From the NCBI RefSeq assembly GCF_009663685.2, contig NZ_RCOG02000002.1, positions 62,001 through 126,000 of the forward strand: a stretch of 64,000 nt of DNA, read 5' to 3'. Source of the stretch: Cupriavidus sp. U2 (GTDB taxonomy: Bacteria; Pseudomonadota; Gammaproteobacteria; Burkholderiales; Burkholderiaceae). The position numbers and the translations under genes are program-made. Position 1 is the first letter of the stretch. The number at the start of each line of letters is the position of its first letter. Below the pieces are notes generated by a model. That model was not told where the DNA came from and did no database searches. It was given only the letters and a program-made list of their open reading frames with translations. Positions 1 through 64,000 of this stretch are shown one piece after another.

Positions 1-516
1 CAGTGGTGGAAAACCCAGCCCGACGCCTGGGCGGCTTGCCGGCGCGACCTGGAGCGCCCCGAGGACGTGCTGCCCCGCTACGTCGAATGGGTAGAAAAGC
101 TGCCGGGCAAGCCGGTGTTCATCGCCTTTCCGGCCGGATTCGATTTCACCTGGATGTTCTGGTACATGATGCGCTTTGCCGGCCGCTCGCCTTTCGGCTG
201 GGCCGCGCTGGACATCAAGACCCTGGGCTTCGCGCTGACCGGCCGGCCGTACCGGAAGTCGGTCAAGGCAGCCTTCCCGGCGCACTGGCACGACCCGTTG
301 CCGCACACCCACGTGGCGCTGGACGATGCCCTGGAACAAGGTGCCCTGTTCTGCAACATGCTCGCAGAACTGCGCACGCGCGAAGCGCGTCTGGCGGCGC
401 TTGCATCATCGCCTGATGCATTGCCTGATGCACTGCCTGGCGCATTGTCTGACGCGGACGGCAGCGAAAGCGAAGCCTCACATCCATCCTCAGACCCGGG
501 CAAATCGGTGCGCTAG
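1..516 (+). CDS. DEDDh 3'-5' exonuclease-like protein, 5' end outside window
   Basis: The frame is open from base 1, so the start codon lies upstream. The visible 171 residues contain [12 protein letters not shown], which resembles the Exo II aspartate block of RNase T/DnaQ-type exonucleases, and [13 protein letters not shown], which fits the Exo III H-x-x-x-D-D-A block that supplies the final catalytic residues. The Exo I DxE motif would be in the missing part. The C-terminal tail after about residue 130 is low-complexity, with repeated DALPDAL units and many Ser/Glu residues, and is probably disordered. Substrate unknown. The fold assignment comes from motifs only; the family name is an inference. 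Confidence 0.7.
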
Positions 517-667
517 CCCACAAGCGCCGGCGGGCATCGGCGGCCGCCAGTGGCGGCAAGGGCACCACATTTGCGCGGCGTCTCCTATATTGGAAGTGTG
601 CGGTGGCCCACCGGGCCACGAGTACGGCCGACCCCGATGCGCGGCGGCATGCCCAGGAGGTGTGACC

Positions 668-898
668 ATGCGTTTCCATCCAGACCTTCATCTCAAGGAC
701 CTGTCAGGCAGGCTGCATTGGCCGCATCGCTCCCACGCGCGCACCAACGTCGTTTCGCATTTCCATTCCTCAACGGAAGATGCCGAAGTCGCCAAGGCGC
801 TGATCTATGTGAGCGCGGTCACCGCGATCGTGCTGCTGGTCGTATTGGCAGGCATCAGTTTCGGTCAGGAGGCCATGCACTGGCTGGGTGTTGAATAA
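668..898 (+). CDS. Small single-pass membrane protein, hypothetical
   Basis: A 76-residue ORF starts at ATG 668 behind a strong AGGAGG at 655-660, seven bases upstream, which decides the start. The N-terminal half is rich in His, Arg and Ser (LHWPHRSHARTNVVSHFHSS). Residues about 45-66 form one hydrophobic segment (ALIYVSAVTAIVLLVVLAGI), followed by a short tail. I do not recognise the family. A strong hairpin terminator follows directly, so it looks like a short monocistronic unit, independent of the upstream exonuclease. The His-rich segment before the membrane span could bind metal, but that is speculation. Confidence 0.65.
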   Translation: MRFHPDLHLKDLSGRLHWPHRSHARTNVVSHFHSSTEDAEVAKALIYVSAVTAIVLLVVLAGISFGQEAMHWLGVE

Positions 899-935
899 AC
901 GACGACTCGCCTGAAGCGAATCGCCAACTGACCGG

Positions 936-967
936 CCGGCCTCCCCTGGGGAGGCCGGTTCTATTTT
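936..967 (+). terminator. Rho-independent terminator
   Basis: Perfect 11-bp inverted repeat, CCGGCCTCCCC (936-946) against GGGGAGGCCGG (948-958), followed by TTCTATTTT. It sits 37 bases after the small membrane-protein gene and before the convergent ArsC-like gene. Confidence 0.75.
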
Positions 968-990
968 GTGCGCCGCAACATCCCCGCGGG

Positions 991-1350
991 TCAGGCCAGC
1001 AGCGGGGCCACGTTCTCGGGCGGCCGGCCGATGACGGCGCGGCGGTTGCGCACCACCACCGGACGCTGCAGCAGGATCGGGTTGTCGGCCACGGCGGCCA
1101 GCAGTTCGGCGTCGGTCAGGCCCGAATCGGCCAGATCCAGTTCCTTGTAGACGGATTCGCCGTCGCGGATCATGTCGCGCACCGGCACGCCGAGCATCGT
1201 ATGCAGCTGGCGCAGCGTGGACAGCGAGGGCGGCGACTTCAGGTATTCGACGATCTCCACCGGCTCGCCCAGCCGCTGCGCAGCGGTCTCCACGAGCGCA
1301 AGCGTTTCGCGCGACTTGGAGCAACGGGGGTTATGGTAGATCGTGATCAT
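991..1350 (-). CDS. ArsC/YfgD-family arsenate reductase-like protein
   Basis: This 119-residue protein belongs to the glutaredoxin-linked ArsC family. The start MITIYHNPRCSKSRET carries the single catalytic cysteine at position 10 in the NPRCSKSR context. The later blocks VYKELDLAD, NPILLQRPVVV and IGRPPENV match the family C-terminus. Length and the NPRCSKSR signature are closer to E. coli YfgD (about 119 residues) than to plasmid ArsC (about 141), so true arsenate reduction is not certain. The frame runs upstream to 1527, but ATG 1350, preceded by AGGAGG on the minus strand, gives the family start. No arsR or arsB lies nearby, which also argues for a housekeeping thiol role. Confidence 0.85.
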   Translation of the reverse strand: MITIYHNPRCSKSRETLALVETAAQRLGEPVEIVEYLKSPPSLSTLRQLHTMLGVPVRDMIRDGESVYKELDLADSGLTDAELLAAVADNPILLQRPVVVRNRRAVIGRPPENVAPLLA

Positions 1351-1541
1351 GGCGGCTTCCTCCTGCCCGCTTTCCGGGGCGTTCAAATATCCCGCACTAT
1401 ACCGCCGCGACGCGCGCATGCACCACGCTGGCGCGGTAAGGTAGGGGATGTGGCGGGCATGCATCCTGCATGGGCATGACCACCCGTCTTCCAGGGTCGC
1501 CGGCACCTTGCCGGCGCGGCCCTGCACTATTTAGAGATACC

Positions 1542-2129
1542 GTGTCCGCGCTGCCCGATTCCACTGCCGTGCCCGTCCGCAAGCCCTTCAGCCTGCGCGA
1601 TGCCACCCCTGCCGACGTGCCCGCCATTCACGCCATCTACGCCCACCACGTGCAGCACGGCCGTGCCTCGTTCGAGGAGGTCGCGCCCACGCCCGACGAC
1701 ATGCGGACGCGCTTTGCCGAAGTCTTGCGCAAGGGCCTGCCCTATATCGTGGCCGAGCGCGATGGCGAGATCCTGGGGTACGCCTATGCGTCCAGCTATC
1801 GCGCCCGCAGCGCCTACCGCTTCGCGATCGAGGACTCGATCTATATCGACCACCGCCATACCGGCGAAGGCCTGGGCCGCGCGCTGCTGGCCGAGCTGAT
1901 CGCGCGTTGCGAGACCGGACCGTGGCGCCAGATGGTGGCCGTGGTGGCGCTGACGTCCAGCGGCGAAGGCGCGGGCTCGGTGGCCGTGCACGAGCGGCTG
2001 GGGTTCCGCACCGTTGGCCGGCTGGAATCGGTCGGGCTCAAGCATGGCCAGTGGATCGACACCCTGCTGATGCAGCGCCCGCTCGGGGCGGGCGACGCGA
2101 CGCTGCCCGACCCGGACGCCCTGCGCTAG
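1542..2129 (+). CDS. GNAT acetyltransferase, phosphinothricin/methionine sulfoximine type
   Basis: A GNAT-fold acetyltransferase of about 195 residues. The N-terminal block SLRDATPADVPAIHAIYAHH, the FEEVAPT segment, the strand DSIYIDHRHTGEGLGRALL containing the acetyl-CoA loop, and SVAVHERLGFRTVGRLE follow the order of Bar/Pat-like enzymes that acetylate amino-acid analogues. The start is uncertain: GTG 1542 and GTG 1569 are both possible and neither has a strong ribosome site. The ATG at 1470 would add a tail without homology. The gene stands alone, convergent with and overlapping by four bases the end of the azoreductase gene. Confidence 0.8.
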   Translation: MSALPDSTAVPVRKPFSLRDATPADVPAIHAIYAHHVQHGRASFEEVAPTPDDMRTRFAEVLRKGLPYIVAERDGEILGYAYASSYRARSAYRFAIEDSIYIDHRHTGEGLGRALLAELIARCETGPWRQMVAVVALTSSGEGAGSVAVHERLGFRTVGRLESVGLKHGQWIDTLLMQRPLGAGDATLPDPDALR

Positions 2130-2764
2130 CGGCCCGACCGCCAGGCCGGCAGCGCCTGCACCACGGTGGTGCACCAGGACTGCAGCTTGTCGAAGGCACG
2201 GGCCACGTGGTCGGGGCCGCGCGATGTACTTTCCATGCGCAGGATCTCTACCTGCTTCAGCCCGATCGTCTCCAGCACGTAGGTCAGGTACGGGCTGAAA
2301 AAATCGCGCTGGCTCGCGGCATCGTCCGAGAACCGGCCGCCGCACGACACCACGGCCAGCACCGGGCGGTCGCGCAGCAGGCCCTGCTTGCCTTGCGGCG
2401 TGCGGGCGAACGTGCGGTCCGTCCGGACGACCAGGTCGATCCACGTCTTCAGCGATGCCGGCACCGTGAAGTTGTGCATCGGCGTGGTGATCAGCACCAC
2501 GTCGGCGGCCTGCAGTTCGGCGATCAGCGTTTCCGAGAGCGCCAGCGCGGCGGGATCGGCGTCGGTGCGGCCGGCGGCCACCGCCATGTTGGCGTCGGTA
2601 AAGGCCGCGTCGATGGGCGGCAGCGGCTGGGCCGCCAGGTCGCGCTCGACCACGGTCAGTTCGCCATGTCTGGCAGCCAGTTCCGCGCGCACGAGCTGGC
2701 CCGCGCGGCGGCTGGTGGAGGCGTCGCCACGCGGGCTGACGTTCAGGTGAAGCAGGGTTGCCAT
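2126..2764 (-). CDS. azoR: FMN-dependent NADH-azoreductase
   Basis: A 212-residue flavodoxin-fold quinone reductase/azoreductase. Family features are the N-terminal phosphate-binding loop LHLNVSPRGDASTSR, TPMHNFTVPASLKTWIDLVVR around the flavin, and VVSCGGRFSD near the isoalloxazine site. AzoR enzymes transfer two electrons from NADH to quinones or azo bonds. It is the last gene of a three-gene unit behind the AhpD-like and GNAT genes, with a 21-bp gap to the GNAT stop. A MarR regulator is divergent from the unit, and MarR proteins often sense quinones or oxidants, so a role in quinone or electrophile stress is likely. Confidence 0.9.
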   Translation of the reverse strand: MATLLHLNVSPRGDASTSRRAGQLVRAELAARHGELTVVERDLAAQPLPPIDAAFTDANMAVAAGRTDADPAALALSETLIAELQAADVVLITTPMHNFTVPASLKTWIDLVVRTDRTFARTPQGKQGLLRDRPVLAVVSCGGRFSDDAASQRDFFSPYLTYVLETIGLKQVEILRMESTSRGPDHVARAFDKLQSWCTTVVQALPAWRSGR

Positions 2765-2785
2765 GTTTCGCTCAGGTGGACCGGA

Positions 2786-3265
2786 TCAGCCGATCGGAAA
2801 GTAGAAGCGCAGGGCCCGCGCCAGCAGGCCGTTTCGGTAATAGAAGCGGTGCCCCAGCACATTGGTCAGCGGGGTATCGAGCACGAGCTGGGTGCAGCCT
2901 GCCGCTTCGGTCTCGGCCTTGAGCCAGTCCATCAGTTGCCGGCCGTACCCACCGCTGCGCGCGTTGGCATCGGTGACCAGATCATCCACGTACATATGGT
3001 GGCCGACGATCAGGTTGTCGGCGAAGCGATAGCCGGCCAGGGCCACCAGGCGGCCGTCGTCCCACAGTCCGGCCAGATGGTAGCCATCGCCGGTCTGGCG
3101 GCGCCAGCGCGTGACCAGTTCGGCGGCATCTGTCAGGTGCGGGCGCAGCTGGTGCATCAGCGGGAAGGCATCGGCCACCTCGGCGGCCGTTTCCAGCCGG
3201 CGGATCCCGATCTTCCCGGCGTTCTTCCCGGTGGTCTGCCCGGCGGCCGCGACGGTGGTGCTCAT
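2786..3265 (-). CDS. GNAT family N-acetyltransferase
   Basis: A 159-residue GNAT protein. Visible elements are IRRLETAAEVADAFPLMHQLRP at the start of the fold, LAGLWDDGRLVALAGYRF, the strand MYVDDLVTDANARSGGYGRQLMDWL with the acetyl-CoA pyrophosphate loop, and HRFYYRNGLL near the end. The substrate cannot be told. The start ATG overlaps the stop of the upstream AhpD-like gene by four bases, which implies translational coupling. It is the middle gene of the AhpD-like/GNAT/azoR operon under the divergent MarR gene. Confidence 0.82.
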   Translation of the reverse strand: MSTTVAAAGQTTGKNAGKIGIRRLETAAEVADAFPLMHQLRPHLTDAAELVTRWRRQTGDGYHLAGLWDDGRLVALAGYRFADNLIVGHHMYVDDLVTDANARSGGYGRQLMDWLKAETEAAGCTQLVLDTPLTNVLGHRFYYRNGLLARALRFYFPIG

Positions 3266-3723
3266 GCCTGGCTCCGGTGGGGTTCGGCGGCCGGCGGCGG
3301 AAAGTGCAGCCCGACGGCGATACGGTTCCAGGCATTGATCGACGCAATGGTCGCGGCCAGGAACACCAGCTCCTTGTCGTCGAACACCGCCCGGGCCCTG
3401 GCCAGCGCGGCGTCGCGGGCCGATGGATCGGTCAGCTGCGTCAGGGCCTCGGCCCAGTCCAGCGCGGCCATTTCCCGTTCGGCATAGATGCCGGCGTCAC
3501 GCCAGCCTGCCAGCAGGTCGAACTTGCGCGGGTCGATGTCCAGCTTGCGCGCGATGTTCAGGTGGAACTGCAGGCAAAAGGCACAACCGTTGATCTGCGA
3601 GACACGAAGCTTGACCAGTTCGGTCAGCGCCTTGTCCATGCCGGACGCGGTCACCGCCTTGCTGACGCCCCCCAGCGACGCGTACACATCGGGCGCGGTC
3701 TGCGTGAAAGCCTGGAAATCCAT
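3262..3723 (-). CDS. Carboxymuconolactone decarboxylase/AhpD-like protein
   Basis: A 153-residue all-helical AhpD-like protein. It carries the peroxidase-type motif C47-x-x-C50-x3-H54 in NGCAFCLQFHLN, which in AhpD relays electrons to peroxides, rather than the catalytic set of true carboxymuconolactone decarboxylase. It is the first gene of the minus-strand operon with the GNAT and azoR genes. The intergenic segment to the divergent marR gene is only 59 bp and holds a long inverted repeat, so MarR control is likely. Physiological reductant and substrate are unknown. Confidence 0.85.
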   Translation of the reverse strand: MDFQAFTQTAPDVYASLGGVSKAVTASGMDKALTELVKLRVSQINGCAFCLQFHLNIARKLDIDPRKFDLLAGWRDAGIYAEREMAALDWAEALTQLTDPSARDAALARARAVFDDKELVFLAATIASINAWNRIAVGLHFPPPAAEPHRSQA

Positions 3724-3743
3724 GTCGAACTCCTTCGGGTAAG

Positions 3744-3781
3744 ATGTCAGAGTTCGAAGATTAATGTAAGAGCTCTGACAT
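3744..3781. promoter_or_regulatory. Inverted-repeat operator candidate for the divergent MarR regulator
   Basis: ATGTCAGAG (3744-3752) and CTCTGACAT (3773-3781) form a perfect 9-bp inverted repeat with a 20-bp spacer. A smaller palindrome, AGAGCTCT (3769-3776), lies inside. The right arm ends one base before the marR start codon, so binding would block marR translation initiation as well as both divergent promoters. Confidence 0.6.
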
Positions 3782-3782
3782 T

Positions 3783-4322
3783 ATGGCAAAGACCCTGCCG
3801 ACCGAAGGGAAAAGCGAGAGGAAGCACCCGGCGCGACGGGACAGCGAGCCCGCCGATGCCGTGGCGATTCCGGCACCGGGCGAAGGCAAGCGCGGCGAAA
3901 GCGGCTATCTGGCGTACCTGCTGCGGCAGGCCAGCGCGGCCAACCGGCTGCATATGGAACGCGCGCTGGCCGATCTGGGCGTGACGCTGCCGCAGTTCTT
4001 CGTGCTGACGATGCTCGGGGCCTACCCCGGCATCTCGGGCGCCGACGTGGCGCGGCTGGCGATGCTGACGCCGCAGACGGTCAGCGTGATCATGGGCAAT
4101 CTGGAGAAGATGGGCGCGATCGTGCGCCAGCCGCATCCGGTGCATGGGCGCATCCAGACCATCGCGCTGTCCGATGCCGGCCGCGCGTTGCTGGCGCAGT
4201 GCAAGGTACGCGCCACCGAGGTGGACAAGCAGTTGCGTGCGGGGCTGACGCCCGCCGAGGAAGCCGTGGTGCGGCGCTGGCTGGTGAGCCTGGCCGTGCC
4301 CGGTGAGGATCTGGCGGAATAG
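3783..4322 (+). CDS. MarR family transcriptional regulator
   Basis: A 179-residue winged-helix regulator. After a charged, probably flexible N-terminal extension of about 35 residues comes the MarR domain: LAYLLRQASAANRLHMERALADLG, then the recognition-helix segment ISGADVARLAMLTPQTVSVIMGNLEKMG, then the wing RQPHPVHGRIQTIALSDAGRALL. It is divergent from the AhpD-like/GNAT/azoR operon with a shared 59-bp control region, which suggests it represses that operon and itself. The operator arm abuts the start codon and no clear ribosome site precedes it. Ligand unknown; no conserved redox cysteine is obvious in the domain. Confidence 0.88.
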   Translation: MAKTLPTEGKSERKHPARRDSEPADAVAIPAPGEGKRGESGYLAYLLRQASAANRLHMERALADLGVTLPQFFVLTMLGAYPGISGADVARLAMLTPQTVSVIMGNLEKMGAIVRQPHPVHGRIQTIALSDAGRALLAQCKVRATEVDKQLRAGLTPAEEAVVRRWLVSLAVPGEDLAE

Positions 4323-4340
4323 CGATACCGACCGCCCATG

Positions 4341-4373
4341 AAAAAAGGCCCGCCGGCAAACGCCGTACGGGCC
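4341..4373 (-). terminator. Rho-independent terminator of the M20 peptidase unit
   Basis: On the minus strand GGCCCG and CGGGCC (4347-4352 with 4368-4373) enclose a smaller GGC/GCC stem and are followed by six T residues (4341-4346). It lies 54 bases past the end of the M20 gene. Confidence 0.75.
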
Positions 4374-4427
4374 ATCATCACAACAAGGGGGTGCTACAAG
4401 GGTCTACGTGGTTGCCGATGCCGGCGC

Positions 4428-5696
4428 TCAGCCCATCAGGTCGGACAGCGCCAGGGCCACCACCTTGGTGGCGCGGTTCAGGTCGTTCAGGCGCAGGTTC
4501 TCGTCGGAGTTATGGCCACGGGCTTCCATCAGCGTGCGCGGGCCGGCGCCGTACAGCACAGTGGGGATGCCACGGCTCGTGTAGTGGCGCGCGTCGGTGT
4601 AGAGCGGCACGCCCTGCACCGGAATCTCCACGCCGAACACCGATTCGGCACGCGTCTTCAGCGCGCCGATCAGCTTGTCCACGCCCGGCAGTTCCGACAG
4701 CGGCTCGGCCAGGATGATGCGCTCGACCTTGACCTCGATGCCCGGACGATCCCTGGCGGCCTTTTCCACCACGGCGCGCAGTTCGCCTTCGGCGTCGAAG
4801 CCGATCTCTTCCGGGATCATGCGGCGGTCCACGCGGAACGTCACCAGGTCAGGCACCACGTTGGTGTTGATGCCGCCCTTGATCAGGCCAACGTTCAGCG
4901 TGGCGGTGTCGATACCCGGCACCTTGCTCTTGCGCGTGGCCAGTTCGGCGCGCAGGCCGTAGACCGCGTGAAGGATGTGCGTGGCGGCCTCGATGGCGTC
5001 CACGCCGGTGTGCGGCATGGCGGCGTGGCCTTGCTTGCCCTTGACGGTCACTTCCACGTGCAGGCAGCCGTTGTGCGCCGACGTGATGCCGTACGAGAAG
5101 CCGGCCGAAATCGCGTAATCGGGCTTGGTCAGGCCTTCGTCGAGCAGGAACTTCGGCCCGATGTCGCCGCCGGTTTCCTCGTCGTACGTGAATTGCAGTT
5201 CCACGGTGCCGTTGATCCTGGCGCCCTGCTTTTCCGCTTCCTGCAGCGCCAGCACGGCGTACGCGTAGGTGGCGAAGTCCGACTTCGACACGGCCACGCC
5301 GCGCCCGTACATGACCGGGCCATGTTCGCTGTCGGCGATCTCGCCGCCGTACGGGTCCTTGGTCCAGCCCAGCCCCGGCGGCACGACGTCTCCGTGCGCG
5401 TTCATGGCGATGGTGGGACCGCCGCTGCCGAACGTCTTGCGCACCAGCAGGTTCGTGGCGCTGATCATGCCGGCCGCCTTGACCAGTTCGTCGGGCACCT
5501 TGTGCGCTTCCACCTTGAAGCCCAGCCCTTCCAGCAGTTCCTTGGCACGCTTGCCGTGGGCCGCGCAATCGCCGGCGGGGTTGTCCGACGGCACCTTGAC
5601 CAGTTCGGCCAGGAACGCTTCCTGCTGCGGACGGTGCTGGTCGATGTACTGCGTCAGCGTGGATTCGATCGGGTTCATGTTGTCTCGTGCGGTCAT
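4428..5696 (-). CDS. M20 family metallopeptidase (ArgE/DapE/ACY1 type)
   Basis: A 422-residue zinc-dependent amidohydrolase of the M20 clan. Metal and catalytic blocks are visible: MNAHGDVVPPG with the first His-x-Asp, DEETGGDIGP with the Glu-Glu pair, GKQGHAAMPHTGVDAI of the dimerisation domain, and ARGHNSDENL with the final His. The usual GRGASDMKGG loop reads GRGVAVSKSDF here, so substrate preference probably differs from ArgE and DapE. The next gene upstream is another M20 enzyme on the same strand, 36 bp away, so the two are probably cotranscribed in nitrogen scavenging. Start could be ATG 5696 or ATG 5678. Exact substrate unknown. Confidence 0.85.
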   Translation of the reverse strand: MTARDNMNPIESTLTQYIDQHRPQQEAFLAELVKVPSDNPAGDCAAHGKRAKELLEGLGFKVEAHKVPDELVKAAGMISATNLLVRKTFGSGGPTIAMNAHGDVVPPGLGWTKDPYGGEIADSEHGPVMYGRGVAVSKSDFATYAYAVLALQEAEKQGARINGTVELQFTYDEETGGDIGPKFLLDEGLTKPDYAISAGFSYGITSAHNGCLHVEVTVKGKQGHAAMPHTGVDAIEAATHILHAVYGLRAELATRKSKVPGIDTATLNVGLIKGGINTNVVPDLVTFRVDRRMIPEEIGFDAEGELRAVVEKAARDRPGIEVKVERIILAEPLSELPGVDKLIGALKTRAESVFGVEIPVQGVPLYTDARHYTSRGIPTVLYGAGPRTLMEARGHNSDENLRLNDLNRATKVVALALSDLMG

Positions 5697-5732
5697 CTTC
5701 GTATCTCGGGAGTCTTCGGGTTGCCGGCAGGC

Positions 5733-6989
5733 TTATTGGGGACGGTGAAAGTGCTCGACGAAGTCCGCGAACACGCGCGCGGCGGTCTGGGCGTCTTCGG
5801 CCGTCATGGTCTCGGTGGGATGGTGGCTGATGCCGCCGTTGCCGCAGCGAACGAACAGCATGGCCACATCGGCGATGGCGGCGATGGCCATCGCGTCATG
5901 GCCGGCGCCGGAGGGCAGGTGGCGCACGGGTACGCCCTGCCGCTCCACGGCGGCAGCCCATTGCGACTGCAGCCACGGTGCGCACGGCACGCTGGCGGCC
6001 TCGTGCGTCTTGCGGATCTGCGCGCGCACGTTGCGGCGCGCGCAGACACGTTCGATTTCGGCCAGCACGTCGTTGACGGCGGCCTCGCGCTCGGCGTCGA
6101 TGCCGGCGCGGATGTCGATGGAAAACGTCGCGCGGCCCGGCACCACGTTGGTGGCGCCATTCGGCACGTTGAACTGGCCCACCGTGCCCACCAGGCCCGG
6201 CTTGCCGCTGCAGCGCTTCTCGATGAACAGGCCGATCTCGGCGCCGGCCATCGCGGCGTCGCGGCGCATGTCCATCGGCACCGTGCCGGCGTGGCCGGCC
6301 AGGCCTTCCAGTTCGACGATAAAGCGCGTGGCGCCCGAGATCGCGGTCACCACGCCCACGGGGAGACCCTCGTTCAGCAGCACCGGACCCTGTTCGATAT
6401 GCACCTCGACAAAGGCCAGCACGCGGCTGCGATCGTGGCGGGCGGCGGGCAGCTGGTCGGGTTCGAAGCCGGCGGCGCGCATCACTTCGCGCATGGTCTT
6501 GCCGGAGTCGTCCACGTTGTCGAGCACGTTGGTGTCGAACGTGCCGGCGATGGCGCGGCTGCCCAGCAGCGTGGCCTTGAAGCGCACGCCCTCTTCCTCG
6601 GCAAACCCGACCACTTCCAGCGCGAACGGAAAGCGCCTGCCCTGGCGGTTCCACTCGGCCACGCAGGCAATCGGCAGGATCACGCCCAGGTTGCCGTCGA
6701 AGCGGCCGGCGTCGCGCACGGTGTCGAAGTGCGAGCCGGTCAGCAGTGCCGGGGCATTGGGTTCGGTGCCTTCGTAGCGGCCGATCACGTTGCCGGCGGC
6801 GTCGCGGCGCACGGTCATGCCGGCCGCCTGCATCCATTCGGTCAGCTGCGCGGCAGCGCCGTGGTGGGCGTCGGTCAGGTAGGTGCGGGTGAGCAGTCCG
6901 GGCTGATCGGTATGGACGGCCAGGCTGTCGGCCCAGGCCATGATGCGGGTGCCGGTGTCAGCGGACAACGGCGTAGGGGTTGCTGCCAT
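5733..6989 (-). CDS. M20 Zn-dependent hydrolase, allantoate amidohydrolase/N-carbamoylase type
   Basis: A 418-residue hydantoinase/carbamoylase-family enzyme of the M20 clan. Seen in order: GSHFDTVRDAGRFDGNLGV with the metal-binding His and Asp, EEEGVRFKATLLGSRAIAG, EVHIEQGPVLLNEGLPVGVV, GHAGTVPMDMRRDA, and PSGAGHDAMAIA. These enzymes hydrolyse allantoate, ureidoglycolate or N-carbamoyl amino acids. Start ATG 6989 is supported by AGGAG nine bases upstream on the minus strand; a longer frame to 7028 lacks one. Together with the downstream M20 gene and the nearby glyoxylate pathway, allantoate breakdown is plausible, but the carbamoyl substrate cannot be fixed from sequence. Confidence 0.82.
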   Translation of the reverse strand: MAATPTPLSADTGTRIMAWADSLAVHTDQPGLLTRTYLTDAHHGAAAQLTEWMQAAGMTVRRDAAGNVIGRYEGTEPNAPALLTGSHFDTVRDAGRFDGNLGVILPIACVAEWNRQGRRFPFALEVVGFAEEEGVRFKATLLGSRAIAGTFDTNVLDNVDDSGKTMREVMRAAGFEPDQLPAARHDRSRVLAFVEVHIEQGPVLLNEGLPVGVVTAISGATRFIVELEGLAGHAGTVPMDMRRDAAMAGAEIGLFIEKRCSGKPGLVGTVGQFNVPNGATNVVPGRATFSIDIRAGIDAEREAAVNDVLAEIERVCARRNVRAQIRKTHEAASVPCAPWLQSQWAAAVERQGVPVRHLPSGAGHDAMAIAAIADVAMLFVRCGNGGISHHPTETMTAEDAQTAARVFADFVEHFHRPQ

Positions 6990-7392
6990 GTGCGTGTCTC
7001 TCCTGCTTGGTGCCTGAGCCCGGTTCAAGGATGCCTGGCAATCCTGCCAGTCCGGGCGGGCGCCCGGGACCGTGCTCTCTATTCTGTGCGATTCATGTTA
7101 GCACAGTGAATTCAAAAATTGCATACAAAAATGATATGCACTATATTGGCTTCCACGCACCGACAATCCGCCGCGGACAATCCGGTCCGGACAAGTGGAT
7201 GGCGTGGATTCCGCCTCAACAGGGGGGCTTTCCGCGCGGGGGCAAGGCGTGCGGGCCGATTGGCCCCTGGTCCTTCCAGAAGTGCAACCCTCCCGGCGTC
7301 GGCAGGCATGTGACGGCGGGCACCCCTGAACCAGATCAGGGCAGGCCGATGGCAACCGATGCGCCACGGACCCGCCCGGCACGGAGACAACA
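6990..7392. other. Divergent control region between M20 unit and symporter gene
   Basis: A 403-bp gene-free stretch separating divergent genes. Its only AT-rich part, about 7095-7150, contains the GntR-like inverted repeat listed separately and probably the promoters. The remainder up to the symporter start shows no RNA-gene signature or clear hairpin terminator. Confidence 0.6.
7120..7140. promoter_or_regulatory. GntR-type operator candidate
   Basis: TGCATA (7120-7125) and TATGCA (7135-7140) form a perfect inverted repeat with a 9-bp spacer inside the AT-rich divergent region. Its size fits dimeric FadR/VanR-class GntR sites. The GntR gene at 8844 just beyond the symporter is the obvious candidate binder. 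No binding data are available. Confidence 0.45.
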
Positions 7393-8793
<1,401 letters not shown>

Positions 8794-8843
8794 AATCGCG
8801 CCATCCCAGTCAACGCGCAGGTCCGGCAAGAGACGCGCACACC

Positions 8844-9536
8844 ATGCCCGAGCACATCAATCCAGACATGACCGCCGAGGCGATTGCCGACGACATCGTC
8901 GCGGCCATCGTCTCGCACCGGCTGCCGCCCGGCACCAAGCTGCGCGAGGAAGCCCTGGCCAGCGTCTACCGCGTCAGCCGTACCAAGGTGCGCGCGGCGC
9001 TGCTGATGCTGTCCAAGGACAAGGTCATCCAGATCGTGCCGGACAAGGGGGCGTTCGTGGCCAAGCCCAGCGCCGAAGAGGCGCGCGAGGTCTTTGCCGT
9101 GCGCCGCATCCTGGAGGCGGCACTGGCGCGCGAGTTCGTGGCCCGCGCCACGCCGGCCGACTACAAGCGCATCGAAAAGCATCTGGCCGCCGAACGGAAG
9201 TCGCTGGCCGGCAACGACGCGCAGACACGCACACGCCTGCTGGGCGATTTCCACATCGTGCTGGCGGAGGTGGCGGGCAACAACGTGCTGACGGAAATCA
9301 TGCGCGAGCTGTCGATGCGCAGCGCGGTCATCACCATGCTCTACCAGAGCCGGCGCGATGCCACGTGCTCGTCCGACGAGCACCGGGCGTTCATCGAGGC
9401 CGCCCGCGCAGGCGACGCCGACCGGGCCGTGGCGCTGATGGTGGAGCACCTGAATCACGTCGAAAGCGCGCTGCACTTCGAGGAAGTTCCGGCCGCCGCA
9501 CGCGGCAAGGACCTGGTCGCCGCGCTGCTGGCGTAG
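8844..9536 (+). CDS. GntR family regulator with FCD domain
   Basis: A 230-residue regulator. Residues about 10-75 form the GntR winged helix (IADDIVAAIVSHRLPPGTKLREEALA, VSRTKVRAALLML, VPDKGAFVAKPS). The rest is the all-helical FCD ligand domain (VFAVRRILEAALAREFV, FHIVLAEVAGNNVLTEIM, DEHRAFIEAARAGDADRAVALMVEHL) with the Asp and His residues that usually bind a metal and a carboxylate ligand. The gene lies 50 bp behind the DctA-like symporter, so it likely responds to an organic acid and controls that carrier. The start at ATG 8844 is 23 bases after a GGCAAGAG stretch and is supported mainly by the domain start. Confidence 0.88.
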   Translation: MPEHINPDMTAEAIADDIVAAIVSHRLPPGTKLREEALASVYRVSRTKVRAALLMLSKDKVIQIVPDKGAFVAKPSAEEAREVFAVRRILEAALAREFVARATPADYKRIEKHLAAERKSLAGNDAQTRTRLLGDFHIVLAEVAGNNVLTEIMRELSMRSAVITMLYQSRRDATCSSDEHRAFIEAARAGDADRAVALMVEHLNHVESALHFEEVPAAARGKDLVAALLA

Positions 9537-9603
9537 GACAGTGCATCTGGCTTGATCGCCATCAAGGACGAGGACGGGATGGGAGGCGCATCATTCCTCT
9601 CGC

Positions 9604-9630
9604 CATGAAGTTGCGGGGGCGCACTTCATG
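9604..9630. repeat. Inverted repeat CATGAAGT/ACTTCATG
   Basis: Perfect 8-bp arms at 9604-9611 and 9623-9630 with an 11-bp GC-rich spacer, lying between the GntR stop and the terminator at 9660. It could be an RNA hairpin at the end of the transcript or a protein site; nothing further supports either. Confidence 0.4.
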
Positions 9631-9659
9631 AGCTCTCCCCGTCCTTCGCAAGAAGGGCT

Positions 9660-9690
9660 GCCCGCAGACCGCAATGGCTGCGGGCTTTTT
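9660..9690 (+). terminator. Rho-independent terminator of symporter-GntR unit
   Basis: GCCCGCAG (9660-9667) pairs with CTGCGGGC (9678-9685), followed directly by TTTTT and then CTTTT. It separates the plus-strand unit from the convergent LysR gene. Confidence 0.85.
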
Positions 9691-9772
9691 CTTTTGGGCT
9701 GCCCTTCAGGCATCGCTGCTGTCTCCCACTGCCTCCCTGCCTTCCCCTTCTTTCCCGCCCGATCTCCTGGCC

Positions 9773-10720
9773 TCAGGCCGACTGCCGCTGGGCGGCATCG
9801 GTCCAGCTGCTGCCGCGCTCGGTCCAGTAGCCCGGTTTGGCGAATGCCTGCTTCAGGTGTTCGATGAAGAAACGGATCTTGGCCGGCACCGGCCGCTGTT
9901 GCGGGTACACCGCCAGGATGTCGTAGTCGGGCAGCGCGAATTCATCGAGCACGGTGATCAGCTCGCCGCTTTCGAGCTGCGGCAGGATTTCCCACGTCGA
10001 GCGCCATCCCAGCCCCAGGCTTTCGCCGGTCCAGCGGTGCAGCAGTTCGCCGTCGTTGCAGTCCAGGTTGCCGCGCACCCGCACGGTCACGGTCTTGCCG
10101 TTCTGCTGGAAGTACCAGCCGCGCTGCTGCCCGCCCTGCAGGTTGAAGGCCAGGCAGTTGTGCTTTTCCAGGTCTTCCAGCGTATGTGGCACGCCATGCC
10201 GGGCGAAGTAGGCCGGGGTCCCGCACACCACGCGCTTGTTGGTGGCCAGCTTGATCGCCACGAAGTTCGGGTCGATGGCGCCGCCGATGCGGATGCCCAG
10301 GTCGTAGCCCTCGCGCACCAGGTCCACCACACGGTCGGTCAGGTTGAACGAGATCTGGACTTCGGGATTGGCCGACAGGAACGCCGGCGCATGCGGCGCC
10401 ACGTGCTTGCGGCCAAAGGCGGCCGGCGCCGACACGATGAGGTGGCCGGTGGCCTTGTGCTTGCCCTCGGCGATCAGCATCTCGGCGCGATCCAGATCCG
10501 ACAGCGCCTTCTTGCACTGCTCCATGAACGCCGCGCCCTGCTCCGTCACCACGATGCGCCGGGTGGACCGGTGCAGCAGCTTCACGCCGATGCGCGCTTC
10601 CAGCGCGTTGATGCGCCGGCCGATCATGACCGGCGTGACGTTCTGCGTGAGCGCCGCGGCGGCCATGCTGCCGTGTTCCACCACGGCGATGAATGCTTCG
10701 ATTTGTTTGAGTTTGTCCAT
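9773..10720 (-). CDS. LysR family transcriptional regulator
   Basis: A 315-residue LysR-type regulator. The N-terminal helix-turn-helix is MDKLKQIEAFIAVVEHGSMAAAALTQ followed by VTPVMIGRRINALEARIGVKLLHRSTR. The effector domain shows GHLIVSAPAAFGRKHVAP, EGYDLGIRIGG and LPDYDILAVYPQQRPVPAKIRFFIEHLK, typical of the CrgA/DsdC-like subgroup. ATG 10720 gives the canonical LysR start; the frame stays open upstream without homology. There is no adjacent divergent metabolic operon, so its target cannot be assigned. It is transcribed away from the gcl block. Confidence 0.88.
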   Translation of the reverse strand: MDKLKQIEAFIAVVEHGSMAAAALTQNVTPVMIGRRINALEARIGVKLLHRSTRRIVVTEQGAAFMEQCKKALSDLDRAEMLIAEGKHKATGHLIVSAPAAFGRKHVAPHAPAFLSANPEVQISFNLTDRVVDLVREGYDLGIRIGGAIDPNFVAIKLATNKRVVCGTPAYFARHGVPHTLEDLEKHNCLAFNLQGGQQRGWYFQQNGKTVTVRVRGNLDCNDGELLHRWTGESLGLGWRSTWEILPQLESGELITVLDEFALPDYDILAVYPQQRPVPAKIRFFIEHLKQAFAKPGYWTERGSSWTDAAQRQSA

Positions 10721-10862
10721 AACGCCATTTGTCTCCTGCCGACACATTGTGAGGCATGGACGCCATGGTGCGCATCCCCGGACAGCGATGCCGTGCATCC
10801 GTCGCACGCCATGCAGGGCGCCGAAGATGGCGCCTGGACGCGGCCGGACGTACCGGGCGTGG

Positions 10863-11531
10863 CTAGCGGCCCAGCTTTTCGTTGATCTCGGCGGCCTCGC
10901 CCAGCACGTGGGCCAGGCGTCGCAGTGGCGCGCTGCATTGGAGTTGCGCGAACAGCGCCAGCGCGCCGCCGCCGACCAGCACCACGCCGTAGAGCGCCAC
11001 CACCGACGGGCCATGGCCCGGGGCCATGACCGCCAGGCCATCGGCCAGCACGACGGCGGCCGGCACCAGCGCCACGATCATCGCCACCGTGCGTGCGCCC
11101 CCTTCCCACAGCCGCGCCTGCAGCAGCACGCGCCGCTGCCGCGCGCGCAGTTGCAGCACCGGAATGCGCCCCAGGCGCAGCAGCAGCGCGTTCTCGACTT
11201 CGCTCTGGGCATCGACGCGGCGGCTCAGCCAGCGCAGCGGATGACGCAGTGCATCACGGCCGGCCAGCAGCCGCGACAGCCACGCGCCGGCATAGAACGC
11301 CCCGCTGACGGTCAGCAGCACGTGGAACGCCTGCGGCAGCCAGGCGGGCGGCGCCTGCACCAGTACCTGGTGCCACCAGACCAGCGCCCCGCCGGCCACC
11401 AGCGTCGGCACCAGCGCCAGAACGAAGCCGGCCCACAGGACCAAAGGCAGCCGGCCGTCGGGCGATTTTTCGGCCGGCGCCGTCTGCAACGCTTCCATCA
11501 ATTCGTAGGTGGTTGGCAGCCGCGTGTACAT
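10863..11531 (-). CDS. Four-helix inner-membrane protein, hypothetical
   Basis: A protein of about 222 residues with four predicted membrane segments: LPLVLWAGFVLALVPTLVAG, AFHVLLTVSGAFYAGAWL, TVAMIVALVPAAVVLADGL and VVALYGVVLVGGGALALF. A central cytoplasmic stretch is rich in Arg and Leu (LLLRLGRIPVLQLRARQRR). I do not recognise the family. The start is uncertain, between ATG 11531 and ATG 11498, and neither has a clear ribosome site. The gene is divergent from gcl with about 290 bp between, and that gap probably holds the gcl promoter. Confidence 0.6.
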   Translation of the reverse strand: MYTRLPTTYELMEALQTAPAEKSPDGRLPLVLWAGFVLALVPTLVAGGALVWWHQVLVQAPPAWLPQAFHVLLTVSGAFYAGAWLSRLLAGRDALRHPLRWLSRRVDAQSEVENALLLRLGRIPVLQLRARQRRVLLQARLWEGGARTVAMIVALVPAAVVLADGLAVMAPGHGPSVVALYGVVLVGGGALALFAQLQCSAPLRRLAHVLGEAAEINEKLGR

Positions 11532-11817
11532 GGCGAAACAGGGCAATCCCAAACCCGCTATTTTGACCCGGGCCCCGTTGCCGCCGATAGGGGAAAACCG
11601 TGGCAAATCCCCCCAACCCCACGTATCGGGGGGTGCCGTGTCGCCGTCCCCGCGTGTCTATGAAAATGCACATTTCAAGGCCGGTTGCTGCGACATTCCT
11701 TACACCAGGTATCGAATCAACTGATCGCCCTTCTGTTTATCCGCCCCCCTCTGCGGGCATAAAGTCAACGCCAGAACGAAATCCCAACCATTGTTTTTGA
11801 GCGTACTGGAGAGAGAC

Positions 11818-13602
<1,785 letters not shown>

Positions 13603-13650
13603 GTCGCGGGCAACACGCCGCAGTCACAAGCCGTTTCCGCAGTACGCCCA

Positions 13651-13688
13651 CCGCCCCGCTCCACCGGGGCGGCCGGGCCGCCGTTTTT
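13651..13688 (+). promoter_or_regulatory. Stem-loop with T-run in the gcl-hyi gap
   Basis: CCGCCCCG (13651-13658) pairs with CGGGGCGG (13665-13672), followed by CCGGGCCGCCG and TTTTT (13684-13688). It could be a partial terminator or an mRNA-processing hairpin lowering expression downstream of gcl. The distance from stem to T-run weakens a simple terminator reading. Confidence 0.4.
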
Positions 13689-13712
13689 CCCAACACCGAG
13701 AGAGACATCACA

Positions 13713-14492
13713 ATGCCAAAGCTCGCAGCCAACCTGACGATGCTGTTCAACGAAGTGGGCTTCCTGGACCGCTTCGAGGCCGCCGCCCGCGCCGGGTTCC
13801 GTGGCGTGGAGTTCCTGTTCCCGTACGCGTTCCACGCCGACCAGATCGCCGACCGCCTGAGCCGCTTCCAGCTGGACCTGGTGCTGCACAACCTGCCGGC
13901 CGGCAAGTGGGATGCCGGCGAGCGCGGCATCGCCTGCCACCCCGACCGCGTGGGCGAGTTCCAGGACGGCGTGGGCGAAGCCATCAAGTACGCCAAGGTG
14001 CTGGGCGTGCGGCAGCTGAACTGCCTGGTGGGCATCCTGCCGCAGAACGTCAAGCGCGAGCAGGCCAACGAGACGCTGGTCGAGAACCTGCGCTTTGCCG
14101 CCAACGCGCTGGCCCGGGAGCAGATCGACCTGCTGGTCGAGCCGATCAACACGTTCGACATTCCCGGCTTCTTCCTGTCGCGCACGCAGCAGGCCATCGA
14201 CCTGATCGGCCAGGTCAACGCGCCCAACCTCTACGTGCAGTACGACATCTATCACATGCAGCGCATGGAGGGCGAGATCGCCAACACGATCCGCGCCAAC
14301 CTGCCGAAGATCCGCCACGTGCAGCTGGCCGACAACCCGGGCCGCAACGAACCGGGCACCGGCGAACTGAACTACCCCTACCTGTTCCGCTTCCTCGACG
14401 AGATCGGCTACCAGGGCTGGATCGGCTGCGAGTACAAGCCGAAGACCACGACCGAAGCCGGCCTGGGCTGGCGCGCCGCCCACGGCGTTTGA
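13713..14492 (+). CDS. hyi: Hydroxypyruvate isomerase
   Basis: A 259-residue TIM-barrel isomerase that interconverts hydroxypyruvate and tartronate semialdehyde. Family landmarks are NLTMLFNEVGFLDRFEAAA, FRGVEFLFPYAF, LVLHNLPAGKW, the metal-ligand segment LLVEPINTFDIPGFFL, YVQYDIYHMQRMEGE and GCEYKPKTTTEAGL. Length equals E. coli Hyi. The ATG follows a GAGAGAG stretch, and the gene lies 110 bp after gcl in the same orientation. It connects the Gcl product pool to hydroxypyruvate metabolism. Confidence 0.96.
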   Translation: MPKLAANLTMLFNEVGFLDRFEAAARAGFRGVEFLFPYAFHADQIADRLSRFQLDLVLHNLPAGKWDAGERGIACHPDRVGEFQDGVGEAIKYAKVLGVRQLNCLVGILPQNVKREQANETLVENLRFAANALAREQIDLLVEPINTFDIPGFFLSRTQQAIDLIGQVNAPNLYVQYDIYHMQRMEGEIANTIRANLPKIRHVQLADNPGRNEPGTGELNYPYLFRFLDEIGYQGWIGCEYKPKTTTEAGLGWRAAHGV

Positions 14493-14511
14493 AGTCCCGC
14501 TTGTTTTGGCT

Positions 14512-14631
14512 CCCTCTCCCGCCTTGCGGGAGAGGGCGGGGGGAGAGGGCATAGAGGCTCTACGAAGCGAATTCGGTGTTCCTGACGCCGAACCCTCTCC
14601 CCCAACCCCTCTCCCGCTTGCGGGAGAGGGG
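14512..14631. repeat. REP-like palindrome doublet between hyi and glxR
   Basis: Two near-identical GC-rich hairpins lie within 120 bp. Unit one pairs CCCTCTCCCGC (14512-14522) with GCGGGAGAGGG (14526-14536), loop 3 nt. Unit two pairs CCCCTCTCCCGC (14606-14617) with GCGGGAGAGGGG (14620-14631), loop 2 nt. Each is flanked by another CCCTCTCC or GGAGAGGG tract in opposite orientation, so the whole forms an inverted pair, as in REP doublets. Such elements may stabilise upstream mRNA or be mobilised by REP-associated transposases. No transposase is in this window. Confidence 0.7.
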
Positions 14632-14671
14632 AGCAAAGACCTACAGAATTTTTTACTTACTGGAGACAAAC

Positions 14672-15595
14672 ATGGCAAACCAACGCAACGTCGGCTTTAT
14701 CGGCCTGGGCATCATGGGCGCGCCCATGGCGGGCCACCTGCGCGCCGCCGGCCACACGCTGTTCGTGCATGACGTGAACCCGGCCCCGCAGGCCCTGGTC
14801 GATGCCGGCGTCACCGTCTGCACCAGCGCCGAGGAAGTGGCCAAGCGCGCCGACATCGTGATCGTCATGGTGCCGGACACCCCGCACGTGGAAGCCGTGC
14901 TGTTCGCCGAAAAGGGCATCGCCGCCGCGTTCAAGCCCGCCGGCAAGGAAGCCACCTACGGCAAGATCGTGGTCGACATGAGCTCGATCTCGCCCATCGC
15001 CACCAAGGACTTTGCCGCGCGCATCAACAAGCTCGGCGCTTCGTACCTGGACGCCCCCGTGTCGGGCGGCGAAGTGGGCGCCAAGGCTGCCTCGCTCACG
15101 ATCATGGTGGGTGGCCCGTCGGAAGCGTTCGACGAGGTGAAACCGCTGTTCGAGCTGATGGGCAAGAACATCACGCTGGTGGGCGGCAACGGCGACGGCC
15201 AGACCACCAAGGTGGCCAACCAGATCATCGTGGCGCTGAACATCCAGGCCGTGTCCGAGGCCCTGCTGTTCGCCTCCAAGGCCGGCGCCGATCCGGCCAA
15301 GGTCCGCCAGGCGCTGATGGGCGGCTTTGCGGCATCGCGGATTCTTGAAGTCCATGGCGAACGCATGGTCAAGCGTACGTTCGATCCGGGCTTCCGCATC
15401 GAACTGCACCAGAAGGACCTGAACCTGGCCCTGCAGGGTGCCAAGACGCTGGGCGTGTCGTTGCCGAACACGTCGGCCGCGCAGGAACTGTTCAATGCGT
15501 GTGCCGCCAATGGCTACGGCAAGCTCGACCACTCGGCGCTGTGCCGTGCGATCGAGATCATGTCGAATCACGAAATCGCCAAAGCCGCGAAGTAA
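14672..15595 (+). CDS. glxR: 2-hydroxy-3-oxopropionate (tartronate semialdehyde) reductase
   Basis: A 307-residue beta-hydroxyacid dehydrogenase that reduces tartronate semialdehyde to D-glycerate with NAD(P)H. The Rossmann start VGFIGLGIMGAPMAGHL, the substrate loop YLDAPVSGGEVGAKAASLTIMVGG, and the catalytic-lysine segment NGDGQTTKVANQIIVALN are all present. ATG 14672 is preceded by CTGGAG. It lies downstream of hyi across the REP doublet, and a perfect 13-bp terminator follows, so transcription of gcl-hyi-glxR probably ends here at least in part. Confidence 0.95.
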   Translation: MANQRNVGFIGLGIMGAPMAGHLRAAGHTLFVHDVNPAPQALVDAGVTVCTSAEEVAKRADIVIVMVPDTPHVEAVLFAEKGIAAAFKPAGKEATYGKIVVDMSSISPIATKDFAARINKLGASYLDAPVSGGEVGAKAASLTIMVGGPSEAFDEVKPLFELMGKNITLVGGNGDGQTTKVANQIIVALNIQAVSEALLFASKAGADPAKVRQALMGGFAASRILEVHGERMVKRTFDPGFRIELHQKDLNLALQGAKTLGVSLPNTSAAQELFNACAANGYGKLDHSALCRAIEIMSNHEIAKAAK

Positions 15596-15610
15596 ATGCA
15601 ATAGCAGTAT

Positions 15611-15648
15611 TGCAACCGCCTTCGCGTGAAGGCGGTTGCATTGTTTTT
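15611..15648 (+). terminator. Rho-independent terminator after glxR
   Basis: Perfect 13-bp stem, TGCAACCGCCTTC (15611-15623) against GAAGGCGGTTGCA (15628-15640), loop GCGT, then TTGTTTTT. It separates glxR from the glycerate kinase gene. Confidence 0.9.
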
Positions 15649-15670
15649 CCCAAGATTCCTCAGGATTCGC

Positions 15671-16993
15671 ATGTTCGCCACCGACGCCAACGCCGCCCTG
15701 CTTTCGCCCCAGCGGCAGACCGACTATCGCAACCCTGCCCAGGCCCGCGCGTTGCTGCGCGACCTCTTCGATACGGCAGTGGCCGCCGTGAGTGCCAGCC
15801 ACTGCCTGCCGCCGCACCTGCCGCCACCGCCGAAGGGCCGCACCGTGGTAATCGGCGCCGGCAAGGCCGCCGCGGCGATGGCGCAGACGGTGGACGCGCA
15901 CTGGCAAGGCGAGCTGTCGGGGCTGGTGGTGACGCGCTACGACCATGGCGCCGATTGCCACCGTATCGAAGTGGTCGAGGCCGCCCATCCGGTGCCCGAT
16001 GCAGCGGGCCAGCAGGCCGCACAGCGCATGGTGGAACTGGTGCAGGGCCTGACAGCCGATGACCTCGTACTTTGCCTAATTTCCGGTGGCGGCTCGGCAC
16101 TGCTGGCCGCGCCCGCGCCCGGCATCACGCTGGCCGACAAGCAGGCCGTGAACAAGGCGCTGCTGCGCAGCGGCGCCAGCATCGGCGAGATGAACTGCGT
16201 GCGCAAGCACCTGTCCGCGCTCAAGGGCGGCCGCCTGGCCCTGGCCTGCGCGCCGGCCCGTGTGGAGACGCTGCTGATTTCCGATATTCCCGGCGACGAT
16301 CCGACGCTGATCGCCAGCGGCCCGACGCTGCCCGACGCCACCACGTGCGCCGACGCGCTCGCGGTCATCGCCAAGTACGACATCGACGTGCCGGCCAACG
16401 TGCGTGCGCACCTGGAGTCCGGCGCCGGTGAAACGCCCAAGCCCGGCGATGCCCGCTTCGAAGGCCACCGCAGCGTCACGCTGGCCAGCGCGCAGCAGTC
16501 GCTGGAAGCTGCCGCCGCCCGTGCCCGCGAACTGGGCCTGACCGCGCACATCCTGTCGGACAGCATCGAGGGCGAGGCCCGCGACGTGGCCGAAGTGCAT
16601 GCCGCCATCGCGCGCCAGATCGTCGCGCATGGGCAGCCGTTCCAGAAGCCGTGCGTGATCCTGTCCGGCGGCGAGACCACGGTTACCGTGCGCGGCAACG
16701 GCCGGGGCGGCCGCAACGCGGAATTCCTGCTGTCGCTGGCGGTGGCACTCGACGGCCTGCCCGGCGTGCACGCAATGGCGGCCGACACCGACGGCATCGA
16801 CGGTTCCGAAGACAACGCCGGTGCGCTGCTGGGCCCCGACACGCTGACGCGCGCCGCATCGCGTGGCCTGTCGGCGCGCGCGCACCTGGACAACAACGAC
16901 GGCTACGGCTTCTTTGCCGGACTCGACGATCTGGTCGTTACCGGCCCGACCCGTACCAACGTCAACGATTTCCGCGCGATCCTGATCGTTTGA
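15671..16993 (+). CDS. ttuD: Glycerate 2-kinase, MOFRL family
   Basis: A 440-residue glycerate kinase of the GckA/TtuD class, converting D-glycerate to 2-phosphoglycerate. Visible blocks are TVVIGAGKAAAAMAQ, AAHPVPDAAG, LCLISGGGSALLAAPAPG, MNCVRKHLSALKGGRLA, LISDIPGDDPTLIASGPT, and the MOFRL-domain segment GNGRGGRNAEFLLSLA with AADTDGIDGSEDNAGA. The frame opens at 15626, but that start is inside the glxR terminator hairpin, so ATG 15671 is chosen. It feeds the glycerate made by GlxR into lower glycolysis ahead of pyruvate kinase, 44 bp downstream. Confidence 0.94.
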   Translation: MFATDANAALLSPQRQTDYRNPAQARALLRDLFDTAVAAVSASHCLPPHLPPPPKGRTVVIGAGKAAAAMAQTVDAHWQGELSGLVVTRYDHGADCHRIEVVEAAHPVPDAAGQQAAQRMVELVQGLTADDLVLCLISGGGSALLAAPAPGITLADKQAVNKALLRSGASIGEMNCVRKHLSALKGGRLALACAPARVETLLISDIPGDDPTLIASGPTLPDATTCADALAVIAKYDIDVPANVRAHLESGAGETPKPGDARFEGHRSVTLASAQQSLEAAAARARELGLTAHILSDSIEGEARDVAEVHAAIARQIVAHGQPFQKPCVILSGGETTVTVRGNGRGGRNAEFLLSLAVALDGLPGVHAMAADTDGIDGSEDNAGALLGPDTLTRAASRGLSARAHLDNNDGYGFFAGLDDLVVTGPTRTNVNDFRAILIV

Positions 16994-17037
16994 GATCGCG
17001 AGCTGCAGCATAAAAGAGGATGGAGAAGGAGACTTTC

Positions 17038-18504
17038 ATGAGACGCCAGCGCAAAGCCAAGATCGTGGCCACCCTGGGCCCGGCCAGCTCGGACATCGCG
17101 GTGATCCGCCAGCTGTTCGATGCCGGAGCCGATGTGTTCCGCCTGAACTTCAGCCACGGCACGCACGATGACCACCGGGCCCGCTACGACGCCGTGCGGC
17201 AGGTGGAGGCCGAGACGGGCCGCCCCATCGCGATCCTGGCCGACCTGCAGGGCCCCAAGCTGCGCATCGGCACCTTTGCCGTGGGCAAGGTGGCCGTGCG
17301 CGCCGGCGACACGTTCGTGCTGGACAGCGACCCCACGCCCGGCGACGCGACGCGCGTCTACCTGCCGCACCCCGAGCTGTTCAAGGCGGCCAGCGAGGGC
17401 CAGTCGCTGCTGATCGACGATGGCAAGGTGCGCCTGAACATCGAGGCGGTGTCCAGCGGCAGCATCACCACGCGGGTGGCCAACAACGGCACGCTGTCCG
17501 ACCGCAAGGGCGTGAACGTGCCCGACGCCGTGATCCCGATTCCCGCGCTCACCGACAAGGACCGCCGCGATCTGGCATTTGCGCTGGAACTGGGCGCCGA
17601 CTGGATCGCGCTGTCGTTCGTGCAACGGCCGTCGGACATCGTCGAGGCGCGCGAGATCATCGGCACGCGTGCCGGCGTGCTGTCGAAGATCGAGAAGCCG
17701 GCCGCGCTGCAGCAGCTCGACGAGATCGTGCGCGTGTCCGATTCGGTCATGGTGGCCCGTGGCGATCTGGGCGTGGAACTGCCGCCCGAGCGCGTGCCCG
17801 GCGTGCAGAAGCGCATCCTGCGCATCTGCCGCCAGCTGGGCAAGCCGGTGGTGATCGCCACGCAGATGCTGGAGTCGATGATCGATTCGCCGGTGCCCAC
17901 GCGCGCCGAAGCGTCGGACGTGGCCAGTGCCATCTACGACGGCGCCGATGCGGTGATGCTGTCGGCCGAGTCGGCCAACGGCCGCCATCCGGTGCCGGCC
18001 GTGTCGATGATGGACCGCATCATCACCGAGGTGGAGCGCGATCCGCTCTACCGCAACATGATCGACGCCCAGCACGAGGTGCCGCTTTCCACGCGCCAGG
18101 ATGCGATCTGCGCCGCGCTGCGCGAGGTCACGCAAATCATCGGCGCCAAGGCCACGGTGACGTACACGTCGTCGGGCGCGACCGCGCTGCGCGCCGCCCG
18201 CGAGCGGCCGTGCGCGCCGATCGTCAGCATCACGCCGAATCTGGATATCGCACGCCGGCTGGCCATCACCTGGGGCGTGCATTCGACGGTGAGCCCGGAC
18301 GTGCAGAGCGTGGACGAGATGGTCGAAGCCGCGGCCCGCGCCGCGCTGGTGGAAGGCTATGCCGCACCGGGCGACCAGATCACGATTGCGGCCGGCATGC
18401 CGTTCGGCCAGGGCGGCACGACCAACCTGCTGCGCGTGGCGGAGGTCGGCACGGAAGTGGCCGCGCTGGACATCAGCAAGGCACCCGCCACGGCCACCGC
18501 CTGA
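17038..18504 (+). CDS. pyk: Pyruvate kinase
   Basis: A 488-residue pyruvate kinase: phosphoenolpyruvate plus ADP gives pyruvate plus ATP. Landmarks are KIVATLGPASSD, FRLNFSHGTHDDH, ADLQGPKLRIG, SKIEKPAAL containing the catalytic lysine, VARGDLGVELP, VIATQMLESMI and DAVMLSAESANG. ATG 17038 lies behind GGAGAAGGAG, which decides the start over an in-frame ATG at 17020. Placement after ttuD makes it the terminal enzyme of this glyoxylate-to-pyruvate gene set, with enolase supplied elsewhere. A strong terminator follows. Confidence 0.96.
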   Translation: MRRQRKAKIVATLGPASSDIAVIRQLFDAGADVFRLNFSHGTHDDHRARYDAVRQVEAETGRPIAILADLQGPKLRIGTFAVGKVAVRAGDTFVLDSDPTPGDATRVYLPHPELFKAASEGQSLLIDDGKVRLNIEAVSSGSITTRVANNGTLSDRKGVNVPDAVIPIPALTDKDRRDLAFALELGADWIALSFVQRPSDIVEAREIIGTRAGVLSKIEKPAALQQLDEIVRVSDSVMVARGDLGVELPPERVPGVQKRILRICRQLGKPVVIATQMLESMIDSPVPTRAEASDVASAIYDGADAVMLSAESANGRHPVPAVSMMDRIITEVERDPLYRNMIDAQHEVPLSTRQDAICAALREVTQIIGAKATVTYTSSGATALRAARERPCAPIVSITPNLDIARRLAITWGVHSTVSPDVQSVDEMVEAAARAALVEGYAAPGDQITIAAGMPFGQGGTTNLLRVAEVGTEVAALDISKAPATATA

Positions 18505-18563
18505 CGACTGCTCCACACATCGCCGATTTCCCTTGCGTCGGACGGGCTGACCCCCCGTTCACC

Positions 18564-18613
18564 CGCCGCCCGAGCCAATCCACAGCCCGATTGGCGCGGG
18601 CGGCGCTCCTTTT
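18564..18613 (+). terminator. Rho-independent terminator after pyk
   Basis: A long two-part stem: CGCCGCCCG (18564-18572) with CGGGCGGCG (18597-18605), and inside it GCCAAT with ATTGGC, followed by CTCCTTTT. Confidence 0.85.
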
Positions 18614-18726
18614 ACGCATCGCGATGCGCGCGGGGGCGTCCTTGCGTGTGTGCCTGGGGGCACCGGAGCCGGGGGCATGGCCGTTGCTATACTCCATTGG
18701 CATAACACACCCCGGAGCGTAACAAC

Positions 18727-19602
18727 ATGCGTCTCGATGACGAAGCCGAAAGCCAGAATGTGGAAGACCGCCGTGGTGGAGGTGGCGGATTCGGCATCGG
18801 CGGCAAATCGATCGGCATCGGCACGATCATCGTCGCGCTGGCCGCTTCGTACTTCTTCGGCATCGACCCCAGGCTGATCCTGCAGGGCGGCTCGGCGCTG
18901 CAGCAGCAACTGCAGGAGGCGCCGCAATCGCAGTCGCACCGGCCGCCGGCCACCGACCAGCTTTCGGTGTTCACGCGCAAGGTGCTGGGCAATACCGAGC
19001 GCACGTGGGAACACATTTTCGAGACCGACCTGAACCGCCGCTATGCGCCGCCGACGCTGGTGATGTTCACGGGCGCCACGCCCACCGCCTGCGGCACGGG
19101 CCAGTCGGCCATGGGGCCGTTCTATTGTCCCGCCGACCAGAAGGTCTATATCGACCTGTCGTTCTATAACGAACTGCGCCAGCGGTTCGGCGCGGGCGGC
19201 GACTTCGCCCAGGCCTATGTGATTGCCCACGAAGTTGGCCATCACGTACAGAATCTGCTGGGTGTGTCGAACAAGGTGGACGCCGCGCGGCGCCGCATGA
19301 ACGAGGCGCAGGCCAATCAGCTGTCGGTGCGCATGGAACTGCAGGCCGACTGCCTGGCCGGCGTGTGGGCCGCCACGGCGGGCAAGCTCAACCAGCAGCT
19401 GATCGAGCCCGGGGATATCGAACAGGGTCTGAAAGCCGCGGCCGCCATCGGCGACGACCGCCTGCAGAAGCAGTCGCAGGGCTATGTGGTGCCCGAGGCG
19501 TTCACGCACGGCACCAGCGAACAACGCGTGCGCTGGCTGCGCCAGGGCCTGACGACCGGCGACATCCGCAAGTGCGATACCTTCGCGCAGCGGCAACTCT
19601 GA
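18727..19602 (+). CDS. ypfJ: Neutral zinc metallopeptidase, YpfJ family
   Basis: A 291-residue membrane-anchored putative zinc protease. The order is a Gly-rich N-terminus (GGGGGFGIGG), one membrane segment (SIGIGTIIVALAASYFFG), a linker rich in Gln and Pro, then the domain with TACGTGQSAMGPFYCPADQKVYID and the zinc-binding H168-E-V-G-H172 motif in IAHEVGHHVQNLLG. A downstream E in MELQADCLAGVW is the likely third ligand. The family is widespread and its substrates are unknown. A TATACT box at 18688-18693 is a possible -10 element, but no good -35 pairs with it. The gene is convergent with the GKFD-repeat gene. Confidence 0.92.
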   Translation: MRLDDEAESQNVEDRRGGGGGFGIGGKSIGIGTIIVALAASYFFGIDPRLILQGGSALQQQLQEAPQSQSHRPPATDQLSVFTRKVLGNTERTWEHIFETDLNRRYAPPTLVMFTGATPTACGTGQSAMGPFYCPADQKVYIDLSFYNELRQRFGAGGDFAQAYVIAHEVGHHVQNLLGVSNKVDAARRRMNEAQANQLSVRMELQADCLAGVWAATAGKLNQQLIEPGDIEQGLKAAAAIGDDRLQKQSQGYVVPEAFTHGTSEQRVRWLRQGLTTGDIRKCDTFAQRQL

Positions 19603-19738
19603 CGGTACTTCGGAAAAATCAGGAAAGAACTACGGGAAGAAATGCGACAACGGCGGCGGGCGGGGGAAAAATCACCTGCGCGACTTCAGAGAGAAGGAGG
19701 AGGTCGGCCGCGCAGGTGGGAGAGAAACCGGAAATCAC

Positions 19739-19774
19739 AATCGGCGGCCCGGAGGTGACCCGGGGCCGCCGATT
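19739..19774. terminator. Bidirectional terminator hairpin between convergent genes
   Basis: Perfect 12-bp inverted repeat, AATCGGCGGCCC (19739-19750) against GGGCCGCCGATT (19763-19774), lying between the ends of the ypfJ and GKFD-repeat genes. The T-tracts on both sides are short, so efficiency is uncertain. Confidence 0.6.
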
Positions 19775-19799
19775 TGCGTTCTGGCCGGCTGGCAGGTCA

Positions 19800-20138
19800 T
19801 CAGACCTTGTAGCCGTACAGATCGCCGTTGCGCGAATTGTCCAGCGCGGAGGCGGAAATCTCGCCGCTGAAGCTGCGTGCGCCTTCGCCGAAGCTGTCGA
19901 ACTTGCCCTGGCGGGCGCCGTCCGTGTAGCTGTCGAACTTGCGTTGGCCGTCGGTGAAGAAATCGAACTTGCCGATCTTCGAGCCTTCACTGTACGTGTC
20001 GAACTTGCCTTGGCGCGCGGCATCGGCATACACGTCGAACTTTCCAACCTTCTTGGTCGTGGCGGGCGCGGCAAAAGCGGCCGACGCAGCCAACGTGGCA
20101 AGCACGAGAGCGCCGCCAAGGATACGTTTGGCGTTCAT
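19800..20138 (-). CDS. Secreted protein with tandem GKFD repeats, unknown function
   Basis: A 112-residue protein with a clear signal peptide (MNAKRILGGALVLATLAASAAFA, cut before or near APATTK). The mature part is almost entirely a repeat of about 12 residues: KVGKFDVYADAARQ, GKFDTYSEGSKI, GKFDFFTDGQR, KFDSYTDGARQ, GKFDSFGEGARS. The core is G-K-F-D-x-(Y/F)-x-(E/D)-G-x-(R/K), five copies. A short C-terminal tail (ISASALDNSRNGDLYGYKV) follows. ATG 20138 has GGAGTC upstream, better than ATG 20153. I do not recognise a named family. Alternating aromatic and acidic residues suggest a beta-solenoid-like or surface-binding fold, which is inference only. Confidence 0.75.
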   Translation of the reverse strand: MNAKRILGGALVLATLAASAAFAAPATTKKVGKFDVYADAARQGKFDTYSEGSKIGKFDFFTDGQRKFDSYTDGARQGKFDSFGEGARSFSGEISASALDNSRNGDLYGYKV

Positions 20139-20453
20139 CTGGGACTCCTTCAACTGATTCGCAACTTTTTTATGGATACAGCTGACTACTGCCCGGACGC
20201 GCTATCTGTGTAGCGATGCGAGCACGGACTGAAGGTTAGTGGCTGGCACTTCCACTAGAAACACCGCTGCGACGAATGGTGCGTTGCTCGCCGTGAAATG
20301 CCGGGTCTGGGGATGAACGGTAGGGGCAGGCGACCGGATGGCCGCCAGGAGGGGTATTCCGCAGTACGGAACTGGCCACCTACCCTGCGGTACGCGCACG
20401 GCCAGGCGGCGCGCGCCGCGGGACGTCTGGCGTCACGCAGCGTGGGCGTGGGT
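20139..20453. other. Intergenic stretch upstream of the GKFD-repeat gene
   Basis: 315 bp without a convincing gene. The first about 60 bp is AT-rich and contains a run of six T residues; read on the minus strand it is the likely promoter and leader of the repeat-protein gene. I see no terminator for rnk in the rest. Confidence 0.5.
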
Positions 20454-20867
20454 TCAGAGCGTGTACTGGCCGCTGGCCTCGGGCTGGAACGCGATGCTGA
20501 CAATGGTCACGCGTTGCGCGCCGCCGTTAGGCAGGCGATAGTCCACGGTCTTGCCGGCGCGGGCACCAAGCAGGGCCTGGCCGATCGGCGACAGCACCGA
20601 CAGACGGCCCGCCGCCAGGTCGGCGTCGTCGGGATAAGCCAGTGTCCACTCACGCGGCGCGGCTTCACCTTCCAGCGTGCAGACGACGCGCGAATTCATC
20701 GTCACGACATCCTTGGGAATGGCATCGGGCGACACGATGGCCGCGCGGGCCAGCAGGTCGTCGAGCATCTCGTCCAGTTCGGCGGTGCCGGCACGGCTGG
20801 CGATGCCCTCCAGGCGGGTCACGTCCAGTTCGGTCAGGTAGAGGGTCGGGTTCTTGGTCTTTGCCAT
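20454..20867 (-). CDS. rnk: Rnk-like GreA/GreB-domain protein
   Basis: A 137-residue protein of the Rnk type: a short N-terminal helical part (LYLTELDVTRLEGIASRAG, LDEMLDDLLARAAIV) followed by a GreA/GreB C-terminal domain (VTMNSRVVCTLEGE, LAYPDDADLAAGRLSVLSPIGQALLGARAG). Rnk interacts with RNA polymerase and was named as a regulator of nucleoside diphosphate kinase; it lacks the long coiled coil of true GreA. ATG 20867 with AGAGG upstream fits the family length. It stands alone on the minus strand. Confidence 0.88.
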   Translation of the reverse strand: MAKTKNPTLYLTELDVTRLEGIASRAGTAELDEMLDDLLARAAIVSPDAIPKDVVTMNSRVVCTLEGEAAPREWTLAYPDDADLAAGRLSVLSPIGQALLGARAGKTVDYRLPNGGAQRVTIVSIAFQPEASGQYTL

Positions 20868-21313
20868 GGCAGTGCCTCTCGCAAAAGCGGCGGCCGCGCG
20901 TCGGGAGGAAACCCCGGCGCTGGCGACAGCCGTTGAAATGTCGGTCGGGCCGGCGCGCAACAGGCACCGGCGGCGTTACAGCGGATTCGCGTGGTGGCTC
21001 GGGCCCGGTTCGGCACCGGACCCTTGCTGCTCAGGAGTGGGTCGGTCAGGCCGGGAACCGGGCAGGATCAAGCGGGGCGTTGATCCGGCGGTTGGCGGTG
21101 ATGGGCTGCGCCACCATGCGCGCGCGCGCCGGTCGCATGGTGCGAACCAGGACAAGGGCGGCGGACGGAAGGTGGCGAGACATCGTAGGAAATTTCTTAG
21201 AAAAAGAGCGTCTCTGGGACGCGAACGGCCATGCTAGCACAGCCGTCGCGACATGGCCGATGAGAAACATCCCTGCTCTGGCGGGGATGGGTTCGCGTGA
21301 ACTGCCCGGCAGT
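20868..21313. other. Intergenic stretch between cadR-like gene and rnk
   Basis: 446 bp between two minus-strand genes. It contains a perfect 9-bp palindrome, TGAACTGCC/GGCAGTTCA (21298-21306 and 21308-21316), ending at the regulator stop codon, perhaps a weak terminator. An AT-rich patch at 21181-21205 precedes a possible 45-codon minus-strand ORF (21046-21183) rich in Arg and Pro; no ribosome site supports it, so it is not called. The rest is ordinary GC-rich sequence, and the rnk promoter should lie in the first part. Confidence 0.5.
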
Positions 21314-21757
21314 TCAGTGTCGCGCAGGCGCCGGATGGCACTCGCAGCCGGCCCCTTCGGCGGCTTGCTGCAGGTTCTGGAGGATGCCGCACTCGCTGGC
21401 CGGATGCGGGTGCGGGTTCTCGCAGGTATGGCGCAGCGTACGGAGTTGCGCCTCCAGCGCCTCAAGCGCCACACGTTGCGCGTGGATCTGGTCGATCTGG
21501 CGATCCAGCAACGTGTTGATATCGTCACATGCGAGCGACGGATTGCGCTGGAAGTCGCGCAGCCGGCGGACATCGGCCAGGCTCATGCCCAGCGAGCGGC
21601 AGTGGCGCACGAAATTCAGCTGCACCAGATGACCGTCGCCATAGCGGCGGTAGCCGTTGTCTTCGCGTTGCGGGGCGTCGAGCAGCCCTTCGCGTTCGTA
21701 ATACCGGATGGTTTCCACGTCGCAGCCGCTATGGCGCGACAGTTCGCCGATGCGCAT
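21314..21757 (-). CDS. cadR: Cd(II)/Pb(II)-responsive MerR family regulator (CadR/PbrR type)
   Basis: A 147-residue MerR-family metal sensor. The helix-turn-helix MRIGELSRHSGCDVETIRYYEREGLL is followed by NGYRRYGDGHLVQLNFVRHCRSLGM and a dimer coiled coil. Cysteines diagnostic of the Cd/Pb group are present: Cys at position 12 of the DNA-binding region, one in SLACDDINTLLD, and a C-terminal set in ECGILQNLQ and CECHPAP. A perfect 8-5-8 palindrome lies 32 bp upstream. No P-type ATPase or czc genes are in the window, so its regulon is probably itself plus genes elsewhere, or the divergent small secreted protein. Confidence 0.9.
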   Translation of the reverse strand: MRIGELSRHSGCDVETIRYYEREGLLDAPQREDNGYRRYGDGHLVQLNFVRHCRSLGMSLADVRRLRDFQRNPSLACDDINTLLDRQIDQIHAQRVALEALEAQLRTLRHTCENPHPHPASECGILQNLQQAAEGAGCECHPAPARH

Positions 21758-21788
21758 GGCCCAAATCTCCGAACTGGGATCGATGTCC

Positions 21789-21809
21789 ACCCTGTAGCCA
21801 TTACAGGGT
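21789..21809. promoter_or_regulatory. MerR-type (CadR) operator
   Basis: ACCCTGTA (21789-21796), spacer GCCAT, TACAGGGT (21802-21809): a perfect dyad typical of CadR/PbrR sites. On the minus strand the order GAAACC-dyad-GGACAT matches the usual placement between -35 and -10, so it most likely autoregulates the regulator gene. Confidence 0.8.
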
Positions 21810-21943
21810 TTCCCGTTAGTGTAGACCTGTCGCGCCGGGCTTGCAGTACCGGGCCGTCGGCGCGGCAAGCGGGTGCCATGCAGCGGCGCGCCATCCTGTA
21901 GAATCGACGCCATCGTTTCCGGTCTTGTGCTTCACCCGCCCCC

Positions 21944-22318
21944 GTGCATCCGCTTCGCCTCCTGATGATGATCGTGCTGCTTGCCTTCCTGCCGCTGCAG
22001 GCCTGGGCCGGCATCGGCATGTCCACGGCAGGCCCCGGCATGCAGGCGCCGCACGCGGCCGTCATGGCACCCGGCAACGTGGCCGCCGACCCGGCTGAGG
22101 TTTCCCAGCCATCTGCCACACCGGTTTCGTCCGATTCCTCGCTGCCTGCCGATAATGCAGAGCCGACGCCGCCCGGCGCCGACTTTGCCGAGCAGCTGTT
22201 GCCCGCGCCGCTGCCGCGCGTGGTGACATCGGCGGCGCGCGGCGCCGTGCCGCGCTATGCGGCCGCCCCGCTGCCCGATCCCGACCTGCCCCGGCTGCCG
22301 CGCCCGCCGCGCGGCTGA
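21944..22318 (+). CDS. Small secreted Pro/Ala-rich protein, hypothetical
   Basis: A 124-residue ORF starting at GTG 21944 or, more conservatively, ATG 21965. The N-terminus is a signal peptide ([17 protein letters not shown], cut before GIGMST). The mature part is rich in Pro, Ala and Ser with several Met residues ([23 protein letters not shown]) and no cysteine, so it is probably unstructured. I do not recognise it. It is divergent from the cadR-like gene, with the metal operator about 135 bp upstream, so metal-dependent expression is possible. It ends 116 bp before htpX. Confidence 0.5.
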
Positions 22319-22434
22319 TCCCCGCTTTCGCGCGGCCGACATGTGCCGCGCCGACCCTTGTCGCGTGGCACGTCCGATGCGTGCCGTGCGCGCCTGCGGC
22401 CTGTCCGCGTCCTTACCTGCACTGCCCCACAACC

Positions 22435-23313
22435 ATGAAACGCATTTTCCTGTTCCTGGCGACCAACATCGCCGTCATGCTCGTCCTCAGCATCACCGCC
22501 AGCCTGCTGGGCGTGAACCGCTTCCTGACGTCCAACGGCCTGAACCTTGGCATGCTGCTGGCCTTTGCCGCGCTGATGGGCTTTGGCGGGTCGTTCATCT
22601 CGCTGCTGATGTCCAAGACCATCGCCAAGTGGTCCACCGGTGCCCAGGTCATCACGCATCCCAGCACCAGCACCGAGCTCTGGCTGGTACAGACCGTCCA
22701 GAAGCTGGCCACGCGCGCCGGCCTGCCGATGCCCGAGGTGGCCATCTACGACGGCGAGCCCAACGCCTTTGCCACGGGCGCGTCGAAGAACAGTTCGCTG
22801 GTGGCCGTATCCACGGGCCTGCTGCAATCGATGTCGCATGACGAGGTGGAGGCCGTGCTGGCGCACGAAGTGGCCCACATCGCCAATGGCGACATGGTCA
22901 CGCTGACGCTGATCCAGGGCGTGGTGAACACGTTCGTGATCTTCATGGCGCGCGTGGTCGGCTACTTTGTCGACTCGTGGCTGCGCCGCAATGACGAGGA
23001 GTCCAGCGGCCCCGGCATTGGCTACATGATCACGGTGGTGGTTTGCGAGATCGTGTTCGGCATCCTGGCCAGCATCATCGTGGCGGCTTTCTCGCGGCAT
23101 CGCGAGTACCGGGCCGATGCCGGCGCGGCGAGCCTGATGGGCACGCCCGTGCCGATGGTGGGCGCGCTGCGCCGCCTGGGCGGCCTGGACGCCGACGGCC
23201 TGCCGCAGAACATGCAGGCCATGGGCATTTCGGGCGGCAAGTCGTGGCTGGCGCTGTTCTCCAGCCACCCGCCGATCGAATCGCGTATCGCCGCGCTGCA
23301 GAACGCCCGCTGA
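22435..23313 (+). CDS. htpX: Membrane zinc protease HtpX
   Basis: A 292-residue inner-membrane M48 protease that degrades misfolded membrane proteins. Two N-terminal membrane segments ([23 protein letters not shown] and [22 protein letters not shown]) precede the catalytic motif H144-E-V-A-H148 in [14 protein letters not shown]. Two further segments ([16 protein letters not shown] and [14 protein letters not shown]) follow, then [10 protein letters not shown] with the third zinc ligand Glu, and [13 protein letters not shown]. Length matches the family. ATG 22435 starts the signal-anchor ([11 protein letters not shown]), and upstream codons have no homology. Confidence 0.96.
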
Positions 23314-23345
23314 TGCGGGGACGGCCGGCGGCGTGGCCCGTACCG

Positions 23346-24374
23346 CTACGCCGCCAGTCCGTCTTCCCCCGCCGCCGCGTCAGACCGGAACGCCGCCCGG
23401 TAGCGTTCGGGCGTGGTCTGCACATGGCGCAGGAACGCCTGCCGCATGACATCGGCGTTGCCGAACCCCGTGGCGTGGGCGATCGCTTCCAGCCGGCGGT
23501 CACTGCCTTCGAGCAGCCGCCGCACGGCTTCCACGCGCAGCCGCTCCACATAGCGCGCTGGCGTTTCTCCCACCTGCTTGACGAAAACCCGGGCAAAGTT
23601 GCGGGGGCTCATGGCCGCCTGCTCGGCCAGCACGCCCACCGACAGGTCGCGGCCGAGGTTGTCGGCGATCCACGTCTGCAGCGCACGCAGCTCCGGGCTC
23701 TTCGCGGCCTGCGCGCGCAGCACGGTGGAAAACTGCGCCTGGCTGCCGGGGCGACGCAGGAACATCACCAGTTCGCGCGCCACTTCCAGCGACACCGCGT
23801 GGCCCAGGTCTTCCTCGACCAGCGCCAGCGACAAGTCCATGCCTGCCGTGACGCCGGCCGACGTGTAGAAGCGTCCGGCGCGAATCCAGATCGGATCGGC
23901 ATCGACGGTCAGTTCGGGGTGACGCTGCGCCAGCCGTTCGGCGTGGCGCCAATGCGTGGTCACGCGCTGGCCGTCGAGCAGGCCGGTGCGGCACAGCGCG
24001 AAGGCGCCCGTGCACACGGCACCCATGCGCCGCACCGTGCCGGCCTGCTCGCGCAGCCAGCCGATCAGCCGCGCGTCATCGGCCGCGGCGCGCGACCCCG
24101 CGCCGCCGGAGATCAGCAGCGTATCGATGGGCTTGCCGATCCGTCCGGCGATCTGGTGGTACGGCGCCTCGGCCAGCAGCCGCAGCCCGCATTCGGTATG
24201 CACGATGGCATCGTCGCTGACACTGGCCACGTGCACCTCGTACGCCGGCTGGTCGCGACCGCACAGCTTGTTGGCCGTGCTGAAGACTGCCGTGGGCCCG
24301 GTAACGTCAAGTTCCTGCGACGGATCTGGCGCGACGATCACCACCACGCGCGGCGGGTCTGGGACGAGATGCAT
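23346..24374 (-). CDS. GlxA/FtrA-type regulator: DJ-1/PfpI domain plus AraC HTH
   Basis: A 342-residue regulator. Residues about 1-190 form a DJ-1/PfpI-like domain (RVVVIVAPDPSQELDVTGP, LLISGGAGSR, MGAVCTGAFALCRTGLLDG with the nucleophile-elbow cysteine, TTHWRHAERLAQRHPE). Residues about 230-330 form the AraC HTH pair (LSVGVLAEQAAMSPRNFARVF and LEAIAHATGFGNADVMRQAFLRH). The family includes regulators of carnitine, choline and amino-acid catabolism; the ligand is usually an amine. The MFS gene downstream on the same strand, 64 bp away from its start, may be a target or partner. Regulon not readable here. Confidence 0.88.
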   Translation of the reverse strand: MHLVPDPPRVVVIVAPDPSQELDVTGPTAVFSTANKLCGRDQPAYEVHVASVSDDAIVHTECGLRLLAEAPYHQIAGRIGKPIDTLLISGGAGSRAAADDARLIGWLREQAGTVRRMGAVCTGAFALCRTGLLDGQRVTTHWRHAERLAQRHPELTVDADPIWIRAGRFYTSAGVTAGMDLSLALVEEDLGHAVSLEVARELVMFLRRPGSQAQFSTVLRAQAAKSPELRALQTWIADNLGRDLSVGVLAEQAAMSPRNFARVFVKQVGETPARYVERLRVEAVRRLLEGSDRRLEAIAHATGFGNADVMRQAFLRHVQTTPERYRAAFRSDAAAGEDGLAA

Positions 24375-24437
24375 GATGGGTTGCGGGATGGATGAGTGAC
24401 GGGCTGGCGCTTACGTTGCCACATTACGCTGCCCCGA

Positions 24438-25643
24438 TCATACTGCCGCGGCCACCGCCGCCGCCCGTTCCCGGCGCTGCCACGCCAGCGTCACCGCCAG
24501 CGCAATGCCCAGCGCCGGCAGCACCGCCAGGTTCACGCCCTGCCAGCCCCAGACGGTCAGCACCTGACCCGCCGCAAGCGTGGCCGCCGCCGTCAGCACG
24601 GCCGACGAAAACTCGCTGGCCGACTGCGTGCGCGCCCGTTCGCTGGGCCGGTAGCTGCCGGCCAGCAGCGTCGTGCCGCCCACCGACATGAAATTCCAGC
24701 CCATGCCCAGGCACAGCAGCGCCACGTAGAACGCCACCAGCGACGTCGAGCACAGCGCCACCACCGCAGCCAGCGCGGACAGCGCGATGCCAGCCACCAG
24801 CATCACCGGGTTGCCGAACCGCTGCAGCAGCCACCCCGAGAAGAACGACGGTGCGTACATGCCCACCAGGTGCCATTCGATGATCTGGGCGCCCTGCGCG
24901 ATCGTGTGGTTGCAGGCGATGGCGGCAATGGGCGTGGCCGTCATCACGAACATCATCACCGCGTTGCCGATGCCGTTGTTGGCAAACGACGCCAGGAACA
25001 CGGGCTGCCGGACGATCTCGCCCAGCGGGCGCGCGGGCCGGGTGTCGGCAGCGGCGGCGGCCAGCGCGGCGGGCGATTCGCGGTACGCCAGCATCAGCAG
25101 CATCACGGTCAGCGCCCCGAAGACCGCCACCACGGCGTAGGAGCCGGCAAACGGCGTCGGCAGCAGCATGTCCGCGCTCCACGCGGCGATGGCCGGGCCG
25201 CACACGGCGGCCACCACACCGCCGGTCAGCACCACCGAGATCACGCGCGGCTTTTCCGGCAACGGTGCGGCGTCGGCGGCGGCCAGCCGGTAGAAGCGCG
25301 CAAACGACTGGAACACGCCGACCAGGGCCGTACCGGCACAGAACAGCCAGAAGTCATGGCGCCAGATCGCCGCCACCGACACCCATCCGCCCAGCATGCA
25401 GGCCACGCCGCCCAGGCAGAACGCGAAGCGGCGTCCGAATCGTTCGATCACGAACGGCACGCCCAGGGCCGTGGCCGCGCCCGCCACCGTAATCAGCGCG
25501 AACGGCAGCGTGGCCAGCGCCTTGGCTGGCGCGAGCGTGTAGCCGACCAGCCCGGTCAGCGTCAGGTCGACAGATATGGCGGACGTGAAAAGCGCCTGGC
25601 ACAGCGCCAGCACGCGCGCCTGGCGCATCGCGGGGGAAGCCAT
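24438..25643 (-). CDS. Major facilitator superfamily transporter
   Basis: A 401-residue protein with about 12 hydrophobic segments and MFS features: TLAPAKALATLPFAL, the cytoplasmic loop FVIERFGRRFAFCLGG corresponding to motif A, FQSFARFYRLAAAD, and WLLQRFGNPVMLVAG repeating motif A in the second half. Its order (short loops, central ARPLGEIVRQPVF linker) fits YfcJ-like or drug/metabolite exporters. ATG 25643 is chosen because the frame upstream to 25712 adds an unrelated charged tail. The gene ends 64 bp before the GlxA-like regulator start. Substrate unknown. Confidence 0.85.
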   Translation of the reverse strand: MASPAMRQARVLALCQALFTSAISVDLTLTGLVGYTLAPAKALATLPFALITVAGAATALGVPFVIERFGRRFAFCLGGVACMLGGWVSVAAIWRHDFWLFCAGTALVGVFQSFARFYRLAAADAAPLPEKPRVISVVLTGGVVAAVCGPAIAAWSADMLLPTPFAGSYAVVAVFGALTVMLLMLAYRESPAALAAAAADTRPARPLGEIVRQPVFLASFANNGIGNAVMMFVMTATPIAAIACNHTIAQGAQIIEWHLVGMYAPSFFSGWLLQRFGNPVMLVAGIALSALAAVVALCSTSLVAFYVALLCLGMGWNFMSVGGTTLLAGSYRPSERARTQSASEFSSAVLTAAATLAAGQVLTVWGWQGVNLAVLPALGIALAVTLAWQRRERAAAVAAAV

Positions 25644-25776
25644 CGGGGGTCTCCGGATTCTGGAATGGGATGGATTCCAGCGTACGGGCCCGGCCGGGCG
25701 GCCGACTGACAATGTTCAGCGGAATCCTGCCAAAGCCGGCAGGCTGTCCGGCAGACTTTCCGATACCGCGTGGTTG

Positions 25777-28700
25777 TCAGTTGAATACGTCCTGGCGGTA
25801 GCGGCCCTGCGCCACCAGACCGGCGAACCAGTCCGATGCCGCGTCGGCTGTCATGCCGCCCTGCTGCGCGCCGATCTCGATCAGCACCTGCCGCACGGCG
25901 GGCGCCATGCGGCGGCCGTCGCCGCAGACGTAGACCATCGCCCCGGCCCGCAGTTGGTCCCAGACCTGCGCGCGCCGCTGCCAGAGCAGATCCTGCACAT
26001 AGCGCGCGGCGCCCGGCAGCACCGAGTACGCGGTGTGGACCTCGGCGACACCCGCTTCGGCCCAGGCCGCGATGTCGTCGTGGAACAGCCAGTCGTGCCG
26101 GGGATGGCGGCAGCCGAAGTACAACTGCACCGGCGTGATGGCCTGCCCGGCCGCCTGCTGGGCGGCGCGCTCTTCCAGGAAGCCCCGGAACGGCGCGATG
26201 CCGGTACCCGGGCCGATCAGCAGCATCGGCACCGATGGATCGTCAGGCGGCGCGAACGGCGGATTCGGCGCGCGGATCGACGCCGATATTTGGGCGCCCG
26301 GCGGCAGGCCCTGCAGCCACGTGGACGCCACGCCGCGGAACTGGCCGCGCCCTGACAGCGCGGGGGCCCAGACCGTGCCCACCAGCAGCGTGGCCACATC
26401 GGGCGACACCCGCGGCGACGATGCAATCGAATAGAAGCGCGGCCGCATCGGCACCGTGCAGGCCAGCAGTTGCGGGAGCGTCAGGGCGATGGCCGGGAAG
26501 CGGATCAGCACATCGAGCAGGTTCAGCCGGCGCGCGGCCACCTGGGCGGCATAGCCGGTATCGGCATCGTCGGCGGCAAGCTGCTCCAGCGTCTGCCGCG
26601 TGAACGGGCAGCGCGTGGCCTGGGCCAGCGAACGGAGCGTCTGGCGCGACACCACGTCCTGCAGTTCGACGAAGTGCGTCAGCAGTTGCCGCAGCGGCAG
26701 CGTTTCGCCGATCGGCAGGCCGCGCCCGGCGCCCTGGCGGGCCGACAGCGTGACCAGGGCCTCGGGGTCAAGGTCGAGCCGCTCGCAGAGCGCCGCCACC
26801 AGTGCCGCGTCATTCTGCGGCCAGACCGCAACGTGATCGCCGGTCCGGTAGGTGGCACCGGGTGGCAGTTGCAGCCGGATGTCGCGCGTCGATGTGCGCG
26901 GCGCTTCGATGGCGAAGTCCCATAGCCCGGCGGGATCGGCAACCAGCTCGGCATTGGCCAGCACCGTGAAGGCTTGCGTGCCGGCCGGGAGGGTGTCGGC
27001 ACGCATGGCTTCGACGCTGCGCCACTGCACGTCCACGCTGATGCCGCCAGTGCTGGCGCCATCGGCCTGCAGCGCCTGCCACAACTGCGCCAGCCAGCGT
27101 TCCGCCGCCTGGTCGAAATCGGCATTGCCATCGGCCTCGCCGCGCGGCAGCAACGGCACCGCGCCGGCGGCCGTGAAGAAGTCGAACACGCGGCGTGGAA
27201 AGGCCTGGTACGTCGCCCATTGCGAGTTGCCGCAGCCAAGCAGCGCCAGCCGCAAACCCTCGGCGCGGTAGCCGCTGGCACCGCCGGCATCGAGCATCGC
27301 TTCGAACCGACGGCCGGAATCCGGCGCGCGGCCGTTATAGGTGGCCGCCACCACCACCAGCAGGCCCGATGTGGGCAGGGCATGCGCCACGTCGTCCAGA
27401 TCGGCCAGCGTGGCCTCGAACCCCGCCGCCAACGCGCCGCCATGGATCTGCTCGGCCAGCTCGCGTGCCGTGCCCAGGCTTGACGCGCACAGCACGGTCA
27501 TGGCCTGGCCATTGCCGCGTACGTCGGCCTGCGCGGCATCGGCCACCACTTCGGCGGCCGCCTGGACAGCGATCCGCTCATGCGGACGCCGGCGCCGGGC
27601 GCGCAGCACGAAGTTGTCGGGCTTGATCGTGAGCGTTTCCTTGAGCCGGAACTGGTAGTCGTACGGGTCGTGGAAGGCGAAGTTGCGCAACATCAGCGCC
27701 AGCGCGAGCTTGGCCTCGGTCAGCGCGAACTGGCGGCCGATACAGGCGCGTTCGCCATGGCCGAACGGCATATAGGCGTGCGCCGGCAGCGCCGCTTCGT
27801 TCTCGGGCAGGAAACGGTCGATATCGAACCGCTCCGGGTGCGCCCACACCTTCGGATCGCGATGCAGCGCCGTCAGCACCACCGAGACGCGACGGTTCTG
27901 CCGCAAACGGTAGCGGCCGCCGATCACCACATCGTCGAACGGCGCCACCGCGAAGGCCGGCGCGGTCGGCCAGAGGCGTAGTGTTTCCTTCAAAACGCGA
28001 TCCAGCACAGGCAGGCGGGCCAGGTCGGCATAGACGGGCGGGGCGTCGCCGGACAGCACGGCATCGACTTCGGCATAGGCCTGCGCCAATACGGCCGGGT
28101 TGCGCAGCAGTTCGTACAGCGCGAAGGTCAGCAGGCCGCTGGTGGTTTCGTGGCCCGCGATCAGGAATGTGATGACCTGGTTGCGGATGTTGGCGTCGTC
28201 GAGCTGGCGGTCCGTTTCGGGGTCGCGCGCTTCGAGCATCAGGTTCAGCAAGTCCATGCCCGGCCGGGGCGCGGCCCGGCGCTGGCGGATCACGTCGTCC
28301 ACCAGGTTGCGCATGTAGGCCACGTCGTCGGCGAACTGGCGGTGCGCGCGGCCCATGAAGCGGTCCTGGATCGGCAGCCGCGTGAGCTTGCGCATGGCCT
28401 CTTCCAGCGCGCCCACCATTGCCACGATGAACGGGTCAAGCTGGTCGCTGGCGAACGACTCGAAGTCGTAGCCGAAGCCGGACAGCGCGATGGTGTCGAG
28501 CGTCAGCCGCGTCATGTCATCGGCCACGGCGATATCGGCATCGGGCCCCTTGTGGTCCCACTTGTCCACCAGCCGGTTGGCCACGCGCAGCATCACGTCG
28601 AAGTAGCCCTTCATGGCGCGCTGGCTGAAGGCCGGCATCAGGATGCGGTGCGCGCAGCCCCAGTTGGGCTCGTCGCTGTGCGCGGTGAACAGGCCGTCGC

Positions 28701-28971
28701 CGGCCATGTCGCGCAGATACGACAGCGGCGGACCGATGATCTTGCGAAAGCGCGCCGGGTCGCACACTTCGGCCGCCAGCGCCACCGACGACACGAACGG
28801 CACGCGCCGCCCCGCGAAATCCAGTTCGAAGATGCCGTCGTGATGACGGCTGCGCGCCAGCAGGTGCTGGCCGACTTCGCCGGGCGTGATCTGGAACAGG
28901 TTGCCGACGAGGGGCCAGCCCGGATCGCGCGGAATCGGTTCCAGGGCAACGGCGGGCGTGACGGATGACAT
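25777..28971 (-). CDS. CYP102-type self-sufficient cytochrome P450/NADPH-P450 reductase fusion
   Basis: A 1064-residue fusion of the P450 BM3 type, probably hydroxylating medium- to long-chain fatty acids. The haem domain (about 1-460) has the I-helix AGHETTSG (272-279), the ExxR pair E329/R332, and the cysteine ligand C410 in FGHGERACIG. Phe95 in AGDGLFTAHSDE corresponds to BM3 Phe87. A linker leads to the FMN domain (about 490-640, TVLCASSLGTARELAEQI). Then come the FAD/NADPH parts with RFYSIASSP, GPGTGIAPFRGFLEERA and the C-terminal VYVCGDGRRMAPAV. Length and order match CYP102; CYP102E1 of Cupriavidus metallidurans is the relative I recall. No TetR-type Bm3R1 homologue adjoins it, so regulation is unknown. 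Confidence 0.95.
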   Translation of the reverse strand: MSSVTPAVALEPIPRDPGWPLVGNLFQITPGEVGQHLLARSRHHDGIFELDFAGRRVPFVSSVALAAEVCDPARFRKIIGPPLSYLRDMAGDGLFTAHSDEPNWGCAHRILMPAFSQRAMKGYFDVMLRVANRLVDKWDHKGPDADIAVADDMTRLTLDTIALSGFGYDFESFASDQLDPFIVAMVGALEEAMRKLTRLPIQDRFMGRAHRQFADDVAYMRNLVDDVIRQRRAAPRPGMDLLNLMLEARDPETDRQLDDANIRNQVITFLIAGHETTSGLLTFALYELLRNPAVLAQAYAEVDAVLSGDAPPVYADLARLPVLDRVLKETLRLWPTAPAFAVAPFDDVVIGGRYRLRQNRRVSVVLTALHRDPKVWAHPERFDIDRFLPENEAALPAHAYMPFGHGERACIGRQFALTEAKLALALMLRNFAFHDPYDYQFRLKETLTIKPDNFVLRARRRRPHERIAVQAAAEVVADAAQADVRGNGQAMTVLCASSLGTARELAEQIHGGALAAGFEATLADLDDVAHALPTSGLLVVVAATYNGRAPDSGRRFEAMLDAGGASGYRAEGLRLALLGCGNSQWATYQAFPRRVFDFFTAAGAVPLLPRGEADGNADFDQAAERWLAQLWQALQADGASTGGISVDVQWRSVEAMRADTLPAGTQAFTVLANAELVADPAGLWDFAIEAPRTSTRDIRLQLPPGATYRTGDHVAVWPQNDAALVAALCERLDLDPEALVTLSARQGAGRGLPIGETLPLRQLLTHFVELQDVVSRQTLRSLAQATRCPFTRQTLEQLAADDADTGYAAQVAARRLNLLDVLIRFPAIALTLPQLLACTVPMRPRFYSIASSPRVSPDVATLLVGTVWAPALSGRGQFRGVASTWLQGLPPGAQISASIRAPNPPFAPPDDPSVPMLLIGPGTGIAPFRGFLEERAAQQAAGQAITPVQLYFGCRHPRHDWLFHDDIAAWAEAGVAEVHTAYSVLPGAARYVQDLLWQRRAQVWDQLRAGAMVYVCGDGRRMAPAVRQVLIEIGAQQGGMTADAASDWFAGLVAQGRYRQDVFN

Positions 28972-29103
28972 GGATGGGGGCGTTCCTTGTCGAAATCGGA
29001 AATGGCTGGGCAGCGCGATGCCAGAGCATGCCTGTCTATCGCCGCATTGTCCCGCCCGGTCTCCCTGCGTTTGAAATATTTGTTCGACTTCCGAGGCGCC
29101 CCT

Positions 29104-29508
29104 CTAATCGACCACCCGCCCGCGCAGCGCCTTGATCTGGCCGCGCTGGACCTTGGCATCGAGCCGGCGGACCTTCGACGCCCGGGTGGGCCGGGTGGCG
29201 CGCCGGATGCGCGGCGGCTCGGCCACGCTGCGTACCAGGTCGTGCAGGCGCCGGATGGCTTCCTCGCGATTCATCTCCAGGCTGCGATGCTGCTGCGCCT
29301 TGATGACGATCACCCCGTCGCGCGTGATGCGGTGGTCGTGCAGCGCCAGCAGGCGTTCCTTGTGATCGGCCGCCAGCGAGGACGTGCGCACGTCATAACG
29401 CAGGTGTACCGCATTGGACACCTTGTTGATGTTCTGCCCGCCCGCGCCCTGCGCGCGGATGGCGGTGATCTCGTACTCGTGGTGGGGGATGAACAGGTCG
29501 TCGGCCAT
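29104..29508 (-). CDS. arfB: Alternative ribosome-rescue factor ArfB (YaeJ)
   Basis: A 134-residue codon-independent peptidyl-tRNA hydrolase that rescues stalled ribosomes. The catalytic GGQ sits at residues 23-25 in RAQGAGGQNINKVSNAVHLR. The domain is followed by a basic tail (RATRPTRASKVRRLDAKVQRG) that enters the empty mRNA channel. Size fits ArfB, not full release factors. ATG 29508 is chosen; in-frame ATGs at 29517 and 29520 are alternatives. It lies downstream of the oxidase gene on the same strand, 48 bp apart, with no clear functional link. Confidence 0.94.
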   Translation of the reverse strand: MADDLFIPHHEYEITAIRAQGAGGQNINKVSNAVHLRYDVRTSSLAADHKERLLALHDHRITRDGVIVIKAQQHRSLEMNREEAIRRLHDLVRSVAEPPRIRRATRPTRASKVRRLDAKVQRGQIKALRGRVVD

Positions 29509-29556
29509 GCGCCGCATCATAGCAACGCATGGCCGGGCGGTGTGCGGCGCATCGTG

Positions 29557-30948
29557 TCACGGCGCCGGCTTGATGTTCTGGTTCGAGCAGAACAGGTTCT
29601 GCGGATCGTACGTGCGCTTGGCGCGCGCCAGGCGGTCGAAGTTGTGGCCATACGCCGCGTTGACGCGCGCGCCTTCGTCCTCGGTCATGAAATTCACGTA
29701 CACGCCGCCGGTGGCATAGGGGGCGGTGGCGTCGAAGAAATCGCGCGCCCATCCGATGCAGGCGGTGTCCTCGTCGGTACGGTCCCAGCGCGAATGCACA
29801 TTCATCACATAGCGCGCGTCGCGATGGTGGTATGCCGTGGCGTCGGGTGCCACGCGGTTGGCCACGCCGCCCACCTGGCCGATAAAGATCTCGGCATGGG
29901 CCGACGGCCCGCGCGCCGCGTAATCGGTCATCAGATCGATGGCGGCATCGTCCAGCCGCGTGAAGTTGTGCGATTTCCAGTAATTGCGCGCGCCCGGTGT
30001 CAGCAAGGGGTCGAACGCCTGTTGCCAGGCCGTGTAGGGCATCTGGCCCACGTGCTCCCCGATGGGCTGGCCGAAGCCGCGCAGCGGGTCAATCGCCCTG
30101 TCGGCCTTCCCGGGGTCGCCGGTATAGAAGACCGCCAGCACCACCACATTGGCGCCGTGTGCCGACGACGGCAGGAACGGCAGGGGCGGCGCACGGCGCA
30201 GGACGACCCAGACATTCATCTCTTCGGGCATGGCCGATTCCGTAAATGCGCGGTACTGGCGCAGCACCGACTTGCCCTCCACGGCCGGAAACACGATCAG
30301 CCCGGCCGTCACCAGCGGGCCCACCGCATGCAGCTTGAATTCGAACAGCGTGACCACGCCGAAATTGCCGCCGCCACCGCGCAGGGCCCAGAACAGTTCC
30401 GGCTCGTGGTTGGCATCGGCCCATCGCCGCTCGCCATCGGCCGTTACCACCTCGCAGCCCCGCAAGTTATCGACGGTCATGCCGTACTGGCGCGTCAGCC
30501 AGCCGAATCCGCCGCCAAGGGTCAGCCCGGCCACGCCCGTCGTCGAGTTGATGCCGAGCGGCGTGGCCAGACCGAGGGCCTGCGCTTCGTGGTCAAAATC
30601 ACCCAGCGTGGCGCCAGGGCTCACCCACGCCACCTTGTCGCGTGGATCGATATGGACGCTGCGCAACCCTGACAGGTCGACCACCAGCCCGTCATGACAG
30701 ATGGCGCTGCCGGCAATGTTGTGGCCACCGCCGCGCACGGCAACCGGCAGGCCATGATCGCGCGCGAAATTGACCGCCTGCATCACGTCGGCCGTGCCCG
30801 TGCATTGGACGATGACCGCAGGCCGGCGATCGACCGTGGCGTTCCAGACGGTGCGCGCCACGTCGTAACCGGCGTCGTGCGGCAGCAGCACCTTGCCGCG
30901 CACGGCCTTGCGCAGCATATCGATGTGGTCGGCGGCAAGCGTGGGCAT
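29557..30948 (-). CDS. FAD-linked oxidase, berberine-bridge type
   Basis: A 463-residue flavoprotein oxidase with an N-terminal PCMH-type FAD domain (PAVIVQCTGTADVMQAVNFARDHG, VRGGGHNIAG, VDLSGLRSVHIDP) and a C-terminal BBE motif (YGHNFDRLARAKRTYDPQNLF). The histidine in GGGHNIAG is the likely 8-alpha attachment site for FAD. The cysteine that makes some relatives bicovalent is not visible, since that segment reads TGVAGLTLGGGFGWL. Substrates in the family range from sugars to alkaloids and cannot be inferred. No signal peptide is evident. It is divergent from the Panacea-domain gene. Confidence 0.88.
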   Translation of the reverse strand: MPTLAADHIDMLRKAVRGKVLLPHDAGYDVARTVWNATVDRRPAVIVQCTGTADVMQAVNFARDHGLPVAVRGGGHNIAGSAICHDGLVVDLSGLRSVHIDPRDKVAWVSPGATLGDFDHEAQALGLATPLGINSTTGVAGLTLGGGFGWLTRQYGMTVDNLRGCEVVTADGERRWADANHEPELFWALRGGGGNFGVVTLFEFKLHAVGPLVTAGLIVFPAVEGKSVLRQYRAFTESAMPEEMNVWVVLRRAPPLPFLPSSAHGANVVVLAVFYTGDPGKADRAIDPLRGFGQPIGEHVGQMPYTAWQQAFDPLLTPGARNYWKSHNFTRLDDAAIDLMTDYAARGPSAHAEIFIGQVGGVANRVAPDATAYHHRDARYVMNVHSRWDRTDEDTACIGWARDFFDATAPYATGGVYVNFMTEDEGARVNAAYGHNFDRLARAKRTYDPQNLFCSNQNIKPAP

Positions 30949-31227
30949 GATGAACCCTCCCTTTTTTCAACAACGATCTTCCTGGGAAGGGATATGGATG
31001 CAAGGCACGCGCCAGGCGTCGGAGAACGGCTTCGCAGCAACGGTTGCGGCAATGACGTGCGTGCTGACGACCGTGCGGGTAGCACAATTTGTTGCACTCT
31101 TGAGGCGGCGTGGGCGAGACACGGGCGTGCAGATGACACACATGTTTACTTGGCCTGGGGTGTGGCTGCACGGTATGGTCGTCTTCATGCCGGATCACCA
31201 ACAAGCACGCAGAACAGAGGGGTCGCC

Positions 31228-31746
31228 ATGTGGAAATTCTGGAAGCGAGAGAACTGGACGAAATATGATGCGAGAGCGCATGACGGGAAGGCGCTGGCCG
31301 TTGCCCAGTACATGCTCAAGCGCCGTCAGGATGCGGGGGCAGGACTGACTCCCTTGCAGTTGACAAAGCTTACGTACATCGCACACGGTCATATGCTGGC
31401 GAGGCACATGCGGCCGCTCTTCGACGAGGAGGTCCAGGCGTGGCCGCTCGGACCCATGGTGCCGAGTGTCTACTACGCCGTGCGGCACTATTGCAGCCGG
31501 TTCATCGACGCGGTGCCTGGCGCGCCAGTCGTCGATTTCGATCCGCATGAAATCGCTCTCATGGACTGGGTTGCCGACATGTATGGGCGCCTTGACGGAA
31601 TTGCCCTGGCCGGCGCCATGCATCATCCAGGAACACCCTGGCGTATCACGCGTGAAGAAATTGGGAAGAACGGGCCCATTTCCAATAATCTGCTGGCCCA
31701 TTTCTATAGGCAGATCTTGCGCAAAGGTCGGCATCACGCGCTGTGA
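31228..31746 (+). CDS. Panacea-domain protein (DUF4065/SocA-like), putative antitoxin
   Basis: A 172-residue protein with the Panacea fold signature: LTPLQLTKLTYIAHGHMLAR, PLFDEEVQAWPLGPMVPSVYYAVRHY, ALMDWVADMYGRLDGIALAGAMHHPGTPW and ISNNLLAHFYRQIL. Panacea proteins (SocA and relatives) act as antitoxins that pair with many unrelated toxins, as known from published work on the family. ATG 31228 follows GAGG closely. The next ORF starts 8 bp after the stop and encodes a small membrane protein, so a toxin-antitoxin unit is suggested. Base composition is lower in GC than the flanking oxidase gene. Confidence 0.88.
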   Translation: MWKFWKRENWTKYDARAHDGKALAVAQYMLKRRQDAGAGLTPLQLTKLTYIAHGHMLARHMRPLFDEEVQAWPLGPMVPSVYYAVRHYCSRFIDAVPGAPVVDFDPHEIALMDWVADMYGRLDGIALAGAMHHPGTPWRITREEIGKNGPISNNLLAHFYRQILRKGRHHAL

Positions 31747-31754
31747 GGTCCAGG

Positions 31755-32132
31755 ATGAACGACGAAGCCATGAGGATGTCCGCGTTCCCTCGAGATCTTG
31801 AGTTTGACGGAGGCGAAACGGACGGTGCTCCAGCTGGCTATCCGGAAGAGCATGGACTGATGGGTCCCGGCGACCTGGCGCATGACGGGCGTGTCCGGGA
31901 GCACAAACGCCACCAATCATTCCGCGACCAGGTCAACTGCGCGATGATCGGCATGTTCTGGATCCTCTGCACGGCCCTGGCGAGCGGCATCGTCGTCTAT
32001 AGCTGGCATTTGATGACCCCGCTGCTATGGCACTTTCTTGATGACTCGCAGCAGGTGCGCTTGCAGACCTTGCTTGCGCCGGCCGTGCTATCGAGTTCGC
32101 TGACCGGGTACGTCAGCCGGCGCATTGAATAG
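31755..32132 (+). CDS. Small membrane protein paired with Panacea protein, candidate toxin
   Basis: A 125-residue ORF with ATG 31755, six bases after GAGG that overlaps the end of the Panacea gene. The N-terminal 58 residues are acidic and hydrophilic (EFDGGETDGAPAGYPEEHG). Two hydrophobic segments follow: NCAMIGMFWILCTALASGIV and a weaker LLAPAVLSSSLTGYVS. I do not recognise the family. Position, tight spacing and membrane nature fit the membrane-acting toxins that pair with Panacea antitoxins, but it might instead be an unrelated accessory gene. The end is 34 bp from the convergent rtcB. Confidence 0.7.
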   Translation: MNDEAMRMSAFPRDLEFDGGETDGAPAGYPEEHGLMGPGDLAHDGRVREHKRHQSFRDQVNCAMIGMFWILCTALASGIVVYSWHLMTPLLWHFLDDSQQVRLQTLLAPAVLSSSLTGYVSRRIE

Positions 32133-32166
32133 GACGGTGCGACGTCTGCCGGCACCCCTGCTCCAC

Positions 32167-33393
32167 CTACCCCTTCACACAGACCACCTGCCGCAGCGTG
32201 TGGACGACTTCGACCAGGCTGCTCTGGGCGGCCATGACAGCGTCGATGTCCTTGTAGGCCATCGGAATCTCGTCGATCACGGCTGCGTCCTTGCGGCATT
32301 CCACGTGCGCGGTGGCCTGGACCTGGTCTGCCACCGTATAGCGGCGCCTGGCCTCGTTGCGGCTCATGGTCCGGCCGGCGCCGTGGCTGCAGGAGCAGAA
32401 GCTCTCGGCGTTCCCCAGCCCGCGCACGATGAAACTCCTGGCGCCCATCGACCCCGGGATGATGCCAAGCTGTCCCTTCTGGGCCGAGACCGCGCCCTTG
32501 CGCGTCACGAAGACATCGGCGCCAAAGTGGCGCTCCTTCTGCACATAGTTGTGGTGGCAGTTCACTGCGTGTTCATCCATCGCGAATGGCTTGCTGATAA
32601 CAGCCCGCGCGGCCCCGACCACGGCGGCCATCATCACCTCACGATTACGGCGCGCATATTCCTGCGCCCAGCCCACGGCCTCGACGTAGTCGTCGAAATG
32701 GGCGCTGCCTTCTTCAAAGTACGCCAGATCGCGATCGGGAAGGTTGGCGATGTGCTGGCGCATGTCCTGCTGCGCCAGTTCGATAAACTGCGTGCCGATG
32801 GCATTGCCCACGCCACGTGACCCGCTATGGAGCATGAACCAGCCCGTGTCGCTTTCGTCGAGGCAGACTTCGATGAAGTGATTGCCGGTGCCGAGCGTTC
32901 CCAGATGGACATGGTTGTTCGTCCGCGCGAGCTTTGGGTACTTCTGGCAGATTCGCTCAAAGCCCGGCATCAGCGTCTTCCACATTTCGTCCACGTGGTG
33001 GGGCGGACGATCCCCCCAGGCACCCGGATCCCGCCGTCCCGGCGCCCGGCCGTGCGGCACCGCGCGTTCGATGGCGCTGCGCAGCCGGTGCAATGAATCG
33101 GGCAGGTCCGCCGCCTTGAGCGTCGTGCGCGCAGCCATCATGCCGCAGCCAATATCGACCCCGACCGCCGCCGGGATAATCGCGCCTTGGGTAGGAATAA
33201 CAGTCCCTATCGTCGATCCCTTACCCAGATGTACGTCCGGCATCACGGCCAGATGGCGGAACACGAAGGGCATGCGCGCAGTGTTCTGCAACTGCCGCCG
33301 GGCATCTTCCTCGACGGGCACGCCAACCGTCCACATCTTGACTGGCTTGCCGTTGGCCAGGGCCATCACCTGGTAGTCTGTCTTTTCACTCAT
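32167..33393 (-). CDS. rtcB: RtcB family RNA ligase
   Basis: A 408-residue RNA 3'-phosphate/5'-OH ligase using Mn2+ and GTP. Metal-site and active-site segments are PDVHLGKGSTIGTVIPT, VGVDIGCGMMA, NHVHLGTLGTGNHFIEV, LHSGSRGVGN, and SCSHGAGRTMSR with the histidine that is guanylylated. It looks intact. Neither rtcA nor the sigma54 activator rtcR is next to it, unlike the E. coli arrangement. It is convergent with the Panacea/membrane pair. A shorter ATG 33393 start is used because upstream codons to 33420 are not conserved. Confidence 0.95.
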   Translation of the reverse strand: MSEKTDYQVMALANGKPVKMWTVGVPVEEDARRQLQNTARMPFVFRHLAVMPDVHLGKGSTIGTVIPTQGAIIPAAVGVDIGCGMMAARTTLKAADLPDSLHRLRSAIERAVPHGRAPGRRDPGAWGDRPPHHVDEMWKTLMPGFERICQKYPKLARTNNHVHLGTLGTGNHFIEVCLDESDTGWFMLHSGSRGVGNAIGTQFIELAQQDMRQHIANLPDRDLAYFEEGSAHFDDYVEAVGWAQEYARRNREVMMAAVVGAARAVISKPFAMDEHAVNCHHNYVQKERHFGADVFVTRKGAVSAQKGQLGIIPGSMGARSFIVRGLGNAESFCSCSHGAGRTMSRNEARRRYTVADQVQATAHVECRKDAAVIDEIPMAYKDIDAVMAAQSSLVEVVHTLRQVVCVKG

Positions 33394-33557
33394 CCCTGCT
33401 TCCTGTCTCGGTCTCGGCACGCGGAGCGCCGGTGCATCTGCCCATTGGGCCTTAGCCGTGCCGCGCCGTTCCGTATCCGGGCCTTCCGCCCAATATCGGC
33501 CGCCCCCGTTCCGGTGCTAAAACGAAAGTCCGGCGCCGACACGTGAAAGGGGATGCC

Positions 33558-33893
33558 ATGAAACGCCTGCCTCCGATCCTGGCCCTCTGGGCGGCCCTGC
33601 TGCTTGGCGGCTGCTATTACGGCTATCCGCCTGCGCCAGGGCCCGGACCGACCAGCTTCGACCGCTCGTTCTACGCGGCGGCCGACGCCATGCGCGATCA
33701 GGGTGTGGCGGTGCAGACGCAGGAGCCGACCACCGGCAATATCACCGGCTACTACGGCAGCACCCCTGTGGCGGCCATGATCCGGCAGCAGGCGGATGGC
33801 AGCGTGCGCGTGGAATTCCAGGCGGCCGATTCCCGCGACCCCGGACTGGTCAACCGGATCACGCAAAGCTATCAGCGGCGGATGGGGCGGTAA
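33558..33893 (+). CDS. Small predicted lipoprotein, hypothetical
   Basis: A 111-residue protein with a type II signal peptide: MKRLPPILALWAALLLGGC, lipobox LLGGC with acylation at Cys19. A Tyr/Pro/Gly-rich segment (YYGYPPAPGPGPTS) precedes a small domain (FDRSFYAAADAMRDQGVAV, TTGNITGYYGSTPVAAMI, DGSVRVEFQA, RITQSYQRRMG). ATG 33558 is preceded by AAAGGGGA. It probably sits in the outer membrane. It is the last host gene before the tRNA-Arg island. Confidence 0.8.
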   Translation: MKRLPPILALWAALLLGGCYYGYPPAPGPGPTSFDRSFYAAADAMRDQGVAVQTQEPTTGNITGYYGSTPVAAMIRQQADGSVRVEFQAADSRDPGLVNRITQSYQRRMGR

Positions 33894-34050
33894 GGGAATG
33901 CGGGCATTTCAAGGAAATCGGCACCGCGCGTGACAGATGTTCTGTTCGCACCGCCACCAGAAAAGGCCGGATTCTTGGCACGAAGCCGATGGCACCAGCC
34001 ATCTCGCGCTTCAGCAGGGACGTTTGGCGAAGTGCCAGCGATCAGTCAGA

Positions 34051-34096
34051 TTGGCGCGCCCGGCTGGGATCGAACCAGCAACCCCTGCCTTCGGAG
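34051..34096 (-). repeat. Distal att repeat: 46-bp copy of the tRNA-Arg(CCG) 3' part
   Basis: Identical over 46 bp to 37059-37104, including the CCA end, T-arm, variable loop and the anticodon 3' stem, and diverging right after. The 5' half of the tRNA is missing, so it is not a gene. It marks the far end of an element that integrated into the intact tRNA gene. Confidence 0.9.
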
Positions 34097-34204
34097 TTTT
34101 GGTGTCGCAGTAGACTTCTTTATAAATCAATGCCTTGCGCAACTCGCACATTGCAAAACCAAGATCAACCAAGGGCAATCAACGTCAATCCAGCTTGTCC
34201 AAGG

Positions 34205-34221
34205 TGCAATCTAGCTACAGT
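34205..34221 (+). repeat. 17-bp imperfect repeat near the island left end
   Basis: TGCAATCTAGCTACAGT, 16 of 17 bases identical to TGCAATTTAGCTACAGT at 36998-37014 near the right end. Both copies are in the same orientation, inside the island. They may be recombinase arm sites or a chance or older duplication. Confidence 0.5.
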
Positions 34222-34396
34222 GCTGGAGCTTCGCTCGCGCATTCATCTCGCACCAGCCTCATGAGGCCAAGAGCATCGATTGCAGCACCACTTCATCGCG
34301 GTGTCTGCTCGGATGGTGATCGCAAGTGGCGATAGAGTGTCGTATACTTCAGCGCGAAAATGACAAGTGGCTGATCACCTCCGGGGAACACCAGGC

Positions 34397-35143
34397 ATGG
34401 CAAAGCAACGACACCTGTCTCGGGCACCAATTCGAGAAGCGGTCATCGATATCCAGTTCCAATCGGCCGTCGACTCGGCTAGCGTCAGTGAATTTGCCAC
34501 AGCGTTTTCGAACGGCAAGGGACCGGTAAGCGATCTTTGGGCCACATCCTTGGAGCTACGTGTCGGTCCTGCTCCAGGCGCTCTTCAACCGGAACACACG
34601 GCGACGTTAATCGGTAAGCGCCTTGACTTGGACGACGGAAAACATGTTGTCCAGTTCAGAATGAACGGTTTCACCTACAGTCAGCTGCCTCCCTATGACA
34701 CTTGGGAAGCCATGAGTGCTGGCGCCCTTGAGATCTGGCGCGAGTACCAAGCGATCGTTAAGCCCGAAGAAATCTCTAGGATTGCACTTCGCTACATAAA
34801 TGCCCTGGCGATCCCTCTCCCTGTGCAAAACTTCGATGACTACCTGACGCATGCACCGCAGGTGCCGAAAGAACTTCCACAGTCGCTTGCAAGCTTCCTC
34901 AATCGAGTTCTCATTCACGATCAAGAGAACAAGGACATCGCGCAAGTGACTCAAATGTTGGAAGGCGAAGCATCTGATGGAAAGGCGATCAATATTCTAT
35001 TTGATATAGACGTTTTCCATCCGTGCCAGCTAAAGTCGGCGACGGAAGAGCAGATATTTTCTGTGCTGCAGCGACTACGAGAGTTCAAGAATAAAGCGTT
35101 CTTTGGCTTTCTTGAAGAAAAGATACTGGAGCCCTACGCATGA
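34397..35143 (+). CDS. TIGR04255 family protein, first gene of island cassette
   Basis: A 248-residue protein recognised as the sporadically distributed TIGR04255 family: the N-terminal LSRAPIREAVIDIQFQ and the C-terminal LQRLREFKNKAFFGFLEEKILE are the family hallmarks, with SRIALRYINALAIP in the middle. It has no signal peptide or membrane segment, so it is cytoplasmic. Function is unknown; patchy distribution and position on a mobile island suggest an accessory, possibly defensive, role. ATG 34397 is preferred to GTG 34367 by family start. Its stop overlaps the next start by four bases (ATGA), indicating coupled translation. Confidence 0.82.
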   Translation: MAKQRHLSRAPIREAVIDIQFQSAVDSASVSEFATAFSNGKGPVSDLWATSLELRVGPAPGALQPEHTATLIGKRLDLDDGKHVVQFRMNGFTYSQLPPYDTWEAMSAGALEIWREYQAIVKPEEISRIALRYINALAIPLPVQNFDDYLTHAPQVPKELPQSLASFLNRVLIHDQENKDIAQVTQMLEGEASDGKAINILFDIDVFHPCQLKSATEEQIFSVLQRLREFKNKAFFGFLEEKILEPYA

Positions 35144-35586
35144 GTGCACTGTTAGCGTTTAGCGGCGTATTTCCCTTGAGCTCTACTCCGGGTCTCACAA
35201 GCGATGCCGTGCGTGTCGCAAAGGCAAGCGCCGAGGAGTTCTACCGGGTAAGAAAAAGCACGAAGACTAATGCAGTAACCAATGAGCTTTTTGCTCTGGC
35301 TGCCAAATATGATCGGCTATCCAGAGTCACTCTCAAAGTAGCAGTCGACTTTGCGTTAGCGCTGCCAACTGACGCTGCGCTGCCTGAGGTCTCCGTGGAT
35401 CCGGACGGAGAAGTGGCGTTCGACTGGATCGATGACAATAAGATGCTGTCCGTGAGCATTGGGTCGGGAGGGGGAGTCACCTATGCAGGAAAGTTCGGCG
35501 CCGAGAGGGTATCTGGCACTGCTCGTTTCAGTAGGAGCGTTCCTCAGCCGCTTAATGAAGCGCTCAAGAGCTTCCGTGCAGGCTAA
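35140..35586 (+). CDS. Hypothetical protein, second gene of island cassette
   Basis: A 148-residue protein whose ATG overlaps the stop of the TIGR04255 gene by four bases. A helical N-terminal half (SDAVRVAKASAEEFYRVRKSTK) leads to a strand-rich part (LPEVSVDPDGEVAFDWIDD, LSVSIGSGGGVTYAGKFG, RVSGTARFSRSVPQPLNEALKSF). I recall similar small proteins next to TIGR04255-type genes but know no function. The 3' end overlaps the third gene by 104 bp if the latter starts at 35483. Confidence 0.75.
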   Translation: MSALLAFSGVFPLSSTPGLTSDAVRVAKASAEEFYRVRKSTKTNAVTNELFALAAKYDRLSRVTLKVAVDFALALPTDAALPEVSVDPDGEVAFDWIDDNKMLSVSIGSGGGVTYAGKFGAERVSGTARFSRSVPQPLNEALKSFRAG

Positions 35587-35998
35587 AACCAATGCGGACG
35601 AACCGTTGGCGCCTACCGACAAAGTGTCGCGGTTTATCTATGAATCAGACAAGATTTCCAAGTCTAACAATCGGCCGAAAGTGGGCGCCTTTCTGCCTGA
35701 GCTCTACAATGACCGACATGAGACTTCAGTTTGCCATTTAGACCGGTGTGAAGAGTCCAGAGTGTGGCATTTAGGGCGCAGCCGCCGTCCAACTAAAACG
35801 TTGCATGCACGCACTGACTTCGATGTTCAGCATGCGCTGGACCTTTCGCTCGGATGCCTTGCCGCACCCGAGCCAGATTTTGACGAGCACGCTGTAGTCG
35901 TCAACTGGCCTGCCGAGAAGCTAGAGCAAAAGAAGATCGCGGTGGAGTTGGCTTCGAAGGCGGGCGAATGCAAGGCACCCCCTCCTGTACAACACTGA
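35483..35998 (+). CDS. Hypothetical protein, third gene of island cassette
   Basis: A 171-residue ORF. ATG 35483 has a very strong Shine-Dalgarno (GGGAGGGGGAG at 35466-35476) and would add a hydrophobic N-terminus (YLALLVSVGAFLSRLM). ATG 35555 gives a shorter 147-residue protein and less overlap. The conserved-looking core is KVSRFIYESDKISKSNNRPKVG, LYNDRHETSVCHLD, EESRVWHLGR, then FDVQHALDLSLGCLAAPEPDFDEHAVVVNWP. This resembles a small family seen in similar three-gene sets, of unknown function. It completes a compact operon with the two upstream genes. Confidence 0.7.
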   Translation: MQESSAPRGYLALLVSVGAFLSRLMKRSRASVQAKTNADEPLAPTDKVSRFIYESDKISKSNNRPKVGAFLPELYNDRHETSVCHLDRCEESRVWHLGRSRRPTKTLHARTDFDVQHALDLSLGCLAAPEPDFDEHAVVVNWPAEKLEQKKIAVELASKAGECKAPPPVQH

Positions 35999-36067
35999 CA
36001 GTTCAAGCGCCTTCCCCACCATCAGTGCTGGAGCAAGAGTTCAAATTCGTGAAGTGGCCGGGCTAGG

Positions 36068-36730
36068 CTATCCATATATGCGGTTGTAAGTGTCGCGGGC
36101 AAATGCAATTGTGGTGACGTTATTGTCCCGAACGCTCTCGCGAATTTCGTTTGGGTCGATCGCCATCACGTTCTTCAAGTGCTCCCGCACTTCCGCGTTT
36201 TCCCAGTTCCACGTCGACGACCCAAGCACTCCTGCGAATGCCTCCAACCGGTCGACTTGCCAGGTGAGCACTTTCACCGCGTTCTGACAGTCCGCGTACG
36301 AGCGGAATTTGAATACCTGGCCCTTTGCTGCCAGCGATCTGAGTTTGGTGCCCGAGGGGCGGACAGCCTCCAACGCATCAAGTAGGCGCTTCGCGTCCTG
36401 GTCTCCATACTTCTTGATGTAAGCGATTGCACCATTTATCGCTTTGTCAGAATGGTCACCGCTGCCCCACGACTGTACGTGACTTGCCATGCCAATCTTC
36501 GACATCTCCAGTAGGGCGATGGGCTTGGGCATTTCCGCGATGTAGGAGTGTGTTGCTTCGATCAGCGCATCAAGGAACTCTGCCTCTCTCTTAGCTTTGT
36601 CCTGCCGCTGCCAGTTGCGCAAAGCTGAGAAGGCAATGACAGCTGTTGCTACAGGAGCGAGGGTTTTTATGAGCTCAAGCCAGTTGATGTCCGTTATCGC
36701 GTCGAACGACCACACAAGGGCGTCACACAT
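36068..36730 (-). CDS. Membrane-anchored hypothetical protein on the island
   Basis: A 220-residue protein opposite in orientation to the three-gene cassette. One N-terminal hydrophobic segment (LIKTLAPVATAVIAFSAL) precedes a charged linker (RNWQRQDKAKREAEFLDALIEA) and a mainly helical domain (HSYIAEMPKPIALLEMSK, YIKKYGDQDAKRLLDALEAV, AVKVLTWQVDRLEAFAGVL, DTYNRIYG). The topology suggests a cytoplasmic domain tethered to the inner membrane. No named family recognised, though proteins with the same NWLELIKTLAP opening are common in accessory regions. ATG 36730 is used; TTG 36733 is possible. It could be an independent cargo gene. Confidence 0.75.
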   Translation of the reverse strand: MCDALVWSFDAITDINWLELIKTLAPVATAVIAFSALRNWQRQDKAKREAEFLDALIEATHSYIAEMPKPIALLEMSKIGMASHVQSWGSGDHSDKAINGAIAYIKKYGDQDAKRLLDALEAVRPSGTKLRSLAAKGQVFKFRSYADCQNAVKVLTWQVDRLEAFAGVLGSSTWNWENAEVREHLKNVMAIDPNEIRESVRDNNVTTIAFARDTYNRIYG

Positions 36731-37058
36731 CAAAGCAGACCTACTAATGAACGACGTTTCACATGGTGTCCCGGCATATCTCCTTCCTTTGATATATGTT
36801 GGTTGGCTCCGCTGGATTGCAGTGTACTGGGTGCGGTGTTCTGCCCGTCAGGAATTCCGCTGGCGCCTGGCCTCGCGCCTAACGGCGAGGCACTCAGCCA
36901 TCCGATGGAGATCGGTGCAGCGATATACGCGCCTCTCGGCGGATCACCTAGCACAGGGGGGGGCGCCGCTGACGGCAGTGCCGTCGCCGAAGTTAGCTGC
37001 AATTTAGCTACAGTCGGTGTAGGGCAAGACGGGGAAAAAGGCGGGAAACCTTTGAGAC
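36731..37058. other. Island right-end intergenic stretch
   Basis: 328 bp between the membrane-anchored gene and the tRNA. It holds the second copy of the 17-bp repeat (36998-37014) and otherwise no ORF with coding character. Recombination sites for an element of this kind would lie here, but no integrase gene is present. Confidence 0.5.
36998..37014 (+). repeat. 17-bp imperfect repeat near the island right end
   Basis: TGCAATTTAGCTACAGT, one mismatch from 34205-34221, 45 bp from the tRNA 3' end. Same orientation as the left copy. Confidence 0.5.
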
Positions 37059-37104
37059 TTGGCGCGCCCGGCTGGGATCGAACCAGCAACCCCTGCCTTC
37101 GGAG
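37059..37104 (-). repeat. Proximal att repeat inside tRNA-Arg(CCG)
   Basis: 46 bp identical to 34051-34096. It covers tRNA positions 32-76 plus one flanking base; a crossover in the anticodon-loop to 3' end region is typical of tRNA-targeting tyrosine recombinases. Confidence 0.9.
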
Positions 37105-37135
37105 GGCAGTACTCTATCCATTGAGCTACGGGCGC
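37060..37135 (-). tRNA. tRNA-Arg (anticodon CCG)
   Basis: A 76-nt gene with encoded CCA. The acceptor stem is GCGCCCG with CGGGCGC; the D-arm is GCTC-AATGGATA-GAGT; the anticodon stem is CTGCC with GGCAG around loop CTCCGAA, giving anticodon CCG (reads CGG); the T-arm is GCTGG-TTCGATC-CCAGC. It matches the E. coli tRNA-Arg(CCG) pattern. Its 3' 45 nt (from anticodon loop to CCA) form the att core shared with 34051-34096, so the gene remained intact after integration. Confidence 0.95.
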
Positions 37136-37456
37136 GATGTGAACTGCAGTGACAACGGAGAGTGCCGTCGTCGGAAAGTCGCATAGGATACCCGACTTGT
37201 CCGTGGCCGTCCATGCGGGATGCGCCGGGGGCCGTCGAACCCGGGTTTTCACAGGTCTCTGAGCCGTCGCTTTTGGCCCCCGGGGCCGAGTCTTGGGTCT
37301 ATAATCGGCAGCTATTTGCGTCGTACCAGAGACGTAGCGGGGCAGGAGACGCCCCGGACGCGAAGACCGACAGATTCATCCCCGAAGACAGGGCCAGACA
37401 AGCAAGCCGCCCCCACGTGCTGTGCAATAGGTTTCCCGCAAAATCGAGAGTTCTGT
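37136..37456 (+). other. Leader and promoter region of the cytochrome gene
   Basis: 321 bp between the tRNA 5' end and the cytochrome ORF. A TATAAT hexamer at 37300-37305 is a candidate -10 box, but the base 17-18 bp upstream is all C and G, so no -35 supports it. No ORF with coding character or RNA gene is seen. Confidence 0.45.
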
Positions 37457-38347
37457 ATGAGTGACGTCCATCAAAACGACCACCACGAGTCGCCAATCAA
37501 GACCCCTAAGCAGCTTGTCGCTGTTGTGATCGCCGCCTTTCTGGTGCCGATCATCGTCATCATCCTGCTGGTCAATTTTGTCGGACATGGCACCCGCGAG
37601 GGCGCCGGCTCCACCCAGAGCGTGGAGGCGGTGAACACCCGTATCGCGCCGGTAGCGTCACTCGAAATCAAGGATCCCAATGCCCCCCGCGTCTTCAAGA
37701 CGGGCGAGCAGGTCTACAAGGAAGTTTGCGCCGCGTGCCACGCCACGGGTGCGGCCGGTGCGCCGAAGTACGGCACGGCTGGCGACTGGACGGCCCGGAT
37801 CGGCCAGGGCTTTGACGGCCTGCTGAAGTCGGTGCTGAACGGCAAGGGCGCCATGCCCGCCCGCGCCGGCACGTCGCCGGACGATCTCAGCGATTACGAA
37901 CTGGCCCGCGCCGTGGTCTACATGGCCGATGCCGGCGGTGCCAAGTTCCCCGAGCCGGCGGCTCCAGCCCAGGGTGCCACCGCCCAGGCTGCGGCCTCGG
38001 CGCCCGAGGCGGCTGCAGCACCGGCTGCCGCTGCGCCCGCACCTGCGGCAGCCCCTGCTCCGGCAGCCGCAGCACCGGCAGCACCCACCGCCCCGGCTGC
38101 GGCGTCGGCCGACACGGGCAAGAAGGTCTACGAACAGGTTTGCGCCGCGTGCCACGCTGCCGGCGTGGCCGGTGCGCCGAAGTTCGGCGACAAGGCTGCC
38201 TGGGCGCCGCGCCTCAAGGAAGGCATGGACGTGGTTCACAACTACGCGCTCAAGGGCAAGGGTGTGATGCCGCCCAAGGGTGGCTACGCCGGTCCGGATG
38301 CGGACGTGATCGCCGCATCCGACTACATGGCCAACGCAGCCAAATAA
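37457..38347 (+). CDS. Membrane-anchored dihaem cytochrome c (c5-like)
   Basis: A 296-residue protein. One N-terminal membrane anchor (LVAVVIAAFLVPIIVIILLVNFVG) precedes two cytochrome c domains, each with a CAACH haem motif, at 91-95 and 229-233, and a downstream Met ligand (GAMPA and GVMPPKGG). The domains are joined by an Ala/Pro linker of about 50 residues (166-218), which makes the C-terminal domain mobile. It probably shuttles electrons to a terminal oxidase from the periplasmic face. A bidirectional terminator follows, shared with hemN. Confidence 0.92.
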   Translation: MSDVHQNDHHESPIKTPKQLVAVVIAAFLVPIIVIILLVNFVGHGTREGAGSTQSVEAVNTRIAPVASLEIKDPNAPRVFKTGEQVYKEVCAACHATGAAGAPKYGTAGDWTARIGQGFDGLLKSVLNGKGAMPARAGTSPDDLSDYELARAVVYMADAGGAKFPEPAAPAQGATAQAAASAPEAAAAPAAAAPAPAAAPAPAAAAPAAPTAPAAASADTGKKVYEQVCAACHAAGVAGAPKFGDKAAWAPRLKEGMDVVHNYALKGKGVMPPKGGYAGPDADVIAASDYMANAAK

Positions 38348-38406
38348 GCTTCCAGCCCGCCTCAGACCTGGTCCGGCCAGCCCGGCCAACCGGGCCTGCA
38401 CCCAGC

Positions 38407-38437
38407 AAAAAGCCCGCGAATCTGTCGCGGGCTTTTT
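38407..38437. terminator. Bidirectional Rho-independent terminator
   Basis: AAAAAGCCCGCGA (38407-38419) pairs with TCGCGGGCTTTTT (38425-38437); A-run left and T-run right serve both convergent units, the cytochrome gene and hemN. Confidence 0.9.
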
Positions 38438-38460
38438 CGTTTCTGGCGTTGCCGCGGCCG

Positions 38461-39930
38461 CTACACCACGCGCGAATAGCGCACCAGCGGAATTGCCTGG
38501 CGATCGTTGGCGGCGCTGGGCGCCGGTTGCGGTCGGGCAGCGTCGTCGCGCAGGTAGCGGTCGAAAACCATGGCCACGCGGCGTACCAGCAGGCGTCCCA
38601 GTTCGGTAATGTCGATGCGGGCCGGTGTGCGGCGTACCAGGTGGTCCTCCGCCAGCCTGTCCAGGTCGGCCAGCTCGGCGGCGAAGTTGGCGGCGAAGTC
38701 GATGCCGTAGGTCTTTTCCACCTCGGCAATGTCCAGCGTGCCGTTGCACATCAGGGCGCCGATGATGGCCTTGCGCAGATGATCGTCGGCGGACATCTCG
38801 AAACCGCGCACCACCGGCAGGCGCCCGGCATCGATCGCCGCGTAGTAGTCGTCCGTGGTGCGGGCGTTCTGCACATAGTGTCCGGCCACGGCGCCGATGG
38901 CCGATACGCCAAGACCGATCTGGTCGTAGCCGGCGTGCGTGGCATAGCCCTGGAAATTGCGTTGCAGCCGGCCTTCGCGCTGGGCGATCGCCAGGTCGTC
39001 GTCGGGCAGCGCAAAGTGATCCATGCCAATGTAAACGTACCCGGCGGCGGTCAGCCGTTCGATCGTCGACACCAGGATGTCGAGCTTCTCTGCCGGCGGC
39101 GGCAGTGCTGCGGCATCGATACGACGTTGCGGCTTGAACACGTGCGGCAGGTGGGCGTAGCTGTACACCGACAGCCGGTTGGGCCGCAGCTCCAGCACCT
39201 TTTCGATGGTCTTGCCAAAGCGCGCGGTGGTCTGGTGCGGCAGGCCGTAGATCAGGTCCACGCTGACCGACTGGAATCCCAGGCGCCGCGCCGCCCGCAC
39301 CACGGCGCGCGTGTCTTCGTAAGACTGCACCCGGTGCACGGCTTCCTGCACCTCGGCGTCGAAATCCTGCACGCCCAGGCTGATGCGGTTGAAGCCGAGT
39401 TCGGCCAGCAGGTCCATGCGTTCATCGGTGACGCGGCGCGGATCGATCTCGATCGAATGCTCGCCCTCCGGCAGCAGCACGAAATGCGCGTGCAGCGCCG
39501 CCATGACCCGGCGCATTTCCTCGGGGTCGAGGAAGGTCGGCGTGCCGCCGCCCCAGTGCGACTGCATCACGGCGCGTCGCTCGCCCAGGCGCCCGGCGAC
39601 CATCGCCATTTCGCGCGACAGGTAGTCGACATACTGCGCACTGCGGCTGTGATCCTTGGTGATGATCTTGTTGCAGCCGCAGTAGTAGCAGATGTTTTCG
39701 CAAAACGGGATATGGAGATACAGCGACAGCGGCGCCGGCGAATCGGCGCGGCACGCCTGCAGCGCCGTCTGGTAGCCGGCGTCGCCCACTTCCTGGTGGA
39801 AGCGGTCGGCGGTGGGGTAGGAGGTATAGCGGGGGCCGTTGCCGTCGATGCGGCCGGCCAGGCTGCGGAAATCGGCAAGCGCGCGGCGGTCGAAAGCCGT
39901 GCCGGCGACGTCTGGAATGGGGGCGGACAT
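38461..39930 (-). CDS. hemN: Oxygen-independent coproporphyrinogen III oxidase
   Basis: A 489-residue radical-SAM enzyme converting coproporphyrinogen III to protoporphyrinogen IX without oxygen. The iron-sulfur motif is C77-x3-C81-x2-C84-x-C86 in [15 protein letters not shown]. Typical HemN parts are [57 protein letters not shown] and the HemN C-terminal domain ([20 protein letters not shown]). ATG 39930 is chosen; the frame to 39990 overlaps the promoter. A perfect FNR box is 63 bp upstream of the start, so induction under low oxygen is expected. Its neighbour, across the terminator, is a respiratory cytochrome. Confidence 0.96.
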
Positions 39931-39992
39931 GCGGGGACTCGATTTGTGGGCGGAATGACAATCGATGCTATGCCTCGCCCGGTGCATCAACC

Positions 39993-40006
39993 TTGATGCG
40001 CATCAA
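39993..40006. promoter_or_regulatory. FNR/Anr box upstream of hemN
   Basis: TTGATGCGCATCAA is a perfect TTGAT-N4-ATCAA site, 63 bp upstream of the hemN start, at a distance suited to activation from about -40. Confidence 0.8.
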
Positions 40007-40123
40007 GACCATGGCGATCCTACGCCTGCCAGCCCCGCCAACGGGGGGCCTCATGTCGGGCAACCGTCACGGAAGCGTCATGAAGGGCCGATAGTCTCGG
40101 GCGTCCATCCGACTCTCACTGCC

Positions 40124-41293
40124 ATGCGCCCAGCCTTGCCGCAGTCGCCCCCCGCGTGTCCGCCCGCTTCGATAGGCCGCCGCCGCGCCTTGCAGAGGCT
40201 CGGCGCCCTGACGTCCGCCGCCGTGCTGCCCGCGATGGCGCAGCCCGCTGGCCAGGTCCTGCGCCGCCAGCTTGTGGTGGGCCATTTGGTGGACCGCGTA
40301 GGGCCGCAGGCCGATCAGGCGCGGGACTATCTGGCCGGCGCCAAGGTGATGTTTGATGCCTTCAATGCGTCGCCGACCGGCAACGGCGGTCTGCGCATCG
40401 TTCACGTGGTGCGCGATGCGGACGCCTCGAACCGGCGCGCCGCCGCACAGGCCGTGGCGCTGGCCGACAACGAACGCGCCGAGGTGCTGTTCGGGCCTGG
40501 CGACAGCCTGCTGCCCACGCTGGCCGGCTCGGCTGAACTGACGCGGCGCGGGGTGCAGATCGTCGCGCCGCTGTCGGGGCTGGCGCTGAGCGCTGACAAC
40601 GTGTGGTTCACGCGCGCCGACTATCAGGCCGAACTCGATGCCGCCGTGCATCAGCTGCGCAGCTACGGGCTGACCGGCATCGCGCTGGCGGTGTCGCCCG
40701 ACTTCGCAGCCGGCACGCTCGGCGTCGGCACCCCGTGGCTCGCGCGCCTCGAAAAGGACATCTCGACGCGCGCCGTGGCGCTGACTGGCAATTTCGACGA
40801 CAACGCACGGCGCATTGCCGCGGCCCGGCCGGGCGCAGTGATCGTCGCGGGCGACACGCTGGCCTATGGCAGCCTGGGCCGCGCCCTGGCGGCGCAAAAC
40901 TGGTACGGCTTTCTGGTAGGCCTTTCGGCGGTCAGTCCGTCGGCGGCGCGCGAGATCCTGGGCGCCGGCTACGCGGGCGGCATGGTCGTGACGCAAATTG
41001 CACCGGGGCCGCAGGAATCGACGCTGCGCGTGGTCAAGGAGCACGTGGCCCGCATGAAGCAGTACTTGGACGAGCCGCCCTCGCCTGCCACGCTGGCCGG
41101 CTATATCGGTGCGGCCTGCCTGGTGCGCGCGGCTGCCGGCATGAAGTCGTCGGGCACGGCGGAACTGCGGCGGGCGCTGCAGGCCCGCATCGACGTCGGG
41201 GACTTCACGCTGGACTTCACGCGGGGCCTGCGGGGGTCGCAGTACGTGCAGCTAGCGGCGATCGGCAAGAGCGGCCTGCCGCAGCGCGCCTGA
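40124..41293 (+). CDS. Periplasmic binding-fold protein, LivJ-like (type 1 PBP)
   Basis: A 389-residue protein with a twin-arginine-like or long Sec signal (IGRRRALQRLGALTSAAVLP ending near AMAQPAG). The mature part has the type 1 periplasmic-binding fold as in branched-chain amino-acid receptors: LVVGHLVDRVGPQADQARDYL, VLFGPGDSLLPTLAG, VQIVAPLSGLALSADNVW, AVIVAGDTLAYGSLGRALAA and a conserved C-terminal domain (YIGAACLVRAAAG). No permease or ATPase genes are adjacent. The two-component genes convergent with it may make it an accessory sensor protein, but that is inference. ATG 40124 starts before the signal; an upstream in-frame ATG is unlikely. Confidence 0.78.
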   Translation: MRPALPQSPPACPPASIGRRRALQRLGALTSAAVLPAMAQPAGQVLRRQLVVGHLVDRVGPQADQARDYLAGAKVMFDAFNASPTGNGGLRIVHVVRDADASNRRAAAQAVALADNERAEVLFGPGDSLLPTLAGSAELTRRGVQIVAPLSGLALSADNVWFTRADYQAELDAAVHQLRSYGLTGIALAVSPDFAAGTLGVGTPWLARLEKDISTRAVALTGNFDDNARRIAAARPGAVIVAGDTLAYGSLGRALAAQNWYGFLVGLSAVSPSAAREILGAGYAGGMVVTQIAPGPQESTLRVVKEHVARMKQYLDEPPSPATLAGYIGAACLVRAAAGMKSSGTAELRRALQARIDVGDFTLDFTRGLRGSQYVQLAAIGKSGLPQRA

Positions 41294-41314
41294 GCTGGGG
41301 CTGGATCGCTTCGA

Positions 41315-42613
41315 TCAGGCGCGCGGAAGTGTGATGCTGACGCGCAGCCCTCCCTCCGCCCGGTTGGCAAGCTTCAGTTCGCCACCGTGGCGCGCCACGA
41401 TATCGGCAGCGATCGACAAGCCCATGCCCACGCCGCCGGTGGCGCGGCTGCGCGACGACTCCAACCGATAGAACGGCTCCAGCACGCGTTGCAGTTCGGC
41501 CGGCGGAATGCCGGGACCGTTGTCGCAGACATCGATCGAGACGCGCTCGGGGCTATCGGTGAGGATGATGTGCGCGGCGCCGCCATAGCGGTGGGCGTTT
41601 TCCACCAGATTCACCACGGCGCGCCGCAGTTCGGCCGGATAGGCCAGCAGCGGCGCCGCTTCGCCAGACAGGCGCACGTCCTGCCCGATTTCCTGGGCGT
41701 CGTCGACCACCGCCTGCAGCAGCGCCACCATGTCCACCCGCTGGCGCGGGCCGGTGCCGTCGTCGCGTTCGCGCAGGTAATACAGTGTGGCGTCGATCAG
41801 GCCATTCATCTCGGCCAGATCCTGGCGCAGGCGATAGCGCACGTCGTTGTCCTCGATGCGCTCGATACGCAGGCTCATGCGGGTCAGCGGCGTGCGCAGG
41901 TCATGCGACACCGCCGCCAGGAAGCGCGACTGCTGCGCCAGCTGGGTGCGGATGCGCTGCTGCATCAGGTTCAGCGCGTGCGTGGCGTCGCGCGCTTCGG
42001 CTGGGCCGGTGTCTTCGTCCAGCGGCGGTGCATGGACGTCCTGCGCCAGACGGTTGGCGCCGCTGGCCAGTTGCTGCACCGGCCGCGCCAGCAGGCGGGC
42101 ACCCACCCACGAAGCGATCAGGATGGCCGCAAGCTGGAAGATCAGGCCCAGGTGCGGCGGCCAGATGCCACGGATATGAAATCCCTTCGGCGGGCCGGGG
42201 GGACGGTCGAATGGCCGGCGTTCGCCGAAGGCTTCGGGGCGCAGCGGGGGGCCATCGAAATCGAACGGTTCATTGCCCCGCATGCCGGGCGGCGCGCCAG
42301 GCGGCCGGTCGGGCATGAAAACCCCTTCGAGCGGATGCGCGGGCGTGCCGCTCGGCACCAGCCGGCCCGCCGCCTCGGCGTCGGACGCGGCGCGGCGCAT
42401 GCGCTCCATGTAGCGTTCCGAACCCGGGCGCGGAAACACGCTTTCGATCACGGTCACACCCAGCACATGCACGGCCAGCATGATGGCGGTCATCACGAAG
42501 AACAACCGCATGAACATCGAATTGAACCGGCGGCGTCTGGCCGGCTCGGCGGCGCGCGGTTCGGCCCGTATCGCCGAAGCACCGCCGGTGGACGGCGGAA
42601 TCGCAGCAGCCAT
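41315..42613 (-). CDS. Sensor histidine kinase with proline-rich periplasmic loop
   Basis: A 432-residue inner-membrane kinase. TM1 is about 33-57 (FMRLFFVMTAIMLAVHVLGV). The periplasmic region 58-152 is unusually rich in Pro and Gly (PDRPPGAPPG, FDFDGPPLRPEA, RPFDRPPGPPKG). TM2 is about 153-175. HAMP-like residues precede the H-box with His237 in FLAAVSHDLRTPLTRM, then the N-box VVNLVENAHRYGG and the G-boxes DNGPGIP and GVGMGLSIAADIVARHGG. The start at ATG 42613 lies four bases after the response-regulator stop, so the pair is cotranscribed. The stimulus is unknown. Confidence 0.92.
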   Translation of the reverse strand: MAAAIPPSTGGASAIRAEPRAAEPARRRRFNSMFMRLFFVMTAIMLAVHVLGVTVIESVFPRPGSERYMERMRRAASDAEAAGRLVPSGTPAHPLEGVFMPDRPPGAPPGMRGNEPFDFDGPPLRPEAFGERRPFDRPPGPPKGFHIRGIWPPHLGLIFQLAAILIASWVGARLLARPVQQLASGANRLAQDVHAPPLDEDTGPAEARDATHALNLMQQRIRTQLAQQSRFLAAVSHDLRTPLTRMSLRIERIEDNDVRYRLRQDLAEMNGLIDATLYYLRERDDGTGPRQRVDMVALLQAVVDDAQEIGQDVRLSGEAAPLLAYPAELRRAVVNLVENAHRYGGAAHIILTDSPERVSIDVCDNGPGIPPAELQRVLEPFYRLESSRSRATGGVGMGLSIAADIVARHGGELKLANRAEGGLRVSITLPRA

Positions 42614-42617
42614 GCCT

Positions 42618-43349
42618 TCAGTGCTCCACGTTGCCGGTGAACACGTACCCTTCGCCACGCACGGTGCGGATCAGCGACGAGTCGCGCGGGTCGTCGCGCA
42701 GCTTCTGGCGCAGCCGCGATACCAGCAGGTCGATGCTGCGGTCGAAGACGTCCAGGTCGCGGCCGCGCGCATTGTTGATCAGCATCTCGCGGTCGAGCAC
42801 GCGGTTCGGATTCTCGATGAACGTCAGCAGCAGGCGGAATTCGGCGTTGGACAGCGGCACCACGGTTTCTTCCGCATCGACCAGCTGGCGCAGCGTGGCA
42901 TTCAGGCGCCAGCAGCCAAAGCGCATCTCGTGCCCGCCCGTGGCCGGCGTCGGGCGGCGTACGTCGCCACGGCTGCGGCGCAGCACCGTGTGGATTCGCG
43001 CCACCAGCTCGCGCATCTCGAACGGCTTGGTCACATAGTCGTCGGCCCCGACTTCCAGCCCCACCACGCGGTCGGCCAGTTCGGCACGCGCGGTCAGCAT
43101 GATCACGGGCAGGTTGCTCTGCTCGCGAATCTCGCGGCACAGCGTCAGGCCGTTTTCGCCCGGCAGCGACAGGTCCAGGATCACCAGGTCGTAGTCCTGC
43201 CGGCCCATCGCCGCGCGCATCGCCGCGCCGCCTTCCGCGCCGTCGGCCTCCATGCCGAACGTGGCCAGGTATTCGGCCAGCATGGCGCGGATCTGGGGGT
43301 CGTCATCGACGATCAGCAGACGAATGGGCAGGTTGGGCGACAGGTCCAT
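42618..43349 (-). CDS. OmpR/PhoB-family response regulator
   Basis: A 243-residue regulator: a receiver domain (LLIVDDDPQI, D59 in LVILDLSLPGENG, LTARAELADRV, YVTKPFEMRELVARI) and a winged-helix DNA-binding domain (LVDAEETVVPLSNAEFRLLLTFIENPNRVLDRE, IDLLVSRLRQKLRDDPRDSSLIRTVRGEGYVF). It is upstream of and coupled to the kinase gene. ATG 43349 is chosen because it begins the receiver; longer frames to 43655 read through regulatory sequence. A GTATCAA palindrome 77 bp upstream may be its own or another operator. Confidence 0.93.
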   Translation of the reverse strand: MDLSPNLPIRLLIVDDDPQIRAMLAEYLATFGMEADGAEGGAAMRAAMGRQDYDLVILDLSLPGENGLTLCREIREQSNLPVIMLTARAELADRVVGLEVGADDYVTKPFEMRELVARIHTVLRRSRGDVRRPTPATGGHEMRFGCWRLNATLRQLVDAEETVVPLSNAEFRLLLTFIENPNRVLDREMLINNARGRDLDVFDRSIDLLVSRLRQKLRDDPRDSSLIRTVRGEGYVFTGNVEH

Positions 43350-43425
43350 GGGGAAAAGTGAGGAATATGCGGGACATCCGACCGGCCAATGTACCAGCCG
43401 CAAGATGACGCGCGATGCCTGCTTT

Positions 43426-43441
43426 GTATCAATTTTGATAC
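43426..43441. promoter_or_regulatory. Palindrome GTATCAA-TT-TTGATAC upstream of response regulator
   Basis: A perfect 7-bp dyad with 2-bp centre, 77 bp before the regulator start. Its AT-rich core stands out from GC-rich surroundings; it could be an autoregulatory or repressor site. Identity of the binder unknown. Confidence 0.5.
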
Positions 43442-43513
43442 GTGCGGCGCACGGCACGTGGGCCCGCGGTGCGAGGCGCCGGGCGGTGTTGGCGCAGCCC
43501 GAACGCCCGGGAG

Positions 43514-43551
43514 AAAAAATACGCTCCCGGTGCTGCCGCAACCGGGAGCGT
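43514..43551 (-). terminator. Rho-independent terminator after rep
   Basis: ACGCTCCCGGT (43521-43531) and ACCGGGAGCGT (43541-43551) pair perfectly over 11 bp; on the minus strand the stem is followed by ATTTTTT. Confidence 0.85.
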
Positions 43552-43700
43552 TCAACAGGGAAGAAGCCGGGCTCGCATGCGCCCAGCCACACCGCAGCCG
43601 AAGGGCGGGCGCGGTGCGTCGCAGGAACGTCCGAGACGTTTCCACGCGCCGCCAATCGTAGTGAGCCCGCCCCCGGCAGTCTTGTCGGCCTTGTATCAAG

Positions 43701-45788
<2,088 letters not shown>

Positions 45789-46069
45789 GAGGCTGGGGAA
45801 GTGGCAGGCGGAATGGCTCATGGCGCACCTGCGGGTGGCGCGCCGAAGGCGTCGATGTTAACACGCGCCGCAGGCGCGCACGGGCGTGTCGGGCGGCGTC
45901 CGACAAGAGGCGTTTCAGGCTGGTAACAATCGTAAAGCGGCGGATCCCGGGGCATGGAGCTTGCCTCTTATCTCGCAGGACCGCACGGGTCTTGCGCGTG
46001 GCGCGACCGGTCCGGGGACATATCAACAAATCGGAAACGATGATCTCGATGACAACAAAGGAGCCAATC

Positions 46070-46294
46070 ATGAAGACGCTTCGCACCCTTTCGAAAGTTG
46101 CCCTGATCGGCGTGACGCTGGTGGGCTTTGCGGGCTGCGCGGACATGACCCCGAAGCAGCGTAATACCGCCATTGGCGCAGGCGCCGGTGCGCTCGGCGG
46201 TGCCGTCCTGACCGACGGCAGCGCGCTGGGTACGCTGGGCGGCGCGGCCGTGGGCGGCGTGGTCGGTAATGTCGTGACGAAGGACCGCCGCTAA
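46070..46294 (+). CDS. OsmB-like glycine-zipper lipoprotein
   Basis: A 74-residue lipoprotein. Signal peptide MKTLRTLSKVALIGVTLVGFAGC has the lipobox at VGFAGC. The mature part is a 2TM glycine zipper (TAIGAGAGALGGAVLTDG, LGTLGGAAVGGVVGNVV), as in OsmB and SlyB. ATG 46070 has AAAGGAG seven bases upstream. It precedes the glycine riboswitch unit. Induction by osmotic or envelope stress is usual for the family but is not shown here. Confidence 0.88.
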   Translation: MKTLRTLSKVALIGVTLVGFAGCADMTPKQRNTAIGAGAGALGGAVLTDGSALGTLGGAAVGGVVGNVVTKDRR

Positions 46295-46354
46295 CCGGCC
46301 CGCCGGGGATTTCAATCCCGGGGGCGGGGCCGCCAGCCGGCGTCCGGTGTGCGT

Positions 46355-46383
46355 TTGACAAAGGCTGACCGGTCCCGTACATT
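46355..46383 (+). promoter_or_regulatory. Sigma70 promoter of the gcv riboswitch
   Basis: TTGACA (46355-46360), 17-bp spacer, TACATT (46378-46383). Transcription would start around 46390, right before the first aptamer. Confidence 0.82.
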
Positions 46384-46389
46384 CTCGCG

Positions 46390-46613
46390 CATCCGGCCGG
46401 GAGAGCGCGCATCGATTGCGCCGCCGAAGGGGAACCACCCGCAAACTCTCAGGCACCATGGACCGACCGGATCGGCATGCAACATGCACACGATGCATGC
46501 CGCACTCTGGAGAGCGACATCCGCCACTGCCCTGACGCCGTGGTGAGCATGTCCACCGAAGGGGCGCACGAGGTTCCGGCTTCGTAATCTCTCAGGTATC
46601 GAGGACAGAGGGG
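46390..46613 (+). promoter_or_regulatory. Tandem glycine riboswitch
   Basis: Two consecutive glycine aptamers. Aptamer one spans about 46391-46480 (GGGAGAGCGC, then GCCGCCGAAGGGGAACC, then AACTCTCAGGCACCATGGAC). Aptamer two spans about 46503-46612 (CTCTGGAGAGCGAC, CCACCGAAGGGGCGCACG, AATCTCTCAGGTATCGAGGACAGAGG). The conserved GGAGAG, CGAAGGGG and TCTCAGG blocks occur in both. P1 of aptamer two pairs CTCTG with CAGAG, ending directly at the terminator stem that follows. Glycine binding is expected to permit transcription of gcvT, gcvH and gcvP. Confidence 0.95.
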
Positions 46614-46679
46614 TCATCCGCCGCAGCGGATTGGATGCACATTGGTGCGCCCGATCGTTGCGGCGGATGACCCTTTTTT
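46611..46679 (+). terminator. Riboswitch expression-platform terminator
   Basis: GGGTCATCCGCCGCA (46611-46625) and TGCGGCGGATGACCC (46659-46673) form a perfect 15-bp stem with a 33-nt loop, followed by TTTTTT. It begins at the base after P1 of the second aptamer and ends 29 bp before gcvT. Confidence 0.92.
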
Positions 46680-46707
46680 CGTTTTCGAACCGCCCCCGAG
46701 GATATCC

Positions 46708-47835
46708 ATGACGCTCCAGGCCACGCCCCTCAACGCTATCCACCGCGCCCTCGGCGCCCGCATGGTCGACTTTGGCGGCTGGGACATGCCGGTCAACTAC
46801 GGTTCGCAGATCGAGGAACACAATGCCGTGCGTGCCGATGCCGGCATGTTCGACGTGTCGCACATGTGCGTGGTCGACCTGCACGGGGCCGGCACGCGCG
46901 CCTTCCTGCGCGGCCTGCTGGCCAACAACGTCGACAAGCTGCAGACGCCGGGCAAGGCGCTGTATTCGTGCATGCTCGACGAAAAAGGCGGCGTCATCGA
47001 CGACCTGATCGTCTACTTCTTTGCCGAGGACTACTTCCGCCTGGTGGTGAACGCCAGCACGGCGCTTGGCGACATCGAATGGATCCAGTCGCGCAATGCG
47101 GCCACCGGCAGCGGCGTGACGATCACACCGCGCCGCGGCGATGTGGCGCCGGCCGGCAGCGGCAAGCTGGCGATCGTGGCCGTGCAGGGCCCCAACGCCC
47201 GCGCCAAGGTCTATCAGGCCTTCCCCTCCACCCAGCCGGCCGACGCGTTGAAGCCGTTCAACGCGCTGGTCGTGCAAGACCCGGAAATGGGCGAGCTGAT
47301 GGTCGCCCGCACCGGATACACCGGCGAAGACGGCTTCGAGCTCGTGGTACCGGCCGAGAACGTCGCCGGCATCTGGGAAAAGCTGATCGCCGCGGGCGTA
47401 CGCCCGGCCGGCCTGGGCGCGCGCGACACGCTGCGCCTGGAAGCCGGCATGAACCTGTACGGCCAGGACATGGATATCAATACGTCGCCGCTGGACGCCG
47501 GCCTGGCCTGGACGGTCGACCTGCAGAGCGAGCGCGACTTCATCGGCAAGCAGGCCCTGGTGGCAGGCGGCCAGAAACAGACGTTCGCGGGCCTGATCCT
47601 GCGCGACAAGGGCGGCGTGCTGCGTGCGCACCAGAAGGTCATCACGGCGGCCGGCGCCGGCGAAATCACCAGCGGCACGTTCAGCCCGAGCCTGCAGCAG
47701 TCGATCGCGTTCGCCCGCCTGCCGCAGGGCGTGGCGCCGGGCACCGACGTCCAGGTCGAGATTCGTGACCGCAAACTGACCGCGACTGTGGTTAAACTGC
47801 CGTTTGTGCGTAATGGCAAGGCACTCGTGAGCTGA
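46708..47835 (+). CDS. gcvT: Glycine cleavage system T protein (aminomethyltransferase)
   Basis: A 375-residue protein that transfers the methylene group from the aminomethyl-H protein to tetrahydrofolate and releases ammonia. Family segments are [65 protein letters not shown] and the C-terminal GVLRAHQKV with [15 protein letters not shown] 46708 lies 29 bp past the riboswitch terminator; an upstream in-frame ATG falls inside the terminator stem, so it is rejected. It is the first gene of gcvTHP. Confidence 0.97.
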
Positions 47836-47947
47836 GGCATCGCCCGGCTTCACATCAAACGGTCGCCCTTCCGCCCGTCCGCTCGAGCCCAACCTGCTGC
47901 GGACCGGGTGAATGAAACAAGAAACAATCTGTATCCCGGAGAACCTC

Positions 47948-48328
47948 ATGAACTTCCCCGCTGACCTGAAGTACACCGAGTCGCACGAGTGGGTGCGCGT
48001 CGAAGCCGACGGCACGCTGACGATCGGCATTACCGACCACGCACAGGACGCCCTGGGCGACATCGTCTTCCTGGAACTGCCCGAAGTGGGCAAGTCGGTG
48101 GGTGCCGGCGACGCCCTGGCCGTGGTGGAGTCCGTGAAGGCAGCTTCCGACATCTACGCCCCGGTGGCTGGCGAAGTGATCGCCGTCAACGACGCCGCTT
48201 CGGCAGCGCCCGAGTCGGTCAACGCCAACGCCTTCGACGCCTGGCTGTTCAAGCTGAAGCCGGCCAACGCCGACGACGTGAACGGCCTGATGAACGTCGA
48301 CGCCTACAAGGCCAGCGTCGGCGCCTGA
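47948..48328 (+). CDS. gcvH: Glycine cleavage system H protein
   Basis: A 126-residue lipoyl carrier shuttling the methylamine group among P, T and L proteins. Residues [34 protein letters not shown] and [19 protein letters not shown] carry the lipoyl lysine in ESVKAAS. ATG 47948, preceded by GGAG, gives the known start; ATG 47912 is upstream but without a ribosome site. It is 112 bp after gcvT. Confidence 0.97.
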
Positions 48329-48406
48329 TCGCGCTGACTCTTTGATGCCGCGCGCGGCGGACAGGCCGACCACCTGCCCGCCGCCCGCTCCCCGAGATTC
48401 CTTGCC

Positions 48407-51331
<2,925 letters not shown>

Positions 51332-51396
51332 GCGCCAGCCCGTCAGGCGGCGTCCGATACACGCGGATGCCGCCGACGGACTATGCTCAGGGAGCG

Positions 51397-51415
51397 GGCG
51401 CCGGTATCCGGCGCC
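51397..51415 (+). terminator. Hairpin after gcvP, weak terminator
   Basis: GGCGCCGG (51397-51404), loop TAT, CCGGCGCC (51408-51415), followed by GTCCTTG. The T-run is poor, so read-through to the DUF421 gene is possible. Confidence 0.4.
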
Positions 51416-51438
51416 GTCCTTGAGCGGAGGCCTCATTC

Positions 51439-51981
51439 ATGTGGAATCTCAGCGCGCCCTGGTGGGAATTCGTCCTGCGCGGACTGATCGTCTATGGCGC
51501 AATTCTGTTGCTGATGCGTATTTCGGGCCGGCGGCAGATCGGCCAGCTCACGCCGTTCGATCTTGTCCTGCTGCTGATCATCTCGAACGCGGTTCAGAAC
51601 GCGATGAATGCCGGCGACAACTCGGTGCTGGCCGGGCTGATCCTGGCGGGCACGTTGTTTGGAATCGATGCGCTGCTCGGGTATGTCACATGGCGCAGCC
51701 GGCCGCTCGAAATGCTGGTCGACGGCCGCCCGCAGATCGTGATCCACCAGGGCGAGGTCTACGAGGAAGTCATGCGCCGCGAACGCATCAGCACGCACGA
51801 ATTGCACAAGGTGTTGCGCCGCAATGGCTGCGCCCGCGTGGAAGACGTGCATTTCGCGATTCTGGAAACCGACGGCTCCATCAGCGTGAAGATGAAGGAC
51901 CCGCCGCCTGCTTCCGGTCCCGCCGAACCCGGCGCACTATGGCGTCATCCGGCCCATGCCGATCAGGACAAGCCGGCCTAG
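51439..51981 (+). CDS. DUF421 (YetF/YcaP-like) membrane protein
   Basis: A 180-residue protein. Three N-terminal membrane segments (FVLRGLIVYGAILLLMRIS, FDLVLLLIISNAVQNAM, LAGLILAGTLFGIDALLGY) surround the family motif ISGRRQIGQLTPFD. A cytoplasmic DUF421 domain follows (RPLEMLVDGRPQIVIHQGEV, ELHKVLRRNGCARVEDVHFAILETDGSISV). Related Bacillus proteins act in spore germination or stress, but function here is unknown. It lies between gcvP and sdaA in the same direction and may be read with them. Confidence 0.88.
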   Translation: MWNLSAPWWEFVLRGLIVYGAILLLMRISGRRQIGQLTPFDLVLLLIISNAVQNAMNAGDNSVLAGLILAGTLFGIDALLGYVTWRSRPLEMLVDGRPQIVIHQGEVYEEVMRRERISTHELHKVLRRNGCARVEDVHFAILETDGSISVKMKDPPPASGPAEPGALWRHPAHADQDKPA

Positions 51982-52038
51982 CGGCCTTACGGCGAACGGT
52001 TCCACAAACCGCGCCGGCAACCAATCTGGAGTTCAGCC

Positions 52039-53415
<1,377 letters not shown>

Positions 53416-53493
53416 CGCACGTGGCATCCGTTGGCCGGCGCTGACCGGCGACGTATCATGGAAGCACTTCCGGTTTGCCACAACAATACCGCC

Positions 53494-54240
53494 ATGCAGA
53501 CCTTTCACCAGTTGTTCGACGAGGCTTCGTCCACGTTCACCTACCTGCTGATCGACGCCGACACGCGCGAGGCCGTGCTGATCGACCCCGTCGATCGGCA
53601 GTCCACGCGCGATCTTGCGCTGCTGGAGCAGACCGGCGCCAAACTGGCCTGGGTCGTGGAGACCCACGCGCACGCCGATCACATCACGTCAGCCGGCCAT
53701 CTTGCCCAGTTGACGGGCGCCAGCACCGCCGCGCCGTCGGGCTGCGACATCAAGCCCGCGCTGAAGCAACTGATCGATGGGGATACGATTCCGTTCGGCC
53801 GCCAGGTGCTGCGCGCGATCCACACGCCCGGCCACACCGCCGGCAGCATGAGCTACCTGTGGGAAGAGCCGTCCGCCGACGGCATGACGCGGCGGATCTT
53901 CACCGGCGACGCGTTGCTGATCGACGGCTGCGGTCGTACCGACTTCCAGTCGGGCGACGCCGGCACGCTGTTCGACAGCCTGACGCAGAAGCTCTTCCGC
54001 CTGCCCGACGACACGCGCGTCTATCCCGCGCACGACTACAAGGGCCGGACCGAATCAACGATCGGCCACGAGCGCGCCACCAACAGCCGGGTAGCCGGCC
54101 GCACGCGCGATGAGTTCATCATGATGATGCGCAACCTGAACCTGCCGCGGCCCAAGCTGATCGACGTCGCCGTCCCGGCCAACAGGCAGCTCGGGCTGGC
54201 CAGCGGCCGCGACGGGGACAGCGTGCCGCACGGCATCTAG
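53494..54240 (+). CDS. MBL-fold hydrolase, persulfide dioxygenase (ETHE1)-like
   Basis: A 248-residue metallo-beta-lactamase-fold protein with the motif H58-x-H60-x-D62-H63 in VVETHAHADHIT. Further ligand segments are AIHTPGHTAGSMSYLW, GDALLIDGCGRTDFQSGDAG and YPAHDYKGR. The DFQ segment and overall layout match ETHE1-like persulfide dioxygenases, which oxidise glutathione persulfide to sulfite. ATG 53494 is chosen; upstream codons to 53431 lack homology. No sulfur-oxidation genes adjoin it. Confidence 0.85.
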   Translation: MQTFHQLFDEASSTFTYLLIDADTREAVLIDPVDRQSTRDLALLEQTGAKLAWVVETHAHADHITSAGHLAQLTGASTAAPSGCDIKPALKQLIDGDTIPFGRQVLRAIHTPGHTAGSMSYLWEEPSADGMTRRIFTGDALLIDGCGRTDFQSGDAGTLFDSLTQKLFRLPDDTRVYPAHDYKGRTESTIGHERATNSRVAGRTRDEFIMMMRNLNLPRPKLIDVAVPANRQLGLASGRDGDSVPHGI

Positions 54241-54312
54241 CGCGCCAGGGGCTTGCTGCGGACTGGTCCAGGATCAGCCCGGCCCCTGCCTCGCCTCAGC
54301 CCAGGCAATGCG

Positions 54313-55428
54313 TCAGGATTCCCATAATTCACAGGTACGGCGCACCGTGTCACGCAGGCTGTGCGCCTCGTCGTTCACCGTGCGCACCAGGCGTGCGTCG
54401 TTGTCACGCGCCGCCGCCTGGGCGCGGATATTGGCCAGCGCCTGAAGCGATCCCAGCGCCTCGGCGTGAGGCTCCAGCGCGTCGCAGATCGACAGGATAT
54501 GGTCCGCAATCGGCATCCGGGTGAGTTCGTTCGGATGCACGTATTCGCCTTCCAGCCCGAAGCGGCAAGCCTGGAAGCGATTGAAGGTGTACACCAGGTA
54601 GTCGTCTTCCTGCGGCATGAATGGGCGCGACAACAGCAGGTAGCGCGCCAGCGCCTGGATATAGGCCGCGATGTCGCAGGCGCGCTGAACGGTCAGCGGG
54701 GTGTCCATCACGCGCACCTCGATCGTGCCGAACTCCGGCTTGGGACGGATATCCCAATAGAAGTCCTTCATGCTTTCGATCACCCCGGTGGCGCGCATCT
54801 TGTTGAAGTACGCCTCGAAGCCGTCCCACGTCAGCACATGCGGGGCGCGGCCGCTCATCGGGAACGCCGCTACCGAATTCAGGCGCGCCGATGCAAAGCC
54901 CGTATCCACGCCCTGCACGTAAGGCGATGAAGCGGCCAGCGCGATAAAGTGCGGCACGTATCGCCCGATGGCATGGAGCAGGAACAGCGACTCATCGGGG
55001 GTCGGGCACCCGATGTGCACGTGCTGGCCAAACACCGTGAACTGCTTGGCCAGATAGCCATAGAGTTCGGAAATGTACTGGTAACGCGGCGAATTCGAGA
55101 TCGTGCGTTCCGACCAGACCTGAAACGGATGCGTGCCGCCGCCGCAGATGCCAAGGTTCAGCCCGCGCGACGCATTGACCATCAGGTCGCGCATCACGGT
55201 CAGTTCCTCCAGCGCCTGCGCATAGTCATGGCAGATGCCGGTGCTGATCTCGATCATCGACGGGCTGATTTCCGGCTTGATGTCGCCGGCGTGCTGCGCG
55301 CCTTTCAGTGCGCGCAGCAGATCCGGGGCGAACGGCGCCAGGTCATAGTCGTGCCGGTTGACGAGCTGCAGTTCCAGCTCGACGCCGAAGGTCAGCGCCT
55401 CGGAATGCTTGAACGGTTCGAGCGACAT
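54313..55428 (-). CDS. ybdK: YbdK-type carboxylate-amine ligase (glutamate-cysteine ligase 2 family)
   Basis: A 371-residue ATP-grasp-like ligase related to gamma-glutamylcysteine synthetase. Family parts are [97 protein letters not shown] and [15 protein letters not shown] (seen as [12 protein letters not shown]). E. coli YbdK has only weak glutamate-cysteine ligase activity, so the physiological product is open. The start codon overlaps the stop of the antiporter gene by one base, so they form one transcript. Confidence 0.93.
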
Positions 55429-56651
55429 CAGCGCCCTCCTCCATGGTCACGCGTCTCGCCGGCGAAGCGCAGCGCCCATGCCGCGATGATCGGGGCAAGC
55501 AGCTGCTCGATCGCGAGCGCGCACAGGATGATCGATGCGAGCGGCGCCCCGGTGCCAGGGTACAGGCGGGCAACGTCGCTCATCAAAAGATAAGCCAGGC
55601 CGGACATCGGCGCCAGCGCGAGCCCCAGCGCCGCGCACTGGCGCAGGCTCAGGCCAGAGAACGAACCCAGGGACACGACGCCGGCGAGCTTGGCGACGTG
55701 ACGGAAGAACACCAGCGCCACGGCCAGCGACCCGCCCACCACCCAGTCCCGGGCGGTCAGCGGCAGGCCCAGCGACACCACCATCACGATGATCAGCAAG
55801 CTGCCCGCGCTGCCAAAGTGCGTGGGCCACACATGTGGCTGGCGGTCCTGGTGCTTGAATACCACCCCGGCCAGCATCAGCGTCAGCGGCATCGACAGCT
55901 TCAGCACCCGTGTCAGCGCCAGCGTGAACAGCACCAGTCCCACCAGTACCAGGAAGCTGTAGTGATCGTCGGCCGACATGCGCGCGTAAATCGCATGCCC
56001 GAACTTGCCCACCACCCACGCCAGCAGGCACGAGCCCACCAGCAGATACAGCGGATGCAGCAGTGCCGCGCCCAGGTTCCCGTATTCGGAATGGAGCCAG
56101 CCCGTGGCCACCTGCACGATGGCCGCGGCGTAGATGGAATTGAGCGCCGACATCGCCATCAGGCGTTCGGTGACCTGCCCATCCGCACGCAGCTCGTTCT
56201 TGAGCTGCAGCACGATGGTGGGCGACGTGCTGACCGCGATACCGCCGGCCAGGATGGCCACGCCCGGCGAAGCCCCCATCCACTGCAGCACCGTGGACAC
56301 CAGCCCCCAGGTCAGCAGGCTTTCCGCGGCGCTGGTGATCAGCAGCCAGGGATTGGCGCGCAGCCAGGACAGCGACAGTCGGTGGCCGAGTTCGAACAGC
56401 GCCAGGGCCAGCGCCATGTCGATCAGCACCCGTGTCTGCGCGATCATGTTGTCGTCGACAATGCTGCGGCCGAGCATGCCGGCGAACAGCCCGATCACCG
56501 CGTAACCGACGATACGCGGACAGCCCAGCCAGCGTCGGCAGACTTCCCCGGCCAGGCCCGCGCCAACCAGCGCAAGGCCCACCCAGAACAGTCCGCCCGG
56601 CGCCAGTGGCAGCGAGGGGAAAAGTTGGCTCAATCCGTTCATGCGCGACAT
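55428..56651 (-). CDS. Cation:proton antiporter, CPA2 (KefB/GerN) type
   Basis: A 407-residue integral membrane protein with 10 to 12 hydrophobic segments and the Na/H-exchanger fold: [74 protein letters not shown] and [19 protein letters not shown]. No TrkA or NAD-binding domain is attached. ATG 56651 is used; ATG 56642 is an alternative. Its stop overlaps the ybdK start, suggesting a joint function in ion or redox homeostasis, which is inference. Confidence 0.86.
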
Positions 56652-56735
56652 GGTAACGGAAGGACACGTCCGTAAATGTAAGTGCTTGTCCGACACTTTC
56701 CCGAACATGCGCGCAACTTACGCGTTCTGCAAAGA

Positions 56736-56765
56736 AAAAGCGCCATCTTCTTCGATGGCGCTTTT
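56736..56765. terminator. Rho-independent terminator between TPR gene and antiporter gene
   Basis: AAAAGCGCCATC (56736-56747) against GATGGCGCTTTT (56754-56765), loop TTCTTC. T-run on either strand; it mainly serves to end the minus-strand TPR transcript. Confidence 0.88.
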
Positions 56766-56825
56766 GTAGCTCTTGCAAAATCAGAATCGTCTCTGGTGCG
56801 ATGGGTCACATTTTGCGACCCGACA

Positions 56826-58793
56826 TCAAACGCCCCAGAGTTTCCACTTCGGCCGTGTGGCCTTCAGTGCCGTTTCCACCTTGGCGAACAAACCACGGGT
56901 GACGCCCTTCTCGGCATCGAGACCGCGTGCGCGCTCGAACCATCCCAACGCCGTTTCGCGCTGTCCCATGCCCAGCGCGGCCTGCACTGCGGCCAGCCAG
57001 GTCTGTGCGTCCCAGTCGTCGCGCGCGGCAAAGGCAATCTGGAAGTCGGTCAGCGCCTCGGGGTGGCGCCCAAGGTCCACCAGCAGCCGGGCGCGCTGCA
57101 CCCGCGCCAGCGCCTGCTGTCGTGCATCGCCCTCGCCCAGTTGCACCGCCTGTTCGAGCAACGGCATGGCGCGCTCGTTGTCGCCGAGGTCACGCCAGAT
57201 CTGGCCGAAACGGCCCGATACCCAGGCATCCTCGATCAGCAGCGAGCGCCGTTGCAGGGCTTCGAGCTCGGCGATGGCATCCGCCTTGTCGTGCTCGTCC
57301 ATCGACGCCATGCCGGTCTGCAGCAGCGCGCCGTAATGGGCACGCGCGTGGGCCATCGCGTGGGCGCCCTCGGTGCGGGCTTCCACGGGCAAGGCATCGA
57401 GCCGGGCATCCATATGCGCCAGCGCGGCACTGGCCGATTCGGTGGCTTCGCGCCCGCCGATCGCCGCCCAGGCCGCCACCAGACGGCTGAAAGCCCAGCT
57501 CACGCCGGCCGGGTTGCGCTCCACCGGATAGCGGTTCAGCACCTCGCCGGCCATGTCCACGACCTGCTGGTGCTGGCCCGCCGCCGCGTAGGTGTCGAGC
57601 AGGTCGATCCAGTGGTCGATGAAATCGCTGGCCGCCATGCCCTTGCGGTGCAACGCGACCTTCTCGTCCAAATGCGCCGCATCGGCCGGCAGCGTACGGC
57701 CCAGCAGGCGGCACAGCAGCGAATAGAGATGGGGGTCGGCATTGCCGCCGTGCCCCTGGGCATCGCCCTCGCCGGTCTCGAAATACGACTCGAAGCACGA
57801 CAGGCCCTTGCGGCACATGGCCTCCAGCGTCGTCTTGAGCGCCGCCTGCGAGGCGGGGACTTCATCGAGGAAACTGCCCAGTGCGGTCGCTGCATGGAAG
57901 TACAGCGCGCCATCGTCGGCATCCGCCGTCACGGCGAAACCGGTCCACGCGGGCTGCGCCGGGGCGTTGGCGCCGGCGGTGACATTGGCCTGGTGACGCC
58001 ACGTCAGCGCACGGACCTGCGCGAGCGGGTCGGGCCGCTGGCGCAGATAGGTCTCCAGATCGTCGAGCGCCGCAGCGGGCTCGGAACCCAGCCGCAGCGG
58101 CGCCCGCAGGCGCCGGGCCTCGGGATGATCGGGCTGTTCGGCCAGCACGCGCTCGGCCTGGGCCGCAGCCAGCGCATCGCCTTGTGCAGGCGTCAGGTCG
58201 AGCAGTTCCGGGGAATCGAGCGCGATGCGCCCCAGGCAGATACGCAGCAGCGGTTCGCCCAGCAGTTCGGCGGCATCGCTGCGTGCCACGTAATCCTGGA
58301 CCAGCGGCAGGATGTCGCTGGCGCCCAGGTCGGGGGCCCGGTACAGCAGGTCGTGCCAGTACCGCCCGGCCAGCGCGAAGTCGTTCAGCCGGAACGCGAC
58401 AAAGCCGGCATAGAAGTGCGCGGCCCATTCGCCGGTGGCCAGCCCGTTGCGACGCGCCGCCTCGTGCAGCCATGGCTGCGCCTCGGTGTCGCGCCCATCG
58501 CGCATCAGCAAGGTGCCATACATATGGACCAGCGCCCCGCGCGACGCCCAGCGGTGCATCGGCGCCAGCGGCAGTTCGGGCAGGCGCGCCATGGCTTCGT
58601 CCAGGGCAGCCAGCGCGGCGGCCACGTCGCCACGGTCGGACTGGATCTGCGCCCGCAACGCGGCATAATCCACCACCTCGGGGTGCGCCGCCCACAGCTG
58701 GTCGGCAACCTGCAACGCCTCGTCATGGCGCCCGGCATTGGCCAGCGCGATCGCGTGCTCGTAACGGACATCCTGCACGGTCCGCTCCTTCAT
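56826..58793 (-). CDS. Large TPR-repeat protein, unknown function
   Basis: A 655-residue cytoplasmic protein of tandem helical TPR-like units without signal peptide or membrane segment. Clear units are YEHAIALANAGRHDEALQVADQLWAAHP, ALIEAEALQRRSLLIEDAWV-type (seen as IAELEALQRRSLLIEDAWV), ARVQRARLLVDLGRHPEALTDFQIAFAARDDWDA and AVQAALGMGQRETALGWFERARGL. The middle is atypical (TALGSFLDEVPASQAALKTT, CRKGLSCFESYFETGEGDA), with several cysteines. I know no precise name. It is not obviously linked to neighbours, and a terminator separates it from the antiporter gene. Confidence 0.82.
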   Translation of the reverse strand: MKERTVQDVRYEHAIALANAGRHDEALQVADQLWAAHPEVVDYAALRAQIQSDRGDVAAALAALDEAMARLPELPLAPMHRWASRGALVHMYGTLLMRDGRDTEAQPWLHEAARRNGLATGEWAAHFYAGFVAFRLNDFALAGRYWHDLLYRAPDLGASDILPLVQDYVARSDAAELLGEPLLRICLGRIALDSPELLDLTPAQGDALAAAQAERVLAEQPDHPEARRLRAPLRLGSEPAAALDDLETYLRQRPDPLAQVRALTWRHQANVTAGANAPAQPAWTGFAVTADADDGALYFHAATALGSFLDEVPASQAALKTTLEAMCRKGLSCFESYFETGEGDAQGHGGNADPHLYSLLCRLLGRTLPADAAHLDEKVALHRKGMAASDFIDHWIDLLDTYAAAGQHQQVVDMAGEVLNRYPVERNPAGVSWAFSRLVAAWAAIGGREATESASAALAHMDARLDALPVEARTEGAHAMAHARAHYGALLQTGMASMDEHDKADAIAELEALQRRSLLIEDAWVSGRFGQIWRDLGDNERAMPLLEQAVQLGEGDARQQALARVQRARLLVDLGRHPEALTDFQIAFAARDDWDAQTWLAAVQAALGMGQRETALGWFERARGLDAEKGVTRGLFAKVETALKATRPKWKLWGV

Positions 58794-58958
58794 CAGAATT
58801 CGGCAAAGGCGGAATTATGCGCCATTGCCGTGGCACGCTTGGGAGAGAACAGGGGCGGAAAGGGGTCTGATTTGGGTTGACGGGGTGGGAAGTGGGTCTG
58901 CGGAGCGCGGAATGAGGGGCCGGAATGCTGTGGCTTGCGCCGTTGCACCAGCGAGCCC

Positions 58959-59372
58959 TCATCGACAGCAATCGTTCGGGCAGGCGGGAAGCAGGGACAC
59001 CTCAACTCGCTTGCCATTGCTGACGTCGCCTGTTCGATATACGGCTGCCGATGTTTCCATCGGGATGCTGTTGAACCGGAGCTGGACAAGCAATCTTTCG
59101 ACTTCCGAGGCCCTTCGGCTGGCAAGCGCGCGCGGGGCAGACTCGACTTCTTCCGCATAGCCGTCCAGGTAGATCGCCTGCTGATTTGGATAGTTTTTGC
59201 GTTGCTCCAGCGCCCAATCAGCTAATCTGCGAAATTCGGCCGCCGATATTCCGGCCGAGTCGAACGCAAAATAGATATCGACGTTCCGGCTTGGCACGCA
59301 CGCAAACGCGATCTGGGTTGACAGCATGCCAACGAGCCACGCCAGGTAGCATTTAACGCTCATAGATGACAT
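58959..59372 (-). CDS. Small exported OmpA-C-like protein
   Basis: A 137-residue protein. The signal peptide runs MSVKCYLAWLVGMLSTQIAFA (ATG 59363) with ATG 59372 adding MSS. The mature part is a short OmpA-C-like domain (RNVDIYFAFDSAGISAAEFRRLADW, YLDGYAEEVESAPRALASRRASEVERLL, VSNGKRVEVSLLPACPNDCCR), i.e. the peptidoglycan-binding fold, with a C-terminal Cys-rich tail. The D-x-x-x-x-x-x-x-L-A-x-x-R layout supports it. It lies downstream of the DUF6402/CWSPN cassette on the same strand, 80 bp away, and may belong to the secretion cargo region. Confidence 0.75.
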   Translation of the reverse strand: MSSMSVKCYLAWLVGMLSTQIAFACVPSRNVDIYFAFDSAGISAAEFRRLADWALEQRKNYPNQQAIYLDGYAEEVESAPRALASRRASEVERLLVQLRFNSIPMETSAAVYRTGDVSNGKRVEVSLLPACPNDCCR

Positions 59373-59452
59373 ACCCGGTAATGCTGTCCGCGTTCTGCGT
59401 TGGCAAAACAAGCGCTTAGTTATCACTCGTGACTTACCGCACAGTCGCGCGT

Positions 59453-59818
59453 TCAATAACAGCGCCGAGCAAGATCACCGTTTCCAGCAGCCGTTGGCAA
59501 CGGCAAGACGGCCCCGTCCACCCCCCCGACAATTACAGCATCATCATCCCAAAACGGGCCGCCTGCGGGGTGAAGACTCCCATCCCAGCGATGTATCAGA
59601 TTGCCGTATTTGTCGAATATAAGGATCCATCCGGTCTCAAAATCGGGCTCCGAGATGACGGCCGACGTCAAAGTTTGCCTGCGCACCAGGAAGTACTCGC
59701 CGTTCGGACTCCAGCAGTTGCCGCCAAGCGGAACGCCCTGCCGACTGTTGTAGGCGACAACGCTTGCGCCAAGCAGTAAAGCCGCCAACAGCCAGCTGCG
59801 CTTACGCCAGAGGGACAT
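59453..59818 (-). CDS. CWSPN-family small membrane protein, candidate immunity protein (copy A)
   Basis: A 121-residue protein with one N-terminal membrane anchor (WRKRSWLLAALLLGASVVAY) and a soluble domain with the signature GGNCWSPNGEYFLVRRQTL, SEPDFETGWILIFDKYGNLIHRWDGSL and GGPFWDDDAVI. It shares this with the ORFs at 60853 and 61277. The start overlaps the DUF6402 stop by 17 bp, as in the second unit, so the two are coupled. Placement after a T6SS-type cargo gene fits an immunity role, probably inner-membrane bound with a periplasmic domain. No family name known. Confidence 0.78.
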   Translation of the reverse strand: MSLWRKRSWLLAALLLGASVVAYNSRQGVPLGGNCWSPNGEYFLVRRQTLTSAVISEPDFETGWILIFDKYGNLIHRWDGSLHPAGGPFWDDDAVIVGGVDGAVLPLPTAAGNGDLARRCY

Positions 59819-60662
59819 GATCAATATGCGGCTCGATCCAGAGAATGTCTGAAAAGACATAGAAATCCCCACCCTCGTTTCTCGCTTGCTGCCAACGCCG
59901 AAAATCGACATTGCGCAGGGGCACAAAGCCAGGGAATCGCGCGGCTCTAAAAGGGACGGGGGCGCTGACATAAGCGGCCATTTCTGCTTTCGACAAGCAG
60001 CGATCGCGACTCCACACACCAAGTCCGAAGGCGCTATCGACCCACCAGTCCGCACCAAAGTCGTACGTGTCCCGGCAGTAGATTCCGATCTTGTGGATTT
60101 CGAAAACTTCACGCCCCGTTATCGGTGATTCGGTAGTCTGACCTTTCAACGCCAGTTTGAACAAACCCTTGTTAATAGCGCCAAATAGATCGTTGAAGGT
60201 GTCCCGGTAAGCACCAAAGATGCTGTAGTTCACCTGACACGTCGTCTCCGCCTGCATTGCGTTGGTGACCCCATAACCTAGCTTGGTACGGACGCCAGGT
60301 TTCCAGCCTGCGGCTCTTAACCGTTTCATCAATTCTCTCCGGCCAGCGGCCGTGTCCCAGGCAGAACTTAGTTCATCAAACGCTGGGAGTACCGATTCGT
60401 GGCCCAGCAACCATTTCATGGTTATCAGTCGGTTATCCACACGCGATGCCGGGTGCTTCAAAACATCAGCCTCAACCCTATCTTCCGCACCCATCACCCA
60501 AGCCGGCTTCGTTGCAAACCATCTGCGCATCAACGCAGCAGACACCCGCCAGCCCATCTTGTCCATGACGCCGGGTATCTCGTCGAGATACATCTGGTCC
60601 ACCTTCACAACCGCGCCTTGACGGTTGTTTTTCGGGCTGAGATTGGACGTAGCGATGCTCAT
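59802..60662 (-). CDS. DUF6402 family protein, intact copy, putative T6SS cargo effector
   Basis: A 286-residue protein with no signal or membrane segment. It opens MSIATSNLSPKNNRQGAVVK; the N-terminal 65 residues are nearly identical to the broken copy at 61626-62477. The rest is homologous but diverged, including ITMKWLLGHESVLPAF, GAYRDTFNDLFGAINKGLFK, CRDTYDFGADWWVDSAFGLGVWSRD and FRRWQQARNEGGDFYVFSDI. I recognise this as DUF6402, a family I recall near PAAR and VgrG genes. Activity unknown; conserved Arg/Trp/Asp-rich blocks could be an active site. It lies directly behind a relic of the PAAR gene. Confidence 0.8.
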   Translation of the reverse strand: MSIATSNLSPKNNRQGAVVKVDQMYLDEIPGVMDKMGWRVSAALMRRWFATKPAWVMGAEDRVEADVLKHPASRVDNRLITMKWLLGHESVLPAFDELSSAWDTAAGRRELMKRLRAAGWKPGVRTKLGYGVTNAMQAETTCQVNYSIFGAYRDTFNDLFGAINKGLFKLALKGQTTESPITGREVFEIHKIGIYCRDTYDFGADWWVDSAFGLGVWSRDRCLSKAEMAAYVSAPVPFRAARFPGFVPLRNVDFRRWQQARNEGGDFYVFSDILWIEPHIDHVPLA

Positions 60663-60703
60663 GATCGAATCCCCATTTCCGTTTGCGCCACCCATGAGAG
60701 GGT
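60659..60703 (-). pseudogene. 15-codon relic of the PAAR gene 3' end
   Basis: Reads TLSWVAQTEMGIRS then stop, matching the last 14 residues of the PAAR protein at 62474-63061 (TLAWVAQTEMGIRS), and overlaps the DUF6402 start by the same ATGA. Upstream of it the similarity ends at the 118-bp terminator repeat. It is a scar left when the PAAR body was deleted from a duplicated unit. Confidence 0.85.
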
Positions 60704-60821
60704 GCATTGCGCAGCAGGCTAGCGACGCCCGAACCCCGAGCACAATCGCCATACCCTTGAAATGGATTGCGCCCCGCCCCAAAACAAAAAACGCCACCAC
60801 GGGCCAGGCCCGGGTGGCGTC
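60704..60821. repeat. 118-bp terminator-containing repeat, copy 2
   Basis: 114 of 118 bases match 63098-63215 at an offset of 2,394 bp. Both copies end in the same hairpin terminator, which marks the duplicated block of the cassette. Confidence 0.88.
60782..60820 (-). terminator. Terminator copy 2 (minus strand)
   Basis: ACGCCACC (60791-60798) and GGTGGCGT (60813-60820) with inner CGGGCC/GGCCCG; on the minus strand a T-rich tail TTTTTTGTTT follows. It ends the PAAR unit transcript 33 bp after the CWSPN copy C gene. Confidence 0.85.
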
Positions 60822-60852
60822 CTGCTGCTGGTCGGCCATCGGCTAGCGCGGG

Positions 60853-61272
60853 CTACAGTGGCTCACAGGGGTTGGGAAAGGTTGCCCGATACATGCAGAA
60901 ACACATCTTCGCGGCGCCGTTCGGTCCGGCTGCGGCATAGAGGGACAGCCGGGTAGATTCGCCAATCCATAGGGAATCGTCTTTCCACGTCGGCCTGTTG
61001 TAAGTGAGGAACTCCCCATGCCAGTGATACAGCCAGCGCCCCTTCTGGTCGAACACCAAAATCCATCCAAAGCCCGTGCCGGGCGAATACAGTGCCGACG
61101 ACAGCAGGCTTTCCATTTGTATCAAATAGTATTGACGATTGGGACTCCAGCATCGCTCGCCAAACAGAAGGCTGTACGAGAAATTGGCGGCCATGAGAAG
61201 GAATGGGATGAGTGGGAGGAAATACCACCATTCCCGTTGTAAAATCCGGCGCAGCGAACGTTTGGCGGTCAT
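60853..61272 (-). CDS. CWSPN-family small membrane protein, candidate orphan immunity (copy C)
   Basis: A 139-residue protein with a longer N-terminus and one membrane anchor (WWYFLPLIPFLLMAANFSYSLLF), then the shared motif GERCWSPNRQYYLIQMESLLSSALYS, GFGWILVFDQKGRWLYHWHGEF and RPTWKDDSLWIG. It is the most diverged of three paralogues, with DKYGNL replaced by DQKGRW. It starts 4 bp after copy B. No effector gene is next to it apart from the broken one, so it may protect against a lost or foreign effector. Confidence 0.75.
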   Translation of the reverse strand: MTAKRSLRRILQREWWYFLPLIPFLLMAANFSYSLLFGERCWSPNRQYYLIQMESLLSSALYSPGTGFGWILVFDQKGRWLYHWHGEFLTYNRPTWKDDSLWIGESTRLSLYAAAGPNGAAKMCFCMYRATFPNPCEPL

Positions 61273-61276
61273 AGGG

Positions 61277-61642
61277 CTAATAGCAAATGCGATTCAAATC
61301 GCCTTCGCCTGCATCGCTGGGCAAGCGCAGACTGGCCTCCGGCTTGTTGAGGATCAGCACTTCGTTGCCCGCCCAGAATGGACCGCCTTGCGTGGTAAGG
61401 TCTCCGTCCCATCGATGCACAAGGTTGCCGTACTTGTCATAGACCAGAACCCAGCCTTCCTCGTAGCCGAATTGAGAGAACATCGCAGACCACAAACTCT
61501 GTTTCCGGACCATGAAATATTCGTGATTCGGGCTCCAGCAGTCGTCGTCGAACAAGATGCCGCGCTTCACAGCAAAGCTCACGCCCCCAATGAAAATGGC
61601 CAGAAGCATCCACCACAAGCGTCGCTTAATCCAGTGGAACAT
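61277..61642 (-). CDS. CWSPN-family small membrane protein, candidate immunity (copy B)
   Basis: A 121-residue paralogue of copy A with the same layout: anchor (RRLWWMLLAIFIGGVSFAV), then FDDDCWSPNHEYFMVRKQSL, YEEGWVLVYDKYGNLVHRWDGDL and GGPFWAGNEVL. Length and internal order equal copy A. Its start overlaps the end of the broken DUF6402 gene by 17 bp, exactly as copy A overlaps the intact one, so it was the partner of the now broken gene. The frame is intact, which suggests continued selection. Confidence 0.78.
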   Translation of the reverse strand: MFHWIKRRLWWMLLAIFIGGVSFAVKRGILFDDDCWSPNHEYFMVRKQSLWSAMFSQFGYEEGWVLVYDKYGNLVHRWDGDLTTQGGPFWAGNEVLILNKPEASLRLPSDAGEGDLNRICY

Positions 61643-62477
61643 GGTCGCTATGCGGCTGTACCCACAATATGTCGGAAAAAACGTAAAAATCGCCGCCTTC
61701 GTTTCGGGCTTTCTGCCAGCGCCGAAAGTCCACGTTTTTCGTTGGAACGAAACCCGGAAATCTGGCGGCTCTCAGTGCGGGCGGTGATCCGATATACGCG
61801 GCCATTTCTGCTTTCGACAAACACCGGTCTCGACTCCACACCCCCAAGCCAATCGCCATATCTGTGTACCAACTCGCGTTGGAAGTCGTACGTATCACGG
61901 CAATAGATGCCTACCTTGTCGATCTTGAAAATGTCACTCCCTGTTACGGGAGAGCGCATCGCCTGACCTTTGACAGCCAGCTTCAAGGTTCCCTTATTGA
62001 CCGCTCATTGAAGGTGTCGTTGTACGCGCCGAAAGGCTTGAGATTGACCTGGCATGTGGCATCCGCCATCACGGCGCTTCTCACGCCATACCCCAGGGTT
62101 GCATGTAAGCCGGGGGACCATCCGACGGCACGTAGCCGGTCCCGCAGTACAGCGAGGCCCCTGGGAGTATTCCAGCCCTTGCGCAACGCCTCGAATGCCG
62201 GAAGCACCGATTCGAAGCCCAGTAACCATTTCATGGTCACCAATCGACTTTCAACGCGAGACGCTGAAAGCACGGCCACATCGGTCCTTGTTCTTTCCTC
62301 CGCACCCATCACCCAAGCCGGCTTCGTTGCAAACCATCTGCGCATCAATGCGGCAGACACCCGCCAGCCCATCTTGTCCATGGCGCCGGGTATCTCGTCG
62401 AGATACATCTGGTCGACCTTCACAACCGCGCCTTGACGGTTGTCTTTCGGGCTGAGATTGGACGTAGCGATGCTCAT
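61626..62477 (-). pseudogene. Frameshifted DUF6402 gene
   Basis: Starting at ATG 62477 the frame encodes the same N-terminus as the intact copy (MSIATSNLSPKDNRQGAVVK). At about 61990 the reading breaks: 10 bp are missing where the intact copy reads DLFGA, so the rest of the helix reads in another frame (NKGTLKLAVKGQ). At about 61885 one extra base (after YDF) shifts it again into the frame coding NASWYTDMAIGLGVWSRD and the normal C-terminus. Two independent shifts make a functional product very unlikely. The start overlaps the PAAR stop by ATGA. Confidence 0.85.
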
Positions 62478-63061
62478 GATCGAATCCCCATTTCCGTTTG
62501 CGCGACCCATGCGAGGGTGATTGGCTCGCGGTCACAGCCGCAAATGGTGGCCGTCTTGCCGTCTGCCCCCGTGCACCCTTCGCGTGGCCCGTCCGGTGTA
62601 TCGATGCCCCATGCGAAGCCCGCCAGGGGCAGGCCTGTCCGCAAGTCCGTCAGGACAAAGTGCTCGTCGTAGTCGTCGGGGTTTCCTGCGGGATTGGCTC
62701 GTGCCGCAGCCGTCTCCACAGCGGGACCGGAATCGGGAAGAATCATCGAGCTGCGGCCATAGACGGCAATAATGCGAGCCGGTGACTTGCACTGGCACAT
62801 CACGAGATCACCGCCCAGGGCTTCCCGCGCTCCGCCTGCCACGAAATCCACCATCCTGTTGTGATATGGCGATCCGGGCGCCTCCACGATCACGCCAACG
62901 CTCTTGCACGCATCGCACCATGCCCGGTGTCCGACCAGTGCGACCGGGCGACTCCGACCATCCGGGCCCTCGATCGTGTTGTCCTGCGCGCCTTCGATAA
63001 CTTGACTGTTGCCGCCCGTATCGAGCGGATCGCCCATCACTGCCGTATAGAAAATCACCAT
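62474..63061 (-). CDS. PAAR-domain protein of a type VI secretion cargo unit
   Basis: A 195-residue protein. The N-terminal half has the PAAR signature: MGDPLDTGGNSQVIEG, NTIEGPDGRSRPVALVGHRAWCDACKSVGVIV, and GGDLVMCQCKSPARI with the zinc-binding Cys and His residues. A C-terminal extension (DEHFVLTDLRTGLPLAGFAWGI, GADGKTATICGCDREPITLAWV) lacks a known toxin motif and probably docks cargo. ATG 63061 (GGGGGCGGC ahead) is preferred to 63073. The gene heads the unit PAAR, broken DUF6402, and CWSPN copies B and C. VgrG and the T6SS core are not in the window. Confidence 0.92.
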   Translation of the reverse strand: MVIFYTAVMGDPLDTGGNSQVIEGAQDNTIEGPDGRSRPVALVGHRAWCDACKSVGVIVEAPGSPYHNRMVDFVAGGAREALGGDLVMCQCKSPARIIAVYGRSSMILPDSGPAVETAAARANPAGNPDDYDEHFVLTDLRTGLPLAGFAWGIDTPDGPREGCTGADGKTATICGCDREPITLAWVAQTEMGIRS

Positions 63062-63097
63062 GCCGCCCCCCATGACGAAATGCCATCGCCCTCGACA

Positions 63098-63215
63098 GCA
63101 TTGCGCAGCAGGCTAGCGACGCCCGAACCCGGAGCACAATCGCCGTACCCTTGAAATGGGTTGCGCCCCGCCCCGAAACAAAAAACGCCACCACGGGCCA
63201 GGCCCGGGTGGCGTC
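63098..63215. repeat. 118-bp terminator-containing repeat, copy 1
   Basis: Pairs with 60704-60821 (four mismatches). It lies upstream of the PAAR gene on the minus strand. Confidence 0.88.
63176..63214 (-). terminator. Terminator copy 1 (minus strand)
   Basis: ACGCCACC (63185-63192) and GGTGGCGT (63207-63214), with inner CGGGCC/GGCCCG, and a T-rich tail on the minus strand. It ends the transcript of the ABC binding-protein gene upstream of the PAAR unit. Confidence 0.85.
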
Positions 63216-63308
63216 AGTGCTACTGTCAGAACACCCCGTCCGTAGGAAAGCCGTCCGGTGTGCTGAGGTACTACAGGAAATGCATCAAAACTGTGGCAAT
63301 TGGGGCGA

Positions 63309-64000
63309 TTACTTGCCGCCGACCGTTTCCAGCACGGTCCACTTGCCGCCTTCGACCTTGTACACGGTGATACCGCCGTCCTTCAGGTCGCCGCGTGCGT
63401 CGTAGGCCAGGGTCTTGGTCGTCACGCCCTGCATGTTCGTGGCGGCCAGCACCGGCAGGTAGCGTGCCGGATCGGCCGAGCCGGCCTTGATCATGGCGGT
63501 CATCATCGCGGTGGCACCGTCATAGGCGTACGGCGAGTACGTCTGGACCTTCGAGCCAAAACGCTTCTCGTACTTCTTTTCGTAGGCCGCGCCACCGGGC
63601 ATCTGTTCCAGCGGCAGGCCAGCCAGCGACACCACGGTGCCTTCGGCTGCCGGGCCGGCCAGCTTCAGGAAGTTGTCGGTCTTGGACATCTCGCCCGATA
63701 CGATCGGGGCCTTCATGCCCAGTTCCTTGACCTGCTTGGCCATGGGGGCCGACTGGGTCTCGGCGCCGCCATAGAAGATCACGTCCGGGTTGCTGCGCTT
63801 GATGTTGGTCAGCACGGCCTTGAAGTCCACGGCCTTGTCGTTCGTGAATTCGCGGCGCACGATCTTGCCGCCGGCGGCCTTGGCGGCCTTCTCGAACTCG
63901 TCGGCCAGGCCCTGGCCGTACGCGGTGCGGTCGTCGACGATGGCGATGTTCTTCGCGCCCAGCTTCTTCACCACGAAGGCGCCGATCACCGAACCCTGCT
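63309..64000 (-). CDS. Branched-chain amino acid ABC transporter substrate-binding protein (LivJ-like), 5' end outside window
   Basis: The C-terminal 230 residues of a type 1 periplasmic binding protein. The frame continues past base 64000, so start and signal are not seen. Segments AIVDDRTAYGQGLADEFEKAA, VIFYGGAETQSAPMAKQVKELG, EGTVVSLAGLPLEQ, SPYAYDGATAMMTAMIKAGS and ALTLAYDARGDLKDGGITVYKVEGG-type (shown as TLAYDARGDLKDGGITVY) are typical of LivJ/LivK. It brings leucine, isoleucine or valine, or related amino acids, to a Liv permease, which must lie beyond the window or elsewhere. Confidence 0.92.
   Translation of the reverse strand, partial: QGSVIGAFVVKKLGAKNIAIVDDRTAYGQGLADEFEKAAKAAGGKIVRREFTNDKAVDFKAVLTNIKRSNPDVIFYGGAETQSAPMAKQVKELGMKAPIVSGEMSKTDNFLKLAGPAAEGTVVSLAGLPLEQMPGGAAYEKKYEKRFGSKVQTYSPYAYDGATAMMTAMIKAGSADPARYLPVLAATNMQGVTTKTLAYDARGDLKDGGITVYKVEGGKWTVLETVGGK

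Follow-up and report, generated by a model that had tools for sequence, protein, structure and literature searches.

The window, the whole 64,000-nucleotide stretch of the Cupriavidus sp. U2 contig that was analysed, holds a compact island adjoining a tRNA-Arg gene, with the following features.

34051..34096, no strand: left att copy, identical to 37059-37104; it would be the older tRNA 3' part remaining after integration
34097..34221, no strand: left phage end beside attP, with short repeats resembling integrase arm sites (putative)
34397..35143, plus strand: O1, 248 aa, TIGR04255 family (NCBIfam TIGR04255, E 6.7e-29)
35140..35586, plus strand: O2, 148 aa, unnamed, with a 4-bp overlap with O1
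35576..35998, plus strand: O3, about 140 aa, unnamed, with a probable GTG start, overlapping O2 (alignment A5)
36068..36733, minus strand: O4, about 220 aa, unnamed family, opposite to O1-O2-O3
36903..37016, plus strand: 3' remnant of a tyrosine integrase gene of the AP3 type, with its stop codon at 37005-37007
36995..37014, no strand: candidate integrase arm site, a 20-bp direct repeat of 34202-34221 (90%)
37059..37104, no strand: right att copy, within the tRNA gene
37060..37135, minus strand: tRNA-Arg(CCG), the integration target (ARAGORN)

The two 46-bp direct copies (34051-34096 and 37059-37104) were identical at 46 of 46 positions and lay 3008 bp apart from start to start; an exact repeat of this length is far beyond chance. 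ARAGORN located a single tRNA in the 64-kb window, tRNA-Arg(ccg), and the right copy corresponds to this gene from the anticodon loop through the encoded CCA, plus one base, whereas the left copy holds only part of a tRNA. The GC content was 54.0% between the att copies and 67.0% in the remaining window, a comparison that omits 59001-63000, a further low-GC part of the window. The preliminary description had reported the identical repeats with their offset, the intact tRNA 3' end in one of them and the low GC content, and all three were reproduced. It had also predicted an empty site in which the flank is joined to an uninterrupted tRNA. Such a site was present in a genome of the same genus (G053), in which the left flank (654-nt alignment, 86.5%) stops at L015:1583 and the tRNA side (95.6%) starts at L015:1582. 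A second partial tRNA copy of 44-55 nt was found on the tRNA contig in six of 60 same-genus genomes (U2 itself, G005, G006, G013, G029, and G038); a 29-nt copy in G015, seen in a separate comparison only, is outside this count. O1 was found in six and O4 in two of 398 family genomes (U2 counted in both); the island genes are thus not core genes.

The left att copy and approximately 85 bp following it matched the attP region of six Burkholderia P2-like phages (77.6-85.5%), and the matched regions sit directly behind the integrase gene of those phages. This left end was present in 43 of the 398 family genomes. The survey of left ends covered 46 of 52 places, the others being G353:C57, G171, G135, G143, G294:C18, and G094. 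A tally of 42 loci was made without U2, G038, and two G006 places; four of its loci were short stretches (L145, L147, L165, and L177), and L177, which was absent from the database of the tally, gave no match in a separate test. The G029 island was located through its tRNA copy and not through the left-end search.

The right end of the island is the 3' end of an integrase gene. The remnant covers codons about 327-358 (tblastn and genome search), a single additional base close to codon 328 breaks its frame, and its DNA is 86.8% identical to the 3' end of the integrase gene in G038; at 30-32 codons the stump is short, with E-values from 1e-5 to 3e-8. The preliminary description had stated that there was no integrase, and this has to be amended: recombinase sequence exists at 36903-37016, and the statement holds only insofar as nothing but the tail is present. 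By score, the nearest relatives of the two ends differ (G024 and then G038 for the left end, G038 for the right end).

As expected of an AP3-type remnant, integration took place in the 3' part of tRNA-Arg and the ends resemble attP, and the integrase that should lie beside the att site is represented by its 3' tail only. The terminase, portal, and structural genes of a complete prophage were not found, and the terminase and portal of G038 had no match in the U2 island. Terminase was absent from the whole U2 genome, and the identical search detected it in three of three control genomes. There were no traces of portal or terminase at the presumed deletion junction of U2. A search for the AP3 cosR with up to five mismatches gave no match in the U2 island, nor did it give one in the prophage-bearing G038.

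An apparently complete relative of the U2 island was found in G038, where the same tRNA is occupied by a P2-like prophage of 38.5 kb that has the same ends and encodes terminase, portal, and integrase (Pfam). Three recombinases had been guessed there from gene sizes; the 593-aa and 342-aa proteins proved to be terminase and portal. Including U2, we found eight compact islands at this tRNA, seven of which retain integrase pieces of varying extent: codons 327-358 in U2, 321-358 in G029, 298-358 in G006, 303-358 in G310, 101-182 and 289-352 in G392, 179-350 in G188, and 1-348 in G177. No integrase tail was found in the like island of G257 (1.8 kb). Integrase codon 303 of G310 is joined directly to the end of the portal gene. 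G006 has a second, tandem stub, in which portal pieces adjoin integrase codon 337; the matches in this stump are weak (integrase E 0.016, portal 3.9e-6). A common junction in U2 and G029 had been guessed from an equal BLAST start and was discarded, as the alignment shows no upstream similarity. Two genomes have integrase tails near the tRNA but gave no left end (G007, codons 182-244 and 319-358; G004, 294-336); these tails were left uncounted, as was the one beside the left copy in G005 (codons 302-333, E 0.002). The G005 and G013 islands resemble other elements and were excluded from the count of AP3-type stubs.

A truncated AP3-type integrase tail on the right and, on the left, the opposite side of such a phage's attP mean, in our reading, that the element once had its own integrase. 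We consider the U2 island to be the internal-deletion stub of an AP3-type P2-like prophage carrying cargo, with a probability of about 0.88. The AP3-type phages (Peduoviridae; AP3 and Mana are Aptresvirus according to their records) share with the island the tRNA-Arg target, the attP core with its flank of about 85 bp, the integrase 3' end against the att site, and variable genes behind attP; they differ in that the island lacks structural sequence, replication sequence, and most of the integrase sequence. Integration of AP3 at tRNA-Arg was reported in PMC5247547, where PCR supported it in 10 of the 16 resistant isolates. An AP3-type phage would have inserted itself at tRNA-Arg(CCG); the 3' part brought by the phage would have completed the gene, with the old part staying at 34051. 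The phage order is integrase, attP, cargo, and cos; accordingly, the prophage carries its cargo at one extremity, and the tRNA is bordered by the 3' end of the integrase gene at the opposite extremity. An internal deletion would then have taken out everything between the cargo and the final approximately 32 integrase codons, leaving a stub incapable of self-excision, and the host would have retained a 3-kb piece with both ends, the intact O1-O2-O3 operon, and O4. We infer the deletion itself, as well as any reason for which the cargo stayed intact; among the genomes examined, no intact prophage with the U2 cargo was seen at this tRNA, and the direct parent is thus missing.

A phage satellite (P4- or PICI-like) has its own integrase and genes for replication or packaging hijack. 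No such family was found among O1-O4, and none of these genes was recognised as serving packaging, replication, or regulation. The identical att copies, the two retained phage-like ends, and the several small islands at this tRNA with only their ends in common could suit a satellite-like mini-element that never had an integrase and was moved in trans by P2-like phages, but integrase coding sequence forms the right end, cut at differing codons among the islands, and G310 has a portal-integrase fusion. We rejected this very improbable origin because the islands share their ends only and differ in the integrase breakpoint. The AP3-type character of both ends, the G038 prophage, and the varying integrase pieces in seven of eight islands therefore make a prophage stub the most likely origin. 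The preliminary description had expected either a satellite or a cargo island; an acquired, att-flanked cargo island is what was found, whereas the integrase tail at the right end and the other attP side at the left end speak against a satellite. It is scarcely credible that the unit began as a piece or small circle derived from a defective phage genome and integrated already short. The integrase 3' end, attP, and cargo do adjoin in AP3-type phage genomes, but a fragment whose integrase gene is incomplete would depend on assistance to integrate, and the longer, partly deleted forms in G392 and G177 suggest stepwise loss in place.

A deletion origin is compatible with later movement, in that an AP3-type phage entering the cell might supply an integrase that works on both ends of the stub and moves it in trans, which would make the stub a phage-derived analogue of a CIME. 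The identical cores, the paired 20-bp repeats at both ends, and the tandem G006 stubs, which show repeated use of the site, point in this direction. We regard such mobility as unlikely, as the U2 genome has no other AP3-like integrase: none of its 25 Phage_integrase places, considered as possible helpers, is close to the AP3 type (best 28.6% in one search and 32% in another). No circular form or movement of the unit was seen; the relatives were searched at one genome per species, a sampling in which its transfer would not show.

As a probable prophage stub, the island resembles several described elements. Cryptic or 'grounded' prophages, as characterised in PMC6379469, are likewise fixed via recombinase loss and shrunk by deletion; cargo or morons are readily lost in that account, whereas cargo is the remainder in the U2 island. 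CIMEs, as defined in PMC5704250, have likewise lost their integration genes, retain both att ends, and show tandem accretion at one site. The U2 island has both att ends and has lost its integration genes, but it descends from a phage and not from the ICEs or IMEs of that definition, and any mobilisation is putative. The defence hotspots of P2-like phages also hold variable cargo near the packaging end, but those covered in PMC9122126 lie between gpA and gpQ in E. coli phages, whereas the U2 cargo lies behind attP in a presumably deleted prophage and its defence role is putative. The H47 genomic island of E. coli is likewise small, has direct repeats, and is without its own recombinase; it is reported as mobile in the account of PMC5426353, whereas the U2 island is phage-derived and its mobility is putative.

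O1 scored 101.4 bits against the TIGR04255 cut-off of 30 and thus belongs to this family, for which no paper turned up in a single search of one literature library. Its homologues share the same start Met. Alignment A2 comprises the query and 49 of 104 homologues. Five homologues of O2 other than itself were found, and O4 had 429 homologues at E<=0.001 (the best 120 of 429 listed), no Pfam family above the cut-off, and no PADLOC match. The O1-O2-O3 genes form an intact operon of a TIGR04255 gene and two unnamed genes, and loci of several phyla have kept this arrangement. Downstream of O1 in 21 named loci, which were chosen via close O1 relatives and are not representative of all TIGR04255 genes, O2 relatives were found in 17 and O3 relatives in 18; the profile seeds among these loci numbered 7 for O2 and 5 for O3, leaving 10 and 13 non-seed matches with E-values that apply to a small set. 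No O1 was found in the viral contigs and phages searched, the plasmid search gave a single 65-base match inside the tRNA, and a promoter and terminator scan remained at chance level.

It is possible, though somewhat short of probable, that the O1-O2-O3 operon constitutes a defence system against phages that has yet to be described, a matter separate from the origin of the island. The operon is sporadic yet conserved across phyla, Milagro has restriction-modification genes behind attP, G038 has a HipA_2 and DUF3037 pair, and the cos-proximal slots in the E. coli P2-like phages treated in PMC9122126 are rich in defence systems. On the other hand, O1-O4 had no match at E<=1 in the PADLOC-DB of 2023, a search of solved structures gave weak or repetitive matches only and no convincing relative, other slot occupants look metabolic (e.g., the PALP enzyme in G006), and G357 and G311 have an O1 relative without recognisable O2 and O3. 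A broader and quite doubtful proposal is that AP3-type phages recurrently leave cargo-only mini-islands with usable ends that later related phages would move again, so that a defence system of three genes (TIGR04255-O2-O3), as yet undescribed and occurring in several phyla, may travel both in phages and as integrase-free stubs.

The seemingly integrase-free island can be read as a fossil of a temperate phage. The eight compact islands at one tRNA, seven of them with integrase pieces, indicate that a temperate phage can shrink to its ends and passengers, and the conserved TIGR04255 operon of three genes lends itself readily to a test for phage defence.

The 46-bp copies that bound the island (34051–34096 and 37059–37104) were identical and spaced 3008 bp apart, as the preliminary description had stated, and the right copy lay within a tRNA-Arg(CCG) gene on the minus strand (37060–37135), spanning, as also described, the sequence from the anticodon loop to the encoded CCA, plus one base. 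The low GC content of the island was likewise confirmed, at 54.0% between the copies versus 67.0% elsewhere in the window when region 59001–63000 is excluded. A second low-GC stretch (59001–63073) carries two ORFs with similar starts (59802–60839 and 61983–62510) beside a 199-aa protein, presumably PAAR-like, and may be a secretion-system effector locus in which one copy is a truncated duplicate. The predicted empty site, with the left flank directly joined to an uninterrupted tRNA, was present in G053, which belongs to a set of 60 same-genus genomes, U2 included (one alignment stops at L015:1583 and the other starts at L015:1582). As six of these 60 genomes, again including U2, carry a second partial copy of 44–55 nt on the tRNA contig, tRNA-Arg(CCG) is a hotspot. 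A 6.8-kb island was also observed at this tRNA in another genome (L035, G005:C400:89000-103500); its left copy is adjoined by an integrase tail, and its proteins resemble those of filamentous phages (Zot-like and replication proteins).

Setting aside tRNA-derived sequence, the island matched other occupied sites at its two ends only. The search for other islands sharing the left end (34097–34221) located it in 5 of the 60 genus genomes and, at family level, in 43 of 398 genomes representing 10 of 25 genera, U2 being counted in each. The right-end search was positive in six genus genomes (U2, G038, G029, and three with short weak matches). The G038 element is 38.5 kb long; Pfam identifies in it a phage portal and a terminase with a gpP-like domain, along with a tyrosine integrase of 358 aa, whose gene stops 68 nt short of the tRNA. 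The U2 right end corresponds to the final codons of this integrase gene (329–358 by tblastn and 327–358 by genome search), with DNA similarity across 36903–37016. The alignment shows a frameshift caused by an additional base near codon 328; past this base, the frame stays open to the stop at 37005–37007. With only a broken tail left, the island has no working recombinase gene but keeps a trace of one; the reported absence of an integrase thus holds for function, not for the 3′ tail. The helper integrase that had been envisaged was not encountered, as a genome-wide search found no other AP3-like integrase in U2; no AP3-type terminase was found there by a search positive in three of three control genomes.

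Among 50,697 phage records, 11 gave a match to the att copy plus left end. Eight of these represent six Burkholderia phages (AP3, Mana, Milagro, Musica, Momento, and Menos; 130–160 nt at 77.6–85.5%), and three (Paku and two Acinetobacter records) matched the tRNA part only. In all six phages, the match directly follows the integrase gene, and what comes next differs: restriction-modification in Milagro, a DprA-like gene in Mana, and no annotated gene before cosR in AP3. According to excerpts of the AP3 paper, this phage integrates at tRNA-Arg, as PCR-confirmed in 10 of 16 resistant isolates, and the forward primer printed there is the 5′ part of the U2 tRNA-Arg(CCG) (PMC5247547).

Forty-two further left-end loci were screened, mostly in fetched stretches of ~12 kb; portal or terminase relatives were found in 26, and tRNA-Arg(CCG) lay within the stretch in five. 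These five, together with U2, G029, and G006, constitute eight compact islands of 1.8–9.2 kb at this tRNA, seven of which retain integrase pieces of unequal extent, while none was found in that of G257.

Integrase codons kept in the compact islands at tRNA-Arg(CCG)
U2: 327–358
G029: 321–358
G006: 298–358
G310: 303–358
G392: 101–182 and 289–352
G188: 179–350
G177: 1–348

In G310, the portal end (residues 312–342) adjoins integrase codon 303, the alignments overlapping by 9 nt. G006:C289 (L041, L169) holds two tandem remnants at one tRNA, and in the outer one portal pieces adjoin integrase codon 337, on weak matches. Because the breakpoints differ at one site, these sequences point to separate internal deletions as the origin of the compact islands. 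At the U2 junction, from O4 to 36903, no portal or terminase was recognisable, and no cos was recognised with an AP3 cosR query that was unmatched in G038 too.

In seven loci (L066 of G024, L067 of G054, L131, L132, L142, L148, and L156), the left end is joined to sites sharing only ~CTTCGGAG with the tRNA; these may be secondary attachment sites or prophages that have been rearranged. A portal or terminase is nearby in L066, L067, L131, L132, L148, and L156. L136, L149, and L154 carry a left-end-like core of the same sequence beside a different flank common to all three, and AP3-type portal, terminase, and integrase were absent from the fetched stretches; another element with similar arm sequence is possibly involved.

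The cargo comprises O1–O3 (plus strand, 34397–35998) and O4 (minus strand, 36068–36733), whose frames are all open, unlike that of the integrase tail. O1 is a TIGR04255 protein; O2 overlaps O1 by 4 bp, and O3 overlaps O2, provided that the inferred GTG start is correct. TIGR04255 and two unnamed downstream genes form a conserved operon in several phyla (34397–35998 and loci L178, L179, and L181–L201). In profile searches of 21 named loci, O2 and O3 relatives lay downstream of O1 in 17 and 18, respectively; the misses were both genes in L194 and L195, O2 in L193, and L186, where the contig ends. Taxa with all three include Dyella and other Gammaproteobacteria, Acidobacteria, Desulfobacterales, Gemmatimonadota, Neomarinimicrobiota, Fibrobacteres, and a Thaumarchaeota MAG, among others. 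Among family genomes, O1 relatives occur in U2, G337, G091, G357, G311, and G224; O2 and O3 are present in G337 and G091, neither was found in G357 and G311, and G224, covered by tblastn, gave no match. In G357 and G177, too, a TIGR04255 gene leads the cargo behind an AP3-type left end; in the profile test, G177 had no O3 and, for O2, nothing beyond a weak match (8e-8). This slot has thus probably acquired TIGR04255 genes on more than one occasion. O4 has 429 homologues, and its family is unnamed. O1–O4 had no match in PADLOC, and a limited literature search with the term TIGR04255 found no paper; judged from location, a defence role for O1–O3 would be a guess (PMC9122126, consulted in part).

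The island is most likely a cryptic P2-like prophage remnant. Of the two options raised initially, a satellite moved in trans was not borne out, as the right end is an integrase tail and breakpoints vary between islands; the island does not belong with satellites of the P4 or PICI type. The cargo-island option fits, with O1–O4 kept as phage cargo between both ends. Set against excerpts on CIMEs (PMC5704250), the island is alike in anatomy and unlike in descent, and the part of the dusA-island paper available includes phage remnants in its count of islands at a different site (PMC4482086).

An AP3-type phage would integrate at tRNA-Arg(CCG), whose function would be retained because the phage brings an identical 3′ part, and the phage body would be lost by later deletion. 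With cargo at one outer end of the prophage and the integrase 3′ end at the other, internal deletions would readily leave just these. Grounded prophages, as portions of a review describe them, readily lose their cargo (PMC6379469), whereas here cargo is what remains, and selection for it may be an additional factor.
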